Shown piece after piece: positions 1-64,000 of a DNA stretch of 64,000 bases. The stretch's first letter is position 1, and each line of letters starts with the position of its first letter. This DNA is from Gemmatimonadaceae bacterium (GTDB taxonomy: Bacteria; Gemmatimonadota; Gemmatimonadetes; Gemmatimonadales; Gemmatimonadaceae). The stretch covers positions 1-64,000 of the forward strand of contig JADZDM010000031.1 of the NCBI GenBank assembly GCA_020851035.1, in the 5' to 3' direction. Under the pieces are notes generated by a model. That model ran no database searches, had not been told where the DNA came from, and worked only from the letters and a program-made list of their open reading frames with translations. Position numbers and translations under genes: made by a program.

Positions 1-2
1 AG

Positions 3-101
3 CTCGCGCTGACGGCGTGCATGCGGCACCTGCTCATCATCCTGAACGCCATGGCGAAAACACAACAGCGCTGGCTCGCGCCAGCGCCGCCAGTGGCTTG
101 A
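3..101 (+). mobile_element. C-terminal end of an IS110-family-like transposase, cut by the window edge
   Basis: Reading the frame that contains the ATG at 21 gives LALTACMRHLLIILNAM followed by a short basic tail and a TGA stop at 99-101. An A-T-x-M-R-x-L-L-x-x-L-N-A pattern close to the stop is the usual C-terminal end of IS110/IS116/IS902 transposases (Transposase_20 region). Only about 32 codons lie in the window, so it cannot be told whether the element is intact upstream. No terminal inverted repeat is visible downstream, which is normal for this family. It lies just beyond tesB in the opposite orientation. Confidence 0.6.
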
Positions 102-141
102 CTTTCAACACAGCTACTTTGCGTTGAGGCTGTTCCGCCGG

Positions 142-1005
142 TCAGCTGGAGCGAAGCCGCATGAGCCCTTCCTGCGCGACGGACGCAACGAGGGTCCCGT
201 CCTGGGTGTAGATGCTGCCGCGCACGAAGCCGCGCGCACCGGCGGTCACCGGACTGTCCATCGAGTACAGGAGCCACTCGTCCACCCGGAACGGGCGGTG
301 CATCCACACCGAGTGGTCCAGCGAGGCGAGCTGCATGCCCGGCGAGCGGAACGACAGGCCGTGCGGCTGCAGCGCGGTGCCGAGCAATCCGTGGTCCGAG
401 GCGTAGGCCAGCACGGCCTGGTGCATGATTGGCTCGTCGGGCACGGCGCCCAGGGAGCGGAACCAGACGTGCCGCACCGGTGGCCGCGGCCGCGGATCGA
501 ACGGGTCCACCGGATCCACCGGGCGGAAGTCGATCGGCCGTTCCTGCGTGAGCACCGGGCGCAGCGCCTCCGGGATGCGCGACGCGATCTCGCGGATCAG
601 GTCCAGCTCCGTGATGAGCTTGTCCGGCGGCGGCACGGCCGGCATCGGCTCCTGGTGCTCGATCCCGGTCTCCGCCACCTGGAACGATGCCGACAGGTTG
701 AAGATCGCCTGGCCGTGCTGGATGGCCGTCACCCGGCGCGTGGTGAAGCTGTTGCCGTCGCGCAGCCGGTCCACGAAGTAGACGATCGGCGCCTCGAGGT
801 CGCCGGGCAGGATGAAGTAGCCATGCACCGAGTGCGCCTCGCGCGCGCCCTCCACCGTGCGTCGCGCCGCCACCAGTGCCTGCGCGAAGACCTGCCCGCC
901 GAACGCGCGCCCGGTGCCGATGTCGCGATTCTGCCCGCGATAGATGTTGACTTCGAGCGGCTCGAGGTCGAGCAACTCGAGCAGGTCGTCCACGTGGCCG
1001 GACAT
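142..1005 (-). CDS. tesB: Acyl-CoA thioesterase II (TesB-type, double hotdog)
   Basis: 287 aa, the normal length for TesB. It hydrolyses acyl-CoA to free acid and CoA in the cytoplasm. The N-terminal hotdog carries the family pattern R-x-F-GGQVFAQAL (about residues 30-45) and HSVHGYFILPGD. The C-terminal hotdog carries DHSVWMHRPF and an EWLLY segment with the conserved Asp/Gln region near QDGTLVASVAQEG. The ATG at 1005 is chosen because the family N terminus (VDDLLELLDLEPLE) begins right after it; the in-frame extension upstream to 1230 is Arg/Pro-rich and lies in the intergenic gap. A TAGATT box at 1064-1069 could be its own promoter. It follows mcr on the same strand after 166 bp. A role in releasing acyl groups made by the neighbouring CoA-ester pathway is possible but unproven. 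Confidence 0.9.
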   Translation of the reverse strand: MSGHVDDLLELLDLEPLEVNIYRGQNRDIGTGRAFGGQVFAQALVAARRTVEGAREAHSVHGYFILPGDLEAPIVYFVDRLRDGNSFTTRRVTAIQHGQAIFNLSASFQVAETGIEHQEPMPAVPPPDKLITELDLIREIASRIPEALRPVLTQERPIDFRPVDPVDPFDPRPRPPVRHVWFRSLGAVPDEPIMHQAVLAYASDHGLLGTALQPHGLSFRSPGMQLASLDHSVWMHRPFRVDEWLLYSMDSPVTAGARGFVRGSIYTQDGTLVASVAQEGLMRLRSS

Positions 1006-1110
1006 TGCAGGACTGGTGAATGGTGAACCGGGCGCGCCTGCGGTTGCGGCGGCGCCATGCGGAAATCTAGTCCGACCCGGCCGCGGCGACCGGCCGCAGG
1101 GCCGATGACA

Positions 1111-1144
1111 CGGCGCCCCGGCCCCTGCAGGGACCGGGGCGCCG
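1111..1144 (-). terminator. Strong GC hairpin downstream of mcr
   Basis: CGGCGCCCCGG at 1111-1121 pairs perfectly with CCGGGGCGCCG at 1134-1144, an 11-bp stem. It lies 28 bp past the mcr stop and before tesB. There is no T tract, so it may be a terminator that does not follow the classical U-rich form, or a transcript-stabilising hairpin. Confidence 0.45.
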
Positions 1145-1171
1145 GGCCACCGGATCACACCGTCGCGCGGC

Positions 1172-4100
1172 TCAGACCGTGATGGCCATGCCGCGATAGA
1201 TCCGCGACCGGTAGCGCGAGTCCTCCGCATCCGGGAGCGGTGCGCCGGCCAGCAGCACGGCCCGCGCGAAGCGCCGCACCTCCTCCAGCGTCTCCTCCTC
1301 GTTGCGCGGCTCCTCGCTCCGCACGCGCCGCGTGAGGTTGATCTGGTTCACCGGCACGTCGTTCACCAGCCGCTCGTTCTCGACCGCCAGCGTGGCCGTG
1401 AGGGCGTGCAGCGTGCTCTTGACGAAGTTCGCCAGCGAGAACACCTCGCCGCCGCCGCCGGCGGGCACGTCGGGCGACACCAGCACCAGCTGCGCGTCGT
1501 CCAGCATCGAGGCCTTGCGGGCCACGCGGAAGTGGTGCGTCAGGTTCACGTCCACCAGCTCCTTGAACGCCGCCGCATCCAGCACCTCGCCGTCGCGCCC
1601 GAACAGCAGGTCGGGCAGCGGCGCGAAGGGCGTCGAGATCACGGTGGTGGGGCGACCGGCCTGCTTCAGCGCCGCGTTCATCCCCGCCTCGATGTCGTCG
1701 CCGCACGGGATCTTCACCAGCACCCGGCGCAGCTCGCGCGGGATGGCGGCCTCGATCGCATCGGCACCGGGCAGCGTGCGCGTCAGCAGCACGATCTTCC
1801 CCACGCTGCAGATCTCCGCCAGCTGCCGTGCGGCCTCCGCCAGGTGCGGCACGAGGTGCTCGCCGATCAGCCACACCGTGCGGCCGCGGAGCTGGTCGAG
1901 CCGCTCCCGCTTCGCGCTGCCGAAGAGCTCGCGCTCGGTGATCGACCGCTCGAGGTTGAGGCCACCCGACGGCATGAAGGTCTCGCCGCTCACGGCGCGA
2001 TCGGCCAGGAAGAACACCGTCGCCAGCGCCACCTCCACCTCGGTCGGCATGCGGCGCAGGTGCAGCAGCGACATCACGCCCTTGTTGACCTTCTCCGCCT
2101 CGCGCTCGATCGAGGACGGCGGCAGGAACGGCAGGTCCTCGGGCGGCAGGCGACGCAGCCACTGCGCGGCCGTCGGCGGCGTCCAGTCGCCGGAATCCAG
2201 GAACAGCCCGCCGAGCGTGAGTCGGGCCAGCAGCCGCTCGGCGATGGACGGCGTCATCAGGTAGTCGCCCCACGTCGCACCGTCGGCCGCCTCGGCACGG
2301 CACTGGTTGGCGAGCTCGCGCAGCTCGTGTGGCACGTCGAGGTCCGTGGTGAGCTGCACCACGTCGTTTGCCGCGAGGTGCTCGAGCGTCGATTCCACGC
2401 GCATCCCGCGCCGCACCGCGCGGATCACCGCCGAGTGTGCGGCGTTGAGGCGCTTGTTCTCGAGGATCAGGCGACCGCGGCGCATGAACAGCCCCGGCTT
2501 GCCGCCCAGGCCGCGGAGTCGGTCACCATCCACCGGGCCCGGTGCGATCGCGTTGATCTGGATCTCCGGGCCCAGGTGGCGCGCCAGCGACTCCACCAGC
2601 GCGCGCTGGCCGGCCTTGCTCACCGCGTAGTCGGCCCGGTTCGGGTACGCCACCGCGAGGTGCTTCTCGCCGCCGAAGTAACTCGACACGTTCAGGATGT
2701 AGCCGCTGCCCTGCTTCCGCATCACCGGCACCACTTCCTTGAGCAGCGCGTAGTTCGACACCAGGTTCGCATCCAGTGTGTAGCGCCACGCGTCGAGCGA
2801 CATGTCCACCACCATCTCCTCGGCGCCGGCGACGCCGGCGTTGTTGATGAGGTAGTCGATCCGCCCGAACGCGGCGAGCGTGCCATCCACCGCGAGGCGC
2901 AGCGTGGCCACGTCCCCCACGTCCACGCCGGCCATGGTGCGCACGCGCCGCTCGGCCCCGCTGTACCCCACGTCCTCCAGCTCGCCCACGATCTGCGCGC
3001 GCATCACCTCGAGCTCGCTCTCGCGGCGCGCCACCAGCATCACCCGGGCGCCCGCCATCGCCAGCAGGCGCGCCACCTGGCCGCCGATGCCGGCCGAGCC
3101 GCCGGTGATCAGCGCCACCTTGCCGAGGTGCAGCCCGGTCAGGTTCTCCATGAAGCCGAGCATCGCGCGCTTGGCGCCGGTCGCCTTCACGATCGACTTC
3201 GGCATGTACAGGTTGACCTGCGGGATGCGCCGGTCGGTGCAGATCAGGCGCGCCGCCTGGCCGGCGGCGAAGCGCCGGTTCTCGGGCTCGTTGTTGCCGT
3301 AGCGGATGATCTGGTTCCCCCACTCGATCCACTGCCGGCGGCCGTGCTTCACGTCCACCTTCGTCTCGTCACGCCACACGCGGGTGAGCGCCTCGAGCGC
3401 GGCGCGCAGCATGTCGGCGTACGAGTTCCACGCCCCGTCGCTGCCGTTCGACATCATCACGAAGCGCGGGTTGCGCGGCAGGTCGGTGCGGCCGCTCCAG
3501 TACCGGCTCAGGGTGCGGGCGAGGGCGACGGCCCCGGTCAGCTCGTGGTCGATGAACTCCTGGATGTCGTCGTCGCCCGCCTCGCAGACCAGTCCCGTGA
3601 AGCGCTCCGGCCCGTACGCGGGCATGATGATCGCCCCGTGCACGGCGCCGCCGCCGGCCGGTCCCTCGGCCAGCGCGCGCTCCATCGTCTCCGGCACCGA
3701 ACGGTCGAAGCGGGCGACGCGGATGCGCGAGTCGAGTCCATTGCCATTGAGCAGCGAGCGGAGGGCCCCCACGTCATCGTCGGTCGGCACGCCCAGCAGC
3801 ACCGCCGCGCCTACCTCCGCCTGCAGGCGCGCCACCGCGAGGCCATCCTCGAGCTGGTCGCCGCAGGCCACCAGCACGGCCAGCCCGCTCCCGTCCACGG
3901 TGCGCATCGTCGGCCGCGACACGAACTCGCTGCGGCTCTCCTTCCGCACCCACATGCCGTGCGTGACCTCGAAGTCGTGCCCGTTGAACGCCGCCGACTC
4001 GTCGCTGCCAAGGAAGACGCAGGTGTTGGCGACGTCCTTCGGCATCGGGAAGGTGCGGCCGGCTGCCGGGTCCTCGCCGGCGCGCTTCAGCGACATCAGT

Positions 4101-4876
4101 CCCGTGAAGGTCGTCGCCGTGGTGCCCGGGTCGTCGCCGCGCATCGTGTCCATGGTCGCGAACACCGACTGGATGCGCTCCGAGCGGATCGGGCCGGGGT
4201 AGACGGTGTTGACGCGGATGCCGCGGTCACCGAGCTCGAACGAGAGCTGCTTCGAGAGGGCGTTCAGCGCCGACTTGGGCACCACGTACGGCGAGCGGGC
4301 GTAGTACTCGGTGCGCGAGAAGATCGTCGAGATGTTGATGATCGACCCGCCCGGCTGCATCACCTTCGCGGCCGCGTTGGCGACGTGCCACGCCACCCCG
4401 AGGATGCTGCGCATGGCATCACCGACCGTCTCGCTGTCGGTGGCCCCCTCGGCCTGCAGTGCTGCGAGTTCCTCGCGCGTGATCGGCACGCGGCGGAGCG
4501 GCTGGCGCGGGCCGGCGGACCCGGCGTTGTTGACGACGATGTCGAGGCGCCCATGCCGCGCGATGGCGGCAGCCATCGCCGTGCGCACCGACGCGGGATC
4601 AGCGCCGTCGAGCGTGACCACCGAGGCCTGCGCGTCCGGCACGCCGGTCGCCTCCACGCACGCCGCCCGCGCCGCCTCCACGCGATCGAGGTCGCGCCCC
4701 GTGAGCACCACCGTGGCCCCTTCGGAGAGGTAGTGGCGGACGATGTGCCCACCGAGGTTCCCGGCGGCGCCGGTCACCAGCGCCACCTTCCCCGCCAGCC
4801 GGCCGGCACGTCCCGTCGCGGCTGTCTCCGCTCCCGTCGCCACCTGTGTCAACGTTCCCCCGTGTAGTGCAGTCAT
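1172..4876 (-). CDS. mcr: Bifunctional malonyl-CoA reductase (NADPH)
   Basis: 1234 aa, against about 1220 in Chloroflexus aurantiacus Mcr. The C-terminal half reduces malonyl-CoA to malonate semialdehyde and the N-terminal half reduces that to 3-hydroxypropionate, using 2 NADPH. Two complete SDR units are visible. The first has TGAAGNLGG at 35-43, NNAG at 116-119 and catalytic Y197-VVP-K201. The second has TGGSAGIGG at 591-599, NNAG at 678-681 and Y750-AVS-K754. Distinctive family stretches are present: NVSSYFGGEKH, QINAIAPGP, QRMPTE-like RRMPTEVEVALATV, and the terminus RGMAITV. The ATG at 4876 overlaps the pcs stop by 4 bp (ATGA), indicating translational coupling; the open frame upstream to 5566 is the antiphase shadow of pcs and is excluded. 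All catalytic motifs I can judge are intact. Ordinary tandem-SDR fusions are unlikely because the match runs the full length, including the linkers. Confidence 0.96.
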   Translation of the reverse strand: MTALHGGTLTQVATGAETAATGRAGRLAGKVALVTGAAGNLGGHIVRHYLSEGATVVLTGRDLDRVEAARAACVEATGVPDAQASVVTLDGADPASVRTAMAAAIARHGRLDIVVNNAGSAGPRQPLRRVPITREELAALQAEGATDSETVGDAMRSILGVAWHVANAAAKVMQPGGSIINISTIFSRTEYYARSPYVVPKSALNALSKQLSFELGDRGIRVNTVYPGPIRSERIQSVFATMDTMRGDDPGTTATTFTGLMSLKRAGEDPAAGRTFPMPKDVANTCVFLGSDESAAFNGHDFEVTHGMWVRKESRSEFVSRPTMRTVDGSGLAVLVACGDQLEDGLAVARLQAEVGAAVLLGVPTDDDVGALRSLLNGNGLDSRIRVARFDRSVPETMERALAEGPAGGGAVHGAIIMPAYGPERFTGLVCEAGDDDIQEFIDHELTGAVALARTLSRYWSGRTDLPRNPRFVMMSNGSDGAWNSYADMLRAALEALTRVWRDETKVDVKHGRRQWIEWGNQIIRYGNNEPENRRFAAGQAARLICTDRRIPQVNLYMPKSIVKATGAKRAMLGFMENLTGLHLGKVALITGGSAGIGGQVARLLAMAGARVMLVARRESELEVMRAQIVGELEDVGYSGAERRVRTMAGVDVGDVATLRLAVDGTLAAFGRIDYLINNAGVAGAEEMVVDMSLDAWRYTLDANLVSNYALLKEVVPVMRKQGSGYILNVSSYFGGEKHLAVAYPNRADYAVSKAGQRALVESLARHLGPEIQINAIAPGPVDGDRLRGLGGKPGLFMRRGRLILENKRLNAAHSAVIRAVRRGMRVESTLEHLAANDVVQLTTDLDVPHELRELANQCRAEAADGATWGDYLMTPSIAERLLARLTLGGLFLDSGDWTPPTAAQWLRRLPPEDLPFLPPSSIEREAEKVNKGVMSLLHLRRMPTEVEVALATVFFLADRAVSGETFMPSGGLNLERSITERELFGSAKRERLDQLRGRTVWLIGEHLVPHLAEAARQLAEICSVGKIVLLTRTLPGADAIEAAIPRELRRVLVKIPCGDDIEAGMNAALKQAGRPTTVISTPFAPLPDLLFGRDGEVLDAAAFKELVDVNLTHHFRVARKASMLDDAQLVLVSPDVPAGGGGEVFSLANFVKSTLHALTATLAVENERLVNDVPVNQINLTRRVRSEEPRNEEETLEEVRRFARAVLLAGAPLPDAEDSRYRSRIYRGMAITV

Positions 4877-7800
4877 GAGTCGTGCTCCGTGGCCGCCCAG
4901 GCCTCGAGCAGGGCATCCTTGCCGCGCAATCCGAGCGCCGGCAGCGCGTGGTTCACCAGGTAGTTCGCGCCGGCGTGGCGATTCTCCCACATCGCCTGGT
5001 GCGCCACCGGCAGCTCGTGCCAGGGCACCACCGTCGGCGGCGTGATCTCCAGGAAGCCGGCCGCGATCATGTCGTTCATGCGCGTCACTTCGTAGGCGTT
5101 CGTGAGGTGCGTGCCGAGGATCGTGGCGGTTGGCATGAGGATCTTCCGCTGCCGCGTCCACACCTGCGGGGCGTAGAACGCGTAGCGCCGGCCCTCCATC
5201 TGCTCGCAATAGACCACGCGGCCGGTGAACGGCTTCACCAGCGAGGTCGACACGCCGAGCGCGTCGTGGCCGGCGCGTTCCATGATCAGGTCCGGCGCCC
5301 CGCGCGGGTTGTCCGGCGAGCGCAGCACCTTGCCCACCGCGGCACCGAAGGGCTTCAGCGTGTTGTCCTGGAAGTCCCGCACCGCCTGGCGGAACACCTC
5401 CGTCTGCACCTTGGCATCCGGCAGGCGCGGCATGCTCTCCGGCCACTCGAAGTCGGAGGTCCGGCGTGACACCTCCTCCAGCGAGACGACACCCGCGATC
5501 GCGTCCTCGAAGCCGAGCGACTGGAGGAACTCCCGCTGGCCATCGGTCGTCGCGGCCACCACACACCGGCCGCGCAGCGCACGCACGGCCTCGATCATCT
5601 CGAGCCCCGTCGCATCCACCAGCTCGGTGGTGCGCGGGCCGTAGTACACCAGCACCGCCTCACCCGCGCGGAGGCCGGCACGGCGCAGCATCATCTCCGG
5701 CGACGCGATGCCGGGCTTGCCCACGAAGGTGAAGTGGTATCCGCTCGACGCGCCGTAGAACGTCAGTGCGCCGCCCTGCTCGAGCAGCTGGAAGCTGCGC
5801 GGGAACGCCGTTTCTCCCGCGTGCGAGACGACGTAGTCGGCGAGGCGCCCGCCGTTCTGCGCACGGAACTCGTCGCACAGTGCCGCGCCGGCCGCCACCC
5901 ACTCCTGCCGCGCCGCCTCGTCCTCCGGCACCACGGTGAAGAGCGACGAGAAGCGCGGGTCGCGCCGGTCCAGCGTGCCATGGGCCCCCAGCGCCCGGAC
6001 CGCCGCCGCCCGCTCCGGGCTCGACACCAGCCCGGTCACCTGCACCCCGCTGCGCAGCGCCGTCTTGAGCGCCTCGAGACCGGTGCCGGTCGCCGACCCT
6101 TCCACGAACATCGTGCGCCCCGGCTCGATCTTCAGCGTGGTGAAGAGCGCGCGGACGATCGTGCCGAGGTTCAGGATGTACGATCCCGCCTGCTCCAGCG
6201 TCAGGTCGCCGGGCACGGGGTGCAGCTGCGGCGCCTGCGTCACGATGAACTGCGAGTGGCTGCCGAAATCGGTCTCGTATCCCTGGATCGAGAAGTCGGC
6301 GTACATCGGGTCGCGCGCCGCCAGGGGCGAGAGCAGGTCGCTCTGCCCGCTGTAGATCGCCACCAGGTCACCGACCTTGAGCCGCCCCTCCGCCTTGGCA
6401 TCACTGCCAAGCGCCGCCACCAGGCCGAGGCCACCGGAGCCGGTGACCTGCACGTCCAGGTCGTGGTTGTCGAAGCTCGACACCGGGATCCCGGTGATCG
6501 CCCAGATGTCGTTGAAGTTCACTTCCGACGCGAGCACGTAGACGAGTGCCTCCATCGCCCCCGGCGTGCCCACGGGCACGATCAGTTCCTGCTCCGCCAC
6601 GGCCGGTGCGCCGAACCGCGGCGCGCCCGTGGCCTGGTCCTTCGGCACGCCGAAGGCGAACTGCCAGGCGGGAATCGGCGTCACGCCGGGATAGAACGGC
6701 GCGCCGACGGGGAGCAGCGCGCCCGCCTCCCGCTGCGCCGCGATGAAGTCGCCCTGCTCGGCCACCAGCCGCACGCCGTCGCGCTTGATCGGCAGGGGCT
6801 GGCTCTGCTTGTCGAGGAACTGGCGGATGCCGGTCTTGCCGCCTTCGGGATCCACCACCCCCTCGGCGAACAGCTCCGCCTCACGCGCCAGGCCTGCATC
6901 CAGCCCGCGCTGCCAGCCGGTGCGCACGGCATCCATCACGCGCGCGCCTGCCGCTTGCCGGCCGGCCCACGCCAGCTGCTGCAGGATGCGCTGCAGGTGC
7001 CCGTCGAGCATCACGACGTCGAGGTCCTCCACGCCCGGCCCGTTCCACTCCGTCACCTGGCGCAGGCGTTCCGTGTGCGCCTGGCCCAGCGCACTCGCGC
7101 GCCCGCTGCGATACCACTCGCGCACCCGCGCGTGCGCCGCCGAGAGCACGTCACCCGAGGCGTCACTCAGCTCGTCCACGAGCCCCATCGCGTGCGCCGC
7201 CTCACCGTCGGCGTTGCGCCCACCGAGCAGCAGCTCGAGCGCGTCGCGCACGCCATCACTGCCCCGGCGCGCCGCCAGCAGTCGCGGCAGCCGCTGCGTG
7301 CCGCCGTACCCCGGCAGCAGCCGGAGCCGGATCTCCGGCTGCCCGAACTGCGAGTAGGGCTCCGCGATGCGGTAGTGGCAGGCGAGGGCGAACTCCATCC
7401 CGCCGCCCAGCGCCACGCCCTGGATCGCCGCGATGCATGGCTTGCCCATGCGCTCGATGCGGCGGAAGGCGAGCTGCGCGTTGTTCGGCAGCACGCGGGC
7501 CTGCTCCAGCGTGTGGATCTCGTCGAGGAACTGGCGGATGTCGGCGCCGGCCACGAACGACGAGGTCCCGTCACCGGTGAACACCACCGCCTTCACGTCG
7601 TCGCGGTGCGCGAGGTGGTCGACGACGATGTTCAGCTCGTCCAGGGCCCGCTCGTTGAGCGCATTCACCGGCGGGTTGGTCACGTACACCGTCGCCACCT
7701 TGGCACCGGCGGCGAGCGTGTTGTACTGCACGCGGAAGTACCGGTAGCGCTCGAACAGCTGCTGCTCGTCGGAGAGCTGCTGGCGGCGCTGCCAGGTGCC

Positions 7801-10404
7801 GATCGCCGCGCGCAGCTCCTCGATCGACTCCGGGTTCCGCAGCGTGCTCACGTCGCCCACGTCCGCCCCTTCCACCAGGGCGCGCACCATGCGCCGCACG
7901 TACTTGCCGCTGCGCGTCTCGGGGAACTGGCGCACCTCGATGAAGTCGCTGGGCACGGCCACGGCCCCCTTCTCGAAGCGCACCAGCTCCGAGAGGCGGC
8001 GCTTGTCGTCCTGCGTCAGCGCGCGCCCTGCGGTGGGCTTCACGAAGGCGAGCGGCGTGAGCCCCTTCTCCCGGTGCGGCGCCCCGACGACGATCACGTT
8101 GCCGACCGGAGAGTCGGGATCGAGCTGCCGGTGGCGCAGGATGGCCCCCTCGATCTCCTCGGTGCCCATGCGGTGCCCCGAGACGTTGATCACGTCGTCG
8201 CTGCGGCCGTGCAGCGAGAACGAGTCGTCGTCGTGGCGGACGGCGAAGTCCCCCTGGGTGTAGGCCCACACGCCCTGCCAGCGCGTCCAGTAGGTGCTCG
8301 TCCAGCGGGCCACGTCTCCCTGCCAGCCGGCCGCCACGCGGTGGCCGTCCACCGTGAAGTGCTCGCTGTCACCCCAGACGGTGCGGGCGAGGTACGGATA
8401 CGGTGCGGCGATGACGATCTCACCCTTCTCCCCGCGCGCCGCGCGCCGGAACGGCACGCCACCCGGCGCCGCGCGAAGGTGTGGCGTCAGCGGGGCCGTC
8501 GGCTCGGCATCACCCGGCGCCGACTCGGTCCAGACGTCGCCCAGGATCCAGGGCAGCGCGTAGGTGTGCGCGTCGGCCCGCAGCGGGAAGTCGCCATTGC
8601 CGTAGAAATGTGTCCAGGCGATGCCGCCGTGTTCCGTGGCCCAGTACGAGTTGATGTACCACGGCGCCAGCAGCTCCATCCCGAACTGCTGCACCACCGG
8701 CGACACCGGCTCGGCGCAGAAGGTGCAGACGCGGAGCGTGGACGTGTCGTACCGGCGCACGTCGGCCGCGTTCTGGTGGTCCTGCATGATCCCCTTCAGG
8801 AACGTCGCACCGGCCTTGAAGATGCTGACCTTGTGCCGTTCGATGATCGAGGCGAACCGCCCCGCGTGCGGGAACACCGGCGCCCCCTCGGTGAACACGC
8901 TCGTCACGCGCGTGGTGAGGGCGGCCGAGATCATGTAGCTCTGGCCGGTGATCCACCCCGGGTCGGCCACCACGTACATCACGTCGCCGGCCGTCGCATC
9001 GAACGCCACCCGCATGCTGTGCGCGATGCCGGCGGTGTACCCGCCGTGCACGTGCACCACGCCCTTCGGCTTGCCGGTGGAGCCCGAGGTGTAGATGAAG
9101 AAGAGCGGGAACTCGGCGTCGAGCGGGGCGGGCGCACTGGCGGCCCAGATCGCCCGCACGAAGTCGCGATCCGGCAGCGCGAGCAGTGCCGTCTCGTCGG
9201 CCACGTCGATGCCGGCCTCCCGCGCCGCCGCCAGGATCACGCCCAGCGCCGCGTCGGTCAGCTCGTGGCTCCAGCGGTCGCGTTCCCCGCGCCACACGAT
9301 GTCCTCGATGCCGCTGTGGCGCACCACCACCACCGTGTCCACCCGCGGCGGTGTCGAGACCAGGGCCGCCGCGATCGCGGTGCGCACCCGGCTCGCGTCG
9401 CTCGCATTCAGCTCGTGCGCATCCGACAGCGACTGCAGCGCGCGGCCCACGCCGCGCATCACGTCGCTGCGCTGCACCGTGATCTCGCCGGCCAGCGTCT
9501 CGTCGATCGTGGCCAGCACCGTGGCCACCTGCGCCGCCGGCAGTGCCAGCGTCGCCAGCGTCGCCGACACCACCGCCCGCGCCGACGCCATCGGCACGTA
9601 GTCGTCCAGCGCCGGGTCGGTGTACGCCGTCTTGAACGGCACGATCTGCGCATTGCGATAGCCGCCGTCGGCGGTGATCACCACCCGCGCGCCGGCATCG
9701 TGGATGCGGTCACTCAGCGTCTTGTCGCTGAAGCCGCCGAACACCGGCGTGTACACCACGCCGATGCGCTTCGCCCCCTCGGTCCAGTAGAGCTGCGCCG
9801 GGATGTTCGGCATGTTCAGCGCGATGCGGTCACCGCGCCGGAGGCCGAGGGCCAGCAGCGCGATCGAGCACTTCGCGGACTCCAGCAGCAGGCTGCGGCG
9901 CGAGACGGGGTAGCACTCCAGCGGCCCGCCGCGCCCGCCATCGAGCGACATGTCCCAGCGGTCGCCCTCGAAGATCAGCGCGGCCTCGTCGCCGTGGCCC
10001 GCGAGGACGTGCCGGTCCACCTCGTTGAAGCCGGCGTTGGTCAGGCCGCCGTCGAACCAGGTGAAGTACGGTGCGGCGTCGGCGTTGAATGCGCGCGACC
10101 AGGGTGCGTACCCCGCGGGCAGGGCCGGCGTGATCGGTGCGCCGGATTCCGCATCGAAGCCCGTCCAGGCGGTCGCGGCGTCGTCCCACGTGATCCAGCC
10201 GCCGCGAGCCCCCAGCGACGGATTGAACCAGTGCAGCTCTCGCTGCGCGATCGCGCCGTGGAACCCTCCCGGGTCTGCCAGGCACTCCGCCCGCATGCGG
10301 TCCCAGTCGGCGCGTGTGCGGATGGGATTGCAGCGCGCCACCGGAGGTGACACGGGACGAGGCCCCGTCGCATCGACGAGGAACGGGTCGGTCGTTACGG
10401 CCAT
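4873..10404 (-). CDS. pcs: Trifunctional propionyl-CoA synthase (3-hydroxypropionate to propionyl-CoA)
   Basis: 1843 aa, against about 1822 in Chloroflexus Pcs. It converts 3-hydroxypropionate, CoA, ATP and NADPH to propionyl-CoA in one polypeptide. Module 1 is an acetate-CoA ligase type synthetase: FNEVDRHV near 126, YTSGSTGKPKG at 438-448, GRSDDVINVSGHR near 733, and the C-terminal catalytic lysine in RSGK at 834. Module 2 is an enoyl-CoA hydratase: AGADI at 952-956, GGGME at 1000-1004, LLPGYGGTQRLP near 1029. Module 3, from about 1300, is an MDR/crotonyl-CoA-reductase-like acrylyl-CoA reductase with EVNFNDIWAITGIPVS, VGDLVAIYSGQSD and SGYHFTFVGKPG. The ATG at 10404 is preceded by GGAG with an 8-nt spacer and starts the family N terminus (NPIRTRADWDRMRAE). 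It is first in a pcs-mcr operon with a 4-bp overlap. Confidence 0.97.
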   Translation of the reverse strand: MAVTTDPFLVDATGPRPVSPPVARCNPIRTRADWDRMRAECLADPGGFHGAIAQRELHWFNPSLGARGGWITWDDAATAWTGFDAESGAPITPALPAGYAPWSRAFNADAAPYFTWFDGGLTNAGFNEVDRHVLAGHGDEAALIFEGDRWDMSLDGGRGGPLECYPVSRRSLLLESAKCSIALLALGLRRGDRIALNMPNIPAQLYWTEGAKRIGVVYTPVFGGFSDKTLSDRIHDAGARVVITADGGYRNAQIVPFKTAYTDPALDDYVPMASARAVVSATLATLALPAAQVATVLATIDETLAGEITVQRSDVMRGVGRALQSLSDAHELNASDASRVRTAIAAALVSTPPRVDTVVVVRHSGIEDIVWRGERDRWSHELTDAALGVILAAAREAGIDVADETALLALPDRDFVRAIWAASAPAPLDAEFPLFFIYTSGSTGKPKGVVHVHGGYTAGIAHSMRVAFDATAGDVMYVVADPGWITGQSYMISAALTTRVTSVFTEGAPVFPHAGRFASIIERHKVSIFKAGATFLKGIMQDHQNAADVRRYDTSTLRVCTFCAEPVSPVVQQFGMELLAPWYINSYWATEHGGIAWTHFYGNGDFPLRADAHTYALPWILGDVWTESAPGDAEPTAPLTPHLRAAPGGVPFRRAARGEKGEIVIAAPYPYLARTVWGDSEHFTVDGHRVAAGWQGDVARWTSTYWTRWQGVWAYTQGDFAVRHDDDSFSLHGRSDDVINVSGHRMGTEEIEGAILRHRQLDPDSPVGNVIVVGAPHREKGLTPLAFVKPTAGRALTQDDKRRLSELVRFEKGAVAVPSDFIEVRQFPETRSGKYVRRMVRALVEGADVGDVSTLRNPESIEELRAAIGTWQRRQQLSDEQQLFERYRYFRVQYNTLAAGAKVATVYVTNPPVNALNERALDELNIVVDHLAHRDDVKAVVFTGDGTSSFVAGADIRQFLDEIHTLEQARVLPNNAQLAFRRIERMGKPCIAAIQGVALGGGMEFALACHYRIAEPYSQFGQPEIRLRLLPGYGGTQRLPRLLAARRGSDGVRDALELLLGGRNADGEAAHAMGLVDELSDASGDVLSAAHARVREWYRSGRASALGQAHTERLRQVTEWNGPGVEDLDVVMLDGHLQRILQQLAWAGRQAAGARVMDAVRTGWQRGLDAGLAREAELFAEGVVDPEGGKTGIRQFLDKQSQPLPIKRDGVRLVAEQGDFIAAQREAGALLPVGAPFYPGVTPIPAWQFAFGVPKDQATGAPRFGAPAVAEQELIVPVGTPGAMEALVYVLASEVNFNDIWAITGIPVSSFDNHDLDVQVTGSGGLGLVAALGSDAKAEGRLKVGDLVAIYSGQSDLLSPLAARDPMYADFSIQGYETDFGSHSQFIVTQAPQLHPVPGDLTLEQAGSYILNLGTIVRALFTTLKIEPGRTMFVEGSATGTGLEALKTALRSGVQVTGLVSSPERAAAVRALGAHGTLDRRDPRFSSLFTVVPEDEAARQEWVAAGAALCDEFRAQNGGRLADYVVSHAGETAFPRSFQLLEQGGALTFYGASSGYHFTFVGKPGIASPEMMLRRAGLRAGEAVLVYYGPRTTELVDATGLEMIEAVRALRGRCVVAATTDGQREFLQSLGFEDAIAGVVSLEEVSRRTSDFEWPESMPRLPDAKVQTEVFRQAVRDFQDNTLKPFGAAVGKVLRSPDNPRGAPDLIMERAGHDALGVSTSLVKPFTGRVVYCEQMEGRRYAFYAPQVWTRQRKILMPTATILGTHLTNAYEVTRMNDMIAAGFLEITPPTVVPWHELPVAHQAMWENRHAGANYLVNHALPALGLRGKDALLEAWAATEHDS

Positions 10405-10548
10405 GCCGGCTACTCCGGGCGTTGGCAAAAGGTGTCTGGCACACGAACGTGCAGGCCGGCTACCCCGGCAGGCACGCCGAAATGAAGCCGGGGGGCCGAC
10501 GTGCTGGCAAGGACGATGATACGCGCCAGCCGTTTCTCCGTGAGCGGC

Positions 10549-10560
10549 GTAACCGGTTAC
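10549..10560. promoter_or_regulatory. Perfect 12-bp palindrome between pcs and pxpB, LacI-operator-like
   Basis: GTAACCGGTTAC is a perfect palindrome in the 265-bp divergent gap (10405-10669) between pcs and pxpB. A central CG flanked by AAC/GTT is the typical LacI/GntR-type operator shape. No regulator gene lies within the window near it. The rest of the gap shows no clear sigma-70 boxes. Confidence 0.4.
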
Positions 10561-10669
10561 CCCGACACAGGTGTCCGGCATCGACCCACACGCGGCGCGG
10601 CGCATCCGCGCGACGGCATGATGTCGTTGCAACCGCACCAGCACCGCCAGTGCACGGCGTGCCCGCCCG

Positions 10670-11398
10670 ATGGCGGCGCCCCCGTACCCCGTACATGTTG
10701 TCCGGACAGTGCCCCAGACCTCCGTGATTCCGCTTGGTGACCGCGCGCTGACCCTCGAGGTGCCCGAGGCGGATGGCGCAGCGTCGCGTGACCTCATCCG
10801 GTGCCTCCAGGCACAGCTCCGGTGTGACGCGCCCGCCGCGGTGACGGCCCTCGTGCCCGCCATCCGCACGCTCACCGTGCACTACGATCCCATGCGCATC
10901 ACGTTCGGTGCGCTCCGCGACTACCTCGCGGCCACGGTCGATGCACTCGTCGTCACCGCCGAGCCGCCGCGCCAGCCGGTGATCATCCCCGTCTGCTACG
11001 GCGGCGAATTCGGCCCCGACCTCGACCAGCTCGCCAGTCTGCACGGCACCAGCGCCGACGGGATCGTGGCCACGCACACGGCGGGCGCGTACATCGTCGC
11101 CATGGTCGGCTTCCTCCCGGGCTTCCCGTACCTCGAGGGACTCGACCCCTCGCTGCACACGCCGCGCCGCGCCGAGCCGCGGACTGCGGTGCCGGCCGGC
11201 AGCGTCGGCATCGGCGGCAGCAACACCGGGATCTATCCCTTCAGCTCCCCTGGCGGCTGGCACCTCATCGGGCGCACGCCGCGCACGCTGTTCGCGGCCA
11301 CCCGCGACGCGCCGTCGCTGCTGCTGGCCGGTGATCACGTGCGCTTCACCGCCATCACGCCGACAGCCTTCCGCGAGCAGCGCGAGCGTCCCGCGTGA
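10670..11398 (+). CDS. pxpB: 5-oxoprolinase subunit PxpB (KipI-like)
   Basis: Up to 242 aa. It is part of the ATP-dependent prokaryotic 5-oxoprolinase PxpABC, which opens 5-oxoproline to glutamate in the cytoplasm. The allophanate-hydrolase subunit 1 fold is shown by IPLGDRALTLEV near the N terminus, VCYGGEFGPDLDQLA, MVGFLPGFPYLEGLD, and the AGSVGIGGSNTGIYPFSSPGGW block. The family N terminus begins at VIPLGDRAL, so GTG at 10709 or 10724 may be the real start rather than the ATG at 10670. It overlaps pxpC by 4 bp (GTGA). Confidence 0.93.
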   Translation: MAAPPYPVHVVRTVPQTSVIPLGDRALTLEVPEADGAASRDLIRCLQAQLRCDAPAAVTALVPAIRTLTVHYDPMRITFGALRDYLAATVDALVVTAEPPRQPVIIPVCYGGEFGPDLDQLASLHGTSADGIVATHTAGAYIVAMVGFLPGFPYLEGLDPSLHTPRRAEPRTAVPAGSVGIGGSNTGIYPFSSPGGWHLIGRTPRTLFAATRDAPSLLLAGDHVRFTAITPTAFREQRERPA

Positions 11399-12384
11399 CG
11401 GTGCATGTGCGGCAGCCCGGCCTGCTCACCACCGTCCAGGATCTCGGGCGCATGGGGTGGCAGCACATCGGCGTGCCGGTGGGAGGGGCGATGGATCCCG
11501 TCGCGCACCGCGTCGCGAACCTGCTCGTCGGCAATGACGACGATGCGGCGGCACTCGAGTGCACGCTCGGTGGGATCGCGCTGCAGTTCACCGCACCCAC
11601 GCTGGTGGCGCTCGCCGGCCGCGACATCACCGCCTCGCTCGATGCGACCCCGATTCCCGGCTGGCGCCCCTTCCTCGCTCCCCGCGGCGCGCTGCTGGTG
11701 CTGCACGATGGATGCCGGACGACGATCGCATTCGCCGGCGGCGTGGATGTGCCGCAGGTGCTCGACGGCCGCGGCACGTCGCTGCGCGCCGCGTTCGGCG
11801 GGCTGGCGGGACGCCCCCTCCGCCGCGACGACCGCCTCGCCCTGAGCCCACCGACGGCACTCGGCGCCCGCATCGCCGCGCAACTCGATGCCCGCAGCCG
11901 CGTGGTCGCCAACTGGAGCGCCGGCATGAGCATCCGCCCTGCATACACTGACACGCCCACGCTGCGGATCATTCCCGGTCCGGAGCACGGCCTGCTCACC
12001 GACGCGTCGCGCGACCTGCTGCTCGGCGACACCTTTCGGGTCTCCCCCGACTCCGACCGCATGGGATTCCGGCTCACCGGGCAGCCGCTCGCCCTCACCT
12101 CCGCAAGCGAGATGCTCTCCTCCGGCGTCACCGCCGGCACGATCCAGCTGCCCCCCGGTGGGGCACCGATCGTGCTCATGGCCGACCGGCAGACCACCGG
12201 GGGCTATCCGCGCATCGGCGACGTGATCACCGTCGACCTGCCCCTCCTCGCGCAGTTGCGGCCCGGTGATGACCTGCGCTTCGCACCGGTGTCCCTCGAC
12301 GCCGCGCAGTCGCTCTACCGGTCCCGCGAGCACAACATCTCCGGTGCCCGTGCCGCCATGCGGCACAGGTTCCTCGAGGCCTGA
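11395..12384 (+). CDS. pxpC: 5-oxoprolinase subunit PxpC (KipA-like, biotin-dependent carboxyltransferase family fold)
   Basis: 329 aa starting at GTG, overlapping the pxpB stop by 4 bp. The allophanate hydrolase subunit 2 family is recognised from GLLTTVQDLGRMGWQHIGVPVGGAMD at the N terminus, ANLLVGNDDDAAALE, the LRIIPGPEH centre, SDRMGFRLTG, and PPGGAPIVLMADRQTTGGYPRIG near 260-285. It works with PxpA and PxpB; the three genes run with almost no gaps in the order B-C-A. Urea-amidolyase function is unlikely because no biotin carboxylase or AtzF partner is present. Confidence 0.94.
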   Translation: MTVHVRQPGLLTTVQDLGRMGWQHIGVPVGGAMDPVAHRVANLLVGNDDDAAALECTLGGIALQFTAPTLVALAGRDITASLDATPIPGWRPFLAPRGALLVLHDGCRTTIAFAGGVDVPQVLDGRGTSLRAAFGGLAGRPLRRDDRLALSPPTALGARIAAQLDARSRVVANWSAGMSIRPAYTDTPTLRIIPGPEHGLLTDASRDLLLGDTFRVSPDSDRMGFRLTGQPLALTSASEMLSSGVTAGTIQLPPGGAPIVLMADRQTTGGYPRIGDVITVDLPLLAQLRPGDDLRFAPVSLDAAQSLYRSREHNISGARAAMRHRFLEA

Positions 12385-12385
12385 C

Positions 12386-13159
12386 ATGACACACGTGGAC
12401 CTGAACTGCGACATGGGCGAGAGCATCGGCCCCTGGCCGATGGGCAACGATGCCGCCGTGCTGCCCTGCGTGACATCCATCAGCGTGGCCTGCGGCTTCC
12501 ACGCCGGTGACCCCTCGGTGATGCGCGCCACCGTGACCGCCGCCGCCGCCCACGGCGTGGCGATCGGTGCCCACCCCGGGCTCCCCGACCTCGCCGGCTT
12601 CGGGCGCCGCGACATGGCCATCAGCCTGCAGGAGGCGTACGACCACACGGCCTACCAGCTCGGGGCGCTCCAGGCGATCTGCACCACCGCCGGCACGCAG
12701 GTGCGCCACGTCAAGCCGCATGGGGCGCTCTACAACATGGCGGCGGTGCGCGAGGACCTCGCCGATGCCATCGCCCGCGCGGTGCGCGACGTGGATCCGT
12801 CGCTCGCGCTCTTCGGCCTCTCGGGCAGTGCGCTCATCGATGCCGGCACGCACTGCAGCCTGCGAGTGGTGAGCGAGGTGTTCGCCGACCGCCACTACCA
12901 GCCCGACGGCACGCTCGTGCCGCGCTCGCACCCGCAGGCGCTCGTGACCGACGTCGACCTGGCCACCGAGCGCGCCCTGCGCATGGTGCAGCACCGCTCG
13001 ATCGTGGCCATCGACGGCAGCCACGTGCCCGTCACCCCCGACACGATCTGCATCCACGGCGACGGACGCAGCGCCCAGCAGTTCGCCCTCCGCATCCGCG
13101 CCGCCCTGCACGCGGCGGGCATCGACGTGCGCGCACCGCACGCCGCACGCCACGCCTGA
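12386..13159 (+). CDS. pxpA: 5-oxoprolinase subunit PxpA (LamB/YcsF family)
   Basis: 257 aa, the normal family length. It belongs to the LamB/YcsF TIM-barrel-like family, which acts with PxpBC in ATP-dependent 5-oxoproline cleavage. Diagnostic motifs are DLNCDMGES at residues 5-13, SVACGFHAGDP, GAHPGLPDLAGFGRR, HVKPHGALYN, EVFADRHYQPDGTLVPR and ICIHGD. The ATG is one base after the pxpC stop, so the gene is co-translated. It is followed after 10 bp by the DUF969 membrane gene. Confidence 0.95.
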   Translation: MTHVDLNCDMGESIGPWPMGNDAAVLPCVTSISVACGFHAGDPSVMRATVTAAAAHGVAIGAHPGLPDLAGFGRRDMAISLQEAYDHTAYQLGALQAICTTAGTQVRHVKPHGALYNMAAVREDLADAIARAVRDVDPSLALFGLSGSALIDAGTHCSLRVVSEVFADRHYQPDGTLVPRSHPQALVTDVDLATERALRMVQHRSIVAIDGSHVPVTPDTICIHGDGRSAQQFALRIRAALHAAGIDVRAPHAARHA

Positions 13160-13169
13160 CCACCGGACC

Positions 13170-13844
13170 ATGCTCGTCCTCAGCGGACTGCTCGTCGTCG
13201 TCCTCGGCTTCGCCCTGCGCGTCAACCCGCTGCTGGTGGTGACGGTCGCCGGCCTGGTCACCGGCATCGCCGGCGGCCTCGGCGCGCTGCGCACCCTCGG
13301 CACGCTCGGACATGCCTTCACCGAAAGCCGCTACGTCGCCATCGTCTGGCTGGTGCTCCCCATCATCGGCCTGCTGGAGCGCGCGGGACTCAAGGAGCGC
13401 GCCCGCGACGTCGTCATGCGCATGCAGGGTGCCACCGCCGGCCGCGTGCTGCTGGCCTACCTGGCCCTGCGCCAGGCCACCGCCGCCCTCGGCCTCGTCT
13501 CCCTCGGTGGTCATCCGCAGATGGTCCGGCCCCTCATCGCGCCGATGGCGGAAGGTGCCGCCGAGCGCGACGTCCCCGATCTCGACCTGGCCACCCGTCA
13601 GGAGATCCGCGCCCACGCTGCCGCCGTCGACAATGTCGGCGTCTTCTTCGGCGAGGACATCTTCATCGCCATCGGCTCCATCCTGCTCATCAAGGGCGTG
13701 ATGGAGCAGGCGGGCATCCGGGTGCTGCCCACCGAGCTGGCCGTCTGGGCAATTCCCACCGCGATCGCGGCCTTCGTGATCCACGGTGCGCGACTCCTGC
13801 TGCTCGACCGCCGCCTCGCCGCGCGCCGCGGTCGCCGCACGTGA
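13170..13844 (+). CDS. DUF969 membrane protein, probable 5-oxoproline (pyroglutamate) uptake partner
   Basis: 224 aa with about six hydrophobic helices, beginning with two strong ones (LVLSGLLVVVLGFALRVNPLLVV). The segment ESRYVAIVWLVLPIIGLLERAGLKERA and the VDNVGVFFGEDIFIAIGSILLIKGV block are typical of DUF969 proteins, which are encoded next to DUF979 partners in many bacteria. Its stop overlaps the DUF979 start (GTGA), so the two are probably subunits of one permease. Because it follows pxpBCA directly, transport of 5-oxoproline is the natural inference; the substrate is not shown by the sequence. Confidence 0.85.
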   Translation: MLVLSGLLVVVLGFALRVNPLLVVTVAGLVTGIAGGLGALRTLGTLGHAFTESRYVAIVWLVLPIIGLLERAGLKERARDVVMRMQGATAGRVLLAYLALRQATAALGLVSLGGHPQMVRPLIAPMAEGAAERDVPDLDLATRQEIRAHAAAVDNVGVFFGEDIFIAIGSILLIKGVMEQAGIRVLPTELAVWAIPTAIAAFVIHGARLLLLDRRLAARRGRRT

Positions 13845-14797
13845 TCACCCTCGAGTTCCTCTACCGGCTGATGGGCCTCCTCACGGGCGCCACCGCCGTC
13901 ATCAACTTCCGCGACCGCACCAACCCCAATCGGCGCGCGAACGCCGCCTTCTGGGGGCTGTGGAGCCTCTCGTTCCTGTTCGGCACCTGGCTGCCGGACC
14001 TGGCGAACGGGGTGCTCATCCTCGCGATGGTGGCCGTCGCGAGCCTGCGCGGCGTGAAGTCGGGCGGTGCCGAGGGCTCGACGCTGGCGGAGCGCACGGC
14101 CAGCGCGCGGACGTGGGGCAACCGGCTGTTCCTGCCCGCACTCGCCGTGCCGGCACTCACCCTGCTCGCCAATGCCACCATCGGCCACATCACCATCGGT
14201 GGCGCACCGCTGGTGGACGCGAAGCAGGTCACGCTCGTGTCGCTCGGCGTGGCCACCATCCTCTCGCTTGCCTTCGGCCTGGTGATGCTCCGGCCGCCGC
14301 TCGCCGCTCCACTCTCCGAGGCCCGGCGGCTGCTCGACGCGGTGGGCTGGGCGGCGATGCTGCCGCAGCTCCTGGCCGCCCTCGGCGCCGTCTTCGCCGC
14401 CGCCGGTGTCGGGAAGGTCGTCTCGACCCTCGCCGCCAGCGCCATCCCCGGCGGCGCCCCGCTGCTCCCGGTGGTGGCCTATACCGTGGGGATGGCCCTC
14501 CTCACGATGCTCATGGGTAACGCGTTCGCCGCCTTCCCCGTCATGACACTCGGCATCGCGCTTCCGCTGCTCGTGACGCAGCTTCATGGTGATCCCACCA
14601 TCATCGCCGCCATCGGCATGCTCTCCGGCTTCTGCGGCACGCTCATGACGCCCATGGCGGCGAACTTCAACCTCGTGCCGGTGGCCCTGCTGGAGCTGCC
14701 TGACCGCTACGCCGTGATCCGCGTCCAGGTCCCCACCGCCCTGCTGCTGCTCACCGTCAACACCCTGCTGCTGTACTTCCTGGCCTTTCCGCACTGA
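13841..14797 (+). CDS. DUF979 membrane protein, partner of the DUF969 protein
   Basis: 318 aa starting at GTG in a 4-bp overlap with the upstream gene. It has about nine hydrophobic segments. Family-like features are FLYRLMGLLTGATAVINFRDRTNP at the start, AALGAVFAAAGVGKVVS in the centre, GNAFAAFPVMTLGIALPLLV, and FCGTLMTPMAANFNLVPVALLEL near the end. DUF979 always pairs with DUF969 and often lies beside pyroglutamyl peptidase or 5-oxoprolinase genes, so a two-component carrier for 5-oxoproline or a related compound is inferred. Confidence 0.85.
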   Translation: MITLEFLYRLMGLLTGATAVINFRDRTNPNRRANAAFWGLWSLSFLFGTWLPDLANGVLILAMVAVASLRGVKSGGAEGSTLAERTASARTWGNRLFLPALAVPALTLLANATIGHITIGGAPLVDAKQVTLVSLGVATILSLAFGLVMLRPPLAAPLSEARRLLDAVGWAAMLPQLLAALGAVFAAAGVGKVVSTLAASAIPGGAPLLPVVAYTVGMALLTMLMGNAFAAFPVMTLGIALPLLVTQLHGDPTIIAAIGMLSGFCGTLMTPMAANFNLVPVALLELPDRYAVIRVQVPTALLLLTVNTLLLYFLAFPH

Positions 14798-14802
14798 CGT
14801 CC

Positions 14803-15813
14803 ATGCTGCCCACGCTGACTCCGGCCTTCGCCTCGAAGTTCGCGGCCCTCGCGCTGTCGCACGTCACGCGCGAGTACCCGAACCGGCTCGAGCACGTGCT
14901 CACGGGCGCGCATGATCTGCGCTCGCCGCAGGCGCTGCATCCCGTGTTCTACGGCAGCTACGACTGGCACTCCTGCGTGCACGCCTACTGGCTGCTGGCC
15001 CGCCTGCTCCGCACGGTGCCGGACCTCGACGCTGCGCCGCAGGTGCGCGCGCTCTTCGACACCCAGCTCACGCCGGAGCACATCGCCGGTGAGGTGGCGT
15101 ACCTCGCACCGCCGCAGCGCGCCACGTTCGAGCGACCGTATGGCTGGGCGTGGCTGCACATGCTCGCAGCCGAGCTCTCCCTCCACGAGTCCGGCGAGGG
15201 CCAACGCTGGGCCGCAGTCCTGCGCCCACTGGCGGACGCCGTGACGGACCGCTGGCTCGCGTTCCTGCCGCGCTCCACCTACCCGATCCGCGTCGGCACA
15301 CACTACAACACCGCCTTCGCCATCGCGCTCAGCCTCGCGCATGCCGAGCGGGCCGGCGATGACGTGCTGGCCACGGCACTCCGGGATGCGGCGATCCGCT
15401 GGTACGGCACCGACGAAGGCTGCCAGGCGTGGGAGCCGGGGGGAGACGAGTTCCTCTCGCCGGCACTGATGGAGGCCGAGTGCATGCGACGCGTGCTGCC
15501 GGCGCGCGCGTTCGCGGCGTGGCTGGTGCGCTTCCTGCCGCGCATCGCCACCGGGCAGCCCGCCACGCTGTTCACGCCGGCGCTGGTGAGCGACCGCACC
15601 GACGGCAAGATCGCGCACCTCGATGGCCTGAACCTCAGTCGCGCATGGTGCTGGCGCCACCTCGCCGCCACCATGGCGGCCGACGATCCGCGCCGGCCCG
15701 TCGTGCTCGATGCCGCGCGACGGCACATCGCCGCGAGCCTGGAGCACGTCGCCGGCGACTACATGGGTGAGCACTGGCTGGCCACCTTTGCCCTGCTCGC
15801 GCTGGACGAGTAG
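14803..15813 (+). CDS. DUF2891 family protein
   Basis: 336 aa, soluble, no signal peptide. DUF2891 family features are FYGSYDWHSCVHAYWLL (residues 47-63), RPYGWAWLHMLAAELS, GTHYNTAFAIALSL, WEPGGDEFLSPALMEAECMRRVLP, and HLDGLNLSRAWCWRHLA. The pattern of conserved Trp, His and Asp in helical repeats suggests an alpha/alpha-barrel enzyme, but the reaction is unknown. It starts 5 bp after the DUF979 gene and ends 3 bp from the convergent pgl stop, so it is the last gene of the 5-oxoproline operon. Confidence 0.88.
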   Translation: MLPTLTPAFASKFAALALSHVTREYPNRLEHVLTGAHDLRSPQALHPVFYGSYDWHSCVHAYWLLARLLRTVPDLDAAPQVRALFDTQLTPEHIAGEVAYLAPPQRATFERPYGWAWLHMLAAELSLHESGEGQRWAAVLRPLADAVTDRWLAFLPRSTYPIRVGTHYNTAFAIALSLAHAERAGDDVLATALRDAAIRWYGTDEGCQAWEPGGDEFLSPALMEAECMRRVLPARAFAAWLVRFLPRIATGQPATLFTPALVSDRTDGKIAHLDGLNLSRAWCWRHLAATMAADDPRRPVVLDAARRHIAASLEHVAGDYMGEHWLATFALLALDE

Positions 15814-15816
15814 CGC

Positions 15817-16527
15817 TCAACCCGGATCGACGATCCAGAGCGTGCGGGCCGTCCCCGACAGCATCGCCGCCGGCAGTTCGGCGGCATCGGGATCGCCACG
15901 CAGGATCCGCGCACGCACGTCCCGCTTGTCCGCGCCGGTGCACAGCACCACCTGCGCCCGCGTCGAGTTGAGCGCCCGCAGCGACAGACCCACGCGCTCG
16001 GCCACCGCGAATGCCGGCGGCGCCACGGCCGGCATCGCCCAGTGCGGCTCGGTGGTGATGCGCGCGTCACCGGGGAACAGGCTGTTGGTGTGCCCGTCGG
16101 CGCCCACCCCCGACAACACGAGGTCGAACTTCGGTTCCGGCAGCGGTGCCAGCAGCGCGTCGTACTCCGCGGCGGCCGCGGCACTGCCGCGTTCACCGCG
16201 AAGACGATGGATCTGCCATGGCGGGATCGGCACCTGCGACAGCAGCATCTCGTCGATCATGCGGAAGTTGCTGTCGGCATGATCCGGCGGCACACACCGT
16301 TCATCCCCGATGTATGCCTCGACCAGGTCCCACCGCACGGCCGCACGCGTCGCCAGCTCCCGGTAGACCACCGCCGGCGTGCGGCCGCCCGCCAGGACGA
16401 TCCGGCAGCGCCGCCCGGACTCTCCCGTCACACCGGCGATGATCCCGGCGAGGAGCGTTGCCGTGTCACGCGCGAAGTCCTCCGGCGGCAGCACCAGCAC
16501 CTCCCGCCGTGCGCCGAGGCCCGTCAT
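15817..16527 (-). CDS. pgl: 6-phosphogluconolactonase
   Basis: 236 aa. It hydrolyses 6-phosphogluconolactone to 6-phosphogluconate, step two of the oxidative pentose phosphate pathway. Motifs are LAGGRTP near 45-51, YIGDERCVPPDHADSNFRM near 72-90, and GVGADGHTNSLFPG near 140-153, all standard for the Pgl/DevB family. The start overlaps the zwf stop by 4 bp (ATGA). It is the last gene of gnd-zwf-pgl. Confidence 0.96.
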   Translation of the reverse strand: MTGLGARREVLVLPPEDFARDTATLLAGIIAGVTGESGRRCRIVLAGGRTPAVVYRELATRAAVRWDLVEAYIGDERCVPPDHADSNFRMIDEMLLSQVPIPPWQIHRLRGERGSAAAAAEYDALLAPLPEPKFDLVLSGVGADGHTNSLFPGDARITTEPHWAMPAVAPPAFAVAERVGLSLRALNSTRAQVVLCTGADKRDVRARILRGDPDAAELPAAMLSGTARTLWIVDPG

Positions 16528-17957
16528 CGCGACGAGAACCTCGCTGCTTCCGTCGGGCCGTCACTGCCGGCAGGATACGGCAGCACGCCCACGGCCCCAT
16601 CGAGCAGCGGCGTGAACAGCGTCCACGCCACCTCCACCTCCTCGGCGTGCACGAAGAGCGTCTGGTCGCCGCGCAGCACGTCCAGCAGCAGCGTCTGGTA
16701 CGCCTCCGGGATCGACTTGAACGCCTCGGCATAGTCGAAGTGCAGCGGCAGCCGCTGCACACGGAACGGCTCGCCCGGCGCCTTCACGTCGAAGTACAGG
16801 CTGAACCCCTCGTTCGGCTGCAGCGTCAGCACCAGCGTGTTGCGGTGCAGCGACTCCTGGTGCATCGACCGGAACATCCACACCGGTGCCCGCCGGAACT
16901 TCACCTCGATCTCCGTCACCCGCTTGCCCAGCCGCTTGCCGGTGCGCAGGTAGAACGGCACCCCCTGCCAGCGCCAGTTCTCGATGTGCAGCCGGATCGC
17001 CGCGAAGGTCTCGGTGCGCGAGTTGGGCGCCACCCCCGGTTCCTCGCGGTAGCCCACCACCTCGGTCCCGTCGATCTGGCCGGCGTGATACTGCCCGAGC
17101 ACCGCGTCGGCCGGTGACACCGGCGCGATGGCGCGCAGCGCCTTGATCTTCTCGGCACGGATCGCCGCTGCCTCCATCGATCCCGGGACCTCCATCGCCA
17201 CCAGCGCCAGCAGCTGTGTCAGGTGGCTCTGCACCATGTCGCGCAGGGCGCCAGCCGTCTCGTAGTAGCCGGCGCGTCCCTCCACGCCCAGGTCCTCCGA
17301 CACCGTGATCTGCACGCTCTCGATGTGGTTCCGGTTCCAGAGGTTCTCGAACATCGCATTCGCGAACCGGAACACCATCATGTTCTGCACCGTCTCCTTC
17401 CCGAGGTAGTGGTCGATGCGATAGACCTGCTCCTCGGTGAAGTAGCGGTGCACCGTCTCGCTCAGCGCCCGCGAGGAGGCGAGGTCGTGCCCGAACGGCT
17501 TCTCGATCACGAGGCGCGTGATGTCCGACGGAGCATTGAGGCCCGCCTCGCCAAGTCCGGTGATGGCATCGGGAAAGCTCTCCGGCGGCAGCGCCACGTA
17601 GAACACGCGCTCTTCGAACGGCCCGTCACTCGCCTCGAGTGCCACGATGCGATCGCGCAGGGTGGCGTAGTCGGCGGGGCGGCCCTCGCCGATCGAGTGG
17701 CCGCGCAGGAACTGCGTGGCCCACGCCGTCACCGCCTCGGGTGGCGCGATCGCCGCGCCGATCGCCGTCGCGCCGATGGCCTGGAACGCCGCGTCGCCGA
17801 AGTCCGGCTTCCGTGACAGGCCGAGGATCACGCAACCTGCGCTCGTCATCTGCTGCGCATGCAGCTGGTACAGCGCCGGGAGGATCTTGCGCCGCGACAG
17901 GTCCCCCGACGCGCCGAACACCACGAACAGCGCGCGTCCCGGGGTGCATTCGCTCAC
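16524..17957 (-). CDS. zwf: Glucose-6-phosphate 1-dehydrogenase
   Basis: 477 aa. It oxidises glucose 6-phosphate with NADP or NAD. The N-terminal Rossmann motif is FGASGDLSRRKILPALY (residues 13-29). The substrate-binding motif is RIDHYLGKE near 180, followed by FRFANAMFENLWNRNHIE. The C-terminal beta domain with TEIEVKFRRAPVWMF is complete. The gene is joined by 4-bp overlaps to gnd upstream and pgl downstream. NADPH made here could feed the malonyl-CoA reductase encoded 12 kb away, an inference from proximity only. Confidence 0.96.
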   Translation of the reverse strand: MSECTPGRALFVVFGASGDLSRRKILPALYQLHAQQMTSAGCVILGLSRKPDFGDAAFQAIGATAIGAAIAPPEAVTAWATQFLRGHSIGEGRPADYATLRDRIVALEASDGPFEERVFYVALPPESFPDAITGLGEAGLNAPSDITRLVIEKPFGHDLASSRALSETVHRYFTEEQVYRIDHYLGKETVQNMMVFRFANAMFENLWNRNHIESVQITVSEDLGVEGRAGYYETAGALRDMVQSHLTQLLALVAMEVPGSMEAAAIRAEKIKALRAIAPVSPADAVLGQYHAGQIDGTEVVGYREEPGVAPNSRTETFAAIRLHIENWRWQGVPFYLRTGKRLGKRVTEIEVKFRRAPVWMFRSMHQESLHRNTLVLTLQPNEGFSLYFDVKAPGEPFRVQRLPLHFDYAEAFKSIPEAYQTLLLDVLRGDQTLFVHAEEVEVAWTLFTPLLDGAVGVLPYPAGSDGPTEAARFSSR

Positions 17958-18868
17958 GCGCCGGACTCCGGCTTGATCGCGTGCCCACCGAACTGATTGC
18001 GCATCGCGGCCAGCAGGCGGTCGGCGTAGGAGTCGGTGTCACGGGAGCGCAGGCGCTGCAGCAGCGCCAGCGTGATCACCGGCGCCGGCACGTCGAGGTC
18101 GATCGCCTCGGCCACCGTCCAGCGCCCCTCGCCGGAATCCGACACCCAGGGGGCGATGCCGGCCATCGTCGGGTTCGCCGCCAGCGCCCGGGCCGTCAGG
18201 TCGAGCAGCCACGAGCGTACCACGCTGCCGTGGCGCCAGAGCTCCGCCACCTGCGCCAGGTCGAGCTGCATCTCCGCCTTGTGCTCGAGGATCGAGAACC
18301 CCTCGGCATAGGCCTGCATCATCCCGTACTCGATCCCGTTGTGCACCATCTTCGTGAAGTGCCCCGCCCCGGACGGCCCGACACGCGCCCAGCCGCGGTC
18401 GGTGGCCGGAGCCAGCGTCGCGAAGACCGGTGTCAGCCGCGAGACGGCCGCCTCGTCGCCACCGATCATCAGGGCATATCCCTCCTGCAGCCCCCACACG
18501 CCGCCGCTCGTCCCGACATCCACGAAGGCCAGCCCGTGGGCGGCCAGTTCCGCGGCCCGCCGCTGGCTGTCCTTGTAGTTGCTGTTGCCGCCGTCGATGA
18601 CCGTGTCACCGGCGCTCAGCAGCCCGGCGAGTGCGCGCACCGTCTCCTCGGTCGGCGCGCCGGACGGGACCATCACCCACACCACCCGGGGTGCCTCCAG
18701 CCGCTCCACGAGTTCCGCCAGCGACGCCGTGCCGGTTGCGCCGTCCGCGGCCGCGGCAGTCACCGCCGCCGGACTGTGGTCGAAGACCGCCAGCTGGTGG
18801 CCGCCGCGGAGCAACCGCGTGGTCATGTTCGCGCCCATGCGCCCCAGTCCCACCATGCCAAGCTGCAT
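17954..18868 (-). CDS. gnd: 6-phosphogluconate dehydrogenase, decarboxylating (short, YqeC/GndA type)
   Basis: 304 aa, the short class of 6PGDH of about 300 residues instead of about 470. It converts 6-phosphogluconate to ribulose 5-phosphate and CO2. It shows the dinucleotide motif GLGRMG near 7-12, DGGNSNYKDS, GTSGGVWGLQEGYALMIGG and the catalytic KMVHNGIEYGMMQAYAEGF. The ATG at 18868 begins the Rossmann strand MQLGMVGLG directly; the open frame further upstream is arginine-rich intergenic sequence. The short class is often NAD-preferring, which would change the NADPH yield. It is first in the gnd-zwf-pgl operon. Confidence 0.95.
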   Translation of the reverse strand: MQLGMVGLGRMGANMTTRLLRGGHQLAVFDHSPAAVTAAAADGATGTASLAELVERLEAPRVVWVMVPSGAPTEETVRALAGLLSAGDTVIDGGNSNYKDSQRRAAELAAHGLAFVDVGTSGGVWGLQEGYALMIGGDEAAVSRLTPVFATLAPATDRGWARVGPSGAGHFTKMVHNGIEYGMMQAYAEGFSILEHKAEMQLDLAQVAELWRHGSVVRSWLLDLTARALAANPTMAGIAPWVSDSGEGRWTVAEAIDLDVPAPVITLALLQRLRSRDTDSYADRLLAAMRNQFGGHAIKPESGA

Positions 18869-19162
18869 CGTCTGAGCAACCTCGAGAGAGTCCGTGCCAC
18901 ACCGCGCACATCGCGCCGGTGTGGGCAGCATATCCGGCTGACCACACCCACTCAAGCGACCACGTGGTGGCGCATCAGCGCCGCTGGCAGTTGTCACTGT
19001 CGCACGTGATGCCACAGATTCACGGTGCCGATGATGGCCCTGCCATGCGGCTGCGTGTCTCCCGTCCCGCTCGATGCCCCGTCTCATTGCCAGCCTCCCG
19101 CATGCCCGGCGCTGTCCCGCCACCGTGATTCGGCGGCCGGCGATGCGTCCGGCCTTCCGGCC

Positions 19163-20041
19163 GTGATCCAGGACCTGCTCGCCCAGCTGCGTCGCTGGCG
19201 CTGGCTGCTGGTGCCGGCGGCCATCCTCGTCGCGCTGCCGTTCCTCGCGCGCTCGGTGGCCTTCCGCCTGGTGGAGTCGAACAGCCTCGTCTCGCGCCCC
19301 GTCGGGCCGGAGACGCCGCTCACCTTCGGCGTGCCCTTCACCCGCGTGAACGTGCCGCGCGGGACGTACCACCTCGATGGCGTGATGACCAAGTTCAGTG
19401 ACCGCGCCCCGGTCATCGTGATCTTCCACGGCTCGGCCGAGTCGGTGTCGTACTGGGCCGACGTGCAGGCGCTGCTCTACAAGGCCGGCATCTCGAGCTA
19501 CGTGTTCGACTACTCGGGCTTCGGCAACAGCGGCGGTGAGCGGCACGCCGTGGTGATCGAGGAGGACGTGCGCCAGGCCTGGCGCGACGCGGCGATCCAG
19601 TTCCCCTTCGCCGAGCGCCGCATCGCCCTCGGCTACTCCCTCGGTTCCGGGTTCCTGGTGAAGGAGTTCCCGACGCTGGTGCCCGAGGCGCAGGGGCTCG
19701 CACTGGTCGCCTCGTACTCCTCCGCCCGCGAGGCGGCCGTGGCCTTCGGCAGCATCCCGGGATGGGCGTCGGCCATCCTGCCCGACCTCTGGAACTCGGT
19801 CGAGAACATCGCCGAGGTCCATGCCCCGCTGCTGGTGGTGCACAGCGACAAGGACCAGCTCTTCCCCCTCGCCATGCCTCGCCGCGTCTTCAACGCCGCC
19901 AACGAGCCCAAGGCCTTCGTGCGCCTCGTCGGCTACACCCACGAGGACGGCCACCTCCGCCCCGACGCCGCCTACTGGGCCGGCGTGATGACCTTCGCCC
20001 AGACCGGCCGCCTGCCCCAGTCCAACGACACCCCGCCCTGA
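19163..20041 (+). CDS. Membrane-anchored alpha/beta hydrolase (serine lipase/esterase-like)
   Basis: 292 aa from the GTG at 19163. One N-terminal transmembrane helix (WLLVPAAILVALPFLARSVAF) anchors an alpha/beta hydrolase domain. Core motifs are VIFHGSAESVSYWADV (oxyanion region, about residues 85-100), YDYSGFGNSGG-like DYSGFGNSGGE, the nucleophile elbow GYSLGSG, the acid in VVHSDKDQLFP and the final histidine in GYTHEDGHL. An ATG at 19025 in the same frame exists, but its extension is Cys/Pro-rich and looks non-coding. Substrate unknown; YsgA/BAAT-like peptidase or esterase activity is possible. The 294-bp gap before it holds nothing I recognise beyond the gnd promoter region. Confidence 0.82.
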   Translation: MIQDLLAQLRRWRWLLVPAAILVALPFLARSVAFRLVESNSLVSRPVGPETPLTFGVPFTRVNVPRGTYHLDGVMTKFSDRAPVIVIFHGSAESVSYWADVQALLYKAGISSYVFDYSGFGNSGGERHAVVIEEDVRQAWRDAAIQFPFAERRIALGYSLGSGFLVKEFPTLVPEAQGLALVASYSSAREAAVAFGSIPGWASAILPDLWNSVENIAEVHAPLLVVHSDKDQLFPLAMPRRVFNAANEPKAFVRLVGYTHEDGHLRPDAAYWAGVMTFAQTGRLPQSNDTPP

Positions 20042-20056
20042 CATCCGTGCTTCGCC

Positions 20057-20310
20057 ACCGTCGTCAAGGGCAACAGCCTTGACGCAAGGGCGCAAAGGAC
20101 GCAAGAAGATCCTCGTGGCCAGCGATGGCAGGCGTGGCCCGAGGCATCGAGAGGGCTCCGGGAACTGCAACCGCAACCGCAGTTCTCATCACTGCTCTTC
20201 TTCCTCATGCGGGCACGGCATGGCCCCGCGCAGCGAGCCGATGTTCTTTGCGTCCTTCGCGCCGCTTTGCGTCTTTGCGTCAAGGCGGTTGCCCTTGACG
20301 ATGCTGGCGG
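20057..20310. repeat. Inverted-repeat element, copy A
   Basis: The left arm (about 20057-20107) and right arm (about 20244-20310) are reverse complements over about 45 bp with few mismatches. The shared core is CGTCAAGGGCAACxGCCTTGACGCAAxGxCGCAAA, present in both arms and facing opposite ways. Each arm also contains its own small palindrome (GTCAAGGGCAA.. CCTTGAC). About 135 bp of unique sequence without a gene separates them. The tandem GCGTCCTTxGCG motif is repeated in copy B at 50713-50880. It fills the gap between the hydrolase and the TauE gene. Confidence 0.75.
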
Positions 20311-20319
20311 CTGTGGAAT

Positions 20320-21114
20320 TCAGCGGCTGGAGACGAAGAGCCAGACGGCACTCGCGATCCCGATCAGGCCGATCAGTTGCCGCATCACGTCCTGGTTCAT
20401 CCGCTGCGCGACCCGTGCCGCGACGTGGCCGCCGGCGATGCTCCCCACCGCCATCACCGCCGCGATCGGCCACTGCACCAGCCCCGAGGCCGCGAACGTC
20501 ACGATCGCCACGAAGTTGAAGAGCAGCGCCATGATGTTCTTCAGCCCGTTCATCTGGTGCACGTTCGTCAGGCCGAGCAGCCCGAACGCGGCCAGCATCA
20601 CGATGCCGGCGCCGGCCCCGAAGTAGCCGCCGTAGATCGCGACCGCGAACTGCACCGCCATCGCCCAGCGCCCGGGCGGGGCAGGCAGAGCATCGGGCGA
20701 CAGGAGCTCCGGCGCCGTGGCCCCGATCCGCGCGCGCAGCCAGTGTCCCACGCGCTTCTGCGACAGGAAGAGCAGTGTCGCCCCGAGCACCAGCCACGGC
20801 ACCAGCGCCTTGAATTGCGCATCGCTGGTGCGGGTCAGCAGCCATGCACCCAGCGCGCCGCCCAGCAGGCTCGGGACCACCAGCACGCGCGCCCAGGTGC
20901 CCACACCGCGCAGCGCGTCCCGGTAGCCCAGCATGGAGCTCAGGCTCCCGGGCCACAGCGCCACCGTCGACGTCGCATTCGCCGCCACCATCGGCACGCC
21001 GAGGCCCACCAGCGCCGGGAAGGTCAGCAGCGTGCCGCCGCCCGCCACCGAGTTCGCGGCACCGCCAAGGAGCGACGCCACCATCACGCCGGCCAGCTGC
21101 GGCAGGTCAGCCAT
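20320..21114 (-). CDS. TauE/SafE family sulfite/anion permease
   Basis: 264 aa, about eight hydrophobic helices in two repeats. Typical TauE/SafE motifs are GGAANSVAGGGTLLTFPALVGLGV (residues 16-39), ATSTVALWPG and, in the second half, YGGYFGAGAGIVMLAAFGLLGLTNVHQMNGLKN. It exports or imports small organic sulfonates or sulfite in characterised members; the substrate here cannot be read. It shares a short divergent promoter region with the dicarboxylate carrier gene (TATATT box at 21128-21133). Confidence 0.92.
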   Translation of the reverse strand: MADLPQLAGVMVASLLGGAANSVAGGGTLLTFPALVGLGVPMVAANATSTVALWPGSLSSMLGYRDALRGVGTWARVLVVPSLLGGALGAWLLTRTSDAQFKALVPWLVLGATLLFLSQKRVGHWLRARIGATAPELLSPDALPAPPGRWAMAVQFAVAIYGGYFGAGAGIVMLAAFGLLGLTNVHQMNGLKNIMALLFNFVAIVTFAASGLVQWPIAAVMAVGSIAGGHVAARVAQRMNQDVMRQLIGLIGIASAVWLFVSSR

Positions 21115-21127
21115 CCCCGCCCGTCCT

Positions 21128-21133
21128 TATATT
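21128..21133 (+). promoter_or_regulatory. -10-like TATATT box in the TauE/dctA divergent gap
   Basis: TATATT is the only AT-rich hexamer in the 70-bp gap. It points to dctA (start at 21185). The complementary reading TATAAG on the other strand could serve the TauE gene, so the box may act in both directions. Confidence 0.4.
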
Positions 21134-21184
21134 CGCGCCGGTGCCATCCGCCCAGGTCATGCACGTCCCCCGTTCCAGTGCCGC

Positions 21185-22435
21185 ATGAAGCGCCTCGCCT
21201 CGAATCTCACCGTGCAGGTGCTCACCGCGATCGCACTCGGCGTCCTGCTCGGCGCGCTCGCCCCCGACCTCGGCAAGGCCCTCAAGCCCGTCGGCGACAC
21301 GTTCGTGAAGCTAGTCAAGATGGTCATCGGCCCGATCATCTTCCTCACCATCGTGCTCGGCATCGCCAACATGGTGGACCTGAAGAAGGTCGGGAAGGTC
21401 GGCGGCAAGGCCTTCCTCTACTTCGAGATCGTCAGCACCTTCGCGCTCGCCATCGGGCTCGTCATCGTCAACGTCACCCGCCCCGGCGACGGCGTCGATG
21501 TCTCCCGCCTCGCGAAGGGCGACATCTCGCAGTACGCGAAGGCCGGTGAGAGCATGAAGTTCGCCGACTTCGTCGCCAACATCGTCCCCGGCAGCGTGGT
21601 CGACGCCTTCGCCAAGGGCGAGATCCTGCAGATCGTCTTCTTCGCCGTGATCTTCGGCGTCGCGCTCACCTCGCTCGGCAGCACCGCCAAGCCGCTGGTG
21701 GACGTGCTCGACCGGCTCTCGCACGTGTTCTTCAAGATCGTCGCGCTGGTCATGACGGTGGCCCCCATCGGCGCCTTCGGGGCCATGGCCTTCACCGTCG
21801 GCTCCTTCGGCATCGGCACGCTGCTCCCGCTCGGCCGCCTCATGCTCGACGTCTACCTCACCATGGCGGTGTTCATCTTCGTCGTGCTCGGCGCGATCTG
21901 CCGGCTCTACGGCTTCCGCCTCCTCGAGTTCCTCCGCTACATCCGTGAGGAGATCCTGCTCGTCCTCGGCACCAGCTCCAGCGAGGCCGCGCTGCCGCGG
22001 ATGCTGGTGAAGATGGAACGGTTCGGCTGCGACCGGACGGTGGTGGGCCTCGTGATCCCGGCCGGCTACTCGTTCAACCTCGACGGCACGTCGATCTACC
22101 TTGCGATGGCCACCATCTTCCTCGCCCAGGTGAACCGCATCGAGCTCGGGATCGCCGAGCAGCTCAGCATCCTGCTCGTGCTGATGGTGACGTCCAAGGG
22201 CGCCGCAGGAGTCACCGGGTCGGGGTTCATCGTCCTCGCCAGCACCCTCAGCGCGATGAAGGTCATCCCCGTCGAGAGCATCGCCCTGCTGCTCGGCGTC
22301 GACCGCTTCATGTCCGAGGCGCGTGCCATCACGAACCTGATCGGCAACGGCGTCGCGACACTCGTCATCTCCCGCAGCGAGAACGCGTTCGACGAGGACC
22401 GACGCCGCGAGGCCGTCGCCGGCCTCGGACACTGA
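21185..22435 (+). CDS. Dicarboxylate/amino acid:cation symporter (DctA/GltP family)
   Basis: 416 aa, family length. It is an inner-membrane secondary carrier of C4-dicarboxylates or acidic amino acids. Hallmarks are KMVIGPIIFLTIVLGIANM in TM3, LGTSSSEAALPRML (the serine-rich HP1 loop, near residue 262), the NLDGTSIY-type YSFNLDGTSIYLA motif of TM7, and GAAGVTGSGFIVLASTL plus GVDRFMSEARAITNLIGNGVATLV (HP2/TM8). The DRFMSEARA sequence favours dicarboxylate carriers over glutamate ones. The ATG at 21185 is supported by the MKRLASNLTVQV N terminus just before the first helix. Uptake of succinate, fumarate or malate is likely. Confidence 0.93.
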   Translation: MKRLASNLTVQVLTAIALGVLLGALAPDLGKALKPVGDTFVKLVKMVIGPIIFLTIVLGIANMVDLKKVGKVGGKAFLYFEIVSTFALAIGLVIVNVTRPGDGVDVSRLAKGDISQYAKAGESMKFADFVANIVPGSVVDAFAKGEILQIVFFAVIFGVALTSLGSTAKPLVDVLDRLSHVFFKIVALVMTVAPIGAFGAMAFTVGSFGIGTLLPLGRLMLDVYLTMAVFIFVVLGAICRLYGFRLLEFLRYIREEILLVLGTSSSEAALPRMLVKMERFGCDRTVVGLVIPAGYSFNLDGTSIYLAMATIFLAQVNRIELGIAEQLSILLVLMVTSKGAAGVTGSGFIVLASTLSAMKVIPVESIALLLGVDRFMSEARAITNLIGNGVATLVISRSENAFDEDRRREAVAGLGH

Positions 22436-22471
22436 CCGCCGCCACCGCCGCCGCACCCGGGACTCCACGCC

Positions 22472-22999
22472 ATGGACCGCTTCACCGACGCCGCCTGCAC
22501 CATCCTGCTCGACGAGTTCCTGCCGAAGATCACCCTCTCCCTCGCCCCGCTCAGCGACGCCGACACGTGGTGGCGCCCGGCCGAGTCGTCGAACAGCATC
22601 GCGAACCTGCTGCTGCACCTCGAGGGCAATGCGCGGCAGTGGATCCTGTCCGGCGTGCGCGGCGACCCGGACGTGCGCGACCGTGACGCCGAGTTCGCGG
22701 CCCGCGCGGGGCCCGGCAAGGAGGCGCTGGTGGCGCGGTTCCGCGACACATTGATCGAGATCGAGCGCGTGCTGGCCGGCATTCCCGCCGACCGGTTCGA
22801 CGAGCCGCGCCGGATCCAGGGGTCGGACACCACCATCTTCGGCGCGATGTTCCGCCTCACTACGCACGTCGCCGTGCACACCGGCCAGATCATCCAGCTC
22901 GCGAAGTGGCGCGCGCCCGGCGTGGTGCGCCACTACGAGGCATCCTCCACGTCGTTCACGCCGCTCTGGCAGCCCACCCCGCGCCCGCCGCTGCCCTGA
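22472..22999 (+). CDS. DinB-family protein
   Basis: 175 aa four-helix-bundle protein of the DinB/DUF1572 metal-binding superfamily. The metal-ligand histidines are seen in LLLHLEGNARQWI near 46-58 and in HVAVHTGQIIQLAKWRAPG near 131-150. Members include thiol transferases and many proteins of unknown role. It follows dctA by 36 bp on the same strand and ends at a bidirectional terminator shared with the DUF481 gene. Confidence 0.85.
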   Translation: MDRFTDAACTILLDEFLPKITLSLAPLSDADTWWRPAESSNSIANLLLHLEGNARQWILSGVRGDPDVRDRDAEFAARAGPGKEALVARFRDTLIEIERVLAGIPADRFDEPRRIQGSDTTIFGAMFRLTTHVAVHTGQIIQLAKWRAPGVVRHYEASSTSFTPLWQPTPRPPLP

Positions 23000-23009
23000 G
23001 CAACGACGA

Positions 23010-23037
23010 AGGCCGGCCGCATGTCCGCGGCCGGCCT
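23010..23037. terminator. Bidirectional hairpin between DinB and DUF481 genes
   Basis: AGGCCGGCCGC (23010-23020) pairs perfectly with GCGGCCGGCCT (23027-23037) around a 6-nt loop. It lies between the two convergent stop codons at 22999 and 23063. Confidence 0.65.
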
Positions 23038-23062
23038 CCGTCCACCACCCACGCGCGCGACG

Positions 23063-23812
23063 TCAGTACGTGAACTGCACGCCCGTCGTCAGCAACCCGT
23101 CGAACTTCTTGAACCGCTGCGTCGACGCCGGCTTCAGCGGCGGCGCGTTGTTGTAGTTCACCAGGTAGCCCACCTTGATGCCGATCCGCGCCGACAGCGG
23201 CGCCACCAGCGACGACTTGGTGGTCAGCTGCCAGGCATCGGTGGTCGAGAAGTTCGGCGTGAAGCCCGCCACCTGCTCGAAGTAGCTCACCTTCGAGAAC
23301 ATGTGCCGGTACATCCCGTCCACGTTGCCCACGAAGTCGCTCGTGCTCGGGTTCGTCCCCACGAACGAGCGCTGCAGGCCGCCGAGGCCGAGCGACATCT
23401 GCAGCTTGTCGATGTCGGTGTCGACGAACTTGTAGCCGAGGCCGAAGCTCTCGTTGAACTGGCTGTTCAGGCCCGCCGGCGTGTTCCGCAGGCCGGTCGT
23501 CGCCACGTACGCCGTCAACTTCTTGGTCAGGTTGTAGTCGCCACGCGCGCCGGCCTGGTAGAGCTCCGCGTTCCGCACACCGTTGGCCGTGCCACGCACC
23601 GCCGACGCCGTCTGCGAGAACTTCCACGTCGGGAACGCATAGCTGTACCGCTGGCCCAGCGACACCGTGTTCACTTCCTGGTTCCCCTGGCTCGCCGCCA
23701 GCGAGAAATCCGCCACGAACTCATAGGGTGGCTTCTTCGCCGGCTCCTGCGCCATCACCGTCCCGGCAGCCACCGTCACCAGCGCCATCGAACGAAGAAC
23801 TGTACGAGTCAT
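23063..23812 (-). CDS. DUF481-like outer-membrane beta-barrel protein
   Basis: 249 aa. A signal peptide (MTRTVLRSMALVTVAAGTVMAQE) is cleaved after AQ/AQE. The mature part alternates hydrophobic and polar residues in about twelve strands, with FSLAASQGNQEVNTVSLGQRYSYAF, FNESFGLGYKF and a final aromatic strand ending in FTY, a typical beta-barrel C terminus. YEFVADFSLAASQGN at the start resembles DUF481 (salt-induced outer membrane protein YdiY-like). Its ATG overlaps the stop of the upstream DUF4126 gene (ATGA). Confidence 0.8.
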   Translation of the reverse strand: MTRTVLRSMALVTVAAGTVMAQEPAKKPPYEFVADFSLAASQGNQEVNTVSLGQRYSYAFPTWKFSQTASAVRGTANGVRNAELYQAGARGDYNLTKKLTAYVATTGLRNTPAGLNSQFNESFGLGYKFVDTDIDKLQMSLGLGGLQRSFVGTNPSTSDFVGNVDGMYRHMFSKVSYFEQVAGFTPNFSTTDAWQLTTKSSLVAPLSARIGIKVGYLVNYNNAPPLKPASTQRFKKFDGLLTTGVQFTY

Positions 23813-24381
23813 GTCACCGCCTTTCGTGTGTGTGGTTTGGACATCCGTTGACGTACCATCCAGCCCAGCACCAGCACCAGCCCGATCGCACACACCACCG
23901 GCACCAGCAACGCCAGCGCGGCCGTCACGATCGATCCCACCAGCTCACCCGTCGACACCACCGGGTTCGCCGCCCCACCCGTCACCGCCGTGCTCTTCAG
24001 CCGCAGCAACGACGTGGCCCCATGCAGCAGCCCCGCCGCACCGCCGCCGCCGATCAGCGCGATGCCCCACGCCAGCACCGGTGGAAGATCCGTGATCGCG
24101 GCCGCGCTCGCCAGCACACCGGCCACCACCGCGGCCGGCGCCGCCGCCACATCCAGCGCGTTGTCCAGCCACGGCACGTAGTACGCCACCACCTCCAGCA
24201 CCGCCGCCGTCCCCAGCGCCACCAGCGCCGGCAGCGTGGAGAGCATCACGAAGCTGTCGTTCAGCGGAATCACCCCGGCACGCCCAGCCAGGCCCAGCGC
24301 CAGCAGCGGCACGAACACCCGGAACCCGCACGCCGCCGCCACCCCGATCCCCGTCAGCACACTCAGAAACGTCTCCACCAC
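23809..24381 (-). CDS. DUF4126 integral membrane protein
   Basis: 190 aa with about five hydrophobic helices. DUF4126 hallmarks are a helix ending AAACGFRVFVPLLALGLAGRAG, then YVPWLDNALDVAAAPAAVVAGVL, and the glycine-rich AGLLHGATSLLRLKSTAVTGGAANPVVSTGE. Function is unknown; members occur in many Gram-negative and actinobacterial genomes. It is first in a two-gene operon with the DUF481 protein (4-bp overlap) and divergent from purE across a 115-bp gap that is AT-rich at 24395-24425. Confidence 0.85.
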   Translation of the reverse strand: MVETFLSVLTGIGVAAACGFRVFVPLLALGLAGRAGVIPLNDSFVMLSTLPALVALGTAAVLEVVAYYVPWLDNALDVAAAPAAVVAGVLASAAAITDLPPVLAWGIALIGGGGAAGLLHGATSLLRLKSTAVTGGAANPVVSTGELVGSIVTAALALLVPVVCAIGLVLVLGWMVRQRMSKPHTRKAVT

Positions 24382-24484
24382 GACACTCCAGTTGAGGCGT
24401 CATTGATTAGAACTAACTTATCATCGCGGATACACCATCGACAGCATGCGGTGCCCGGACGGCGCAGACCGGCACCGGCCACGC

Positions 24485-24490
24485 CATATT
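24485..24490 (+). promoter_or_regulatory. CATATT -10 box directly before purE
   Basis: CATATT ends 6 nt before the GTG start at 24497, so transcription would begin at or next to the start codon (leaderless message). No ribosome binding site is visible. Confidence 0.45.
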
Positions 24491-24496
24491 TGCCTC

Positions 24497-25012
24497 GTGA
24501 CGACTCCTACCGACAGACCTGCGCCGCTCGTCGGCGTCGTGATGGGCAGCGCCAGCGACTTCCCCGTGCTCGCGCCCGCCGTCGAACTCCTCGAACAGTT
24601 CGGCGTCCCGCATGAGGTCCGCGTCGTCTCGGCGCACCGCACGCCCGACCAGATGTTCGGCTACGCCGAGTCCGCGCATGGCCGCGGACTGCGCGTGATC
24701 ATCGCCGCCGCCGGCGGCGCCGCGCACCTCCCCGGGATGCTCGCCGCCAAGACCCTCGTGCCCATCATCGGAGTGCCCGTCGCCGCCACCGCGCTCGCCG
24801 GCATCGACGCCCTCCTCTCCATCGTGCAGATGCCCAGGGGCATCCCCGTGGCCACCGTCGCCATCGGCAAGCCCGGCGCCGCCAACGCCGCCCTGCTCGC
24901 CATGCAGATCCTCGCCACCACCGACCCCGGCCTGCACGACGCACTCGCCACCTGGCGCGCCGCCCGCACCCAGGACGTGCTCGACCATCCCGACCCGCGC
25001 ACCACCGCATGA
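24497..25012 (+). CDS. purE: N5-carboxyaminoimidazole ribonucleotide mutase (PurE, class I)
   Basis: 171 aa. It converts N5-CAIR to CAIR in purine synthesis. Motifs are [12 protein letters not shown] (residues 15-26), [14 protein letters not shown] with the catalytic histidine, [19 protein letters not shown], and [43 protein letters not shown]. Presence of purK downstream with a 4-bp overlap marks it as class I, not the AIR carboxylase class. GTG at 24497 is the start; an ATG at 24446 gives an unlikely N-terminal extension. A CATATT box lies just upstream. Confidence 0.95.
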
Positions 25013-26148
25013 CCACCATCCTGCCCGGCGCCACGATCGGGTTCCTCGGCGGCGGGCAGCTCGCACGCATGGCGGCACTCGCCGCTCGATCCATGGGCTA
25101 CGGCGTGCACGTGCTCGACCCCGATCCCGACTGCCCCGCCGCCCCCGTCGCCTCACACGTCGTCACCGCCCGCTACGACGACGCAGACGCCGCCGCCGCC
25201 TTCGCGCGCACCTGCGACGTCCTCACCCTCGACATCGAACAGGTCGCCACCGCCAGCATCACCGCCGCCAGCGTGCACGCCCCCGTGCACCCGGCCGCCG
25301 CACCGATCCACATCATCCAGGATCGCGGGCGCCAGAAGCAGTGGCTCCTGGACAACGGCTTCCCCGTCGCACCGTTCCGCATCGCCCACACCGCGGGCGA
25401 CGTCGCCGACGCCTTCGAGACCCTCGGGCGCAGCATCGCCAAGACCACCGCCGGCGGCTACGACGGACGCGGACAGGCGCGCATCCGCTCCGCGCACGAC
25501 CTCGATGCCGCCGGCGCCCTCACCCGCCAGGCCACCGTCGTCGTCGAACAGTGGATCGAGCTGGCCGGCGAACTGTCGGTGATGGTCGCCCGCAGCAGCA
25601 CCGGCGAGGTGCGCACCTTCCCGGTCTCGTGGAACCACCACGACAACGGCGTCCTCACCTGGGCCATGACCCCCGCCCCGGTCAGCGATGTCACCACCGC
25701 CGCGGCAATCACCCTGGCGTCGGCCATCGCGGAAGAACTGGGCATCGTCGGGCTCCTCGCCGTCGAACTCTTCGTCACCGGCGACGACGCGCTGCTCGTC
25801 AACGAACTCGCCCCACGACCGCACAACACCTTCCACGCCACCGAGCGGGCCTGCATCACCAGCCAGTTCGAGCAGCAGGTCCGCGCCGTCTGCGGCCTCC
25901 CGCTCGGCAGCACGGCCCTCCTCTCCGCAGGCGCCATCGTCAACCTCCTCGGCGACCTCTGGGAACCGCACGGCGAACAGCCACACTGGACCTCCGCCCT
26001 CGAGGTCGCCGGCGTCCGGCTCCACCTCTACGGGAAGAAGCTCGCCAAGCCGGGCCGCAAGATGGGCCACCTTTCGGCAGTCGGCCCAACGCCAGAGGCC
26101 GCCCGCGACGCCGTGCTCGACGCATACGCCCGCCTGCTCCCGCACTGA
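25009..26148 (+). CDS. purK: 5-(carboxyamino)imidazole ribonucleotide synthase (PurK)
   Basis: 379 aa ATP-grasp enzyme that carboxylates AIR with bicarbonate and ATP to N5-CAIR, the substrate of PurE. It starts with the family motif [22 protein letters not shown]. The ATP-grasp core shows [12 protein letters not shown] near 145 and [17 protein letters not shown]; the C-terminal part has [14 protein letters not shown] and [17 protein letters not shown]. The ATG overlaps the purE stop (ATGA). Confidence 0.95.
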
Positions 26149-26260
26149 GCGCCCCCCGCGGCGCCGGCGTGACCCGGCGCCGCAGTGTTCTGCGCCGGCA
26201 TGCGCCCGAACAGACCGGCGCGACCTGTCCCCCGCGCCAGCCCATCCACACCTTTCCCGC

Positions 26261-27319
26261 ATGCCTCTCTCACCGCTCGTGGGACACGATGCGCTGCGCC
26301 AGCGATTCAGTGACGCCATCGCCAGACGCACCATGCCCGGATCCCTCCTCCTCCACGGACGGAGGGGCGTCGGCAAGCAGCGCCTCGCCCTCTGGCTCGC
26401 GCAGGCCCTGCTCTGTGCCGGCGCAGCCCCCCCATGCTGCTCCTGTCAGGCCTGCCGATACGCCGCCGACCTCACCCACCCCGACCTGTACTGGTTCTTC
26501 CCCGTCCCGAGAGCCGACATCGCCGACTCCTCAGCCGACGAAGTGATCTCGTACATGCGCGGGGCCATGCGAGACCGGGCCGCCGCCGGAGGCCGCTGGG
26601 GACCCTCCAGCGGCAGCGACGCAATCTTCCTCGAGATGATCCGCTCCCTCGTGCGCACCGCCGTCAGCGCCCCCGCCATGGCCACCCGCAAGGTGATGAT
26701 CCTCGGCGATGCCGACCGCATGATCGCGCAGGAGGGCGCCGACCAGGCCGCGAACGCCCTCCTCAAGCTCCTCGAGGAACCCCTCCCCGACACCACCATC
26801 ATCCTCACCTCCAGCGAGGCTGGAGCCCTCCTCCCCACCATCCGCTCCCGCGTGGTGTCGGTGCGCGTCGCGCCGCTCCCCCCCGCCGACATGCGCGCCT
26901 GGTCCGTCCTCCCCGAGACCGCCGGCGCCATCGGCCGCACCGACGACGCCGCGATCACCCGCGCCGCCGGCGCCCCCGGCGCCCTGCTCGGCGGGGCGTC
27001 GCACGAGGCCGCAGCCGCACACGCCGGCCACTGGCTCAAGGCGCTCCGCGGCGACGCCGCCGACCGCTTCGCCGCCATCCTCACCGAAAAGGCCGCCGGC
27101 GCCCGCGGCGGATTCTCCGACGCCCTCGACGCCCTCGAAACCACCCTCCATGACCGGCTTCGCCCAGCCGTCGAGTCCGGTTCACCGGGTTCGGCCGGTC
27201 TCGCCAGGGCGCAGGATGCCATCGAGACCGCCCGCGACCGCGCCGCACACAACGTCAACCCCGCCCTCATCACCGCCGAACTGCTCCGGCAGCTCGACCG
27301 CGCCGGGATCCGCGGATGA
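26261..27319 (+). CDS. holB: DNA polymerase III delta' subunit (clamp-loader)
   Basis: 352 aa AAA+ protein. [38 protein letters not shown] contains the Walker-A-like GRRGVGK; CCSCQAC (residues 58-64) is the zinc-binding cysteine cluster of delta'/gamma subunits. [31 protein letters not shown] and [10 protein letters not shown] are the standard delta' segments. The ATG at 26261 starts the domain exactly. It ends in a 4-bp overlap with moaC and lies 112 bp after purK. Confidence 0.92.
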
Positions 27320-27822
27320 CCCCGGGCGAACTCAGCCATATTGACAGCCAGGGGAACGCCCGGATGGTTGACGTCTCGGTCAAGCCCGACACCCACCGGG
27401 TGGCCGTGGCAACTGGAGCGATCCGGATGGCACCCGCTACATTTGACCTCATCCAGCGGCAAGCGCTTCCGAAGGGGGACGTGCTGACCGTGGCAAGAGT
27501 TGCCGGAATCCAGGCCGCCAAGCGGACCGCTGACCTGATTCCCCTCTGCCATCCACTCGCCCTGCGTGGTGTGGATATTGCCTTTCAGATGGATGAGGCT
27601 CTTCCCGGCTGTCGTGTCTCCGCACAAGTGCGGACCACGGGACCGACGGGAGTCGAGATGGAAGCGTTGACCGCCGTGTCCGTCGCACTGCTGACGGTGT
27701 ACGACATGGCCAAGGCCGTCGATCGGGACATGGTCCTGCTCGATATCCGGGTGGAGTCGAAGGACGGAGGGCGCTCTGGATCCTGGCGCCGTTCGCCACC
27801 GGAGGATGCCGGCGAGCCATGA
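27316..27822 (+). CDS. moaC: Cyclic pyranopterin monophosphate synthase MoaC
   Basis: 168 aa. It makes cyclic pyranopterin monophosphate in molybdenum cofactor synthesis. Family motifs are [51 protein letters not shown] (catalytic His and Lys region), [29 protein letters not shown], and [14 protein letters not shown]. The start overlaps the holB stop (ATGA). The GC content looks lower than that of its neighbours. No other moa gene is in the window. Confidence 0.96.
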
Positions 27823-27971
27823 GGCGGCCTGCCAGCGTCTTCTCTTGATATGCGATGCGTTCCGCCGGGCTGCCGGCGGAGTGTTTCGCGCCACTGGCGC
27901 TGACGCGCCGGACGGCCGGGGACGCACCCGGCGAGCCGGTGTGGCGCGCCCCTGACGCGAGGTTGCTCGAC

Positions 27972-28694
27972 ATGCACGACCTGAGAGGTACCTACGTTCA
28001 CCGCGGAGACAACGAGCGGCTGCGCCGCCGGTTCCGCCGCTGGATCATCGCCGGAGGCGCACTCGTCTCCGTCGGCATGGCCGCCCGCCGGCCCGTGGTG
28101 CTCGATGCCCGCGCCGAAGCGGCGACCCCCGTCGCCGCCTCCAGCTCCACCGCCCGCGTGGCCTCGCTGGCTGACCGCCTGCACGCCGCCACGACCGCCC
28201 GGAAGGCCACCCAGCGCCTGCAGCGCTGGAACAAGATCTACACCCTCGCCCATCGCTGGATGGTCGACACCGAACTCGCCCGCGCCATCCACGATGCCGC
28301 CGTCGAAGCCGGACTCGATCCCGAACTCGCCTTCCGCGTCGTCAACGTCGAGAGCCAGTTCAAGGAGCACGCCACCAGCCACGTCGGCGCCGCCGGCCTG
28401 ACCCAGGTCATGCTCCCCACCGCTCGCTACTACGACCGCAACATCACCAAGGCCAAGCTCTACGAGCGCGAGACCAACCTGCGCATCGGCTTCCACTACC
28501 TGCGCGACCTCATCGACGAGCGCCGCGGCAACGTCAAGCTCGCCCTCCTCACCTACAACCGCGGTGGCCTTGCGGTCGAGACCGAGCTCTCACTCGGCCT
28601 CGATCCGTCCAACGGCTACGACACCAAGGTCATGCGCGGCTACAAGGGCGCCGCACGCATCCGGAGCGTCTCGGCGTCCCGCGCCAACGACTGA
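27972..28694 (+). CDS. Lytic transglycosylase, SLT domain, membrane-anchored
   Basis: 240 aa from the ATG at 27972. A basic N terminus and one hydrophobic helix (WIIAGGALVSVGMAA) direct it to the periplasm. The SLT domain has the catalytic Glu in VVNVESQFKEHATS, then VGAAGLTQVMLPTARYY and TYNRGGLAVE, the usual order ES..GL.Q.....YN.G. An upstream in-frame ATG at 27855 would add 39 residues without family similarity, so the downstream start is preferred but not certain. It cleaves peptidoglycan. It converges with a second, LysM-bearing transglycosylase gene across a hairpin terminator. Confidence 0.82.
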   Translation: MHDLRGTYVHRGDNERLRRRFRRWIIAGGALVSVGMAARRPVVLDARAEAATPVAASSSTARVASLADRLHAATTARKATQRLQRWNKIYTLAHRWMVDTELARAIHDAAVEAGLDPELAFRVVNVESQFKEHATSHVGAAGLTQVMLPTARYYDRNITKAKLYERETNLRIGFHYLRDLIDERRGNVKLALLTYNRGGLAVETELSLGLDPSNGYDTKVMRGYKGAARIRSVSASRAND

Positions 28695-28727
28695 CCTGAA
28701 CGGGGCCCACTGCCCCGCAGCACGAGG

Positions 28728-28758
28728 AAGGGGCGCACCATCGCGTGGTGCGCCCCTT
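28728..28758. terminator. Bidirectional terminator hairpin between two lytic transglycosylase genes
   Basis: AAGGGGCGCACCA (28728-28740) pairs perfectly with TGGTGCGCCCCTT (28746-28758) around a 5-nt loop. The 243-bp gap between the convergent genes holds nothing else I can identify. Confidence 0.7.
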
Positions 28759-28937
28759 CTCGCATTCTGCCCGGACGACAGCCGCCATTCCGGACCGCCA
28801 TGTCCGTTGAATCCCGTCTGCGCCCAGCACGGTCCGGACTCCGTCCAAGCGGGCGAGTGCGGTGCCGCCGGGAGCACCCGGTCGATCCGCGCGCCAAGAC
28901 CACCCTCCCCGACCCCGCGCGCGCCGCGCCCAACCTT

Positions 28938-30779
28938 TCAGCGCTGCCGGGCGCGCCCCTTCTTCGGCGTCGCGGCCGGCCGGCGGGTGGAGCGCGGTGC
29001 CGCCTTTCTGGCAGACCGCTGGCTCCGGGACGGCTGGGCCGACCTCGCCTTGCGCGCCGGACGGGTCGCCGCGGCCGCACCGCGCCGGGCCTTGGCACCG
29101 CCGGTCGCCGCCCGAGCCGACCTCGCCGGGCTCGCCGGGCTCGGCGCCGCCGTGCAGCTCCGCACCGTGCGACGCTTCCCGCGAACCTTCACCACCCGGT
29201 TCGTGCACCGGCGCTCCGAGCTCCCCGCCCGCGCACTCCGCGTGACGGCCGCACGCCGCGCCGCAGCCACCGCCTTCTTCGATGGCCGCCGGACCACCAG
29301 CACCTGCCCGGCGCGCAGGCGGTTCCCCCGGATGCCATTCATCGCGCGCAGCGTCGCCACCGAGACGCCGCTCCGACGGGCCACGCTCGTCAGGCTCTCC
29401 CCACGTCGCACCCGCACCCGCTGCGAGACCAGCGACACCGCCGGACTGGCCCGGCTGCTGCCGAAGCGGGCGATCGACGGATCCGGCACGTCCCGCGCTC
29501 CGGCCACCGTCAGCGGCGTCGGCACACGCAGCAGCGTCCCGGCCCGCACCCGGCCACGCCGGTCGAGCGCCAGCTTCGGGTTCACCCAGCGCAAGGCGCG
29601 CACCGGCACCCCCGCCTCGTCGGCGATCGATTGCGCCGACTGCAGGCTGGCCACGCGCACCTCGCGCCACCCGGCCCGCTCCGATTCCGGCAGCGCGGCG
29701 AACGCCGTCGCGAAACCGGCACTCCGACCCACCGGCACCCGCACCTCGGTGGCCTCACCCGGCGGCGTGACACCACGCAGGAAGTGCGGGTTCAGGTCGC
29801 GGATCTCGTCGATCGACGAGCCACTCGCCTTCGCCACCGCCGCCAGCGACACCCCGCCCGCCACCATCACCGAGTCGTACGCGAACGCCGGCATCGTATC
29901 CACCCGCAAGCCGTAGCGCGCCGGCTCCTTCGCCACCATCGCCGCCGCGATCAGCTTCGGCACGTACGCCTTCGTCTCCGACGGCAGGTACTTCTGCTCC
30001 GCCAGCGCGAAGAACCGGTCCTCACCCTCCGACCCGTCCAGCTCGTCCGAGAACCGCCGCAATCCGCGCGACACGCGCCCCGGGCCGCCGTTGTACGCCG
30101 CCGCCGCCAGGTACCAGCTCCCGTACGCATCGTGCAGGTCGGTCAGGAAGTCGATCGCACCCTCCGTCGCACGCATCGGGTCGCGGCGCTCATCCACCCA
30201 CCAGTCCACCCGCATTCCGATCCCGCGCGCCGTCGGCGCCATGAACTGCCACATCCCCACCGCCGCCGCGCGCGAATAGGCGTGCGGCAGGTAGCTGCTC
30301 TCGATCAGCGCGAGGTACGTCATGTCCTCGGGCAGCCCAGCCTCGCGGAACTTCCGGCGCAGCATCGCGTCGTAGCGCGTGCCGCGGCTCATGCTCCGCT
30401 CCATGTACGGACGGCCGCGTCCCGTGAAGATGCCGACGTACTGCGCCACCATCTGGTGCGTCTCGTAGCTGCGGACGTCGATGTCCCACGTCGCCCGTGC
30501 ATCGGGCGCCATGGGGCCCGCTGCGGCAGCCGGCGCGGCGGCCACGGGGGCCGCCTCGAAGATTGCCGCGGCCCGCTGCACCACCTCGGAATCGGAGACC
30601 ACCGGTGTGGCCGTCGTGTCGACGCGCCGGGCGGTGTCCGCCGCTGCGGGTGGTCCGGGCATCACCGGCACCGGTGCCGCCGCCGCGACCGTCGGCTCGG
30701 GGGCAACCACCGGTGCCGGATGGCGCGAGGCACAAGCAGTGCAGAGCAGCAGGATCGCGAGCGGTGGGCGGAATCGCAT
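28938..30779 (-). CDS. MltD-like membrane-bound lytic transglycosylase with LysM repeats and a basic tail
   Basis: 613 aa lipoprotein. The signal AILLLCTAC carries a lipobox. After a Pro/Ala-rich linker of about 90 residues comes the SLT domain: ALIESSYLPHAYSRAAAVGMWQFM with the catalytic Glu, and AAYNGGPGRVSRGL. Three LysM-like segments follow, the clearest being VRRGESLTSVARRSGVSVATLRAMNGI near 480. The last 100 residues are almost entirely Arg, Lys, Ala, Ser and Pro, unusual for MltD. GTG at 30782 could also start the protein; ATG at 30779 is used. A TAGACT box at 30825-30830 lies upstream. It cuts glycan strands in the periplasm. Confidence 0.88.
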   Translation of the reverse strand: MRFRPPLAILLLCTACASRHPAPVVAPEPTVAAAAPVPVMPGPPAAADTARRVDTTATPVVSDSEVVQRAAAIFEAAPVAAAPAAAAGPMAPDARATWDIDVRSYETHQMVAQYVGIFTGRGRPYMERSMSRGTRYDAMLRRKFREAGLPEDMTYLALIESSYLPHAYSRAAAVGMWQFMAPTARGIGMRVDWWVDERRDPMRATEGAIDFLTDLHDAYGSWYLAAAAYNGGPGRVSRGLRRFSDELDGSEGEDRFFALAEQKYLPSETKAYVPKLIAAAMVAKEPARYGLRVDTMPAFAYDSVMVAGGVSLAAVAKASGSSIDEIRDLNPHFLRGVTPPGEATEVRVPVGRSAGFATAFAALPESERAGWREVRVASLQSAQSIADEAGVPVRALRWVNPKLALDRRGRVRAGTLLRVPTPLTVAGARDVPDPSIARFGSSRASPAVSLVSQRVRVRRGESLTSVARRSGVSVATLRAMNGIRGNRLRAGQVLVVRRPSKKAVAAARRAAVTRSARAGSSERRCTNRVVKVRGKRRTVRSCTAAPSPASPARSARAATGGAKARRGAAAATRPARKARSAQPSRSQRSARKAAPRSTRRPAATPKKGRARQR

Positions 30780-30824
30780 CACGGACGGTGTGGCAGTGGT
30801 GGACGGAACGGGTCGAAGCTGTCG

Positions 30825-30830
30825 AGTCTA
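30825..30830 (-). promoter_or_regulatory. -10-like TAGACT box upstream of the MltD-like gene
   Basis: TAGACT on the minus strand, 45 bp before the start codon, matches the TAGAnT boxes seen before other genes in this window. No good -35 is evident. Confidence 0.35.
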
Positions 30831-30982
30831 GCAGTCCCGAGCGAGGCGCGGAACCGAGCGCGCCCGGCTCCGTCCAGCTGCGACTGACCGTCCGGTCGCT
30901 CGGTCACGCCGCCCCACGGGTTGGGCACCGCGACGGCCCCACGGTTGCCTGCCACCCGGCGCGGGCATAGCCTCGTCGCACC

Positions 30983-31921
30983 ATGCTCCCGATCCGGACC
31001 ATCTCGCTCCACGCCGCCGCCTGCGGGCTGGCCATCACACTCGCCACCGGCTGCGCGACCAACCCGCCCCGCGGCGCCAGCCCTGCCCCTCCGCCGGCGG
31101 ACCCGATCCCGGCCATCGAGGCGCGGGCCGCGGCCACACCCGGTGCCGTCGTCCGCCTCGCCGCCTGGCGCCTGGACGGTCGCGGCCCGCGGCTCCTGCT
31201 GCGCGCCGACTCGCTCGTCCACGCGGCCAGCACCATGAAGGTGCCCGTGATGATCACGCTCGCGCAGCGCGCCGATCGCGGCCTGCTGCAGCTCGACGGC
31301 GCCATCCCGCTCGGCAACCGGTTCGCGTCGATCGTCGACGGGTCACCCTACACCCTCGCCCGAACCGACGACTCCGACGACAGCGTCTACGCCCGCGTCG
31401 GGGAGCGCGTGAGTCTCCGCTGGCTCGCCACGCGCATGATCACGCACTCCAGCAACCTCGCCACCAACACCCTGCTCACCGTCGTCGCCGCCGACTCGGT
31501 CACGGCGGCAATGCGCGCGCTGGGCGCGACCCGGATGCTCGTGCGCCGCGGCGTGGAGGACACACCGGCCTTCCGCGCCGGCCTGAACAACGTCACCACC
31601 GCGGCCGATCTCGCCACGATCCTCGCGGCCATCGCCACCGATCGCGCCGCCTCGCCGGCGGCCTGCGCCTGGATGCGCGAGGTGCTGTTTGCGCAGGCCT
31701 ACAACACCGCCATCCCCACCGGGCTGCCCGCCGGCACGCGCATCGCCCACAAGACGGGCGACATCACGCGCGTGGAGCACGATGCCGCCATCGTCTATCA
31801 GGCGGGTGACGGTGCCCCCTACGTGCTGGTCGTGCTCACCAGCGGCATCGAGAGCCAGGCGCAGGCGCGTGTGCTCATCGCCGACATCGCGCGCATCGTC
31901 CACGGCGCACTGCAGCGCTGA
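30983..31921 (+). CDS. Class A beta-lactamase-like serine hydrolase lipoprotein
   Basis: 312 aa. The N-terminal signal LAITLATGC is a lipobox, so the protein is probably a periplasm-facing lipoprotein. Serine-hydrolase motifs occur in class A order: SxxK as STMK (near residue 88), S-x-N as SSN in ITHSSNLATN (near 153), and KTG in AHKTGDITRVEHDAA (near 255). EDTPAFRAGLNN occupies the place of the omega-loop ExxLN but differs from it. These features fit Beta-lactamase2 family members, which include true penicillinases and non-hydrolysing relatives; activity on antibiotics cannot be inferred. Confidence 0.85.
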   Translation: MLPIRTISLHAAACGLAITLATGCATNPPRGASPAPPPADPIPAIEARAAATPGAVVRLAAWRLDGRGPRLLLRADSLVHAASTMKVPVMITLAQRADRGLLQLDGAIPLGNRFASIVDGSPYTLARTDDSDDSVYARVGERVSLRWLATRMITHSSNLATNTLLTVVAADSVTAAMRALGATRMLVRRGVEDTPAFRAGLNNVTTAADLATILAAIATDRAASPAACAWMREVLFAQAYNTAIPTGLPAGTRIAHKTGDITRVEHDAAIVYQAGDGAPYVLVVLTSGIESQAQARVLIADIARIVHGALQR

Positions 31922-31933
31922 CCGCGCCGCGCG

Positions 31934-32452
31934 CTACCAGAGGCGCAGCAGCCCCGCCGTCAGCAGCGCGATCGCCTGGCCCGCGATCACATCCAGCGGG
32001 TAGTGCACGCCGAGTGCCACCCGGCTGTAGCCCACCATGAGGGCGATCGGCAGCAGCCAGATGCCGAGCGACGGGTAGGTGAGTGCATACATCGCCGCCA
32101 CGGCCATCGCCGCCGCGGAGTGGCCCGACGGGAAGCTGAACCGGTCCGGTGCCGGGATCATCGTGCTGCCACGGGCCGTGTCCGCGGGGCGGGCGCGGCT
32201 CACGCTGCGCTTCATGATCTGCGACACCAGGAACGCCACCAGCAGCGCCACCGCCGTGTGCGCGCCGGCATACCGCGTCCGGGGCACGCACATGCCGATC
32301 ACGCAGGCCGCGATCGTCACCCGTGCACCACCGACATGCGTCATGCCCAGCCAGAACCGCCGCCAGAAGGCGGGGATGTCCGGGCTGAGGCGCAGCCGGT
32401 AGTACCAGAGCAGGTCGCGGCGAAGGAGCCGCGTGATCAGCGAGCCATTCAT
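31934..32452 (-). CDS. PAP2-family phosphatase, integral membrane
   Basis: 172 aa, about five helices. The three PAP2 motifs are complete: KRSVSRARP near 80-88, PSGHS near 114-118, and SRVALGVHYPLDV near 147-159. It removes phosphate from lipids such as undecaprenyl pyrophosphate or phosphatidate at the membrane. ATG at 32452 precedes the amphipathic start MNGSLITRLLRRDLLWYY; the longer frame up to 32593 is arginine-rich upstream sequence. It converges with the beta-lactamase-like gene at a distance of 12 bp. Confidence 0.9.
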   Translation of the reverse strand: MNGSLITRLLRRDLLWYYRLRLSPDIPAFWRRFWLGMTHVGGARVTIAACVIGMCVPRTRYAGAHTAVALLVAFLVSQIMKRSVSRARPADTARGSTMIPAPDRFSFPSGHSAAAMAVAAMYALTYPSLGIWLLPIALMVGYSRVALGVHYPLDVIAGQAIALLTAGLLRLW

Positions 32453-32664
32453 GCGCAGAAGACTAACCCTCCACCTGCGGATTCCGGCGTAACGAAGGCG
32501 TTTCGGGGTGGCATCGATTGCACCTACGCGGCGCCGACCCTCCGGGTTACACCGGGGGGCGTGAAATGTTTGAGGCGATGAATGGATGAGCACTCCACGC
32601 GCTCCGGCGCGCCACCACGGCGGCCGGCCGTCCGTGTTCGCCCGACAGCGGCGCGCTCAGGCGC

Positions 32665-33111
32665 TCAGCGCGCGCTCGACGTCGCGGCCCGCCCCTCGAC
32701 GTGCGACATGTGCACGCGGAGCATCACGTGGCGCAGCGGTGTGGGGTCCGAAGGCCCGAAGCTGTCCGGTACGATGCGCCGGAACGTCTCGACGGCATGC
32801 TCCCAGCGCGCGCGCCCCTCGGCACCGTCGGTGGGATCGAGGAGCTGCACGCTGCCATGCACCACCACGCTCCGCCAGTCGAACATCCCGTTCACCTCGT
32901 CGACCTCCAGCGCCACCCACGGCTGGTGCTCGAGCATCGCCACCTTCGTGCCGTGCCCGGTGCGCATGTAGAGCCAGTCGCCGTCGGCCACGTAGTGCAG
33001 TGGCTCGATGTCCACGCGCTGCTTGTACGCGTACGCCAGCCGCCCCACGCGGTGCGACGCCAGCAGGGCGCGGCACTCTTCGGGCGTCAGCGGTCGGATG
33101 GAGATCGGCAT
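32665..33111 (-). CDS. Pyridoxamine 5'-phosphate oxidase-related (PPOX split-barrel) flavoprotein
   Basis: 148 aa. The split-barrel family is recognised from CRALLASHRVGRLAYAYKQRVDIEPLHYVADGDWLYMRTGHGTKVAMLEHQPWVALEVDEV and VVVHGSVQLL; the pattern resembles Pyridox_ox_2 / NimA-type FMN proteins. It would bind FMN or F420 in the cytoplasm and act on unknown substrates. A TAGATT box at 33154-33159 precedes it at 43 bp. The 212-bp gap between it and the PAP2 gene shows no further gene. Confidence 0.85.
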   Translation of the reverse strand: MPISIRPLTPEECRALLASHRVGRLAYAYKQRVDIEPLHYVADGDWLYMRTGHGTKVAMLEHQPWVALEVDEVNGMFDWRSVVVHGSVQLLDPTDGAEGRARWEHAVETFRRIVPDSFGPSDPTPLRHVMLRVHMSHVEGRAATSSAR

Positions 33112-33238
33112 GTCGGTGGCTCGCCTGGTGTGTGCATCCGGTCTACACCCCGTAATCTAGCGCCCGGCGGAAACGAAGTCGGCCCGCCGGCGATTCACGC
33201 CCCATCGGTCAGCGTGCCGTCCCCCTCCACCACCCGCC

Positions 33239-35674
33239 GTGCCCGCTCCCGACACCCTGCTCCCCCCGCACCTCGCCGAGCGCGTTGCCTGTGCGCAGGA
33301 CCGTCCCGTGGCCGCTGGCGGCGAGTACGTGCTCTACTGGCTGCGCACTGCGGTCCGCGCCCACGAGAATCCGGCCCTCGATGCCGCCGTCGCCCTGGCC
33401 GCTGCGCTCCATCGCCCGCTCTTCGTCTACCACGCGCTCTCCGAACGCTACCCGTACGCCAGCGACCGGCATCACACCTTCATCCTCGAGGGCGCGCGCG
33501 ACCTCTCGGCTGACCTGGCTGCGCGCGGCATCGGCACCGCGTTTCACCTCGAGCGGGACGGACATCGCGGTCCCCACCTCATGACGCTCGCACGCCGCGC
33601 TGCAGTCGTCGTCACGGAGCTGATGCCGGTGGCGCCGCTCCGCCAGTGGACGGCCGCGCTCCAAGCGGCGATCGAGGCGCCGGTGTGGCAGGTCGACACC
33701 GCCTGCACGGTGCCCGTCACGCTCACCGACCGTGCCTGGGATCGCGCGTTCGCCTACCGGGATGCCACGGCACGCCTGCGCCGCGAGCGGCTCGCGCAGC
33801 CGTGGATCGACGTGGCGCACTACGCACCGGCGTTCGTGCCGGCGCTGCCGTTCGAGCCGGTGGACCTCGCGACCGCCGACATCCCGGCGCTCGTCGCCAC
33901 CTGCCGCATCGATCACGGTGTCGGCCCGGTGCCGCACACACCCGGCGGCACGCGCGCGGGCTACGCGCGCTGGTCGGCGTTCGTGGAATCGGGGCGGCTC
34001 GATCGCTACGATCGCGCCCGCAACGAGCCCACCCGCGACGACGGCGTGAGCCGCATGTCGCCGTACCTGCACTACGGCATGGTCTCGCCCTTCACGCTCG
34101 CCCGCGAGGCGATGGGCCGCGCCGGCGACGGCGCCGCCAAGTGGCTCGACGAGCTGCTCACCTGGCGCGAGCTGGCCTACACTTTCTGCCACCATCGCCC
34201 CGACCACGCCTCGGTTCACGCGCTCCCGGCCTGGGCGCGCGAGACGCTGCAGCGCCACGAGGGTGATCCGCGCACGCTGCTCGACTGGGAACGGCTGGCA
34301 CGCGGCCGCACCGGCGACCGGTTCTGGGACTTGATGCAGCGTGCGCTGCTGGCGCATGGCGAGATCCACAACAACGTGCGGATGACGTGGGGCAAGGCCT
34401 TCCCGCACTGGACCCCCGATGCCGCGCGCGCGCTCGCGCTGTCCATCGACCTCAATCACCGCTACGCGCTGGACGGCCGCGACCCCGCGTCGTACGGCGG
34501 CCTGCTCTGGTGCCTTGGCCAGTTCGACCGGCCGTTCACGCCGGAGAGCGCCGTCCTCGGCGCGGTGCGCAGCCGGACCACCGCGGCGCAGGCCGAGCGC
34601 GTGAGCGTGGACCGGTACGAGAAGGCGGTGCGGCGGCCCGTGGGCTCGTCACCCCGGTCCGTTGCCATCATCGGCGCCGGACTCGCGGGGCTGATGTGTG
34701 CACGCACGCTCGCCGACCACACCCTCGACGTGACGGTGTTCGAGAAGTCGCGGGGTGCCGGCGGCCGCGCGGCCACACGACGTGACGGGGTGTGGCAGTT
34801 CGATCACGGTGCGCAATACTTCACCGTGCGTGACGCGCGTCTCGCGCCATCCCTGCACAGCTGGCAGCAGCGCGGCATCGTGGCCCCGTGGACCGGCGCG
34901 CTCGCCGTGCGCGAGGCCGGCGCCTGGCGCGACGCCGGCACACGCGTGCGCCGCTGGGTCGGTGTGCCAGGGATGAGTGCCCTCGGCCGTCATCTCGCCG
35001 CGGACCTCATCGTACAGTACCAGACCCGCGTGGCGCATATCCAGCGCGAGGGACGGCAGTGGCGTCTCGTGGACGACACCGGCGCGGACCTCGGCACCTT
35101 CGACGTCGTGCTCACCTGCGTGCCCGCGCCACAGGCGCACGACCTGCTGGCCCCGGTCGCGCCGTCACTCGCGGCGCGCACGCGCGAGGCGACGCTCCAT
35201 GCCACCTGGGCCACCATGCTCGTGCTCGAGTCGCGGCCCGACGTGGCGTGGGAGGGGGCGTTCCTGAACGATGACCCGGTCCTGTCGTGGGCCAGCCGCA
35301 ACGCCGGCAAGCCTGGCCGGGAGGCACACGAGACGTGGGTACTGCACGCCACGCGTGCCTGGTCAGCCGCACATCTCGAGGACGCGGGCGACAGTGTCTC
35401 GCAGGTGATGACGGAGGCGTTCGCCGCCGTCATCGGGGCGCCCATCGTGCCGGTGCACCACATCGCGCACCGCTGGCGCTACGCGCTCCCCGATCCCGTG
35501 GTGCCCGATGGTGCCCTCTTCGACGCCGGGCTCGCGCTGGGTGCCGCCGGCGACTGGTGCGGCGGTCCCCGCATCGAGGGGGCATTGCTGAGCGGGATCG
35601 CACTCGCTGGTCGCGTGCTTGCCACCGTGCGTGACACACCGCCGCAGGCACCGTTGACGCTCGCACTGACGTGA
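33239..35674 (+). CDS. Fusion: class II DNA photolyase-like domain plus renalase-like FAD amine oxidase domain
   Basis: 811 aa from a GTG start. Residues about 25-470 are a photolyase of class II: EYVLYWLRTAVRAHENPAL at the start, LLTWRELAYTFCHHRPDHAS, GEIHNNVRMTWGKAFPHW and NHRYALDGRDPASYGGLLWC mark the FAD-binding half. Residues about 475-811 form a second flavoprotein: SVAIIGAGLAGLMCARTLADH with GxGxxG, VFEKSRGAGGRAATRR, the FDHGAQYFTVR motif, and DWCGGPRIEGALLSGIALAGR at the end, as in renalase/NAD_binding_8 oxidases. The photolyase part would repair cyclobutane dimers with light; the role of the oxidase half is unknown. There is no stop or frameshift between the halves. Confidence 0.88.
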   Translation: MPAPDTLLPPHLAERVACAQDRPVAAGGEYVLYWLRTAVRAHENPALDAAVALAAALHRPLFVYHALSERYPYASDRHHTFILEGARDLSADLAARGIGTAFHLERDGHRGPHLMTLARRAAVVVTELMPVAPLRQWTAALQAAIEAPVWQVDTACTVPVTLTDRAWDRAFAYRDATARLRRERLAQPWIDVAHYAPAFVPALPFEPVDLATADIPALVATCRIDHGVGPVPHTPGGTRAGYARWSAFVESGRLDRYDRARNEPTRDDGVSRMSPYLHYGMVSPFTLAREAMGRAGDGAAKWLDELLTWRELAYTFCHHRPDHASVHALPAWARETLQRHEGDPRTLLDWERLARGRTGDRFWDLMQRALLAHGEIHNNVRMTWGKAFPHWTPDAARALALSIDLNHRYALDGRDPASYGGLLWCLGQFDRPFTPESAVLGAVRSRTTAAQAERVSVDRYEKAVRRPVGSSPRSVAIIGAGLAGLMCARTLADHTLDVTVFEKSRGAGGRAATRRDGVWQFDHGAQYFTVRDARLAPSLHSWQQRGIVAPWTGALAVREAGAWRDAGTRVRRWVGVPGMSALGRHLAADLIVQYQTRVAHIQREGRQWRLVDDTGADLGTFDVVLTCVPAPQAHDLLAPVAPSLAARTREATLHATWATMLVLESRPDVAWEGAFLNDDPVLSWASRNAGKPGREAHETWVLHATRAWSAAHLEDAGDSVSQVMTEAFAAVIGAPIVPVHHIAHRWRYALPDPVVPDGALFDAGLALGAAGDWCGGPRIEGALLSGIALAGRVLATVRDTPPQAPLTLALT

Positions 35675-35747
35675 CGAGTCTCCGCTGCCCGCGATCGACG
35701 CGGCCGCAGGTAGGTTTCCCCATGGCATCCCACACGCACCTCACCGC

Positions 35748-36899
35748 ATGACGTACGCACGACAGCGGCTCTGGCTGGGCATCAGCGGGGTCGGCATCAC
35801 CGTGCTGGTCGCTGCCGCCGCCGTGCTGCTCGACCTGCCACACCGCCTGATCCCGCCCGACGCCGACCGGCAGTTCACCACCGCACTCGCCGCCATCGCG
35901 CTGGTGTGGATGCTGCATGCGGCACTGCTGCTGCCGCTCGACCTGCTCGGCGGGCTGGTGGTCGTGCGCCGGCGACCGGGCGTGTTGCGGTGGGTGGCGG
36001 CGTGGCTGCGCGGGGTGACCGTGCAGTGGGCATGGTACGCGCTGGCGGCGGCGCTGCTGCTGCGCAGCGGGCAGCAGTTCGGGAAGACCGGCGCGTTGCT
36101 GGTGTTCGTGCTGCTGCAGCTCGTGCTGCTCAGCCGGCAGGCGGTGGTGGCGTGGCTGGTGGGCGGGCTGCGTGTCGCGCCGGTGTCGCCGGCGCTCGCG
36201 GCCGCCGCCGACGCCGTCGGTATCGGCACCGCCGGCGTGCGCGAGATCGACTGCGACGACCCGGCGTTCAGCGGCGCGTGGTCGGGGGCAGCGGCACAGC
36301 GGCTATGGGTGCCGCAGCAGTGGGTCGAACAGCTTGCGCCGGCGCACCTGCAGGCGGCACTCCGCCGACGGGTGGCCGTCCGCACCCTCGGGTTGCGTCG
36401 GCGTGGGGTGCTGGTGGCGATGGCGTGGAACACCATCGGCTTCGCGCTCGCGACCGCGATGCCGCGCGCCGACCTCGTGACCGCACCGGGCTTCGTCACC
36501 GTGATGGCGTGGTTCACGCTCTGGATGTTCGTCGGTGTGCTCGTCCTTCCCACGCTGTCGCGGCCCGCGGTGTTCACTGCCGATCGCGCGGCGGCGCCCC
36601 AGGATGGTGCCGACACCGTGGCGGCCACCCTCACGCAGCTCGACCGGTGGCAGGACGACGAGGACGAGCGCGACCCGCGCGTGGAGTCCGTGTTCCATCC
36701 GGTGCCGTCGCGTGGCGCACGACTGCGCGCGCTGGCCGCGGGTGATGCCGCAACGGCCGCGGTCCCGGGCGGCGGCGGTGCCTGGCACGCCACGCGGATG
36801 ATGCTCTTTCTCGGGTGGGCCGGCATCGGCGGCCTCTCGCGGGCGGTGCACTGCAACGTGGGCCGTCCGGCACTGTGGGTGATGCTGCCCGCCGACTGA
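35748..36899 (+). CDS. Integral membrane protein resembling an M48 peptidase without HExxH
   Basis: 383 aa, with about five hydrophobic segments (LGISGVGITVLVAAAAVLL, FTTALAAIALVWMLHAALLLPL, WAWYALAAALLLRSG, LLVFVLLQLVLLSRQAVVAWL, and a later helix WFTLWMFVGVLVLPTL). The domain around RLWVPQQWVEQLAPAHLQAALRRRVAVRTLGLRRRG sits where M48 (HtpX/Ste24-like) proteins have xxHExxH, but the histidines are absent (AALRRR). VRTLGLRRRGVLVAMAWNTIGF continues the M48-like helix. It may be a pseudoenzyme; otherwise unknown. Neighbours give no clue. Confidence 0.6.
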   Translation: MTYARQRLWLGISGVGITVLVAAAAVLLDLPHRLIPPDADRQFTTALAAIALVWMLHAALLLPLDLLGGLVVVRRRPGVLRWVAAWLRGVTVQWAWYALAAALLLRSGQQFGKTGALLVFVLLQLVLLSRQAVVAWLVGGLRVAPVSPALAAAADAVGIGTAGVREIDCDDPAFSGAWSGAAAQRLWVPQQWVEQLAPAHLQAALRRRVAVRTLGLRRRGVLVAMAWNTIGFALATAMPRADLVTAPGFVTVMAWFTLWMFVGVLVLPTLSRPAVFTADRAAAPQDGADTVAATLTQLDRWQDDEDERDPRVESVFHPVPSRGARLRALAAGDAATAAVPGGGGAWHATRMMLFLGWAGIGGLSRAVHCNVGRPALWVMLPAD

Positions 36900-36926
36900 C
36901 CGTCGTGATCTGCAGGCCCGCGCATC

Positions 36927-36932
36927 TACATT
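36927..36932 (+). promoter_or_regulatory. TACATT -10 box directly before the DUF218 gene
   Basis: TACATT ends 6 nt before the ATG at 36939, which predicts transcription starting at or beside the start codon. No Shine-Dalgarno is visible. Confidence 0.45.
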
Positions 36933-36938
36933 TGCGCC

Positions 36939-37751
36939 ATGGCCCCGATCGCACGCTTCCGACAATCCGCCGAACTGCCCTCGCAGGGGGCACTCGTGGC
37001 GCTGCTCATCCTTGCCGCGGCGTGGCTGATCGGGATACCGGAAGCCCTCGGCGTTGCACGGCCGGCCACGATTCCCGTGGTGCTGGTGCTCGGCCTGCTG
37101 CTGGGGCGCTGGGCGCTGCGGTGGTTGTACGTGGTCCTGGCGATCGTGGCGGTGCTCGTCGCCGTCGCCGCCTGGACACCCGTCGTGCCGCAGCTGGCCG
37201 CACCGTTCGTGCGCAGTGACCGTGTGAACCTCGATTCGGTGGATGCCGTCTTCGTCTTCTCGGGCACCGTGAACTCACGCGGGCTGGTGATGGGCGAGGC
37301 GCTCGACCGTCTGCTCACCGGCATCGCGTTGCGGGCGCGCCGGCCGGCGCTGCCGCTGGTCGTCAGCAACGTGCGGGCGGACGAGCGCAGCACCGCTGCC
37401 GCGTCGGCGGCTGATCAGCGGGCGCTGATCGCACTCGTCCCTGCCAGCGGCCCGGTGGAGTGGATCGACTCAGTGGCCTCGACGCGGGACGAGGCCGTGC
37501 GCCTGACGCGCCGCGCATTCCAGGCCCGCTGGCGGCGTGTGGCGGTGGTCACCTCGCCGATGCACTCGCGCCGGGCCTGCGCCACGGTGGAGACCCTGGG
37601 CCTTGCCGTGACCTGCGTGGTGGCGCCGTGGCGCCCCTCCGGCTGGCCCGCGCGCGCACCGGCCGAGCGGCTGCTGGTGATGCGGCGCCTCACCTACGAG
37701 ACGCTGGCATGGATCCAGTACCGGGTCACCGGCTGGGCGCACTGGTCGTGA
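36939..37751 (+). CDS. DUF218/YdcF-like membrane protein
   Basis: 270 aa. Three N-terminal helices (ALVALLILAAAWLIGI, TIPVVLVLGLLLGRWAL, YVVLAIVAVLVAVAAW) precede a DUF218 domain with the pattern VDAVFVFSGTVNSRGLVMGEALDRLLTGI, STRDEAVRLTRRAFQARWRRVAVVTSPMHSRRACATVE, typical of the SanA/ElyC/YdcF family. Conserved residues of the nucleotide-like fold are present (SGT, STRDEA, TSPMHSRRA). Members help envelope biogenesis, and the precise substrate is unknown. Confidence 0.85.
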   Translation: MAPIARFRQSAELPSQGALVALLILAAAWLIGIPEALGVARPATIPVVLVLGLLLGRWALRWLYVVLAIVAVLVAVAAWTPVVPQLAAPFVRSDRVNLDSVDAVFVFSGTVNSRGLVMGEALDRLLTGIALRARRPALPLVVSNVRADERSTAAASAADQRALIALVPASGPVEWIDSVASTRDEAVRLTRRAFQARWRRVAVVTSPMHSRRACATVETLGLAVTCVVAPWRPSGWPARAPAERLLVMRRLTYETLAWIQYRVTGWAHWS

Positions 37752-37807
37752 GGGAATTCCGTGGCCTGGGGGTGCGGCGTCGGCAGCGACGGCCGGTCCC
37801 GGGGCGC

Positions 37808-37813
37808 TAGATT
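37808..37813 (+). promoter_or_regulatory. TAGATT -10 box of the tRNA-Lys gene
   Basis: TAGATT ends 11 nt before the mature 5' end of the tRNA at 37825, consistent with a short leader removed by RNase P. Confidence 0.5.
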
Positions 37814-37824
37814 CCCGGCAGTGC

Positions 37825-37897
37825 GTCCCGATAGCTCAGCTGGTAGAGCAGCGGACTTTTAATCCGTAGGTCGTGGGTTCGATCCCCACTCGGGACA
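37825..37897 (+). tRNA. tRNA-Lys (anticodon TTT)
   Basis: Cloverleaf reads cleanly. The acceptor arm GTCCCGA (37825-37831) pairs with TCGGGAC (37890-37896), with discriminator A at 37897. The D loop carries AGCTCAGCTGGTAGAGCA. The anticodon stem GCGGA/TCCGT encloses the loop CTTTTAA with TTT at 37858-37860. The T loop is GGTTCGATCCC-like (GGGTTCGATCCCC). CCA is not encoded. Confidence 0.97.
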
Positions 37898-39392
37898 TTC
37901 GCTGCGCCCCGTCACCGTCCACCCGGAACGCGGCCACCGCCTCGTGCAGCAACCGGGCGTCGTGCTGCAGCGACGCGGCCGCCGCGCTCCCCTCCTCGGA
38001 GGACGCCGCCACCGACTGCGTCACGAGGCTGATCTGCTCCACCGAGCCGCCGATCCGGCTCACGTCGTCGCGCTGTTGCGCCGTCGCCGCCGACACCTCG
38101 GCCATCACCGCGCTCACCCGCGCCGCCTGCGCGGCGATCTCCGCCAGCCGCGTCATCACCGCCTCGCGCAGCATCACGCCCTCGGCCGCACTGCGCGTGG
38201 ATTCCTCGATCATCTCCGCCGTGCTGCGCGCCGCCTCCGCGCTGCGCATCGCGAGGCTCCGCACCTCGTCGGCCACCACCGCGAACCCGCGCCCCGCATC
38301 ACCGGCGCGTGCCGCCTCCACCGCCGCGTTCAACGCCAGGATGTTCGTCTGGAACGCGATCGAGTCGATCGTGCGGATGATCCGCGCCGTCGCATCCGAG
38401 TTCGCCTTGATGCGTGCCATCGCCTCCGCCAGCGCCGTCATCGACGCCACGCCGGCCGCCGCGGTGCCCTCGGCACCGGCGGCCAGTGCACAGGCCTCCG
38501 ACGCGCTCGCGCTCGTGCGCGCGGCGCGGCTCGTGAACTCCGCCAGGCTGGCGGAGACCTCCTCGATCGAGGCCGCCTGCTCCGAGGCACCCGCTGCCAG
38601 CACGCCACTGGCCTGGTTCAGCGCCTCAGAGGTCGACAGCACCGCCTCCCCCGACTCGATCACCGAGCGGATCGCCCGCGTCAACCCGTCCATCGCATCG
38701 TTGAAGAACCGCTGCACATCGGCGTTGCGCCCATGGAACGTCCCGTGCATGCGCGTCGTCAGGTCGCCCGCCGCGAGCCCACCCAGCGCACCACTCACGC
38801 CGTCGAGGAACGCCGTCTCCTCGCGAAGGATCGTCGTGATGCGCTCCTGGCGCGCCTCGGTCAACGCCTGGATCACGATCGCCATGTCCAGCTGCAGCAT
38901 GCGCTCGAACGCGCGCTGGAACTCCTGCAGCTCCGCGACACTCGCCGCCTCCCGCGCCACCGCCGCGAACATGTGCTCCCGGATCACCTCGTACATCGCG
39001 ATGAACCAGTTCGAGTCGAGGTCGATGCGCTCGTGCACCCGACCCACCACGCGGCGATAGTCCACGAACCGGTCATCCAGCCGCCCCTCGAACATCGCCT
39101 GCACGTAGCGCGTCACCAGCGGGCGCTGCCGCTCGACGCTGGTGTGCCGGCGGATGATGCCCTGCGTCTCGTCCTCACCGGCGATGTGGGCGTAGAACGC
39201 GTCGATCATCGTGTTGCAGGCGCCCATGCACGTCGCCTGCCAGCGGCGGATCACGCCCAGGTCGCGCGGGGTCAGGTGCAGGAAGGCGGCACGACGCCGC
39301 ACGTCGGCATCGGAGAGCGCAATCACGCCCTCCGGCACGGACGGGAGGTCGGCTTTCGTGTTCGCGTGGCGACGAAGAAGGGCAAGCACCAA
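37836..39392 (-). CDS. Globin-coupled chemotaxis receptor (HemAT-like), tail read through the antisense of tRNA-Lys
   Basis: 518 aa. Residues about 25-180 form a protoglobin-type sensor globin: [25 protein letters not shown] contains the likely proximal His, and [31 protein letters not shown] the A/B helices. A HAMP-like segment follows, then the MCP signalling hairpin with the tip [43 protein letters not shown]. No transmembrane segment, so it is cytoplasmic and should sense oxygen through heme. The last 20 residues ([14 protein letters not shown]...) are the well-known translation of an antisense tRNA; the coding frame overlaps the tRNA gene by 62 bp, and the natural C terminus is probably missing or shorter. 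Confidence 0.88.
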
Positions 39393-39700
39393 GGCGCACT
39401 CTCACATGGGGTCCGGATCCTGCTGGCCGTCGGGCGGCTACCGTGATGTATCGGCACCCGTATTAGCGAGCTGAAATCTCAGGACACGGGATGTCACCGC
39501 GTTGCCGGCCGCTGCGAGACCCGAGGCAACCCTTCCGCCGGCTTCCAGCCGAGCTCGGTGCTTCCGGCATCACCACCGACCATCCGGTCAGCCCAGTTCG
39601 CTGCGGGGTACCATCCTTGCATGGCGAGATATCAGGCGACCGCGTATCATCACAGGTCGCCCGTTTGTTCCACGACGAAACCCCTGCCCGGATTTCAATC
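39393..39700. other. Intergenic region between hemAT-like gene and the repeat lipoprotein
   Basis: 308 bp separating divergent genes. It has low coding character in both strands; I see no tRNA, repeat or clear hairpin. It should hold both promoters, but I cannot place them with confidence. Confidence 0.5.
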
Positions 39701-40033
39701 ATGCGTCGCTCCGTCTCCGTCTGTACCGCCCTGTTCGCCGTTGCCGCCCTCTCCGCCTGCAGCGGCGGCGCCACGGCCGCTGTCGATTCCACCGCCGCGG
39801 CCGCGGCCGCCTCGATGGACAGCGCCAAGGGCGCGATGGGTGCCATGGCCGACAGCGCCAAGGGTGCCATGGGCGCGATGGCCGACAGCGCCAAGGGCGC
39901 GATGGGTGCCATGGCCGACAGCGCCAAGGGCGCGATGGGCGCGATGGCCGACAGCACCAAGCAGGCCGCTGGCGCCGCGATGGAGAAGGCCGGCGCCGCT
40001 GCCGCCGAAGCCGGCAAGAAGATCAAGCCGTAA
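39701..40033 (+). CDS. Small lipoprotein with an 11-residue DSAKGAMGAMA repeat
   Basis: 110 aa. Signal peptide with lipobox (FAVAALSAC) at the start, then an Ala-rich segment and four near-identical copies of D-S-A-K-G-A-M-G-A-M-A, followed by a fifth degenerate copy (DSTKQAAGAA) and a Lys-ending tail (AGKKIKP). The 11-residue period with Ala, Met and Lys suggests a long amphipathic or right-handed coiled coil, as in LEA-like or apolipoprotein-like 11-mers. Function unknown. It is a single-gene unit ending at a strong intrinsic terminator. Earlier in-frame starts at 39491 give no signal peptide. Confidence 0.85.
   Translation: MRRSVSVCTALFAVAALSACSGGATAAVDSTAAAAAASMDSAKGAMGAMADSAKGAMGAMADSAKGAMGAMADSAKGAMGAMADSTKQAAGAAMEKAGAAAAEAGKKIKP
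39818..39949 (+). repeat. Four tandem 33-bp repeats coding DSAKGAMGAMA
   Basis: Units at 39818-39850, 39851-39883, 39884-39916 and 39917-39949 are nearly identical at the DNA level, with interchanges of GGTGCC and GGCGCG inside. Such identity favours slippage or recent expansion, and copy number may vary between strains. Confidence 0.9.
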
Positions 40034-40052
40034 TCGTTGCCCGGTGGCAGAA

Positions 40053-40086
40053 GGCGCCCCGCGAGCTGAGCTCGCGGGGCGCCTTT
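40053..40086 (+). terminator. Intrinsic terminator of the repeat lipoprotein
   Basis: GGCGCCCCGCGAGC pairs perfectly with GCTCGCGGGGCGCC around TGA, a 14-bp stem, followed by TTTCGCTTTC. It is 20 bp after the stop codon and between convergent genes. Confidence 0.8.
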
Positions 40087-40121
40087 CGCTTTCTCCGGAA
40101 CCGCGCTGGATCGCCCCCCGG

Positions 40122-41339
40122 CTAGCGCGACACCGGCACCGCCGTCACCGCCGCGTCCGGCCCTGCCGCGCGCACCACCAGCGCCTTGCGCCGAAGCAGC
40201 CGCCCCAGCGCCACGGCACTCGCCAGCGCGAGCACGCCCTCCAGCACACCCACCAGCAGGAAGATCTGGTCGTAGTTCACCGCGCCGCCCGCGTCGCGCA
40301 GCACCGAGACCAGCACCCCGCCCAGCGCCGGCCCGAGCAGGAAGCCCACCGAGCCCGCGATCTGGAAGGCGCCGAAGATCCCGTCACCCGCCCGCCGCGC
40401 CACCTCACTCGTGAGCAGCAGGTTCGGCGCGAACATCAGCGCGCTCAACACCCCGCTCAGCACCATCAGCAGCGGCAGCATCCCGAACGGCACCCGCGCG
40501 TACATCGCGAACACCACCCCGAACAGCACGTTGCTGATCACCAGCGGCCGGTACCAGCCCACCCGGTCGGCCAGCCGTCCCGCCGGCCAGCACAGCAGCG
40601 CGAAGGGCACCATGAACAGTGCCATCAGCAGGCCACGCTGCGACCCGGTGGCGTGGTGCACGTCGCCCAGGAAGAGCGTGAACGTGCTCACGAACACCCC
40701 GATCACGAAGCGATCCATGAACGCATATGCCAGCGGCACCCACGCCAGCTGGATCTGCGTGTTCCACTCGTAGCGCCGGCTCGGCTGCCGCACCTGCTCG
40801 TCCCGCGGCAGCGAGATCCCCAGCGAGATCAGCGCCGCGAGGACGAAGATCACGGCGCCCACCAGGTACACCAGCATCGGGTCGCGGTCCACCAGGCGTC
40901 CACCGAGCGGCGAGCCGATCGCCACGCCGAACATGAGGCTCGAGCCAAGCAGCCCGAGCGACCCGCCGCGCCGCGGTCCCGCGAGGCGGTTCGCCGCCAC
41001 CATCAGCAGCGTGATCGCGGGCAGGTGCAGCGCACCGTCCAGCACGCGCAGCGCGAACAGCGTGGTGAGGTCCGGCGCCGCGCGCATGCCGAGGAAGACC
41101 AGCGCATCGAGGCCCAGCAGCGCGGCCACCCACGCGCGCACCGATCCCGCCCGGCGCTGCCAGCGCATCACCAGCGGCACGGCGATGATCCCGCTGACCA
41201 TGTTCACCGTCATGAAGGCGTGCGCCGCCGAGGCGTTGCCGCCGTGCGTCACCTGCACCAGCTCCTTCAGGCCCGGCACGAGGAGCGTGACGGGAATCAG
41301 GGTCAGGATGGTGGCGAGCGCGATCAGGAGCCGTGGCAT
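40122..41339 (-). CDS. MFS transporter
   Basis: 405 aa with about twelve hydrophobic helices. It opens with LLIALATILTLIPVTLLVPGLKELV; a MFS-A-like motif between TM2 and TM3 reads VMRWQRRAGSVR, and GRLVDRDPMLVYLVGA and PAGRLADRVGWYRPLVIS follow in the later half. No substrate can be read from it, and it lies alone on the minus strand between a terminator and a large HELMH protein gene. Drug or sugar efflux is possible. Confidence 0.9.
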   Translation of the reverse strand: MPRLLIALATILTLIPVTLLVPGLKELVQVTHGGNASAAHAFMTVNMVSGIIAVPLVMRWQRRAGSVRAWVAALLGLDALVFLGMRAAPDLTTLFALRVLDGALHLPAITLLMVAANRLAGPRRGGSLGLLGSSLMFGVAIGSPLGGRLVDRDPMLVYLVGAVIFVLAALISLGISLPRDEQVRQPSRRYEWNTQIQLAWVPLAYAFMDRFVIGVFVSTFTLFLGDVHHATGSQRGLLMALFMVPFALLCWPAGRLADRVGWYRPLVISNVLFGVVFAMYARVPFGMLPLLMVLSGVLSALMFAPNLLLTSEVARRAGDGIFGAFQIAGSVGFLLGPALGGVLVSVLRDAGGAVNYDQIFLLVGVLEGVLALASAVALGRLLRRKALVVRAAGPDAAVTAVPVSR

Positions 41340-41357
41340 CGCCGGAAAACTAAGGGA

Positions 41358-43619
41358 TCACTCGACCAGGCATGGCAGCGTGCGCCAGGCGGCCGCCGAC
41401 CAGTCGGCGCGGGCGGAGTCGATCACGCGTTCGTCCACCGGGCCGCCGAGGAGCGCCAGGCGCAGGGTCCGCGCCTCCGGGGTGAGCGCGGTGGTGTCGG
41501 CGGCCCGGGCCCAGCGGCGGAGTGACCGGTCCACGCGCGGCTCGATGAAGCCGGCCGCCACCGCGCGCGCGGTCTCCCGCATCGGGGCCAGCTGGAGCCG
41601 GGCCACCGGCGAACAGGCCACGGCCTTCGACTCCGGCACCATGCCCTGCAGGGTCCAGCGCCGGGCGCGCAGCGAGTCGGCGAACGGCATCGGCGTGAAC
41701 CAGGCCGCCCTCGCGATCATCCCCAGGTCCGGCTCGCGCTCGGCCTCGCTGCGGGGCGTGACTGCCGTGCGGGCAGCCAGCATCGGCATCACGTCGAACA
41801 GTGCCGACAGCGCCGCCGCGTGGTCCGCGAACGCCACCGGACCCGCCGCCGACGCGTATCCGCGCACCCAGCTGTCCTGCACGGCGCTGAGCGCCCCGCT
41901 CACCCGGCCCTTCCGCGCCAGCGCCGACGCCAGGAACCAGTCGGCGCCCCGGGCCAGCAGTTCGGCCGGCCGGCGCGCCTCCTGCAGGTAGGCGTTGGTG
42001 GTGCTGCCCGCTGGCACGAACTCGGCCAGCCGCGCCAGCGGGGCCGCAATCGGCTGCGACCGCGCGCCGCGCCAGGCGTTGTCCGTGGCGTAGGTGCCCT
42101 GCCGGTTGGCGTAGTCGCGCGCCGACTGCCAGTCCAGGTCGTGCATCAGCTCATGCCCCACCGCGCCGAACCCGGTCGCCAGCGGCAGCGTCAGGGTGCG
42201 CGTGCGCGGGTCGTGCACGGCGAGCGCGCCGCTCAGCACCTGGTCACCGATGCGGACGTTGAGCCCGGCGAAACTCGCGCGGGGAAACACCTCGCGCAGG
42301 GCATCCACCGCCGCGGCGAACTCGCGCGCGTAATACGGACGCCACGCCGCCGGCACGTCGCGCCCGAACGTGAGCGAGGCGAGGCCAAGCCGCAGCGCCA
42401 CCTGGTCCGGGCGCGGTGCGACGGCGCCGGGATGGAACGGCTGCTCCTGCGCCAGCGTCCGCATCCCCTGCGACGCGAGCAGCGCCGCCGCCGATGCGAT
42501 CGGCGCCAGCGACGTGTCGCCACTCACGTCGGCCAGCGTCATCACCACCGTCTCCTCGTTCGTCGCACCGAGCAGCATGCGCGTGACGCGCGGCTGTTCG
42601 GTGGCGCGACGATCGACCGCCACCAGGCGTGCATCGAGCACCGACAGCCGCACCTGCGACTGCACCGGGCGCGTGCGCACGCTGATCAGCATCGAGAGCG
42701 CGCGCGACGCCGAGGGGGCGAGTGGTGGGCTCGACGCCAGTGACGGCAGCGCGACGCGCGTGCGCAGCGCCCCGTCGATCGCGGCGAGCACGGCCGGCAA
42801 CCGGGCCGCGACACGGCGCGCGTTCGGTGCCGTTTCGGCGAGCAGCGGGCGCTCCACGCTGAAGCGCCGCTCGCCGCGCCAGTTGGCCACCACCTGCAGC
42901 AGGTCACCATCGCCGCGCGAGGCGGCGGTGATCGCACGCTCGACGTCGCGCCGCGCACGCGCGCGGTCGAACGAGAGCAGCGCCGCGGCGTCGATGAGTG
43001 GCACGGCGCCCGGGCGCAGCCACCCGCGCGCACTGGCCTGGGCCGCGGCAATGCGGATGGCATCGAGCGTCATCGGCACCGCCCCGTCGTGCAGGACCAG
43101 GCTGTCCACCACGCGCAGAAGGGCGCGACCGGCACCACTGTCGCTCGGCATCGCGATGTCGAGCGCGTCGGCGCGCGGACGCATGGCGGCGCCGTTCGAC
43201 GCCAGCCGCGCGAGGATCGCGTGGGCCACCCGCGGCCGCCAGGCCGCTGGCAGGCGCGGCTCGCTGCGTGCCAGGTCCACCAGGCGGAACGGACTCCCCA
43301 GCCCCAGCTCGGCCCGGGCGAGGTAGCCGAGCGCGATGGCCGCGTGGAACGCCACCCGCTGGCCGGGTCGATCGCGGACCGCGCGGCTGAGCGAGTCATC
43401 CAGCCGCGCGCCATCCGCCAGCGCCGCGCGCACGGACCGGCGGGCATCGGCGCGGTCGGTGAGCGTGATCCCGGTCACCGTCAGCGCGACGAGCCCGGCT
43501 CCGAGCAGGAGCGCCCGGTGCAGGGTGGTCAGGCGCGACGACAGGCGGTTCAGCACGGGGAGCACCCTGGGGTGGAGGTGACTGCGGTGGAGACGACAGA
43601 ACGCGCCGGAAGTGCACAT
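41358..43619 (-). CDS. Large membrane-anchored protein with a HELMH zinc-protease motif
   Basis: 753 aa. One N-terminal helix (ALLLGAGLVALTVTGITL) after about 35 residues, so anchored with the bulk in the periplasm. A long alpha-rich region without recognised domain is followed near residue 487 by AVGHELMHDLDW, a HExxH zincin motif, and about 60 residues later by ARRPAELLARGADW, which might supply a third ligand Glu. I do not recognise the family. GTG codons at 43565 or 43556 may be the true start because the first 20 residues look untypical. It is 18 bp from the MFS gene on the same strand. Confidence 0.6.
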   Translation of the reverse strand: MCTSGAFCRLHRSHLHPRVLPVLNRLSSRLTTLHRALLLGAGLVALTVTGITLTDRADARRSVRAALADGARLDDSLSRAVRDRPGQRVAFHAAIALGYLARAELGLGSPFRLVDLARSEPRLPAAWRPRVAHAILARLASNGAAMRPRADALDIAMPSDSGAGRALLRVVDSLVLHDGAVPMTLDAIRIAAAQASARGWLRPGAVPLIDAAALLSFDRARARRDVERAITAASRGDGDLLQVVANWRGERRFSVERPLLAETAPNARRVAARLPAVLAAIDGALRTRVALPSLASSPPLAPSASRALSMLISVRTRPVQSQVRLSVLDARLVAVDRRATEQPRVTRMLLGATNEETVVMTLADVSGDTSLAPIASAAALLASQGMRTLAQEQPFHPGAVAPRPDQVALRLGLASLTFGRDVPAAWRPYYAREFAAAVDALREVFPRASFAGLNVRIGDQVLSGALAVHDPRTRTLTLPLATGFGAVGHELMHDLDWQSARDYANRQGTYATDNAWRGARSQPIAAPLARLAEFVPAGSTTNAYLQEARRPAELLARGADWFLASALARKGRVSGALSAVQDSWVRGYASAAGPVAFADHAAALSALFDVMPMLAARTAVTPRSEAEREPDLGMIARAAWFTPMPFADSLRARRWTLQGMVPESKAVACSPVARLQLAPMRETARAVAAGFIEPRVDRSLRRWARAADTTALTPEARTLRLALLGGPVDERVIDSARADWSAAAWRTLPCLVE

Positions 43620-43803
43620 CCGATCCCGGCCCGCCCCGTGGGCGTCCGGCCAAGGCGCCCTGTCCCGACCCGCACTCTGATATGGGGGAACGTACCCGCG
43701 CCGGCAACTGCGGTGCCCGGCGGCACGTGCCGGGCAGTGTCGGCAGGGCGACCGCGGTGCCCCACGCTCCTCGCCCGGCGCGCCGCTTCCCGTCCGGAAA
43801 CGA

Positions 43804-43837
43804 CAGAAGGCCGGCGCGTCATCGCGTCGGCCTTCTG
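43804..43837 (-). terminator. Terminator hairpin downstream of the OmpA-like gene
   Basis: CAGAAGGCCG (43804-43813) pairs with CGGCCTTCTG (43828-43837), with further GCGCG/CGCGT pairing inside. On the minus strand it is followed by TCGTTTCC. It lies in the 296-bp gap (43620-43915), where I see no gene. Confidence 0.65.
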
Positions 43838-43915
43838 GACATCATGGGAACCCGGTGGTTGCGCGGCGTCGCGGCAGACTCTCAACGGTCCCGGATGTGC
43901 GTACCCCAGCCCGGA

Positions 43916-44560
43916 TCAGTTGTTCGTGGCTTCGGTGGCGCGGGTCTCCGCGCTCTCGATCACGAACACCACGCGGCGGTTGCGATCGGCACCCGGATCA
44001 TCCTTCTGCGCACCCGGGACGACCTGACGCATCGAGCCGAAGCCCATCGTGCGGATCATCGCGGCATCCATGCCATGCTGCGCGAGCTCGCGCTTCACGT
44101 TCTCGGCCCGCGCCAGCGACAGGCGCTGGTTGTACGTCGCGCTGCCGGCAGGATCGGCGAAGCCTTCCACCGTCACGACCGCACCCGGGTAATACTTGTT
44201 CGCGATCTGCGAGAAACGCTCGAGCGCCGCACGATCCGCATCCTTCACCATCGCGTCGTCGAACGCGAACGACACCGGGAGCATGACCTTCATGCCGTTG
44301 CCGGCGGCCACGATCTTGGCATCGAACTCGGTGCGCAGGTCAGCCAGTTCCTTCTTCAGCTCCGTGCGCAGGCCGGCCAGGTCGGCGCCGAGGATGCTGT
44401 CGGCACGCAGGCGCTCCGTGCGCTCGGTGGCGATCTCACCGCGGGTGGCGGTCATCTCACGCTTGAACGTCTTGCTCGTGACGCAGGCCGTCATCGACAG
44501 GGCGGTCAGCAGCAGCGCCGAGGCACGCAGCACTCGACCCGAACGAAAAGAGGTGTTCAT
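43916..44560 (-). CDS. OmpA-family lipoprotein (peptidoglycan-associated)
   Basis: 214 aa. ATG at 44560 has GGAG 9 nt upstream. The signal ends in lipobox LSMTAC, so the protein is lipidated. A coiled-coil spacer rich in Glu, Arg and Leu (RGEIATERTERLRAD.. LRTELKKELADLRTE) spans about 45 residues. The OmpA C-terminal domain follows with VEGFADPAGSATYNQRLSLARAENVKREL and the DRNRRVVFVIE end, the NxxLSxxRA..NR peptidoglycan-binding pattern. It links outer membrane and cell wall. It is a single-gene unit with its own terminator. Confidence 0.9.
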   Translation of the reverse strand: MNTSFRSGRVLRASALLLTALSMTACVTSKTFKREMTATRGEIATERTERLRADSILGADLAGLRTELKKELADLRTEFDAKIVAAGNGMKVMLPVSFAFDDAMVKDADRAALERFSQIANKYYPGAVVTVEGFADPAGSATYNQRLSLARAENVKRELAQHGMDAAMIRTMGFGSMRQVVPGAQKDDPGADRNRRVVFVIESAETRATEATNN

Positions 44561-44649
44561 CGCTAAAACTCCAGGAGAAGTGATGGACGAGCAGGGTGGC
44601 TCTCGTCTCGCACACAAACACTTAGCGAGATTCGTGCCACAATCTGCAA

Positions 44650-45483
44650 CTAGTTGCCAATCTTGGACTTAGCGAGCCACTCCCCGCCGTCCACGACGAA
44701 GATCGCCCCGGTGATCCAGTCTCCGGCAGGGCTCGCGAGGTACGCGACCATCTGGCCGATGTCCTCCGGCGTGCCCCACCGCTGCAATGGAATCGACGCC
44801 TTCGCGAACGCGTCCATCGCCTTGTCGACGCTGAACAGGTCCGGCACCGGGGCCCCGGGCGGCGGCATGAATGCCTTCCTGACACCTTCTGTCGGGATCG
44901 GGCCCGGCGCGATGGCGTTGATCCGGATGCCATGCGGGGCCCACTCCACCGCCAGCGTCTTCGTGAGTGCATCCACGCCCGCCTTCGCGGCGGTGGCGTG
45001 GGCCATGAGGGGCCAGCCGCGATAGTGGAGTGTCATCGACGTGCTCACCACCCGACCGCCGCCCTGCGCCTTCATGTACGGGAACACCGCCTGCGTGCAG
45101 AAGAAGGTGCCGTACAAGTCGATCTCGATGACGCTCTTCCAGGCGTTCTCGCTCAGTTCCTCGGACTTCTTGTAGAAGTTGCCCGCCGCGTTGTTCACCA
45201 GCAGGTCGATGCGGCCGTGCGTGTCGTGCACCTCCTTCGCCATTGCCTGGACTCGCGACTGCTCGCGCACGTCCACCGCCACCGCGCTCGCCTTGCCGCC
45301 GGCCTCGCGGATGGCGGCCACCGCCGGCTCGAGGTGCTCGGGCTTCCGGCTGGCCAGCACCACGTGCATGCCGAGCTGCGCCAGCGTGGTGCTGATGCCA
45401 AGCCCGATCCCCGTGGCACCGCCGGTCACGATGCCGACCTGCCCGTCGAGGAGACCATCGCGAAACACCGGGTGTGGACTCAT
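44650..45483 (-). CDS. SDR-family 2,4-dienoyl-CoA reductase-like protein
   Basis: 277 aa. The dinucleotide motif TGGATGIGLGI occurs near residues 20-30 and LLVNNAAGNFY near 94. Instead of YxxxK it has MAHATAAKAG, where the usual Tyr is absent; this, with VEWAPHGIRINAIAPGPI, is characteristic of the peroxisomal DECR2 / FadH-like SDR group that reduces 2,4-dienoyl-CoA in beta oxidation of unsaturated acids. Start ATG at 45483 overlaps the rnhB stop (ATGA). The end sequence GAIFVVDGGEWL is normal for SDRs. Function is inferred from family resemblance. Confidence 0.82.
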   Translation of the reverse strand: MSPHPVFRDGLLDGQVGIVTGGATGIGLGISTTLAQLGMHVVLASRKPEHLEPAVAAIREAGGKASAVAVDVREQSRVQAMAKEVHDTHGRIDLLVNNAAGNFYKKSEELSENAWKSVIEIDLYGTFFCTQAVFPYMKAQGGGRVVSTSMTLHYRGWPLMAHATAAKAGVDALTKTLAVEWAPHGIRINAIAPGPIPTEGVRKAFMPPPGAPVPDLFSVDKAMDAFAKASIPLQRWGTPEDIGQMVAYLASPAGDWITGAIFVVDGGEWLAKSKIGN

Positions 45484-46130
45484 GCAGGTTGCTCGAATTG
45501 GGTGAAGAGGTCCGGCTCGACGCGGAGCGGGCGGAAGCTGCGTCGATGATGGGGGGTGGGACCGTGTTCCGTCAGTGCGGCGAGGTGGGCGGCGGTGCCG
45601 TACCCCGCGTTGTGCTCCCACCCGTAGACGGGGTGGCGACCGTGGAGCGACGCCAGCAGCCGGTCGCGCGTGACCTTGGCGATGATCGAGGCGCAGGCGA
45701 TGCTCAGGCAGCACGCGTCACCCTTCACCACCGCCTGGTGCGGGGTGCCGAGTGCGGCGAACGGGCTGCCGTCCACCAGCAGCAGGTCATAGGGCAGCGT
45801 TATGCGCGCGATGGCGCGCCGCATCGCGATCGCCGTGGCCTGGTAGATGTTCACGCGGTCGATCTCGGCGACGCTGGCCGCGCCGATGCCGATGGCCAGC
45901 GCGGTGCGGCGGATGTCGACCGCCAGGCGCACGCGATCCGCCGGCTTCAGCGCCTTGGAATCCCCCACGCCGGCGATCTCACGGCAGTGGGTGGGCAGCA
46001 GGATGGCGCATGCGACGACGGGGCCCGCGAGGGGGCCCCGTCCGACTTCATCCACCCCGACGATGCGGGCGTGGCCGTTCCTGCGTGCCGCGCGTTCGAC
46101 CCGGCCCCAGCCCTGCGAGCGAGCAGGCAT
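45480..46130 (-). CDS. rnhB: Ribonuclease HII
   Basis: 216 aa. It removes ribonucleotides from DNA. The catalytic N-terminal motif IVGVDEVGRGPLAGPVVA (residues 22-40) contains the acidic residues D and E, with VDGSPFAALG and GDACCLSIACASIIAKVTRDRLL in the expected order. The start lies 18 bp after the rplS stop, following the common order rplS-rnhB. An additional Arg-rich N-terminal extension of about 20 residues precedes the domain; a downstream start cannot be excluded. Confidence 0.93.
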   Translation of the reverse strand: MPARSQGWGRVERAARRNGHARIVGVDEVGRGPLAGPVVACAILLPTHCREIAGVGDSKALKPADRVRLAVDIRRTALAIGIGAASVAEIDRVNIYQATAIAMRRAIARITLPYDLLLVDGSPFAALGTPHQAVVKGDACCLSIACASIIAKVTRDRLLASLHGRHPVYGWEHNAGYGTAAHLAALTEHGPTPHHRRSFRPLRVEPDLFTQFEQPA

Positions 46131-46148
46131 GGGCCGACCGGGGCAGGC

Positions 46149-46514
46149 TCAGCCCGCGGCCTTGTCGGCCACGCGGACCTTGCGCTCCTTGATGCGGGCC
46201 GCCTTGCCCGTCACGCCGCGCAGGTAATACAGCTTCGCGCGACGCACCCGGCCGCGGCGCACGACGATGATCTCGCCGAGCATCGGGCTGTGGTCGGGGA
46301 AGATGCGCTCGACGCCCACGCCGTTCGAGATCTTGCGGACCGTGAAGGTCGCGCTGATGCCACTGCCGCGGCGGGCGATGACGGTGCCCTCGAATGCCTG
46401 GAGGCGCTCCTTTTCCCCTTCCTTCACGCGCACGTTGACACGAACCGTGTCACCCGCGCGGAACGGGGGAATCTCGCGCATCCACTCTTTCTGGGTCTCG
46501 ATGAACGGGTGCAT
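46149..46514 (-). CDS. rplS: Ribosomal protein L19
   Basis: 121 aa, typical bL19. [59 protein letters not shown] is the family core and [27 protein letters not shown] its basic end. It stabilises the 30S-50S interface. The ATG at 46514 is used because the extension upstream of it has no family similarity. Confidence 0.97.
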
Positions 46515-46650
46515 ATCACGCTCTGCGGGGCGCCTGCGTGTTTCGGGCGCCGGCTGGGGTTGTCTCGGTGAGCCGAGAAGGTTAACCCGGCAGGGTGGCG
46601 GATGGTAGTGGCCCGGGTCGCCGGCGTGCCCCCCGGGGCACAGCGCGGAG

Positions 46651-47466
46651 TCAGGGCCGCCCACGCACCCCGGCCACCACCGCCAGCAGCTGCTCGTCCC
46701 GGGTGGCGAAGGGCGCCCAGAACGGCAGGGGGCCTGCGGACTGGAGCGCGGCGTCCAGCGCAGTGGCGTTGCGCGCCTGCACGATCATGTACACGGCGCC
46801 GCTGTCCCGGGCCGAAAGGGTCGCCCCGCCCTGCGCCGAGGTGTCGCGCAGCACCCGCATGGTGAGGTTCGAGTCGGCCAGCGCCGCCAGCGCCCCGAAG
46901 GAGTGCCCCGGCTTCACGGCGTAACGCGTGAACTGCAGCATCGCGACGTCGGAGAACATCGGGGGCGTGCCTGCTGTGCGCCGGAGCTGCACCCGTGCGG
47001 TGGCCGTCCCCAGCCGGCGGCGGCGCAGTGCGGTGTCTGCCTCCACACGGAGCCACCCGGCCAGCCGCGACGACGCCGTGTCGGCCGCCAGGCTGTCGCG
47101 CCACGCCGCCAGCAGCACCAGGGTCGTGCCGTCACCACTCGCCAGCAGCGTCGCCGCGTCGAAGCCGGGCAGGAAGGCCAGGTCGGCGTGCATGTGCTCC
47201 ACGATCCGGCGCGTGTCCTCCACCTGCCGGCCCGGCGCCGTCGTCAGCGGCCACACCTCGAGCACGACATCCTGCGTGGTGTCCACGATCATGGGTCCGG
47301 CCGGCGACGTGACCGGCTGCACGGAGTCACGCGCCGGCACCGCGACCGTCGCCGCCGGCGGGGTCCCGGCCGCGTCGCCCCGGCTGCACGCCGCCGTGAG
47401 CGCCAGGGCGAGGCCTGCCACCGGCAGCGCGCGGCGGCAGCGCGGGGCCGCGGCGCCGTCAGTCAT
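46651..47466 (-). CDS. Lipoprotein with two ABM-like (dimeric ferredoxin-like) halves
   Basis: 271 aa. Signal peptide and lipobox LALTAAC at the N terminus. The first half (about 65-140) contains [57 protein letters not shown], close to the antibiotic biosynthesis monooxygenase (ABM) barrel pattern; the second half (about 170-260) repeats the plan with [14 protein letters not shown] and [15 protein letters not shown]. It overlaps trmD by 8 bp and precedes rplS, thus is inserted in a universally conserved ribosomal operon. Function unknown; the ABM assignment is moderate. Confidence 0.65.
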
Positions 47467-48202
47467 CGCGCGACGACGTGCGACGCTCCCCCTCGGCGCG
47501 TCGCCACGCCGCGATCTTCGCATGGTGCCCCGACAGCAGCACGTCGGGCACGCGGTGCCCGCGATACTCCTCCGGGCGGGTGTAACTCGGCGCGCTCACG
47601 CCGGCGCCGCCGTAAAACGAGTCGGTGGCGGCGGAGTCGTGGTCACTCATCGCGCCGGGCAGCAGCCGCGCAACGGCGTCCACGATCGCGAGTGCGGCCG
47701 GCTCGCCACCACTGAGCACGAAGTCCCCGAGCGAGAGCTCCTCCGTCGCGAGGTGGTCGGCCACCCGCTGGTCCACGTCCTTGTAGTGGCCACAGAGGAG
47801 CGTGAGTTCGGTGCCCGCGGCGAGGCGATGGGCGTCGGCCTGCGTGAACACCCTGCCGCGCGGCGACAGCAGCACGATCGGCGTGGTCGCGCCGAGATGC
47901 TCGACCGCCTCGAAGAACGGCGTCGGCTTCATCACCATCCCGGGACCACCGCCATACGGGTAGTCGTCCACCGTGCGATGCCGGTCATGCGTGAAGCTGC
48001 GCAGGTCCACCACGTTGTACGTGATGCTGCCGGCGGCGGCGGCCTTGGCCGGGATGCTGATCGAGAGCGGGCCGGCGAAGAACTCGGGGAAGATGGTGAC
48101 GATGTTGACCACCAGCGGCGCGCGCGGTGCCTCGGTGGCCTCGCCGGCATCGATGCTGCCGGTGGCATCGTCGGGGTGCGCCGACCTGACGTCGCCCGGC
48201 AC
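47459..48202 (-). CDS. trmD: tRNA (guanine-N1)-methyltransferase
   Basis: 247 aa. It makes m1G37 in tRNAs with SAM. The SPOUT knot region is clear: YPYGGGPGMVMKP, LSPRGRVFTQADA, LLCGHYKDVDQRVADHLATEELSLGDFVLSGGEPAALAIVDAVARLLPG. The C terminus is complete, with EYRGHRVPDVLLSGHHAKIAAWRR. It follows rimM with a 2-bp gap and carries an 8-bp overlap with the next lipoprotein gene. Confidence 0.97.
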   Translation of the reverse strand: MPGDVRSAHPDDATGSIDAGEATEAPRAPLVVNIVTIFPEFFAGPLSISIPAKAAAAGSITYNVVDLRSFTHDRHRTVDDYPYGGGPGMVMKPTPFFEAVEHLGATTPIVLLSPRGRVFTQADAHRLAAGTELTLLCGHYKDVDQRVADHLATEELSLGDFVLSGGEPAALAIVDAVARLLPGAMSDHDSAATDSFYGGAGVSAPSYTRPEEYRGHRVPDVLLSGHHAKIAAWRRAEGERRTSSRDD

Positions 48203-48204
48203 GG

Positions 48205-48786
48205 TCAGGCCTCGTCCGAGGGGTGTCCTTCGGCGAGCGGCAGCTCGTCGGGCAGCAACCCTTCCGGCGGACGGACCGTGACCACGCGCGCCACCTCGTC
48301 CACGTCCACGAGGATCTCCTCGCGCCAGGGGATGAAGTATGTCGGCCCGCCGTTGACGGGGCGCACGTCGAGCATCAGGCCCTGCGGCAGGTCGTAGGTG
48401 TCGGCGATCTCGCCGAGTGCGCGGCCATCCGCGTGTCGCACCTGCATCCCGATCAGGTCGTGCAGGTACACCTCGTCGTCGGCTGGCGGCGGCAGTTCAT
48501 CCTGCGGCACCAGCAGGAAGCGGCCGCGCCACAGCTCGGCAGCGCTGCGATCGGGAACCTCGCGCAGCGTGAGCCGCACCGAGTCCATGTGCTGGCGCAC
48601 GGCGGTGATGTGCAGTGCCTGCCCGTCGGGCGACGGGTCACCGGTGGCCGTGCCGGCGAACAGCCGACGGCCCGATACGAAGACCGCATCGGGCGCGTCG
48701 GTGATGGGCTCCACGAGCAGCTCGCCGCGGATGCCGTGTGCCTTGCGGACGCGCCCGACGATCATGAGCGCGGGCGAAGGCGTCAT
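48205..48786 (-). CDS. rimM: Ribosome maturation factor RimM
   Basis: 193 aa. It assists 30S maturation together with S19. The N-terminal barrel opens with IVGRVRKAHGIRGELLVEPITDAPDAVFVSGRRLF, and the PRC-barrel has EVYLHDLIGMQVRHADGRALGEIADTYDLPQGLMLDVR and TYFIPWREEILVDVD. The gene lies between rpsP and trmD with 2-bp gaps on both sides. Confidence 0.96.
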   Translation of the reverse strand: MTPSPALMIVGRVRKAHGIRGELLVEPITDAPDAVFVSGRRLFAGTATGDPSPDGQALHITAVRQHMDSVRLTLREVPDRSAAELWRGRFLLVPQDELPPPADDEVYLHDLIGMQVRHADGRALGEIADTYDLPQGLMLDVRPVNGGPTYFIPWREEILVDVDEVARVVTVRPPEGLLPDELPLAEGHPSDEA

Positions 48787-48788
48787 GA

Positions 48789-49106
48789 CTACTCGGCCTT
48801 CGCGCCTTCGCTCAGCGGCACGGCAGCGGAGGCGAGCTTCTTCGCGAGGCGGGCTTCATGGCGGGCCTTCAGCACGCCACCCTTGCGGAGCAGCGAGCGC
48901 ACCGTGTCCGACGCCTGCGCGCCGACGTCGAGCCAATGGTTGGCGCGATCGACCTTGATCGTCACGGCACCCTCGGTGAGACGCGGCGCGTAGGTGCCGA
49001 TGATCTCGATGAACTTGCCGTCGCGCGGGCTCTTGCTGTCGGCAACGACGATACGGTAGACCGGCGCCTTCTTGCGGCCGACGCGGCGGAGACGAATACG
49101 AACCAT
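48789..49106 (-). CDS. rpsP: Ribosomal protein S16
   Basis: 105 aa. Starts [41 protein letters not shown], the standard bS16 opening, followed by VKVDRANHW-like [30 protein letters not shown] Shine-Dalgarno-like GAGG lies 9 nt before the ATG. It follows ffh after a 231-bp gap that shows no gene and could contain a promoter. Confidence 0.97.
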
Positions 49107-49337
49107 CTGGGCATCCTCTGAGGGAGACGTGATGTCGCACGACCGATCACACGGGGTGGTCGTCGTGCACGGCGCGCTGGGGAGTCATGGGACTTCCCGC
49201 CGCCGGCCCGGGCTCCTCGCGCTGGTCGACCATTCGACCGGTGCACCCGGGGGACCTGCACTGCGTGCCAAACCCGGCCATTGAAGCCGAGCCTCGAAAG
49301 TTACACGGCCTGTGGCCGAAACGGGATGGGGTGGCCC

Positions 49338-50657
49338 TCAGCCCCGGCCGAACGGGTTCCGGCCGCCACTGGCGGTGACCTTCTTCATCATCTTCTGCAT
49401 GTCCCGGAACTGGTCCAGGAGCCGGTTCACCTCGGAGACCGTCCGCCCCGACCCCTTCGCGATTCTCAGCCGGCGGGACCCGTTGATCAGGTCCGGCTTC
49501 TTCCGCTCGGCCATGGTCATGGACAGCACGATCGCCTCCACGTGCTTCATCCGCTTGGGGTCCATCTTGGCCTGCTTCAGCGCCTTGGTGTTCACCCCGG
49601 GGATCATCTTCAGCACCCCCTCCAGCGGCCCCAGCTTCTCGATCTGCTTCATGGCGCCGAGGAAGTCGTTCAGGTCCATGCCTTCACGGCGGACCTTCTT
49701 CTCCAGCTTCTTCGCCTCGTCGGCGTCGAACGACTCCTGCGCCTTCTCCACCAGCGAGAGGACGTCGCCCATCTGGAGGATCCGGCCCGCCATGCGGTCC
49801 GGGTGGAACTCCTCGAGGGCATCCACCTTCTCGCCGACGCCGATGTACTTGATCGGCTTCTTCGTCGCGCCGTAGACCGACAGGGCCGCACCACCGCGGG
49901 CGTCGCCGTCCATCTTGGTCAGGATGATCCCGGTGATCCCGAGGGCGTTGTTGAACCCCTCGGCGATCTTCACGGCGTCCTGGCCGGTCATGCCGTCGGC
50001 CACCAGCAGGATCTCGTCGGGCCGCGCGGCCTCCTTCACCTTGCGCAGCTCATCCATCAGGTTCTCGTCGATCTGCAGGCGACCGGCGGTGTCGATGAAG
50101 ACGATGCGGTCGCGTTCGCGGCGAGCGACTTCGAGCCCGTTGCGCACGATCTTCAGCACGTCCTGATGCCCGCGCTCGGCGTAGACGGGCACCCCGAGCT
50201 GGGTGCCCAGCGTCTCGAGCTGGTCGATCGCCGCGGGGCGGTAGACGTCGGCCGCGATCAGGCGCACCTGTCGCTGCTCCTTCTGCATCCGGAGCGCGAG
50301 CTTGGCGGTGGTGGTCGTCTTGCCCGATCCCTGCAGGCCGACCATCAGCACGACGGTCGGTGGCACGGTGCTGAGCTTGAGCCCTTCGCGCCGCTCGCCG
50401 AGCATGGCGGTGAGCTCCTCGTGCACGATCTTCACGAGCTGCTGCTCGGGGCGCACGGTCTTCAGCGCCGTCAGGCCGACGGCCTTCTTCTCGACGCGCT
50501 CGAGGAATTCGCGGGTCAGCCCGAAGCTGACATCCGCCTCCAGCAGCACACGCCGGACTTCCCGGAGGCCGTCCTTGATGTCGGCTTCCGTGAGCACGCC
50601 CTTGCCCCGGAGCTTGGAGAAGGCGGCACCGATTTTTTCGCTGAGCTCGTCAAACAT
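49338..50657 (-). CDS. ffh: Signal recognition particle protein Ffh
   Basis: 439 aa. GTPase that binds signal sequences and 4.5S RNA. Its N domain (MFDELSEKIGAAFSKLRGKGVLTEADI) is followed by the G domain with GLQGSGKTTTTAKLA (G1), DTAGRLQIDENLM (G3), TKMDGDARGGAALS (G4), and the M domain with the methionine-containing FLGAMKQIEKLGPLEGVLKMIPG and RMKHVEAIVLSMTMAERKKPDLINGSRRLRIAKGSG. The N-, G- and M-domain signatures are intact. It heads the translation operon. Confidence 0.97.
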   Translation of the reverse strand: MFDELSEKIGAAFSKLRGKGVLTEADIKDGLREVRRVLLEADVSFGLTREFLERVEKKAVGLTALKTVRPEQQLVKIVHEELTAMLGERREGLKLSTVPPTVVLMVGLQGSGKTTTTAKLALRMQKEQRQVRLIAADVYRPAAIDQLETLGTQLGVPVYAERGHQDVLKIVRNGLEVARRERDRIVFIDTAGRLQIDENLMDELRKVKEAARPDEILLVADGMTGQDAVKIAEGFNNALGITGIILTKMDGDARGGAALSVYGATKKPIKYIGVGEKVDALEEFHPDRMAGRILQMGDVLSLVEKAQESFDADEAKKLEKKVRREGMDLNDFLGAMKQIEKLGPLEGVLKMIPGVNTKALKQAKMDPKRMKHVEAIVLSMTMAERKKPDLINGSRRLRIAKGSGRTVSEVNRLLDQFRDMQKMMKKVTASGGRNPFGRG

Positions 50658-51175
50658 AGACTTTCAAGGTACGGAAGAAGTTGTGCACGAACAAGTTACG
50701 GACTTCGTACACGAACAGCGGACGCAAGGGCGCAAGGAGCCGCAAGGACGCAAGAATGCGTTTCGAACGCGCGCCCGGACACATGACATGCCGACGTCGA
50801 AGCGAGAAGGAGAGTGCATTGCCCACGCAGTCTTGCGTCCTTGCGGATCCTGGCGCCCTTGCGTCCCGCCGTTGTGACGTGAAGCGAACATATGGCAGAG
50901 ACCGGTGACGGAGCATGAGGTGCGACGTCATCGGGAGTCTGGATGTGAGGAAACACATGATCCAAATGGATGAGCTCGGAGCGCTGTGAAGGACGGCGCG
51001 AAACAAGCGGAATGCAGGCTACGGCTGGCCTTGCAACAGGCCCGGCCGCGCCGCGCCGACACTTCGCCTGTGCCCATCCGGGCTGTGACGGCTGGCGTAG
51101 AAGGCAGGTCCGAACGATTCTTAGGGTCTGCCGGGAACGGCAGATGAGACCGCGCTTACCTTTTGTCGGAAACCG
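50658..51175. other. 518-bp divergent intergenic region between ffh and lon
   Basis: No gene in either strand. It contains repeat copy B (50713-50880) and a short CTGCC/GGCAG hairpin at about 51128-51143 in the lon leader. The rest is featureless; no CIRCE element was seen. Confidence 0.55.
50713..50880. repeat. Inverted-repeat element, copy B
   Basis: The left arm (50713-50756) contains GACGCAAGGGCGC and CCGCAAGGACGCAAGA; the right arm (50831-50880) contains the reverse complement, TCTTGCGTCCTTGCGG and GGCGCCCTTGCGTCC, with one 1-bp offset. The unique centre is about 75 bp, shorter than copy A, and has no gene. It shares with copy A the GCGTCCTTxGCG-type motif and an intergenic position. 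Confidence 0.72.
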
Positions 51176-53641
51176 ATGACTCACTCCCAACGACGGGACG
51201 AGATCCTTCGCGCCGAACTGCCGCCGACGCTGCCGCTGATGGCACTGCGTTCGACGATGGTCTATCCGCTCGGCACCATCGCGGTGCAGATGGGCAGTCC
51301 GGAGAACCTCGCGCTGCTGCGCGCCTTCGATGAGCCCGGTGTGGTCGTGGCGCTGGTCGTCGCCGGCGGCGAGCTCGAGGATGCGCCGGACGCCGAGGAA
51401 TTCATCGGGAAGATCGGGGTCGCGGCGCGGGTGCACGAGCGCATCAACCTGCCAGGCGACACGGTCCAGATCACGCTGCAGGGGCTGCGGCGCATCACCA
51501 TCCAGCGCATCGACCAGTCGTCACCGTTCGTGGTGGCCGGCTGCGCACCGGCCTACGACGTGCTCCCGCCGGCATTCGAGGTCGAGGAACTCGTCACGCG
51601 CATCGTGAGCGCCACCGAGACCCTCGCCAGCCTCGTCGACCGCATCCCGGGTGAGATCCCGGCGATCCTGCGCATGAACGTCTCGGACCCGGGGCGCTTC
51701 GCCGACCTCGCCGCGACGAACCTGAACTTCAAGATCGCCGACAAGGACGACGTGCTCCAGAAGCTCGACGTCGGTGACCGGCTCCGCTTCATCCTCGGCC
51801 GCCTGGAGCGCGAAGTGGCCCGCGCCCGCGTCATGGATGACGTGAAGAAGACCACCGAGGTGAAGATCGAGCAGCACCAGCGCGAGTTCTTCCTCAAGCA
51901 GCAGCTGCGCGCGATCCAGACGGAGCTTGGCGAGACCGACCCCGGCGAGCGCGAGAGCACCGAGTTGCTCCGGCGCATCGACGAGGCGCACCTGCCGGAG
52001 AAGGTCAGCCTCGAGGCGCGCCGCGAGTGCGAGCGCCTGCGCATGCTCTCACCGGCCAGCAGCGAGTACCAGGTGCTGCGCACCTACCTCGACTGGGTGC
52101 TGTCGCTGCCGTGGTCGAAGAAGTCGGGTGACCGCGACATCTCGCTCGACAAGGTCAGCTCCGCCCTCGACACGCGGCACTACGGCCTGGGCGAGGCGAA
52201 GGAGCGCATCATCGAGTACCTCGCCGTGCGCAAGCTGCGCGGCGGCGACCCGGCCGGCCCGATCCTCTGCTTCGTGGGCCCGCCGGGCACCGGCAAGACC
52301 TCGCTGGGTGAGGCCATCGCCACCTCCATCGGGCGCGAGTTCCACCGCATCTCGGTGGGTGGAGTGCGCGACGAGGCGGAGGTGCGCGGCCACCGCCGCA
52401 CCTACGTGGCCGCGATGCCCGGCCTGCTGATCCAGGCGCTGCGCCGCACCGGCGTGCGCGACCCGGTCGTGATGATCGACGAGATCGACAAGATGGGCAC
52501 CGGCGGCGCCACCGGCGACCCGACCGCCGCCATGCTGGAGGTGCTCGACCCGTCGCAGAACAAGACGTTCGTCGACCACTACCTGAACCAGCCGTTCGAC
52601 CTCAGCTCGGTGTTGTTCATCTGCACCGCGAACAACCTCTACGACATCCCTGCCGCGCTGCGGGACCGCCTCGAGGTGATCCGCATCGCCGGCTACACGT
52701 CGGAGGAGAAGGTGCAGATCGCGTGGCGCTACCTGATCCCGAAGCTCTGTGCCGAGCACGGGCTGACGGAAGAGGACGCGGTGTTCACCGACGAGGCGTT
52801 GCAGTTCATCGCGGCGCGCTACAGTCGTGAGGCCGGCCTGCGCAACTTCGAGCGCCAGGTGGCGGCGGTGCTGCGCAAGCGCGCCCGCCGCAAGGCCGAG
52901 GGCGAGATGGAGCCCTGGACGATCACGCCGCAGAAGGCCGAGGAGCTGCTCGGCGTTCCGCAGTTCGCCGCCGAGGAGACGGAGCAGGAACCGGAGGTGG
53001 GGGTCGTGACCGGCCTGGCCTGGACGCCGAACGGCGGTGAACTGATGCTGATCGAGGCGCTGAAGATGTCGGGCACCGGCCGCCTCACGGTCACGGGGCA
53101 GCTCGGCGAGGTGATGCGCGAGTCGGTCGATGCGGCGTACTCGTACGTCCGCTCGCGCAGCGGGCTGCTGCGGATACCCGACGAGGAGTTCCGCGACACC
53201 GACCTGCACATCCACTTCCCCGCCGGCGCGATCCCGAAGGACGGCCCGAGCGCCGGCCTGGCGGTGACGCTGGCCATTGCGAGCGTGCTGAGCGGCCGCC
53301 GCGTGCGCCGCGACCTGGCGATGACCGGGGAGGTCACGCTGCGTGGCAAGGCGCTGGAGATCGGCGGGTTGAAGGAGAAGGTGCTCGCCGCCTACCGGGC
53401 CGGCCTCCGCGAGGTGATCGTGCCGCGCGGCAATGCGAAGGACATCCGGGACATCCCGGCCGAGGTGCGCGAGCGCATGACCTTCACCTTCGTCACCGGG
53501 ATGGACGAGGTGCTGGACCGTGCCATGCTCCCGCTCGAGGCCCCGGTGGACGCGCGGGACCCCGACGAGGAGGAGGGGGACGGCGGGCAGGTGGTGCTGC
53601 CCTTCCCCGAGCGGGCCGCGGCGGCACACGGGGCGCCGTAG
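51176..53641 (+). CDS. lon: ATP-dependent protease Lon
   Basis: 821 aa, family length about 780-810. The N-terminal substrate domain starts PPTLPLMALRSTMVYPLGTIAVQMG; the AAA module has Walker A GPPGTGKTS and Walker B MIDEIDKM; sensor-2-type RYSREAGLRNFERQVAAVLRKRAR follows. The C-terminal Ser-Lys protease has the catalytic Ser in KDGPSAGLA and Lys in GLKEKVLAAYRAG. It degrades damaged and regulatory proteins in the cytoplasm. Monocistronic, ending at a strong hairpin. Confidence 0.97.
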   Translation: MTHSQRRDEILRAELPPTLPLMALRSTMVYPLGTIAVQMGSPENLALLRAFDEPGVVVALVVAGGELEDAPDAEEFIGKIGVAARVHERINLPGDTVQITLQGLRRITIQRIDQSSPFVVAGCAPAYDVLPPAFEVEELVTRIVSATETLASLVDRIPGEIPAILRMNVSDPGRFADLAATNLNFKIADKDDVLQKLDVGDRLRFILGRLEREVARARVMDDVKKTTEVKIEQHQREFFLKQQLRAIQTELGETDPGERESTELLRRIDEAHLPEKVSLEARRECERLRMLSPASSEYQVLRTYLDWVLSLPWSKKSGDRDISLDKVSSALDTRHYGLGEAKERIIEYLAVRKLRGGDPAGPILCFVGPPGTGKTSLGEAIATSIGREFHRISVGGVRDEAEVRGHRRTYVAAMPGLLIQALRRTGVRDPVVMIDEIDKMGTGGATGDPTAAMLEVLDPSQNKTFVDHYLNQPFDLSSVLFICTANNLYDIPAALRDRLEVIRIAGYTSEEKVQIAWRYLIPKLCAEHGLTEEDAVFTDEALQFIAARYSREAGLRNFERQVAAVLRKRARRKAEGEMEPWTITPQKAEELLGVPQFAAEETEQEPEVGVVTGLAWTPNGGELMLIEALKMSGTGRLTVTGQLGEVMRESVDAAYSYVRSRSGLLRIPDEEFRDTDLHIHFPAGAIPKDGPSAGLAVTLAIASVLSGRRVRRDLAMTGEVTLRGKALEIGGLKEKVLAAYRAGLREVIVPRGNAKDIRDIPAEVRERMTFTFVTGMDEVLDRAMLPLEAPVDARDPDEEEGDGGQVVLPFPERAAAAHGAP

Positions 53642-53664
53642 CCCCGCAGTGCCACATCACCATC

Positions 53665-53695
53665 GACGCGCCGCGTGACACACACGCGGCGCGTC
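53665..53695 (+). terminator. Hairpin after lon
   Basis: GACGCGCCGCGTG (53665-53677) pairs perfectly with CACGCGGCGCGTC (53683-53695) around ACACA. It lies 24 bp past the lon stop and directly before the DUF445 promoter box. No T tract follows. Confidence 0.6.
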
Positions 53696-53700
53696 GTGCG

Positions 53701-53706
53701 TAGAAT
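53701..53706 (+). promoter_or_regulatory. TAGAAT -10 box before the DUF445 gene
   Basis: TAGAAT ends 8 nt before ATG at 53715, again predicting a leaderless or nearly leaderless mRNA. Confidence 0.45.
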
Positions 53707-53714
53707 GCACTGAC

Positions 53715-55274
53715 ATGGCATCACACCTCTGGCGCGAGTTCGCGCTCAACGTCGTCCTGCACAGCCTGGCCGGCGGCCTCACCGACACGGTGGCAGTCTG
53801 GATGCTGTTCAACCCGCACAAGCCCTTCCTGGGCGTGCAGGGAGCCATCCCGAAGAACAAGGCGCGCCTCGCGGCCAGCATCGGGAAGGTGGTCGGCGAG
53901 AAGTTGCTGACGCCGCAGGACATGCTCGCGGAGCTGACGCATGGCGGCATCCGCGATGCGTTCAACACGCGGGTGGCGACGGTGGTGCAGGGCCTCCTCG
54001 AGACCGAGCGGGGCTCGCTGCGGAGCCTCGTGCCGCCGTCGATGAGCGCGGAGCTCGAGCATGCGCTGCAGGGCATCGGCACCACGGTGGCGGAACGGGT
54101 GGAGCTGTGGGTGGAGAGCGACGAGGCGCGGCCGGTGGTGATCGCGTTCGTGGCGCGCCTGCGGGATGCGATCGGCGACCAGACGCTCTCGGATGTCCTC
54201 CCGGCCGCGCGGCGCGCCGCCCTCGTGGACCAGGGGCGGGCGCTGGCCCTCACGCTGGCGCACAGCGACTCGGTGGCGACGGCGGTGGCTGGCAGCGTGC
54301 GGGCGCAGGCGGCTGCGCTGCTCTCGCGCGACGAGCCGATGCTCACGACCATGCCGCCCGAGCTGAGCGTGATGCTCGATAAGGCGGTGCACGCCTACAT
54401 CCCGGTGGTGGTGGACCGCCTCGGCGCGTGGCTGTCGCAGGCCGAGAGCCGCGAGACGGTGAAGCGCACGCTGCAGGGCGTGATGTCGAAGTTCGTGACC
54501 GAGCTGCGCTTCCACGAGCGCGTGCTGGCGCGCTTCCTCGTCACCGAGCGTGCGCTGGAGAAGGCGCTCGACGCCCTCGGCGGCGACGGCGTGGACGAGC
54601 TGTCGTCACTGCTGCGGGAGCCGGCGATCCGGGAGCAGGTCACGCGCGCGGTGCGCGACGGCGTCGAGTCGCTGCTGCGCAAGCCGCTGCGCGACATCGT
54701 CGGCACGCGCGATCCGGCGAAGGTGAGCGCACTCGCCGACAGCCTGTCGAACGGCGCGCTCCGCCTGCTGCGGGCCGAGTCCACGCAGGCGTTCGTGGCC
54801 GATCGCATCGAGTCGGCGCTGGAAGGCGTGGCGCACCGGCGCCTGGACGACCTGCTCTCCGGGGTGAGCAACGAGACGATCGCCGGCTGGATTCTCGAGG
54901 CGATGCGCGGCGATGCCACGCAGCAGTTCGTGCGGGACACGGCGGCCGGCGTGGTGCAGAAGGCTCTCGACGCGCCGATCGGCCGCCCCGCCCGATGGCT
55001 CCCCGAGCACAGCAACGAACGGCTGGCCGGCATGCTGGCGCCGGCGATCTGGGACTGGATCGTGGAGGCGCTGCCCGGGCTGGTGCAGAAGTTCGACGTG
55101 CCGGCGCTGATCGAGCGCAAGGTGAACGAGTTCAGCACCGAGCGCGTGGAGGAGATCGTGCGCGGCGTCACGCAGCGCGAGCTCAACCTGATCATCAAGT
55201 TCGGCTTCGCCCTCGGCGCCGTGATCGGCGTGGGCACCTTCTTCATCTCGCAGGCGATCCGCGCGCTTCCCTGA
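53715..55274 (+). CDS. DUF445 family membrane protein
   Basis: 519 aa. DUF445 hallmarks are the N-terminal EFALNVVLHSLAGGLTDTVAVWMLFNPHKPFLGVQGAIPKNKARLAASIGKVVGEKLLTPQDM, followed by long repeated helical segments and a single C-terminal helix (IIKFGFALGAVIGVGTFFISQAI). The domain belongs to the YheB/YjiN group of unknown function, proposed to bridge or structure membranes. It follows lon and converges with the small lipoprotein gene. Confidence 0.9.
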   Translation: MASHLWREFALNVVLHSLAGGLTDTVAVWMLFNPHKPFLGVQGAIPKNKARLAASIGKVVGEKLLTPQDMLAELTHGGIRDAFNTRVATVVQGLLETERGSLRSLVPPSMSAELEHALQGIGTTVAERVELWVESDEARPVVIAFVARLRDAIGDQTLSDVLPAARRAALVDQGRALALTLAHSDSVATAVAGSVRAQAAALLSRDEPMLTTMPPELSVMLDKAVHAYIPVVVDRLGAWLSQAESRETVKRTLQGVMSKFVTELRFHERVLARFLVTERALEKALDALGGDGVDELSSLLREPAIREQVTRAVRDGVESLLRKPLRDIVGTRDPAKVSALADSLSNGALRLLRAESTQAFVADRIESALEGVAHRRLDDLLSGVSNETIAGWILEAMRGDATQQFVRDTAAGVVQKALDAPIGRPARWLPEHSNERLAGMLAPAIWDWIVEALPGLVQKFDVPALIERKVNEFSTERVEEIVRGVTQRELNLIIKFGFALGAVIGVGTFFISQAIRALP

Positions 55275-55298
55275 CGGAGTCGCGCGGCCGCCGCGGTG

Positions 55299-55772
55299 TC
55301 AGTTGACCGGCGTGGACAGGCTGATCGTGACCGGCGCCGACACCTTGCCGCCCCGGACGATGGCCACCAGCACCTGCTGCGCGATGAAGGAGCTGAGCAC
55401 CTCACGCTTGGTCGTGATGCCGATCAGCGTGGCGTCACCCGGCATGGCGACCCGGGCGTAGGACGGCGCGCCGACCGGGAGGATCAGCACCGTCTGGAAT
55501 GGCTCGGCGGCGCTCACGGCGAGCTGCGCACTCGCGAAGTTGACGAGCGATCCGGTGAGCGTGACGACCGGGGGGGCGACGGTCGGATCGGGGGTGGGGA
55601 GCGCACCGGCGCCGGTGGAGTACCCCGACCCGAACACCACGAAGTTCAACCCGCCCACCGTCACGCCGGGGTCGGCCTGCGGCGGGTCCGTGATCGTGCT
55701 GCCACCGCATCCCGCACCGCCCGCCAGCAGCAGCGCCGCGAGCGCAAGGAACCGCCTCCTGGACTGCTGCAT
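55299..55772 (-). CDS. Small lipoprotein of unknown function
   Basis: 157 aa. An RRRFLALAALLLAGGAGC signal ends in a lipobox; the twin arginines precede a hydrophobic core, so Tat export is conceivable. The mature protein starts with a linker rich in Pro, Thr and Gly, then a beta-rich segment with repeated hydrophobic strands (VVTLTGSLVNFASAQLAVSAAEPFQTVLILPVG, TLIGITTKREVLSSFIAQQVLVAIVRGGKVSAPVTISL). I recognise no family. The gene converges with DUF445 and lies 78 bp upstream of the desaturase stop region. Confidence 0.75.
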   Translation of the reverse strand: MQQSRRRFLALAALLLAGGAGCGGSTITDPPQADPGVTVGGLNFVVFGSGYSTGAGALPTPDPTVAPPVVTLTGSLVNFASAQLAVSAAEPFQTVLILPVGAPSYARVAMPGDATLIGITTKREVLSSFIAQQVLVAIVRGGKVSAPVTISLSTPVN

Positions 55773-55849
55773 CCGCGCCTCCGTGTGTCGGTGTGCGACG
55801 ACCAGCGGCCACAGGCGTCACGCGCGGAAACGTACCCCGCGCGAGGGGA

Positions 55850-56818
55850 TTAATCCATCGCGAATTCGCGGGCGAAGGCCACGTCGAAGGAGAACGTCTT
55901 GGCGCGGCTGCGGGTCTCCATCATGTCGGCCACCCGCAGCAGGCGGGCCGGAACGGCCATGATCTTCTCCTGTGCCTTCCGGCCCAGGTCGTCCAGCCCC
56001 GTCACGGCGCCGATCGCCCAGAAGCGGATCAGCTCCTCGACGATCCGGAGGTAGTCGCGCGGGCCGTAGATGCCGGCGCGCCGCACCACGTCGGCCATGT
56101 CGCGGAAGTGCGGCATGCTCACCCCCGGCATCTCGATCGACGGCATGATCTCGGCCGCGGAGAGCATCGCGCGATTCGGGTCGCGCTCGAGCACCGCCTT
56201 GAAGATCGCACGGTAGAAGGTGTAGTGCCGGGCCTCCTCCTTCGCGACGTTCGACAGCACCTCGCCGATCAGCGGCTCGAAGCTGCCGGCGAGCTTGCCG
56301 GTGTTGGCGTGGCTCACCTGCGTCGCACGTTCCTGCAGCGACGTGTACACGAACACGCGGTACGGATCACGGTCCCATGCCGGTGCGAACCCGGCCTTCA
56401 GGTACTCGAACTGCATCCGCTCGAGCACGGGATTGTCGAGGATCCGGCTGTCGTGCATGTAGTCGTGCAGCACGGCACCGTGCCGGTCCTCCTCGGCCGT
56501 CCAGAGGTTCGTCCACTTGTGCCAGAACGACTCGTTGCCGAGGTACACCGCCAGCAGGCGGTGGAAGTGCGGCAGCCCCTCCTCGGTGAGGAGGTTGAGC
56601 GCGAGCGCGACGCGCGCCGGCGTGGAGATGCCGGCGCTGCGCTCGCGCAATGCCCGCAGGTACGCGTCGGGATCGGTGTCCGGCGCCGGCGCGAGCAGTT
56701 CACTCGGGAACCAGAGCACACGCTTCGCTTCGTGCGCGACCATCAGTTCATCCACGAGCGGCTCGAGATCCGAGAGAACCTCGACCTTCGCCAGCAGGTC
56801 GTTCGAGGGAGCAGTCAT
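55850..56818 (-). CDS. Acyl-ACP desaturase (stearoyl-ACP desaturase-like, di-iron)
   Basis: 322 aa. Two EExxH-type iron-binding helices are visible: TAEEDRHGAVLHDYM (near 110-124) and VAKEEARHYTFYRAIF (near 193-208), with the earlier EEGLPHFHRL and other ligand helix residues in place. It belongs to FA_desaturase_2, soluble enzymes that introduce a cis double bond into acyl-ACP with O2 and ferredoxin. It starts at ATG 56818; an ATG further upstream only adds arginine-rich sequence. A CATATT box ends 7 nt upstream, so the mRNA may be leaderless. Confidence 0.9.
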   Translation of the reverse strand: MTAPSNDLLAKVEVLSDLEPLVDELMVAHEAKRVLWFPSELLAPAPDTDPDAYLRALRERSAGISTPARVALALNLLTEEGLPHFHRLLAVYLGNESFWHKWTNLWTAEEDRHGAVLHDYMHDSRILDNPVLERMQFEYLKAGFAPAWDRDPYRVFVYTSLQERATQVSHANTGKLAGSFEPLIGEVLSNVAKEEARHYTFYRAIFKAVLERDPNRAMLSAAEIMPSIEMPGVSMPHFRDMADVVRRAGIYGPRDYLRIVEELIRFWAIGAVTGLDDLGRKAQEKIMAVPARLLRVADMMETRSRAKTFSFDVAFAREFAMD

Positions 56819-56825
56819 GCGGCGG

Positions 56826-56831
56826 AATATG
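56826..56831 (-). promoter_or_regulatory. CATATT -10 box before the desaturase gene
   Basis: On the minus strand CATATT is followed by CCGCCGC and the ATG. The spacing of 7 nt again gives a transcription start at or beside the start codon. The rest of the gap (56819-57021) shows no gene. Confidence 0.45.
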
Positions 56832-57021
56832 GAGGAAGGGCTGCCATGCCGTCGGGGGTGCCAGCCCCGGCCACGCGAGCACCTGCGCCGTGGTGACGGA
56901 GCTGTCCACCGAATCTGTCTCCTGCCCGCACGCGCGCCACTCCGGGCCCGCCACATGCCCCGCGCCATGCGGCACGAGCCCCGTCGCGCAGCGTCCGCCA
57001 ATGCGGACGCGCCTGCAGCAC

Positions 57022-58251
57022 TCAGCGCGGCGTGATGCTCACGGCCGAGGCGGCCACCAGCAGCTTCGTGACAGACGCAGGCACATCCTCGAGGATCGTG
57101 ATGTCACGCGCGCCGGACTTCTCGGTGCGGACCGTCACGCGCCGGCCACCACCCAGGACCTCGCGACGCCCCTCGCGCGACACCACCTCGGCGCCGTAGC
57201 GCTTCGCCATCGCGGCCGCCATCGCCTCGGCAAACTCCTCCGCATCGAGCGCGGTGTCCCACGTGCTCACCCACACCAGGCCATCACCACCCGGCATCGT
57301 CACGGCGGCGTAGCGATCCCCGTCCTGCCCGCGTGCGGCCGCCGAGGCCCGCCCGACATCACCGAGCAGCTCGGCCAGCGCCAGCCGCGTCTCGAACTCA
57401 CCGAAGCTGTTCGCGTAGGCCTCCGTTGCACCGGCGAGGGTGAAGCGCACCTTCTCGGCCGGGTTGCCCTGCGCGCCCCACCGTTCCCGGTGCAGCACCT
57501 GCGAGGTGCTCGTCGGCAGCGCGGCCAGCAGCGCGGCGCCGGTCGTGCCGTCGTTCAGGACCGTCCGCACGAACTCGGCGCCACCGATGTAGGGAAAGAG
57601 CAAGCCCTCGGCGATGAATGCCGGCGCCGCGCTGAACGCGGGGTTCGCCGCACGTGCCTCACGGATGCTCTCGCGCGCCTTGTCCCACGCGATCGTGCGC
57701 GCGGCATTGCCGACCATGATGAGCGTCGCGTGCCCCTCGAACACGGCCTGCGCCGCCTCGACCAGGTCATCGTCACCCGGCAGGTTCTGGATCGAGTCCA
57801 GGTTCACGTACTGGTCCTGCAGTGCGTGCGTGAGTTCGTGGCGGATCACGGTCTCGCGCTCGACGCCGGCACGGCCCTCGACGACGTAGAGGGTCTTGGT
57901 CTTCGGGTCGTAGTACCCGACCACCTGCTCGGTGAGCAGCGTCGTCAGCATCCCGATCACGTCCACCGAGTCGGCCACCACGCCGAGGCGCTTCCAGACG
58001 CGGACCTTCGCGTCCAGGTCGCGACGGACCTCGGGGCGCGCGAACTGCGCGATGAGGAACGCCTGCACCTGCGCCTGCGTCTGCGCGGCCACCTTCGGCG
58101 GCTGCTTGAACGTCATCCCCGCCGCTTCCTCGACCTTCGGCAGCAAGGCGGTGACCTCACCCTGCAGGTCGCCGGCCTTCGGCATCGGCTTGCGGTCACA
58201 GGCCGCGAGCGCGGCCAGGGCGAGCAGGGTCAGGCGGAGTGGTCGGCGCAC
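57022..58251 (-). CDS. Lipoprotein with a HELTH metalloprotease-like motif
   Basis: 409 aa. Signal and lipobox LALAALAAC. The centre contains TVIRHELTHALQDQY (near residues 135-149), a HExxH zincin signature, and about 30 residues further AVFEGHATLIMVG with a possible third ligand Glu. A preceding VVGYYDPKTKTLYVV segment is shared with putative metallopeptidases of unknown family. The C-terminal third has no recognised domain. It may process envelope proteins, but a substrate is not evident. It lies 28 bp after the prepilin peptidase gene on the same strand. Confidence 0.75.
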   Translation of the reverse strand: MRRPLRLTLLALAALAACDRKPMPKAGDLQGEVTALLPKVEEAAGMTFKQPPKVAAQTQAQVQAFLIAQFARPEVRRDLDAKVRVWKRLGVVADSVDVIGMLTTLLTEQVVGYYDPKTKTLYVVEGRAGVERETVIRHELTHALQDQYVNLDSIQNLPGDDDLVEAAQAVFEGHATLIMVGNAARTIAWDKARESIREARAANPAFSAAPAFIAEGLLFPYIGGAEFVRTVLNDGTTGAALLAALPTSTSQVLHRERWGAQGNPAEKVRFTLAGATEAYANSFGEFETRLALAELLGDVGRASAAARGQDGDRYAAVTMPGGDGLVWVSTWDTALDAEEFAEAMAAAMAKRYGAEVVSREGRREVLGGGRRVTVRTEKSGARDITILEDVPASVTKLLVAASAVSITPR

Positions 58252-58278
58252 GGAGCGGTTGAGCGGGACGGCGGAAGG

Positions 58279-59118
58279 TCAGTGGAGCGGGACACCGAGG
58301 AACGTACTGCCCCACTCCAGCAACCGGCTGCCGCCCACCAGCATCACCACCGCAGCGGGCGCGAGGAAGACGCCGAACGGCACCAGCGGCGGCTCGAACT
58401 CGCGGCCCTCGCGGCGTGCCCGCAGCCACGCGATCGGGTAGACGAGGCAGAGGAACGCCGCCGCACCCAGTGCCGCGGCCACGAACACCGTGATGATCGC
58501 GCGCGTCGGGCCGACGGCGGCGCCCACGACGGCCATCAGCGTGGCATCGCCGAACCCCATCGCCTCCTTCTTCAGCGCAACCTCGCCCAGCCAGCCGATG
58601 ATGGCGATGAAGCCGGCACCGGCGCACGCGCCGTAGATCGCCTCCACCGGCGGTGCGAACCACTGCTCGCCGCCGCTGTTGAAGAACGCCACGACGCTGG
58701 TGGCGAGCACGAACAGGAAGCCGAACACCGTGAAGCCGTCGGGAATCACGTAGTGCTTGGCATCGGTGAGGGTGATGCCGAACATGATCGTGGCGAAGGT
58801 CGCCAGGCGAAGGCCGTCGAGGCTCCAGCCGCCGAGCGCCGCCGAGGCCGCCCAGATGCCGGCGACCGCGAGTTCGACCAGCGGATACTCGATGGAAATC
58901 GGCAGCGCGCAGCCGGCGCAGCGGCCGCGGAGCCGCAGCCACCCGAGCACGGGCACGTTCTCGTGCCAGCGGATCTCGCGCTCGCACTTGGGGCAACGGC
59001 TGGCGGGCCGCACGACCGAGAGGCCGGCAGGCCAGCGCGAGACGCAGACGTTCAGGAACGAGCCGAAGCACGCGCCGAAGAGGGCCGCGCTGGCGAGGAT
59101 GACGAAGGTGGCGTCCAC
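58279..59118 (-). CDS. pilD: Prepilin peptidase / N-methyltransferase (type IV, A24A)
   Basis: 279 aa. It cuts the leader of type IV prepilins and type II pseudopilins and methylates the new N terminus. The N-terminal cytoplasmic zinc ribbon has two CxxC pairs in CPKCEREIRWHENVPVLGWLRLRGRCAGC. Catalytic aspartates are in LTDAKHYVIPDG and the GFGD motif (EAMGFGDATLMA). About seven membrane helices. No pilin gene is in the window. It lies 4 bp after the SpoU gene and 27 bp before the HELTH lipoprotein. Confidence 0.93.
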   Translation of the reverse strand: MDATFVILASAALFGACFGSFLNVCVSRWPAGLSVVRPASRCPKCEREIRWHENVPVLGWLRLRGRCAGCALPISIEYPLVELAVAGIWAASAALGGWSLDGLRLATFATIMFGITLTDAKHYVIPDGFTVFGFLFVLATSVVAFFNSGGEQWFAPPVEAIYGACAGAGFIAIIGWLGEVALKKEAMGFGDATLMAVVGAAVGPTRAIITVFVAAALGAAAFLCLVYPIAWLRARREGREFEPPLVPFGVFLAPAAVVMLVGGSRLLEWGSTFLGVPLH

Positions 59119-59122
59119 GGAG

Positions 59123-59875
59123 TCAGCGAAGGGCGAACAGGAAGATGCCGGTCGCGACGGCCACGTTCAGTGACTCGACGGCGGCGCTGATGGGAAGCGC
59201 CACGGTCGTCGCGACGAGCGATTGCACCGCAGGAGACAGGCCCGCCCCCTCGTTCCCCACCGCCAGCGCCCACTGCGCGGGCACCGGCACGTCCTGGAGC
59301 GGAGTTCCGGCAGCATCGGCGCCCCACAACGGGACGCCGCGCCCCCCGAGGAACGAACCAAGCTCTTCCGCAGTGCAGGTCAGGGTGGGATGCACGAAGT
59401 GACTGCCCATCGCGCTCCTGACGACCTTCGCGTTCCAAAGGTCAACTGTTCCCGGCAGGGCGACGGTGGCGGTCACCCCGAAGGCGGCGGCGCTGCGCAG
59501 GATCGTGCCGACGTTGCCGGGGTCCTGGACGCCGTCGAGGACCAGCAGGTGCAGGGGGGACGCCGTGAGGGCGTCGAGGGACCAGCGCGGGACGGACGCG
59601 ACGGCCAGCACCCCCTGCGGCGCGTCCGTGCCGGCGGCGGAGTCGAAATCGCGCTCCGAGACGTAGGCCACCGGGATCCCGGCATTCGCGGCCCGGTCGA
59701 GGAGCGCCGCAGCGCGCGGCACCTGGGCGGCGACGTCCGCAGCCAGCACACCCTCCACCGCCAGGCCGCTCTGCAGCAGTTCCTCGACCGTGCGCAGTCC
59801 CTCGGCCACGAAGCGGCCGCTGCGTTCGCGCGCCTTGCGGCGCTGCAGGTCCCGGGCAACGGTGAGCAGGCTCAC
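59123..59875 (-). CDS. SpoU/TrmH-family RNA 2'-O-methyltransferase
   Basis: 250 aa from GTG 59875, preceded by AGGA with 8-nt spacing. The substrate-binding N-terminal domain starts VARDLQRRKARERSGRFVAEGLRTVEELLQSG, as in RlmB-like enzymes. SpoU motifs are LLVLDGVQDPGNVGTILRSAAAFG (motif 1), ALAVGNEGAGLSPAVQSLV (motif 2) and ALPISAAVESLNVAVATGIFLF (motif 3). It probably methylates 23S rRNA; the exact target is not deducible. It is 22 bp downstream of the punA gene. Confidence 0.94.
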   Translation of the reverse strand: MSLLTVARDLQRRKARERSGRFVAEGLRTVEELLQSGLAVEGVLAADVAAQVPRAAALLDRAANAGIPVAYVSERDFDSAAGTDAPQGVLAVASVPRWSLDALTASPLHLLVLDGVQDPGNVGTILRSAAAFGVTATVALPGTVDLWNAKVVRSAMGSHFVHPTLTCTAEELGSFLGGRGVPLWGADAAGTPLQDVPVPAQWALAVGNEGAGLSPAVQSLVATTVALPISAAVESLNVAVATGIFLFALR

Positions 59876-59897
59876 GACGGCATCCTGGTGCGGGTGG

Positions 59898-60776
59898 TCA
59901 GAGTCCGGCGACGACGGCCGTGACGAGATCCTGGAACCGTCCCGCGGCCTCCCTCGACTCGTGCAGCACCTCGTCGTGGCTGAGCGGCTGCGCGGTGTAG
60001 CCCGCGGCGGCATTCGTGATGAGGCTCACGCCGGCACAGCGCATGCCAAGTGACCGCGCCGTGATCACCTCGGGCACCGTGCTCATGCCGACGGCATCGG
60101 CGCCCAGCTTCTCCAGCATGCGCACCTCCGCCGGCGTCTCGTAGGTGGGCCCGAGCAGGCCGCAGTACACGCCCACGTCGAGCCGGATGCCCAGCCCACG
60201 CGCCGCCGCGTCGAGCTGTGCGGCGAGCGGCGCGTCGTAGGGGGCCGACATGTCCGGGAACCGCGGCTCACCCGGCTGCACCGGGCCGCACAACGGATGC
60301 CGGTTCATCAGGTTGATGTGATCGTCGATGCGCATCAGCGTGCCTGGCGCGAAGGTGCGCCGGATGCCCCCCGCCGCGTTCGACACGATGAGGGTGCGCG
60401 CGCCAAGGGCGTGCATCACCCGCACCGGGAAGACGGCGACGGCGGCCGGGTGCGCCTCGTAGAGATGAAACCGCCCGGCCAGGCAGATGACGGGACGTCC
60501 CGCCAGCGTCCCGGTGATCAGGGCGCCGGCGTGCCCCTCCACCGTGGCAGGGGGAAAACCCGGCACGTCGTGGAACGGAATGCGCACTGCGTCGCTGATG
60601 CGGTCGGCGAGCCCACCCAGGCCGGAGCCGAGGATGATCGCCGCCACCGGGTCGGGGATCGGTCGCGGCACGAGCCGACGCACGACCGCCGCGGCTTCGG
60701 CGGCCGCCGCGCTGCCGTATCGCGCCTGCAGCGTCGCGTCCGTGATGACAGGCACCGCCGCCGGATGCATGGTCAT
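59898..60776 (-). CDS. punA: Purine nucleoside phosphorylase (PNP-I, trimeric)
   Basis: 292 aa. It phosphorolyses inosine and guanosine to base and ribose 1-phosphate. The family motifs are AIILGSGLGGLADRI, GHAGALITGTLAGRPVICLAGRFHLYEAH, TLIVSNAAGGIRRTFAPGTLMRIDDHINLM, LLGPTYETPAEVRMLEKLGADAVGMSTVPEVITARSLGMRCAGVSLITNAAAG. The start overlaps the add stop (ATGA at 60773-60776). Confidence 0.95.
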   Translation of the reverse strand: MTMHPAAVPVITDATLQARYGSAAAAEAAAVVRRLVPRPIPDPVAAIILGSGLGGLADRISDAVRIPFHDVPGFPPATVEGHAGALITGTLAGRPVICLAGRFHLYEAHPAAVAVFPVRVMHALGARTLIVSNAAGGIRRTFAPGTLMRIDDHINLMNRHPLCGPVQPGEPRFPDMSAPYDAPLAAQLDAAARGLGIRLDVGVYCGLLGPTYETPAEVRMLEKLGADAVGMSTVPEVITARSLGMRCAGVSLITNAAAGYTAQPLSHDEVLHESREAAGRFQDLVTAVVAGL

Positions 60777-61834
60777 GCCGGTGCCCCGCCGCGCAACAGC
60801 GCCGCGATCTCCGACTCCATGCGCGCCACGAGCACCTGCTTCTCCGCCACGGGGAGGAAGCTGCTGCGGAAGCCGTCCAGCGCCATGCCGGCGATCTCCT
60901 CGATGGTGCAGTCACAGCTCGTCGCCGCGTGGTGGTACTCGTCCACCAGCGTCGTGCCCGACATCAGCCGGTTGTCGGTGTTGAGGCACACGTTCATGCC
61001 CCGCGCGAGGAACTGCTTCAGCGGGTGCGTCTCGTATCGGTCGGTCACGCGGGTCTGGACATTGCTGGTGAGGCAGAGCTCCAGCGCGATGCCACGTTCA
61101 TGCACCTCCTCCACCAGCGCGGGATCCTCGAGCAGGCGGGTGGCGTGCCCGATGCGGTGGGCATGGCAGTCGTGCACCGCCTGGCGGATGGAATCGGCGC
61201 CGTCTCCCTCCCCGGCATGGCAGGTGCAGGCGAGGCCGTGCTCCTTGCAGTACTCGAACGCCGCCGCATGACGCGAGGCCGGGTTGCCGAACTCGCCGCC
61301 GGCGAGGTCGAACCCCACCACGCCGCGCGCCTGGTAGCCCACCGCCAGGCGCGCCAGGTCGAGTGAGAGCACCGGGTCGTAGTGGCGCAGGCTGCACACG
61401 ATCAGTCGCGCGGTGACGTCCGCCTCCGCCTCCGCCTTCCGGATGCCGCGCAGCGGGGCCTCGATCGCCTCGGCGAGCGACAGCCCCTCCAGCGTGTTGA
61501 GCGGCGGCGCGAAGCGCATCTCGATGTACTTCACCCCCTCCGCCGCGACGTCGATCGCCAGCTCGTATGCGATCCGTTCCAGTGCCTCGGCGGTCTGCAT
61601 CACCGAGAGCGTGGTGTCGAAGCGCATGAGGTAGTCCTCGAGGTTCCGGGCGTCGTCCACGCGCATGTAGTCGCGCAGCGCCTCGGCGTCGTCGCGCGGC
61701 ATCGCCACGCGGTACTCCCGCGCCAGCTCGAGCATCGTCTCCGGACGCACCGAGCCGTCGAGGTGGCAATGCAGCTCCGCCTTGGGCAGTCGACGCAGGA
61801 GCGACCGGTCGGAGGCCACCGGCACCGGGCTCAC
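60773..61834 (-). CDS. add: Adenosine deaminase
   Basis: 353 aa from GTG 61834. It converts adenosine to inosine. Zinc and active-site residues: PKAELHCHLDGSVRPETML near 18-36, ACTCHAGEGDG near 205, HRIGHATRLLED near 225 (His), and LNTDNRLMSG near 289 (Asp). The product is the substrate of the PNP encoded next. GTGA overlap with the small upstream gene. Confidence 0.94.
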   Translation of the reverse strand: MSPVPVASDRSLLRRLPKAELHCHLDGSVRPETMLELAREYRVAMPRDDAEALRDYMRVDDARNLEDYLMRFDTTLSVMQTAEALERIAYELAIDVAAEGVKYIEMRFAPPLNTLEGLSLAEAIEAPLRGIRKAEAEADVTARLIVCSLRHYDPVLSLDLARLAVGYQARGVVGFDLAGGEFGNPASRHAAAFEYCKEHGLACTCHAGEGDGADSIRQAVHDCHAHRIGHATRLLEDPALVEEVHERGIALELCLTSNVQTRVTDRYETHPLKQFLARGMNVCLNTDNRLMSGTTLVDEYHHAATSCDCTIEEIAGMALDGFRSSFLPVAEKQVLVARMESEIAALLRGGAPA

Positions 61835-62070
61835 GACGCGGCCTCCGTGCCACGCTCGCGATTGGCGACGGTGCGGTAGATCACGCCGCCGTAGGCCGCG
61901 GTGCCGGGCGGGACGGGCAGGCCGCGGCTGTCGGCGATGAGGCGCGTGCCGGCCGCCACGGCGTCGGCCTCGGCGGCGTCGGCCGCGCGGATGGCATCGA
62001 GGGCGGTGGCTCCGGCGGGGACGTCGTACCCGCGGGCGTTCACGAACACACGGACGGTGGACATGGTCAT
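61831..62070 (-). CDS. Small protein of unknown function in the purine-salvage operon
   Basis: 79 aa. It begins MTMSTVRVFVNARGYDVPAGATALDAIRAADAAEADAV, a short beta-strand plus helix pattern that recalls ubiquitin-like or MoaD/ThiS beta-grasp proteins, but the C terminus lacks GG. It ends in a 4-bp overlap with add and begins in a 4-bp overlap with the nucleotidase stop, so it is a genuine coupled gene. Function unknown; the fold assignment is only a guess. Confidence 0.7.
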   Translation of the reverse strand: MTMSTVRVFVNARGYDVPAGATALDAIRAADAAEADAVAAGTRLIADSRGLPVPPGTAAYGGVIYRTVANRERGTEAAS

Positions 62071-64000
62071 GGAGTGACGGGCACAATGCGATCGACGGCC
62101 GGCGCCGCAACGCCGGCGGGTCGTGCACGGACATAGTTCACCAGCGCATCCAGGTCCACGATGTCGTTCGCCCGCGTCTCCAGCGCCACGCCGGCGAGGC
62201 CGAGGCCATCACCACCGGTGACCATGAAGTCGTTGAGCGTGATCGTGTAGATGCGGGTCGGGTCGATGGGCGCGCCGCCCACCGTCACCCCGACGATACG
62301 GTCGTCGGCGGGGCGGGACACATCGTATCGCAGCACCACACCGCTGATGTGTGCACGCACCGACGAGCCGGCCACCAGCCGGCCGAGGTAGGCGCGCAGG
62401 TCGCTGCCGCGCACCGTGAGCGTGTAGAGCGTGTTGCCGAACGGCTGGACCTCGTACAGGGTGCCGTAGTTCGCCTCGCCCTCCGGCAGGTTGGCGCGGA
62501 TGCCGCCGTTGTTCATCACGGCGATGTCGCTCCCGGCGGCGGCACGCATGGCGTCGGCGATGAGGTTGCCGAGGGCGTACTGCTGGCCGTCGCGGCGCAT
62601 GGTGGTGAGGATCCGGCCGACCGGGCGGGCGATGATCGGCGCCACGGCGTCCACGGCCGCGCGCGCGATCCGCGCCGCCTGCGGGTCGGGGGGGATGGTG
62701 TCGCTCATCACGTCCAGCACACTGGCCTGGATCACGCGTGAGCCGGCGATGTCGCCGGCGGCGCGCCCGCTGGTGTCGCCGACGGCGATGTCGACGATGT
62801 CGATCGCCTCGCCGCGCGAGCGGGCCTGCACGATCGGCACCCCGCGCAGGCGCTGGTTCAGGTAGCTGTGCGAGTGCCCCGACACGACGACGTCCACGCG
62901 CTCGGTGAGGCGGTTGACGAGGTCGAAGATCTCGCCCTGGCACGGCGTGCCCGCGTTGCAGAACCCGCCGAGGTGCCCGGTGACGACGATCACGTCCGCG
63001 CCATGCGCCCGCAGGGCGCGCGCCCGCTCGCTCACCACCGGCGCGGGGTCGATGAAGCGCAGGTCGGTGACGTTGATCGCGCGCGTGGTCTTCGGCGTCT
63101 CGATGGTACTGATGCCGATGATGCCGACGCGGAACGGCCCGCGCTGCACCAGCATGTCCTGCCGGATCCACGGCGGGATGTTGCCGAGCGTGTCGCGCAG
63201 GTTGGCGCTGAGGATCGGGTACGAGGCCTGGCGGATGCGCGCACGCAGCGTGTCCTGTCCGTAGTCGAACTCGTGGTTGCCGAGTGCACTGGCCGTGATG
63301 CCGAGGGAGTCGAAGAGCGTGACCACGGTGCGGCCGTAGGCGAGGTTCGAGGCCGGCGTGCCCTGGAACTCGTCACCGGCATCCACGATCACCGAATGAC
63401 ACGACGGCGGCGTGCAGCCGGCCTGGGCGCGCCGGATCGCCGCCACGAGCGCACCGGCGCCGCCGAAGGGCTGGTTCCGCGCGCCGACGCGCGACTCGAA
63501 CGCGCCGTGGAAGTCGTTCAGCCCGATCACGCGCAGCCGCGCGACACGCCCCCCGTCGCGGAACGACGCCTGCGCCGCGGTGGCGGCGGCCGCGGGGGTG
63601 ATGCGCCAGTTCACCGACGACCACTCGGCCGGGTCCAGCCGCCCCGCCGTGCGCACGGCGTCCACGATCATCTCGCGGATGTCCCCCTTCGACTCGTACA
63701 CGAGCGGCGCACCGGCAATCATCGCATACCCGCCACCACCCGTCTGGCGGTAGTTGCTGAGCGCGATCGTGTATGCGTCGCCGTCCTGCACCGCCCTGCC
63801 GTTCACGGCCAGGCCCACCACCCGCTGGCCGACCGGCTTCGACAGGTCCATCTCGTACTGGGCACCGACCACGAGGTCGAAGTTGAAGCCCGGCACGGCC
63901 GGATTCACCAGCGGCCCGGTCATGCCCGGCGACCACGTCTGGAAGTATCGCGCGCTGTGCTCGAGGTATGCGCGCAGTTGCGCGCCGGAGATGCGCACCG
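62067..64000 (-). CDS. Tandem 5'-nucleotidase/2',3'-cyclic phosphodiesterase-like protein (partial, N terminus outside)
   Basis: 644 residues inside the window, the N-terminal part missing. The first 160 residues are a 5'-nucleotidase C-terminal domain (RAYLEHSARYF, ALSNYRQTGGGGYAM). A second complete unit follows: metallophosphatase motifs LNDFHGAFES, DAGDEFQGT, GNHEFDYG, VTGHLGG and SGHSHSYL, then another 5_nucleotid_C domain with MNNGGIRANLPEG, YEVQPFGNTLYTL and TLNDFMVTGGDG. Two UshA/CpdB-like units fused, as in Bacillus YfkN, would act outside the cytoplasm to yield nucleosides for the adenosine deaminase and PNP encoded downstream. The stop overlaps the next gene by 4 bp. Confidence 0.9.
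   Translation of the reverse strand, partial: VRISGAQLRAYLEHSARYFQTWSPGMTGPLVNPAVPGFNFDLVVGAQYEMDLSKPVGQRVVGLAVNGRAVQDGDAYTIALSNYRQTGGGGYAMIAGAPLVYESKGDIREMIVDAVRTAGRLDPAEWSSVNWRITPAAAATAAQASFRDGGRVARLRVIGLNDFHGAFESRVGARNQPFGGAGALVAAIRRAQAGCTPPSCHSVIVDAGDEFQGTPASNLAYGRTVVTLFDSLGITASALGNHEFDYGQDTLRARIRQASYPILSANLRDTLGNIPPWIRQDMLVQRGPFRVGIIGISTIETPKTTRAINVTDLRFIDPAPVVSERARALRAHGADVIVVTGHLGGFCNAGTPCQGEIFDLVNRLTERVDVVVSGHSHSYLNQRLRGVPIVQARSRGEAIDIVDIAVGDTSGRAAGDIAGSRVIQASVLDVMSDTIPPDPQAARIARAAVDAVAPIIARPVGRILTTMRRDGQQYALGNLIADAMRAAAGSDIAVMNNGGIRANLPEGEANYGTLYEVQPFGNTLYTLTVRGSDLRAYLGRLVAGSSVRAHISGVVLRYDVSRPADDRIVGVTVGGAPIDPTRIYTITLNDFMVTGGDGLGLAGVALETRANDIVDLDALVNYVRARPAGVAAPAVDRIVPVTP

What the first reader, a model, noticed from the sequence alone, without database searches (positions are those of the whole stretch)
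1172..10404. mcr-pcs operon: the 3-hydroxypropionate branch of carbon assimilation in a probable Gemmatimonadota chromosome
Seen: two giant genes, 4-bp overlap, with full-length correspondence to Mcr (two SDR units, Y197/K201 and Y750/K754) and Pcs (synthetase, hydratase and reductase modules, all catalytic motifs intact). Known: in Chloroflexus these two enzymes form the diagnostic part of the 3-hydroxypropionate bi-cycle, and homologues have been reported in a few aerobic anoxygenic phototrophic proteobacteria. Inference: the host can turn malonyl-CoA (acetyl-CoA plus CO2) into propionyl-CoA, or assimilate 3-hydroxypropionate, probably mixotrophically. Whether the full cycle exists cannot be judged from the window; mcl, mct and meh are not here. 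I am not aware of a description in this phylum.
Basis: partly seen in the sequence, partly recalled or inferred. Interest (0 to 1): 0.92.

Follow-up and report, generated by a model that had tools for sequence, protein, structure and literature searches.

The report
CO2-fixing cycle in a photosynthetic Gemmatimonad
Two giant enzyme genes that are the hallmark of an unusual CO2-fixing cycle sit in a Gemmatimonadota genome that also carries the rest of that cycle's special genes and a full set of photosynthesis genes but no Rubisco, so these bacteria, usually called light-assisted heterotrophs, may be able to build biomass from CO2 using light.

Summary
In detail: pcs (10404-4873, minus) and mcr (4876-1172, minus) overlap by ATGA, are full length and keep their catalytic motifs. 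"mcl, mct and meh are not here" holds only for the window. Elsewhere in the same genome lie meh / smtA-smtB-mct-mcl-mch, methylmalonyl-CoA mutase, acetyl- and propionyl-CoA carboxylase genes, a bacteriochlorophyll-puf-puh photosynthesis cluster and a Huc-type uptake hydrogenase. No RuBisCO, isocitrate lyase or crotonyl-CoA carboxylase/reductase was found. A single-contig genome of the same family carries the same special genes and puf, so binning error is not the cause. Mcr occurs in 16 of 395 sampled Gemmatimonadota genomes; 13 of those have pufLM (44 of 395 overall). Mcr and Pcs trees put this genus with Burkholderiaceae and Sphingomonadales, apart from other Gemmatimonadaceae. The complete bi-cycle was already reported in two Gemmatimonadales MAGs (PMC9802188), so the pathway is not new to the phylum. 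Its combination with phototrophy there is what I found no description of in the library searched; phototrophic members were said to lack carbon-fixation genes (PMC8547001). Autotrophy itself is inferred, not shown.

The parts
4873..10404 (-). pcs, propionyl-CoA synthase (1843 aa): 3-HP-CoA ligase, 3-HP-CoA dehydratase and acryloyl-CoA reductase modules
   Evidence: full-length match to 6eqo, 2695 bits; AMP-binding, ECH_1, ADH_zinc_N domains; motifs
1172..4876 (-). mcr, bifunctional malonyl-CoA reductase (1234 aa), two SDR units, YxxxK at 197 and 750
   Evidence: full-length match to 8hi4 and 8hjw; motifs
4873..4876 (-). ATGA stop/start overlap joining pcs to mcr (translational coupling, inferred)
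   Evidence: sequence
142..1005 (-). tesB-type acyl-CoA thioesterase directly downstream; possible operon member, role not known
   Evidence: Pfam Acyl_CoA_thio and 4HBT_3; same place and 82% identity in the two own-genus MAGs

Best explanation
The operon encodes the CO2-fixing front half of a complete 3-hydroxypropionate bi-cycle in an anoxygenic phototrophic member of Gemmatimonadaceae. Acetyl-CoA carboxylase makes malonyl-CoA; Mcr reduces it with NADPH to 3-hydroxypropionate; Pcs converts that with ATP, CoA and NADPH to propionyl-CoA; propionyl-CoA carboxylase, methylmalonyl-CoA mutase and TCA enzymes carry it to malate; SmtAB and Mcl give glyoxylate and acetyl-CoA; and Mcl, Mch, Mct and Meh turn glyoxylate plus propionyl-CoA into pyruvate and acetyl-CoA. 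Shown here: presence and integrity of the special genes, and a photosynthesis gene cluster in the same genome. Inferred: that the enzymes are active and that light (and possibly H2) powers net CO2 assimilation. Most likely use is photomixotrophy: CO2 co-assimilation with acetate, glycolate, propionate or 3-hydroxypropionate, with the bi-cycle also standing in for the glyoxylate shunt; strict photoautotrophy is possible but unproven.
For: Mcr and Pcs full length and intact. On contig C2: smtA, smtB, mct (TIGR04253, 691 bits; 654 and 647 bits to solved isomerases 7xkg and 8apq), mcl (661 and 658 bits to 4l7z and 6kin), mch, and a divergent meh related to itaconyl-CoA hydratase 8khg. The same gene set is contiguous with pcs-mcr in another Gemmatimonadota genome (G319) and in Burkholderiaceae MAGs. 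Mutase alpha and B12 subunits, MeaB, carboxyltransferases, biotin carboxylase and carrier protein are present. pufLM, puhA, bchB/L/H/M/X/Y/Z/I/P/F are present. RuBisCO and isocitrate lyase absent, no ccr besides the Pcs domain. Huc-type hydrogenase. Single-contig relative G074 has pcs-mcr, the meh-smtAB-mct-mcl-mch cluster and puf. Mcr and puf co-occur in 13 of 16 Mcr genomes versus 31 of 379 others.
Against: No expression, enzyme or growth data. SmtA, SmtB, Mch and Meh are assigned by family and synteny, not by equivalog cut-offs; Mct scores just under its curated cut-off (691 versus 725). The epimerase, succinate dehydrogenase and fumarase were not searched. Three Mcr-bearing relatives lack puf and four lack the Mct gene, so in part of the phylum Mcr-Pcs is kept without phototrophy or without the second cycle. 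Porphyrobacter with Mcr-Pcs enzymes, and by comparison Erythrobacter NAP1, is considered unlikely to grow autotrophically (PMC10674011).
Confidence: 0.78

Rival explanations
1. Heterotrophic assimilation only: Mcr-Pcs and the glyoxylate-assimilation genes serve to assimilate acetate, 3-hydroxypropionate, propionate, glycolate or similar, without net autotrophy, as proposed for AAP Alphaproteobacteria and for Kentron's partial bi-cycle. (This overlaps with the mixotrophic form of the best explanation, so the two confidences do not add to one.)
For: AAPs considered non-autotrophic carry Mcr-Pcs enzymes; a partial bi-cycle is proposed for organic substrates in Kentron; this genome lacks isocitrate lyase and crotonyl-CoA carboxylase/reductase, so it needs some acetate route; some relatives have Mcr-Pcs without Mct.
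Against: Unlike those AAPs, this genome has the special genes of both cycles, which 3-HP assimilation alone would not need; a light-driven energy source and an uptake hydrogenase are present.
Confidence: 0.45
2. Binning artefact: the C2 or photosynthesis contigs are contaminants from a proteobacterium.
For: These genes have proteobacterial relatives, and the host genome is a 34-contig draft.
Against: A single-contig 5.18 Mb relative of the same family has pcs-mcr, the meh-smtAB-mct-mcl-mch cluster and puf on one chromosome; both other own-genus genomes repeat the pattern; GC is 0.70-0.71 on all contigs sampled.
Confidence: 0.03
3. The two genes are unrelated SDR and acyl-CoA synthetase fusions (polyketide or fatty-acid type).
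For: Generic SDR and ACS family models also match.
Against: Full-length colinear matches to solved Mcr and Pcs far above any other structure, the operon order shared with known Mcr-Pcs carriers, and the second-cycle genes in the genome.
Confidence: 0.01

Closest known systems
3-hydroxypropionate bi-cycle of Chloroflexus aurantiacus (Fuchs pathway)
   Same: Same special enzymes for both cycles: Mcr, Pcs, SmtAB, Mcl, Mch, Mct, Meh; phototrophy with a type II reaction centre.
   Different: Among fetched sequences Mcr and Pcs are closest to proteobacterial enzymes; pcs-mcr form one operon (separate loci in C. aurantiacus, from own knowledge); the photosynthesis genes form a puf-bch cluster of the proteobacterial kind.
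3HP bi-cycle in two Gemmatimonadales MAGs (PMC9802188, PNAS Nexus 2022)
   Same: Same phylum and order, all bi-cycle genes, similar arrangement of glyoxylate-assimilation genes.
   Different: That paper tied it to inorganic electron donors and mentions photosynthesis for the Burkholderiales with the cycle; here it is paired with a photosynthesis gene cluster and absence of RuBisCO.
Burkholderiaceae with pcs-mcr-meh-smtAB-mct-mcl-mch (L077, L102; same family as bi-cycle MAGs in PMC9802188)
   Same: Same genes at 64-83% identity; nearest Mcr and Pcs relatives outside the phylum.
   Different: All in one cluster there; split over two contigs (C31, C2) in this genome.
AAP Alphaproteobacteria with pcs-mcr (Novosphingobium, Sandarakinorhabdus and others; Erythrobacter NAP1)
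   Same: pcs-mcr order and about 60-70% identity.
   Different: Of the alphaproteobacterial loci fetched only Rhodopila L108 showed mct, mcl and mch near pcs-mcr; the others show none within the flanks held (up to 10 kb).
Photoheterotrophic Gemmatimonadota (Gemmatimonas phototrophica, lake MAGs, PMC8547001)
   Same: Phylum and puf/bch cluster.
   Different: Those were reported to have no genes for carbon fixation; the passages found describe a search for RuBisCO.

Membership tests
Bifunctional malonyl-CoA reductase (Mcr) | two fused SDR-type halves, about 1220 aa, each with YxxxK | tested here: met
Bifunctional malonyl-CoA reductase (Mcr) | malonyl-CoA and malonate-semialdehyde reduction with NADPH | not testable with these tools
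   needs purified protein
Propionyl-CoA synthase (Pcs) | ACS, crotonase and medium-chain reductase modules in one chain of about 1840 aa with catalytic motifs | tested here: met
3-hydroxypropionate bi-cycle | mcr and pcs present | tested here: met
3-hydroxypropionate bi-cycle | mesaconyl-CoA isomerase Mct | tested here: met
   C2:216597-217796, 691 bits to TIGR04253 (cut-off 725), 654 bits to 7xkg
3-hydroxypropionate bi-cycle | trifunctional malyl-CoA lyase Mcl | tested here: met
   661 bits, full length, to 4l7z; other malyl-CoA lyases score 202 or less
3-hydroxypropionate bi-cycle | SmtAB, Mch, Meh | tested here: inconclusive
   right families in a conserved cluster; substrate specificity not resolved by sequence
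3-hydroxypropionate bi-cycle | acetyl- and propionyl-CoA carboxylase, methylmalonyl-CoA mutase | tested here: met
3-hydroxypropionate bi-cycle | methylmalonyl-CoA epimerase, succinate dehydrogenase, fumarase | not tested
3-hydroxypropionate bi-cycle | autotrophic operation | not testable with these tools
   needs labelling or growth
Anoxygenic phototroph with type II reaction centre | pufL, pufM, puhA and bch genes | tested here: met
Calvin cycle autotroph | RuBisCO large subunit | tested here: not met
   no match in G000

The most novel reading that the evidence does not exclude
A lineage of Gemmatimonadaceae that is (facultatively) photoautotrophic through the 3-hydroxypropionate bi-cycle without RuBisCO: a Chloroflexus-like way of life assembled in another phylum from transferred photosynthesis and carbon-fixation modules, with mcr-pcs having entered the phylum at least twice.
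Probability: 0.4. Interest if true: 0.82.

Novelty: new member of a known kind. Interest (0 to 1): 0.62.

Why it matters
Phototrophic Gemmatimonadota are mostly treated as photoheterotrophs, on surveys that looked for RuBisCO. If a RuBisCO-free bi-cycle runs in some of them, the list of photoautotrophic lineages and the carbon budget attributed to them change. It also shows that photosynthesis genes and the bi-cycle tend to occur together in this phylum, and gives complete gene sets, one in a single-contig genome, on which the prediction can be tested directly.

Tried and rejected
Curated NCBI families gave only generic SDR and ACS matches for Mcr and Pcs. An ORF first taken for meh (L072 6942-8030, plus) has no family match; the likely meh is the minus-strand ORF 7940-7089. 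The SoxB search gave only matches far below the cut-off, so Sox thiosulfate oxidation is not supported. The ccr search rang on the Pcs reductase domain and generic dehydrogenases only. The Mct+Mcl tree joins two long rows (Rhodopila, G288), so nothing is drawn from its deep branches. Paper searches for phototrophic Gemmatimonadota with the bi-cycle found none, but most subscription papers and all preprints are outside that library. Structure prediction was not used, since solved homologues already cover the proteins.

Full report
Check of the observation. The two ORFs are present as described. pcs runs 10404-4873 and mcr 4876-1172 on the minus strand; the pcs stop and the mcr start share ATGA. 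Mcr (1234 aa) aligns over its length to solved malonyl-CoA reductases (8hi4, 1169 bits; 8hjw, 1111 bits), and Pcs (1843 aa) to the solved propionyl-CoA synthase 6eqo (2695 bits, residues 29-1842). That 6eqo is the Erythrobacter NAP1 enzyme, that 8hi4 is from Roseiflexus and 6k8s from Porphyrobacter, and that 4l7z is from Chloroflexus is my own knowledge; the tool prints only molecule names.

The rest of the cycle. The window is contig C31:1-64000 of a 4.97 Mb, 34-contig genome, 95.7% complete. Contig C2 holds a cluster (L072 = C2:206000-225900): meh on the minus strand (7940-7089), then smtA, smtB, mct, mcl and mch on the plus strand (8027-13967). Mct scores 691 bits against the mesaconyl-CoA isomerase model (curated cut-off 725) and 654 and 647 bits against the solved proteins 7xkg and 8apq. 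Mcl scores 661 bits against 4l7z and 658 against 6kin, far above malyl-CoA lyases of other types (202 bits for 4l9y). The meh product matches itaconyl-CoA hydratase 8khg at 225 bits, a related reaction; its assignment rests on family and place. smtA and smtB are CaiB-family CoA-transferases assigned the same way. Methylmalonyl-CoA mutase (alpha and B12 subunits, with MeaB), two propionyl-CoA-carboxylase-type carboxyltransferases, a biotin carboxylase, a biotin carrier protein, accA and accD are present. I did not search for the epimerase, succinate dehydrogenase or fumarase.

Gene order elsewhere. In G319 (same order) one 17.7 kb contig carries meh / smtA-smtB-mct-mcl-mch-pcs-mcr, with mcr cut by the contig end. 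Two Burkholderiaceae MAGs (L077, L102) carry pcs-mcr / meh / smtA-smtB-mct-mcl-mch, and a Longimicrobiales MAG (L115; G288 has the same contig) carries mcr, pcs, meh, smtAB and mct together. In the single-contig relative G074 (5.18 Mb, same family) pcs-mcr lie at about 1.21-1.22 Mb and meh-smtAB-mct-mcl-mch at about 1.57 Mb of one chromosome that also has pufLM and no RuBisCO. This makes a binning artefact a poor explanation of the combination.

Phototrophy and energy. The genome has pufL and pufM in a cluster on contig C25 with bchB, bchH, bchL, bchM, bchX, bchY, bchZ, bchI, bchP, bchF and puhA. It has a NiFe hydrogenase whose large subunit matches the Huc (group 2a) enzyme at 889 bits; group 2a enzymes are linked to atmospheric H2 oxidation in Gemmatimonas aurantiaca and Chloroflexus aggregans (PMC7784904). 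No RuBisCO-family protein was found, no isocitrate lyase, no ccr other than the reductase domain of Pcs, and no SoxB above cut-off. Lack of both acetate-assimilation routes tested makes a role of the bi-cycle in acetate assimilation likely as well (inference).

Distribution. Mcr at E below 1e-100 occurs in 16 of 395 Gemmatimonadota genomes (9 of 138 genera). pufLM occurs in 44 of 395 (14 of 138 genera). Thirteen of the 16 Mcr genomes have puf, against 31 of the other 379 (Fisher p = 3e-11; by genus 8 of 9 against 6 of 129, p = 1e-8). Genomes are related, so these p values overstate the evidence. Twelve of the 16 have a Mct gene: ten at 654-710 bits, G288 cut by a contig end, G144 in fragments; the four without are G150, G331, G336 and G352. 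Eleven genomes therefore have Mcr, Mct and puf together. Phototrophy without Mcr is common (31 genomes).

Descent. A tree of 87 Mcr proteins and one of 36 place the window's genus (3 genomes) in a fully supported group with Burkholderiaceae and Sphingomonadales; nine other Gemmatimonadota form a second clade, and the Longimicrobiales sequences fall with Halieaceae and Myxococcota at about 45% identity to the window's. Forcing the window's genus and the second clade together is rejected (91 log-likelihood units, AU p = 9e-69; the group was chosen by taxonomy). The Pcs tree agrees for this genus. So the gene pair moved into or out of the phylum more than once; direction is not proven. Mct+Mcl also join this genus to Burkholderiaceae and G319, in a tree with long-branch warnings.

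What is known. All genes of the bi-cycle were reported in two Gemmatimonadales MAGs (PMC9802188), with autotrophy tied to inorganic electron donors; photosynthesis was mentioned for the Burkholderiales. A 2026 glacier study notes mcr in one Gemmatimonadota MAG (PMC13184969). The lake survey of phototrophic Gemmatimonadota states that none had genes for carbon fixation (PMC8547001), and the passages found in the phylum-wide survey discuss RuBisCO and not the bi-cycle (PMC10581226). Photoautotrophy in the phylum has been proposed for soda-lake MAGs with RuBisCO (PMC8779627). I found no paper joining phototrophy and the bi-cycle in this phylum in the library searched.

Verdict. It is a new occurrence of a known pathway in a phylum where it was already seen. 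The added result is that the pathway's special genes are all present in a RuBisCO-free phototrophic lineage, which makes photoautotrophy or CO2 co-assimilation in Gemmatimonadota directly testable. Function in the cell is inferred.

Noticed in passing
window 142-1005 (-): A TesB-type acyl-CoA thioesterase follows mcr and keeps that place in both own-genus MAGs (82% identity).
   Followed up: partly
window 10670-14797 (+): 5-oxoprolinase-type genes (pxpB, pxpC, pxpA) and DUF969/DUF979 genes are divergent from pcs; pxpBCA and DUF969 have the same neighbourhood in L075.
   Followed up: partly
L176 (own genome C23:184000-203900), 8624-11311 (+): Huc-type group 2a NiFe hydrogenase genes (large subunit 889 bits to 7utd), with ORFs downstream that look like hypC and hypD.
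   Followed up: partly
G150 (L012, L071, L158, L179): A more distant relative has mcr-pcs, puf and a strong RuBisCO large subunit (452 bits) but no Mct, so two carbon-fixation modules coexist in part.
   Followed up: no
G352 C328 (L016, L017): mcr is interrupted by an in-frame TAG: possibly a decaying copy or an assembly error.
   Followed up: no
G123, G331, G352: Three Mcr-bearing genomes lack pufLM, so Mcr-Pcs is also kept without phototrophy, or puf is missing from the drafts.
   Followed up: no
L110 10001-15068: The Lysobacteraceae mcr match spans about 5 kb, longer than the gene, suggesting an insertion or a duplicated part.
   Followed up: no
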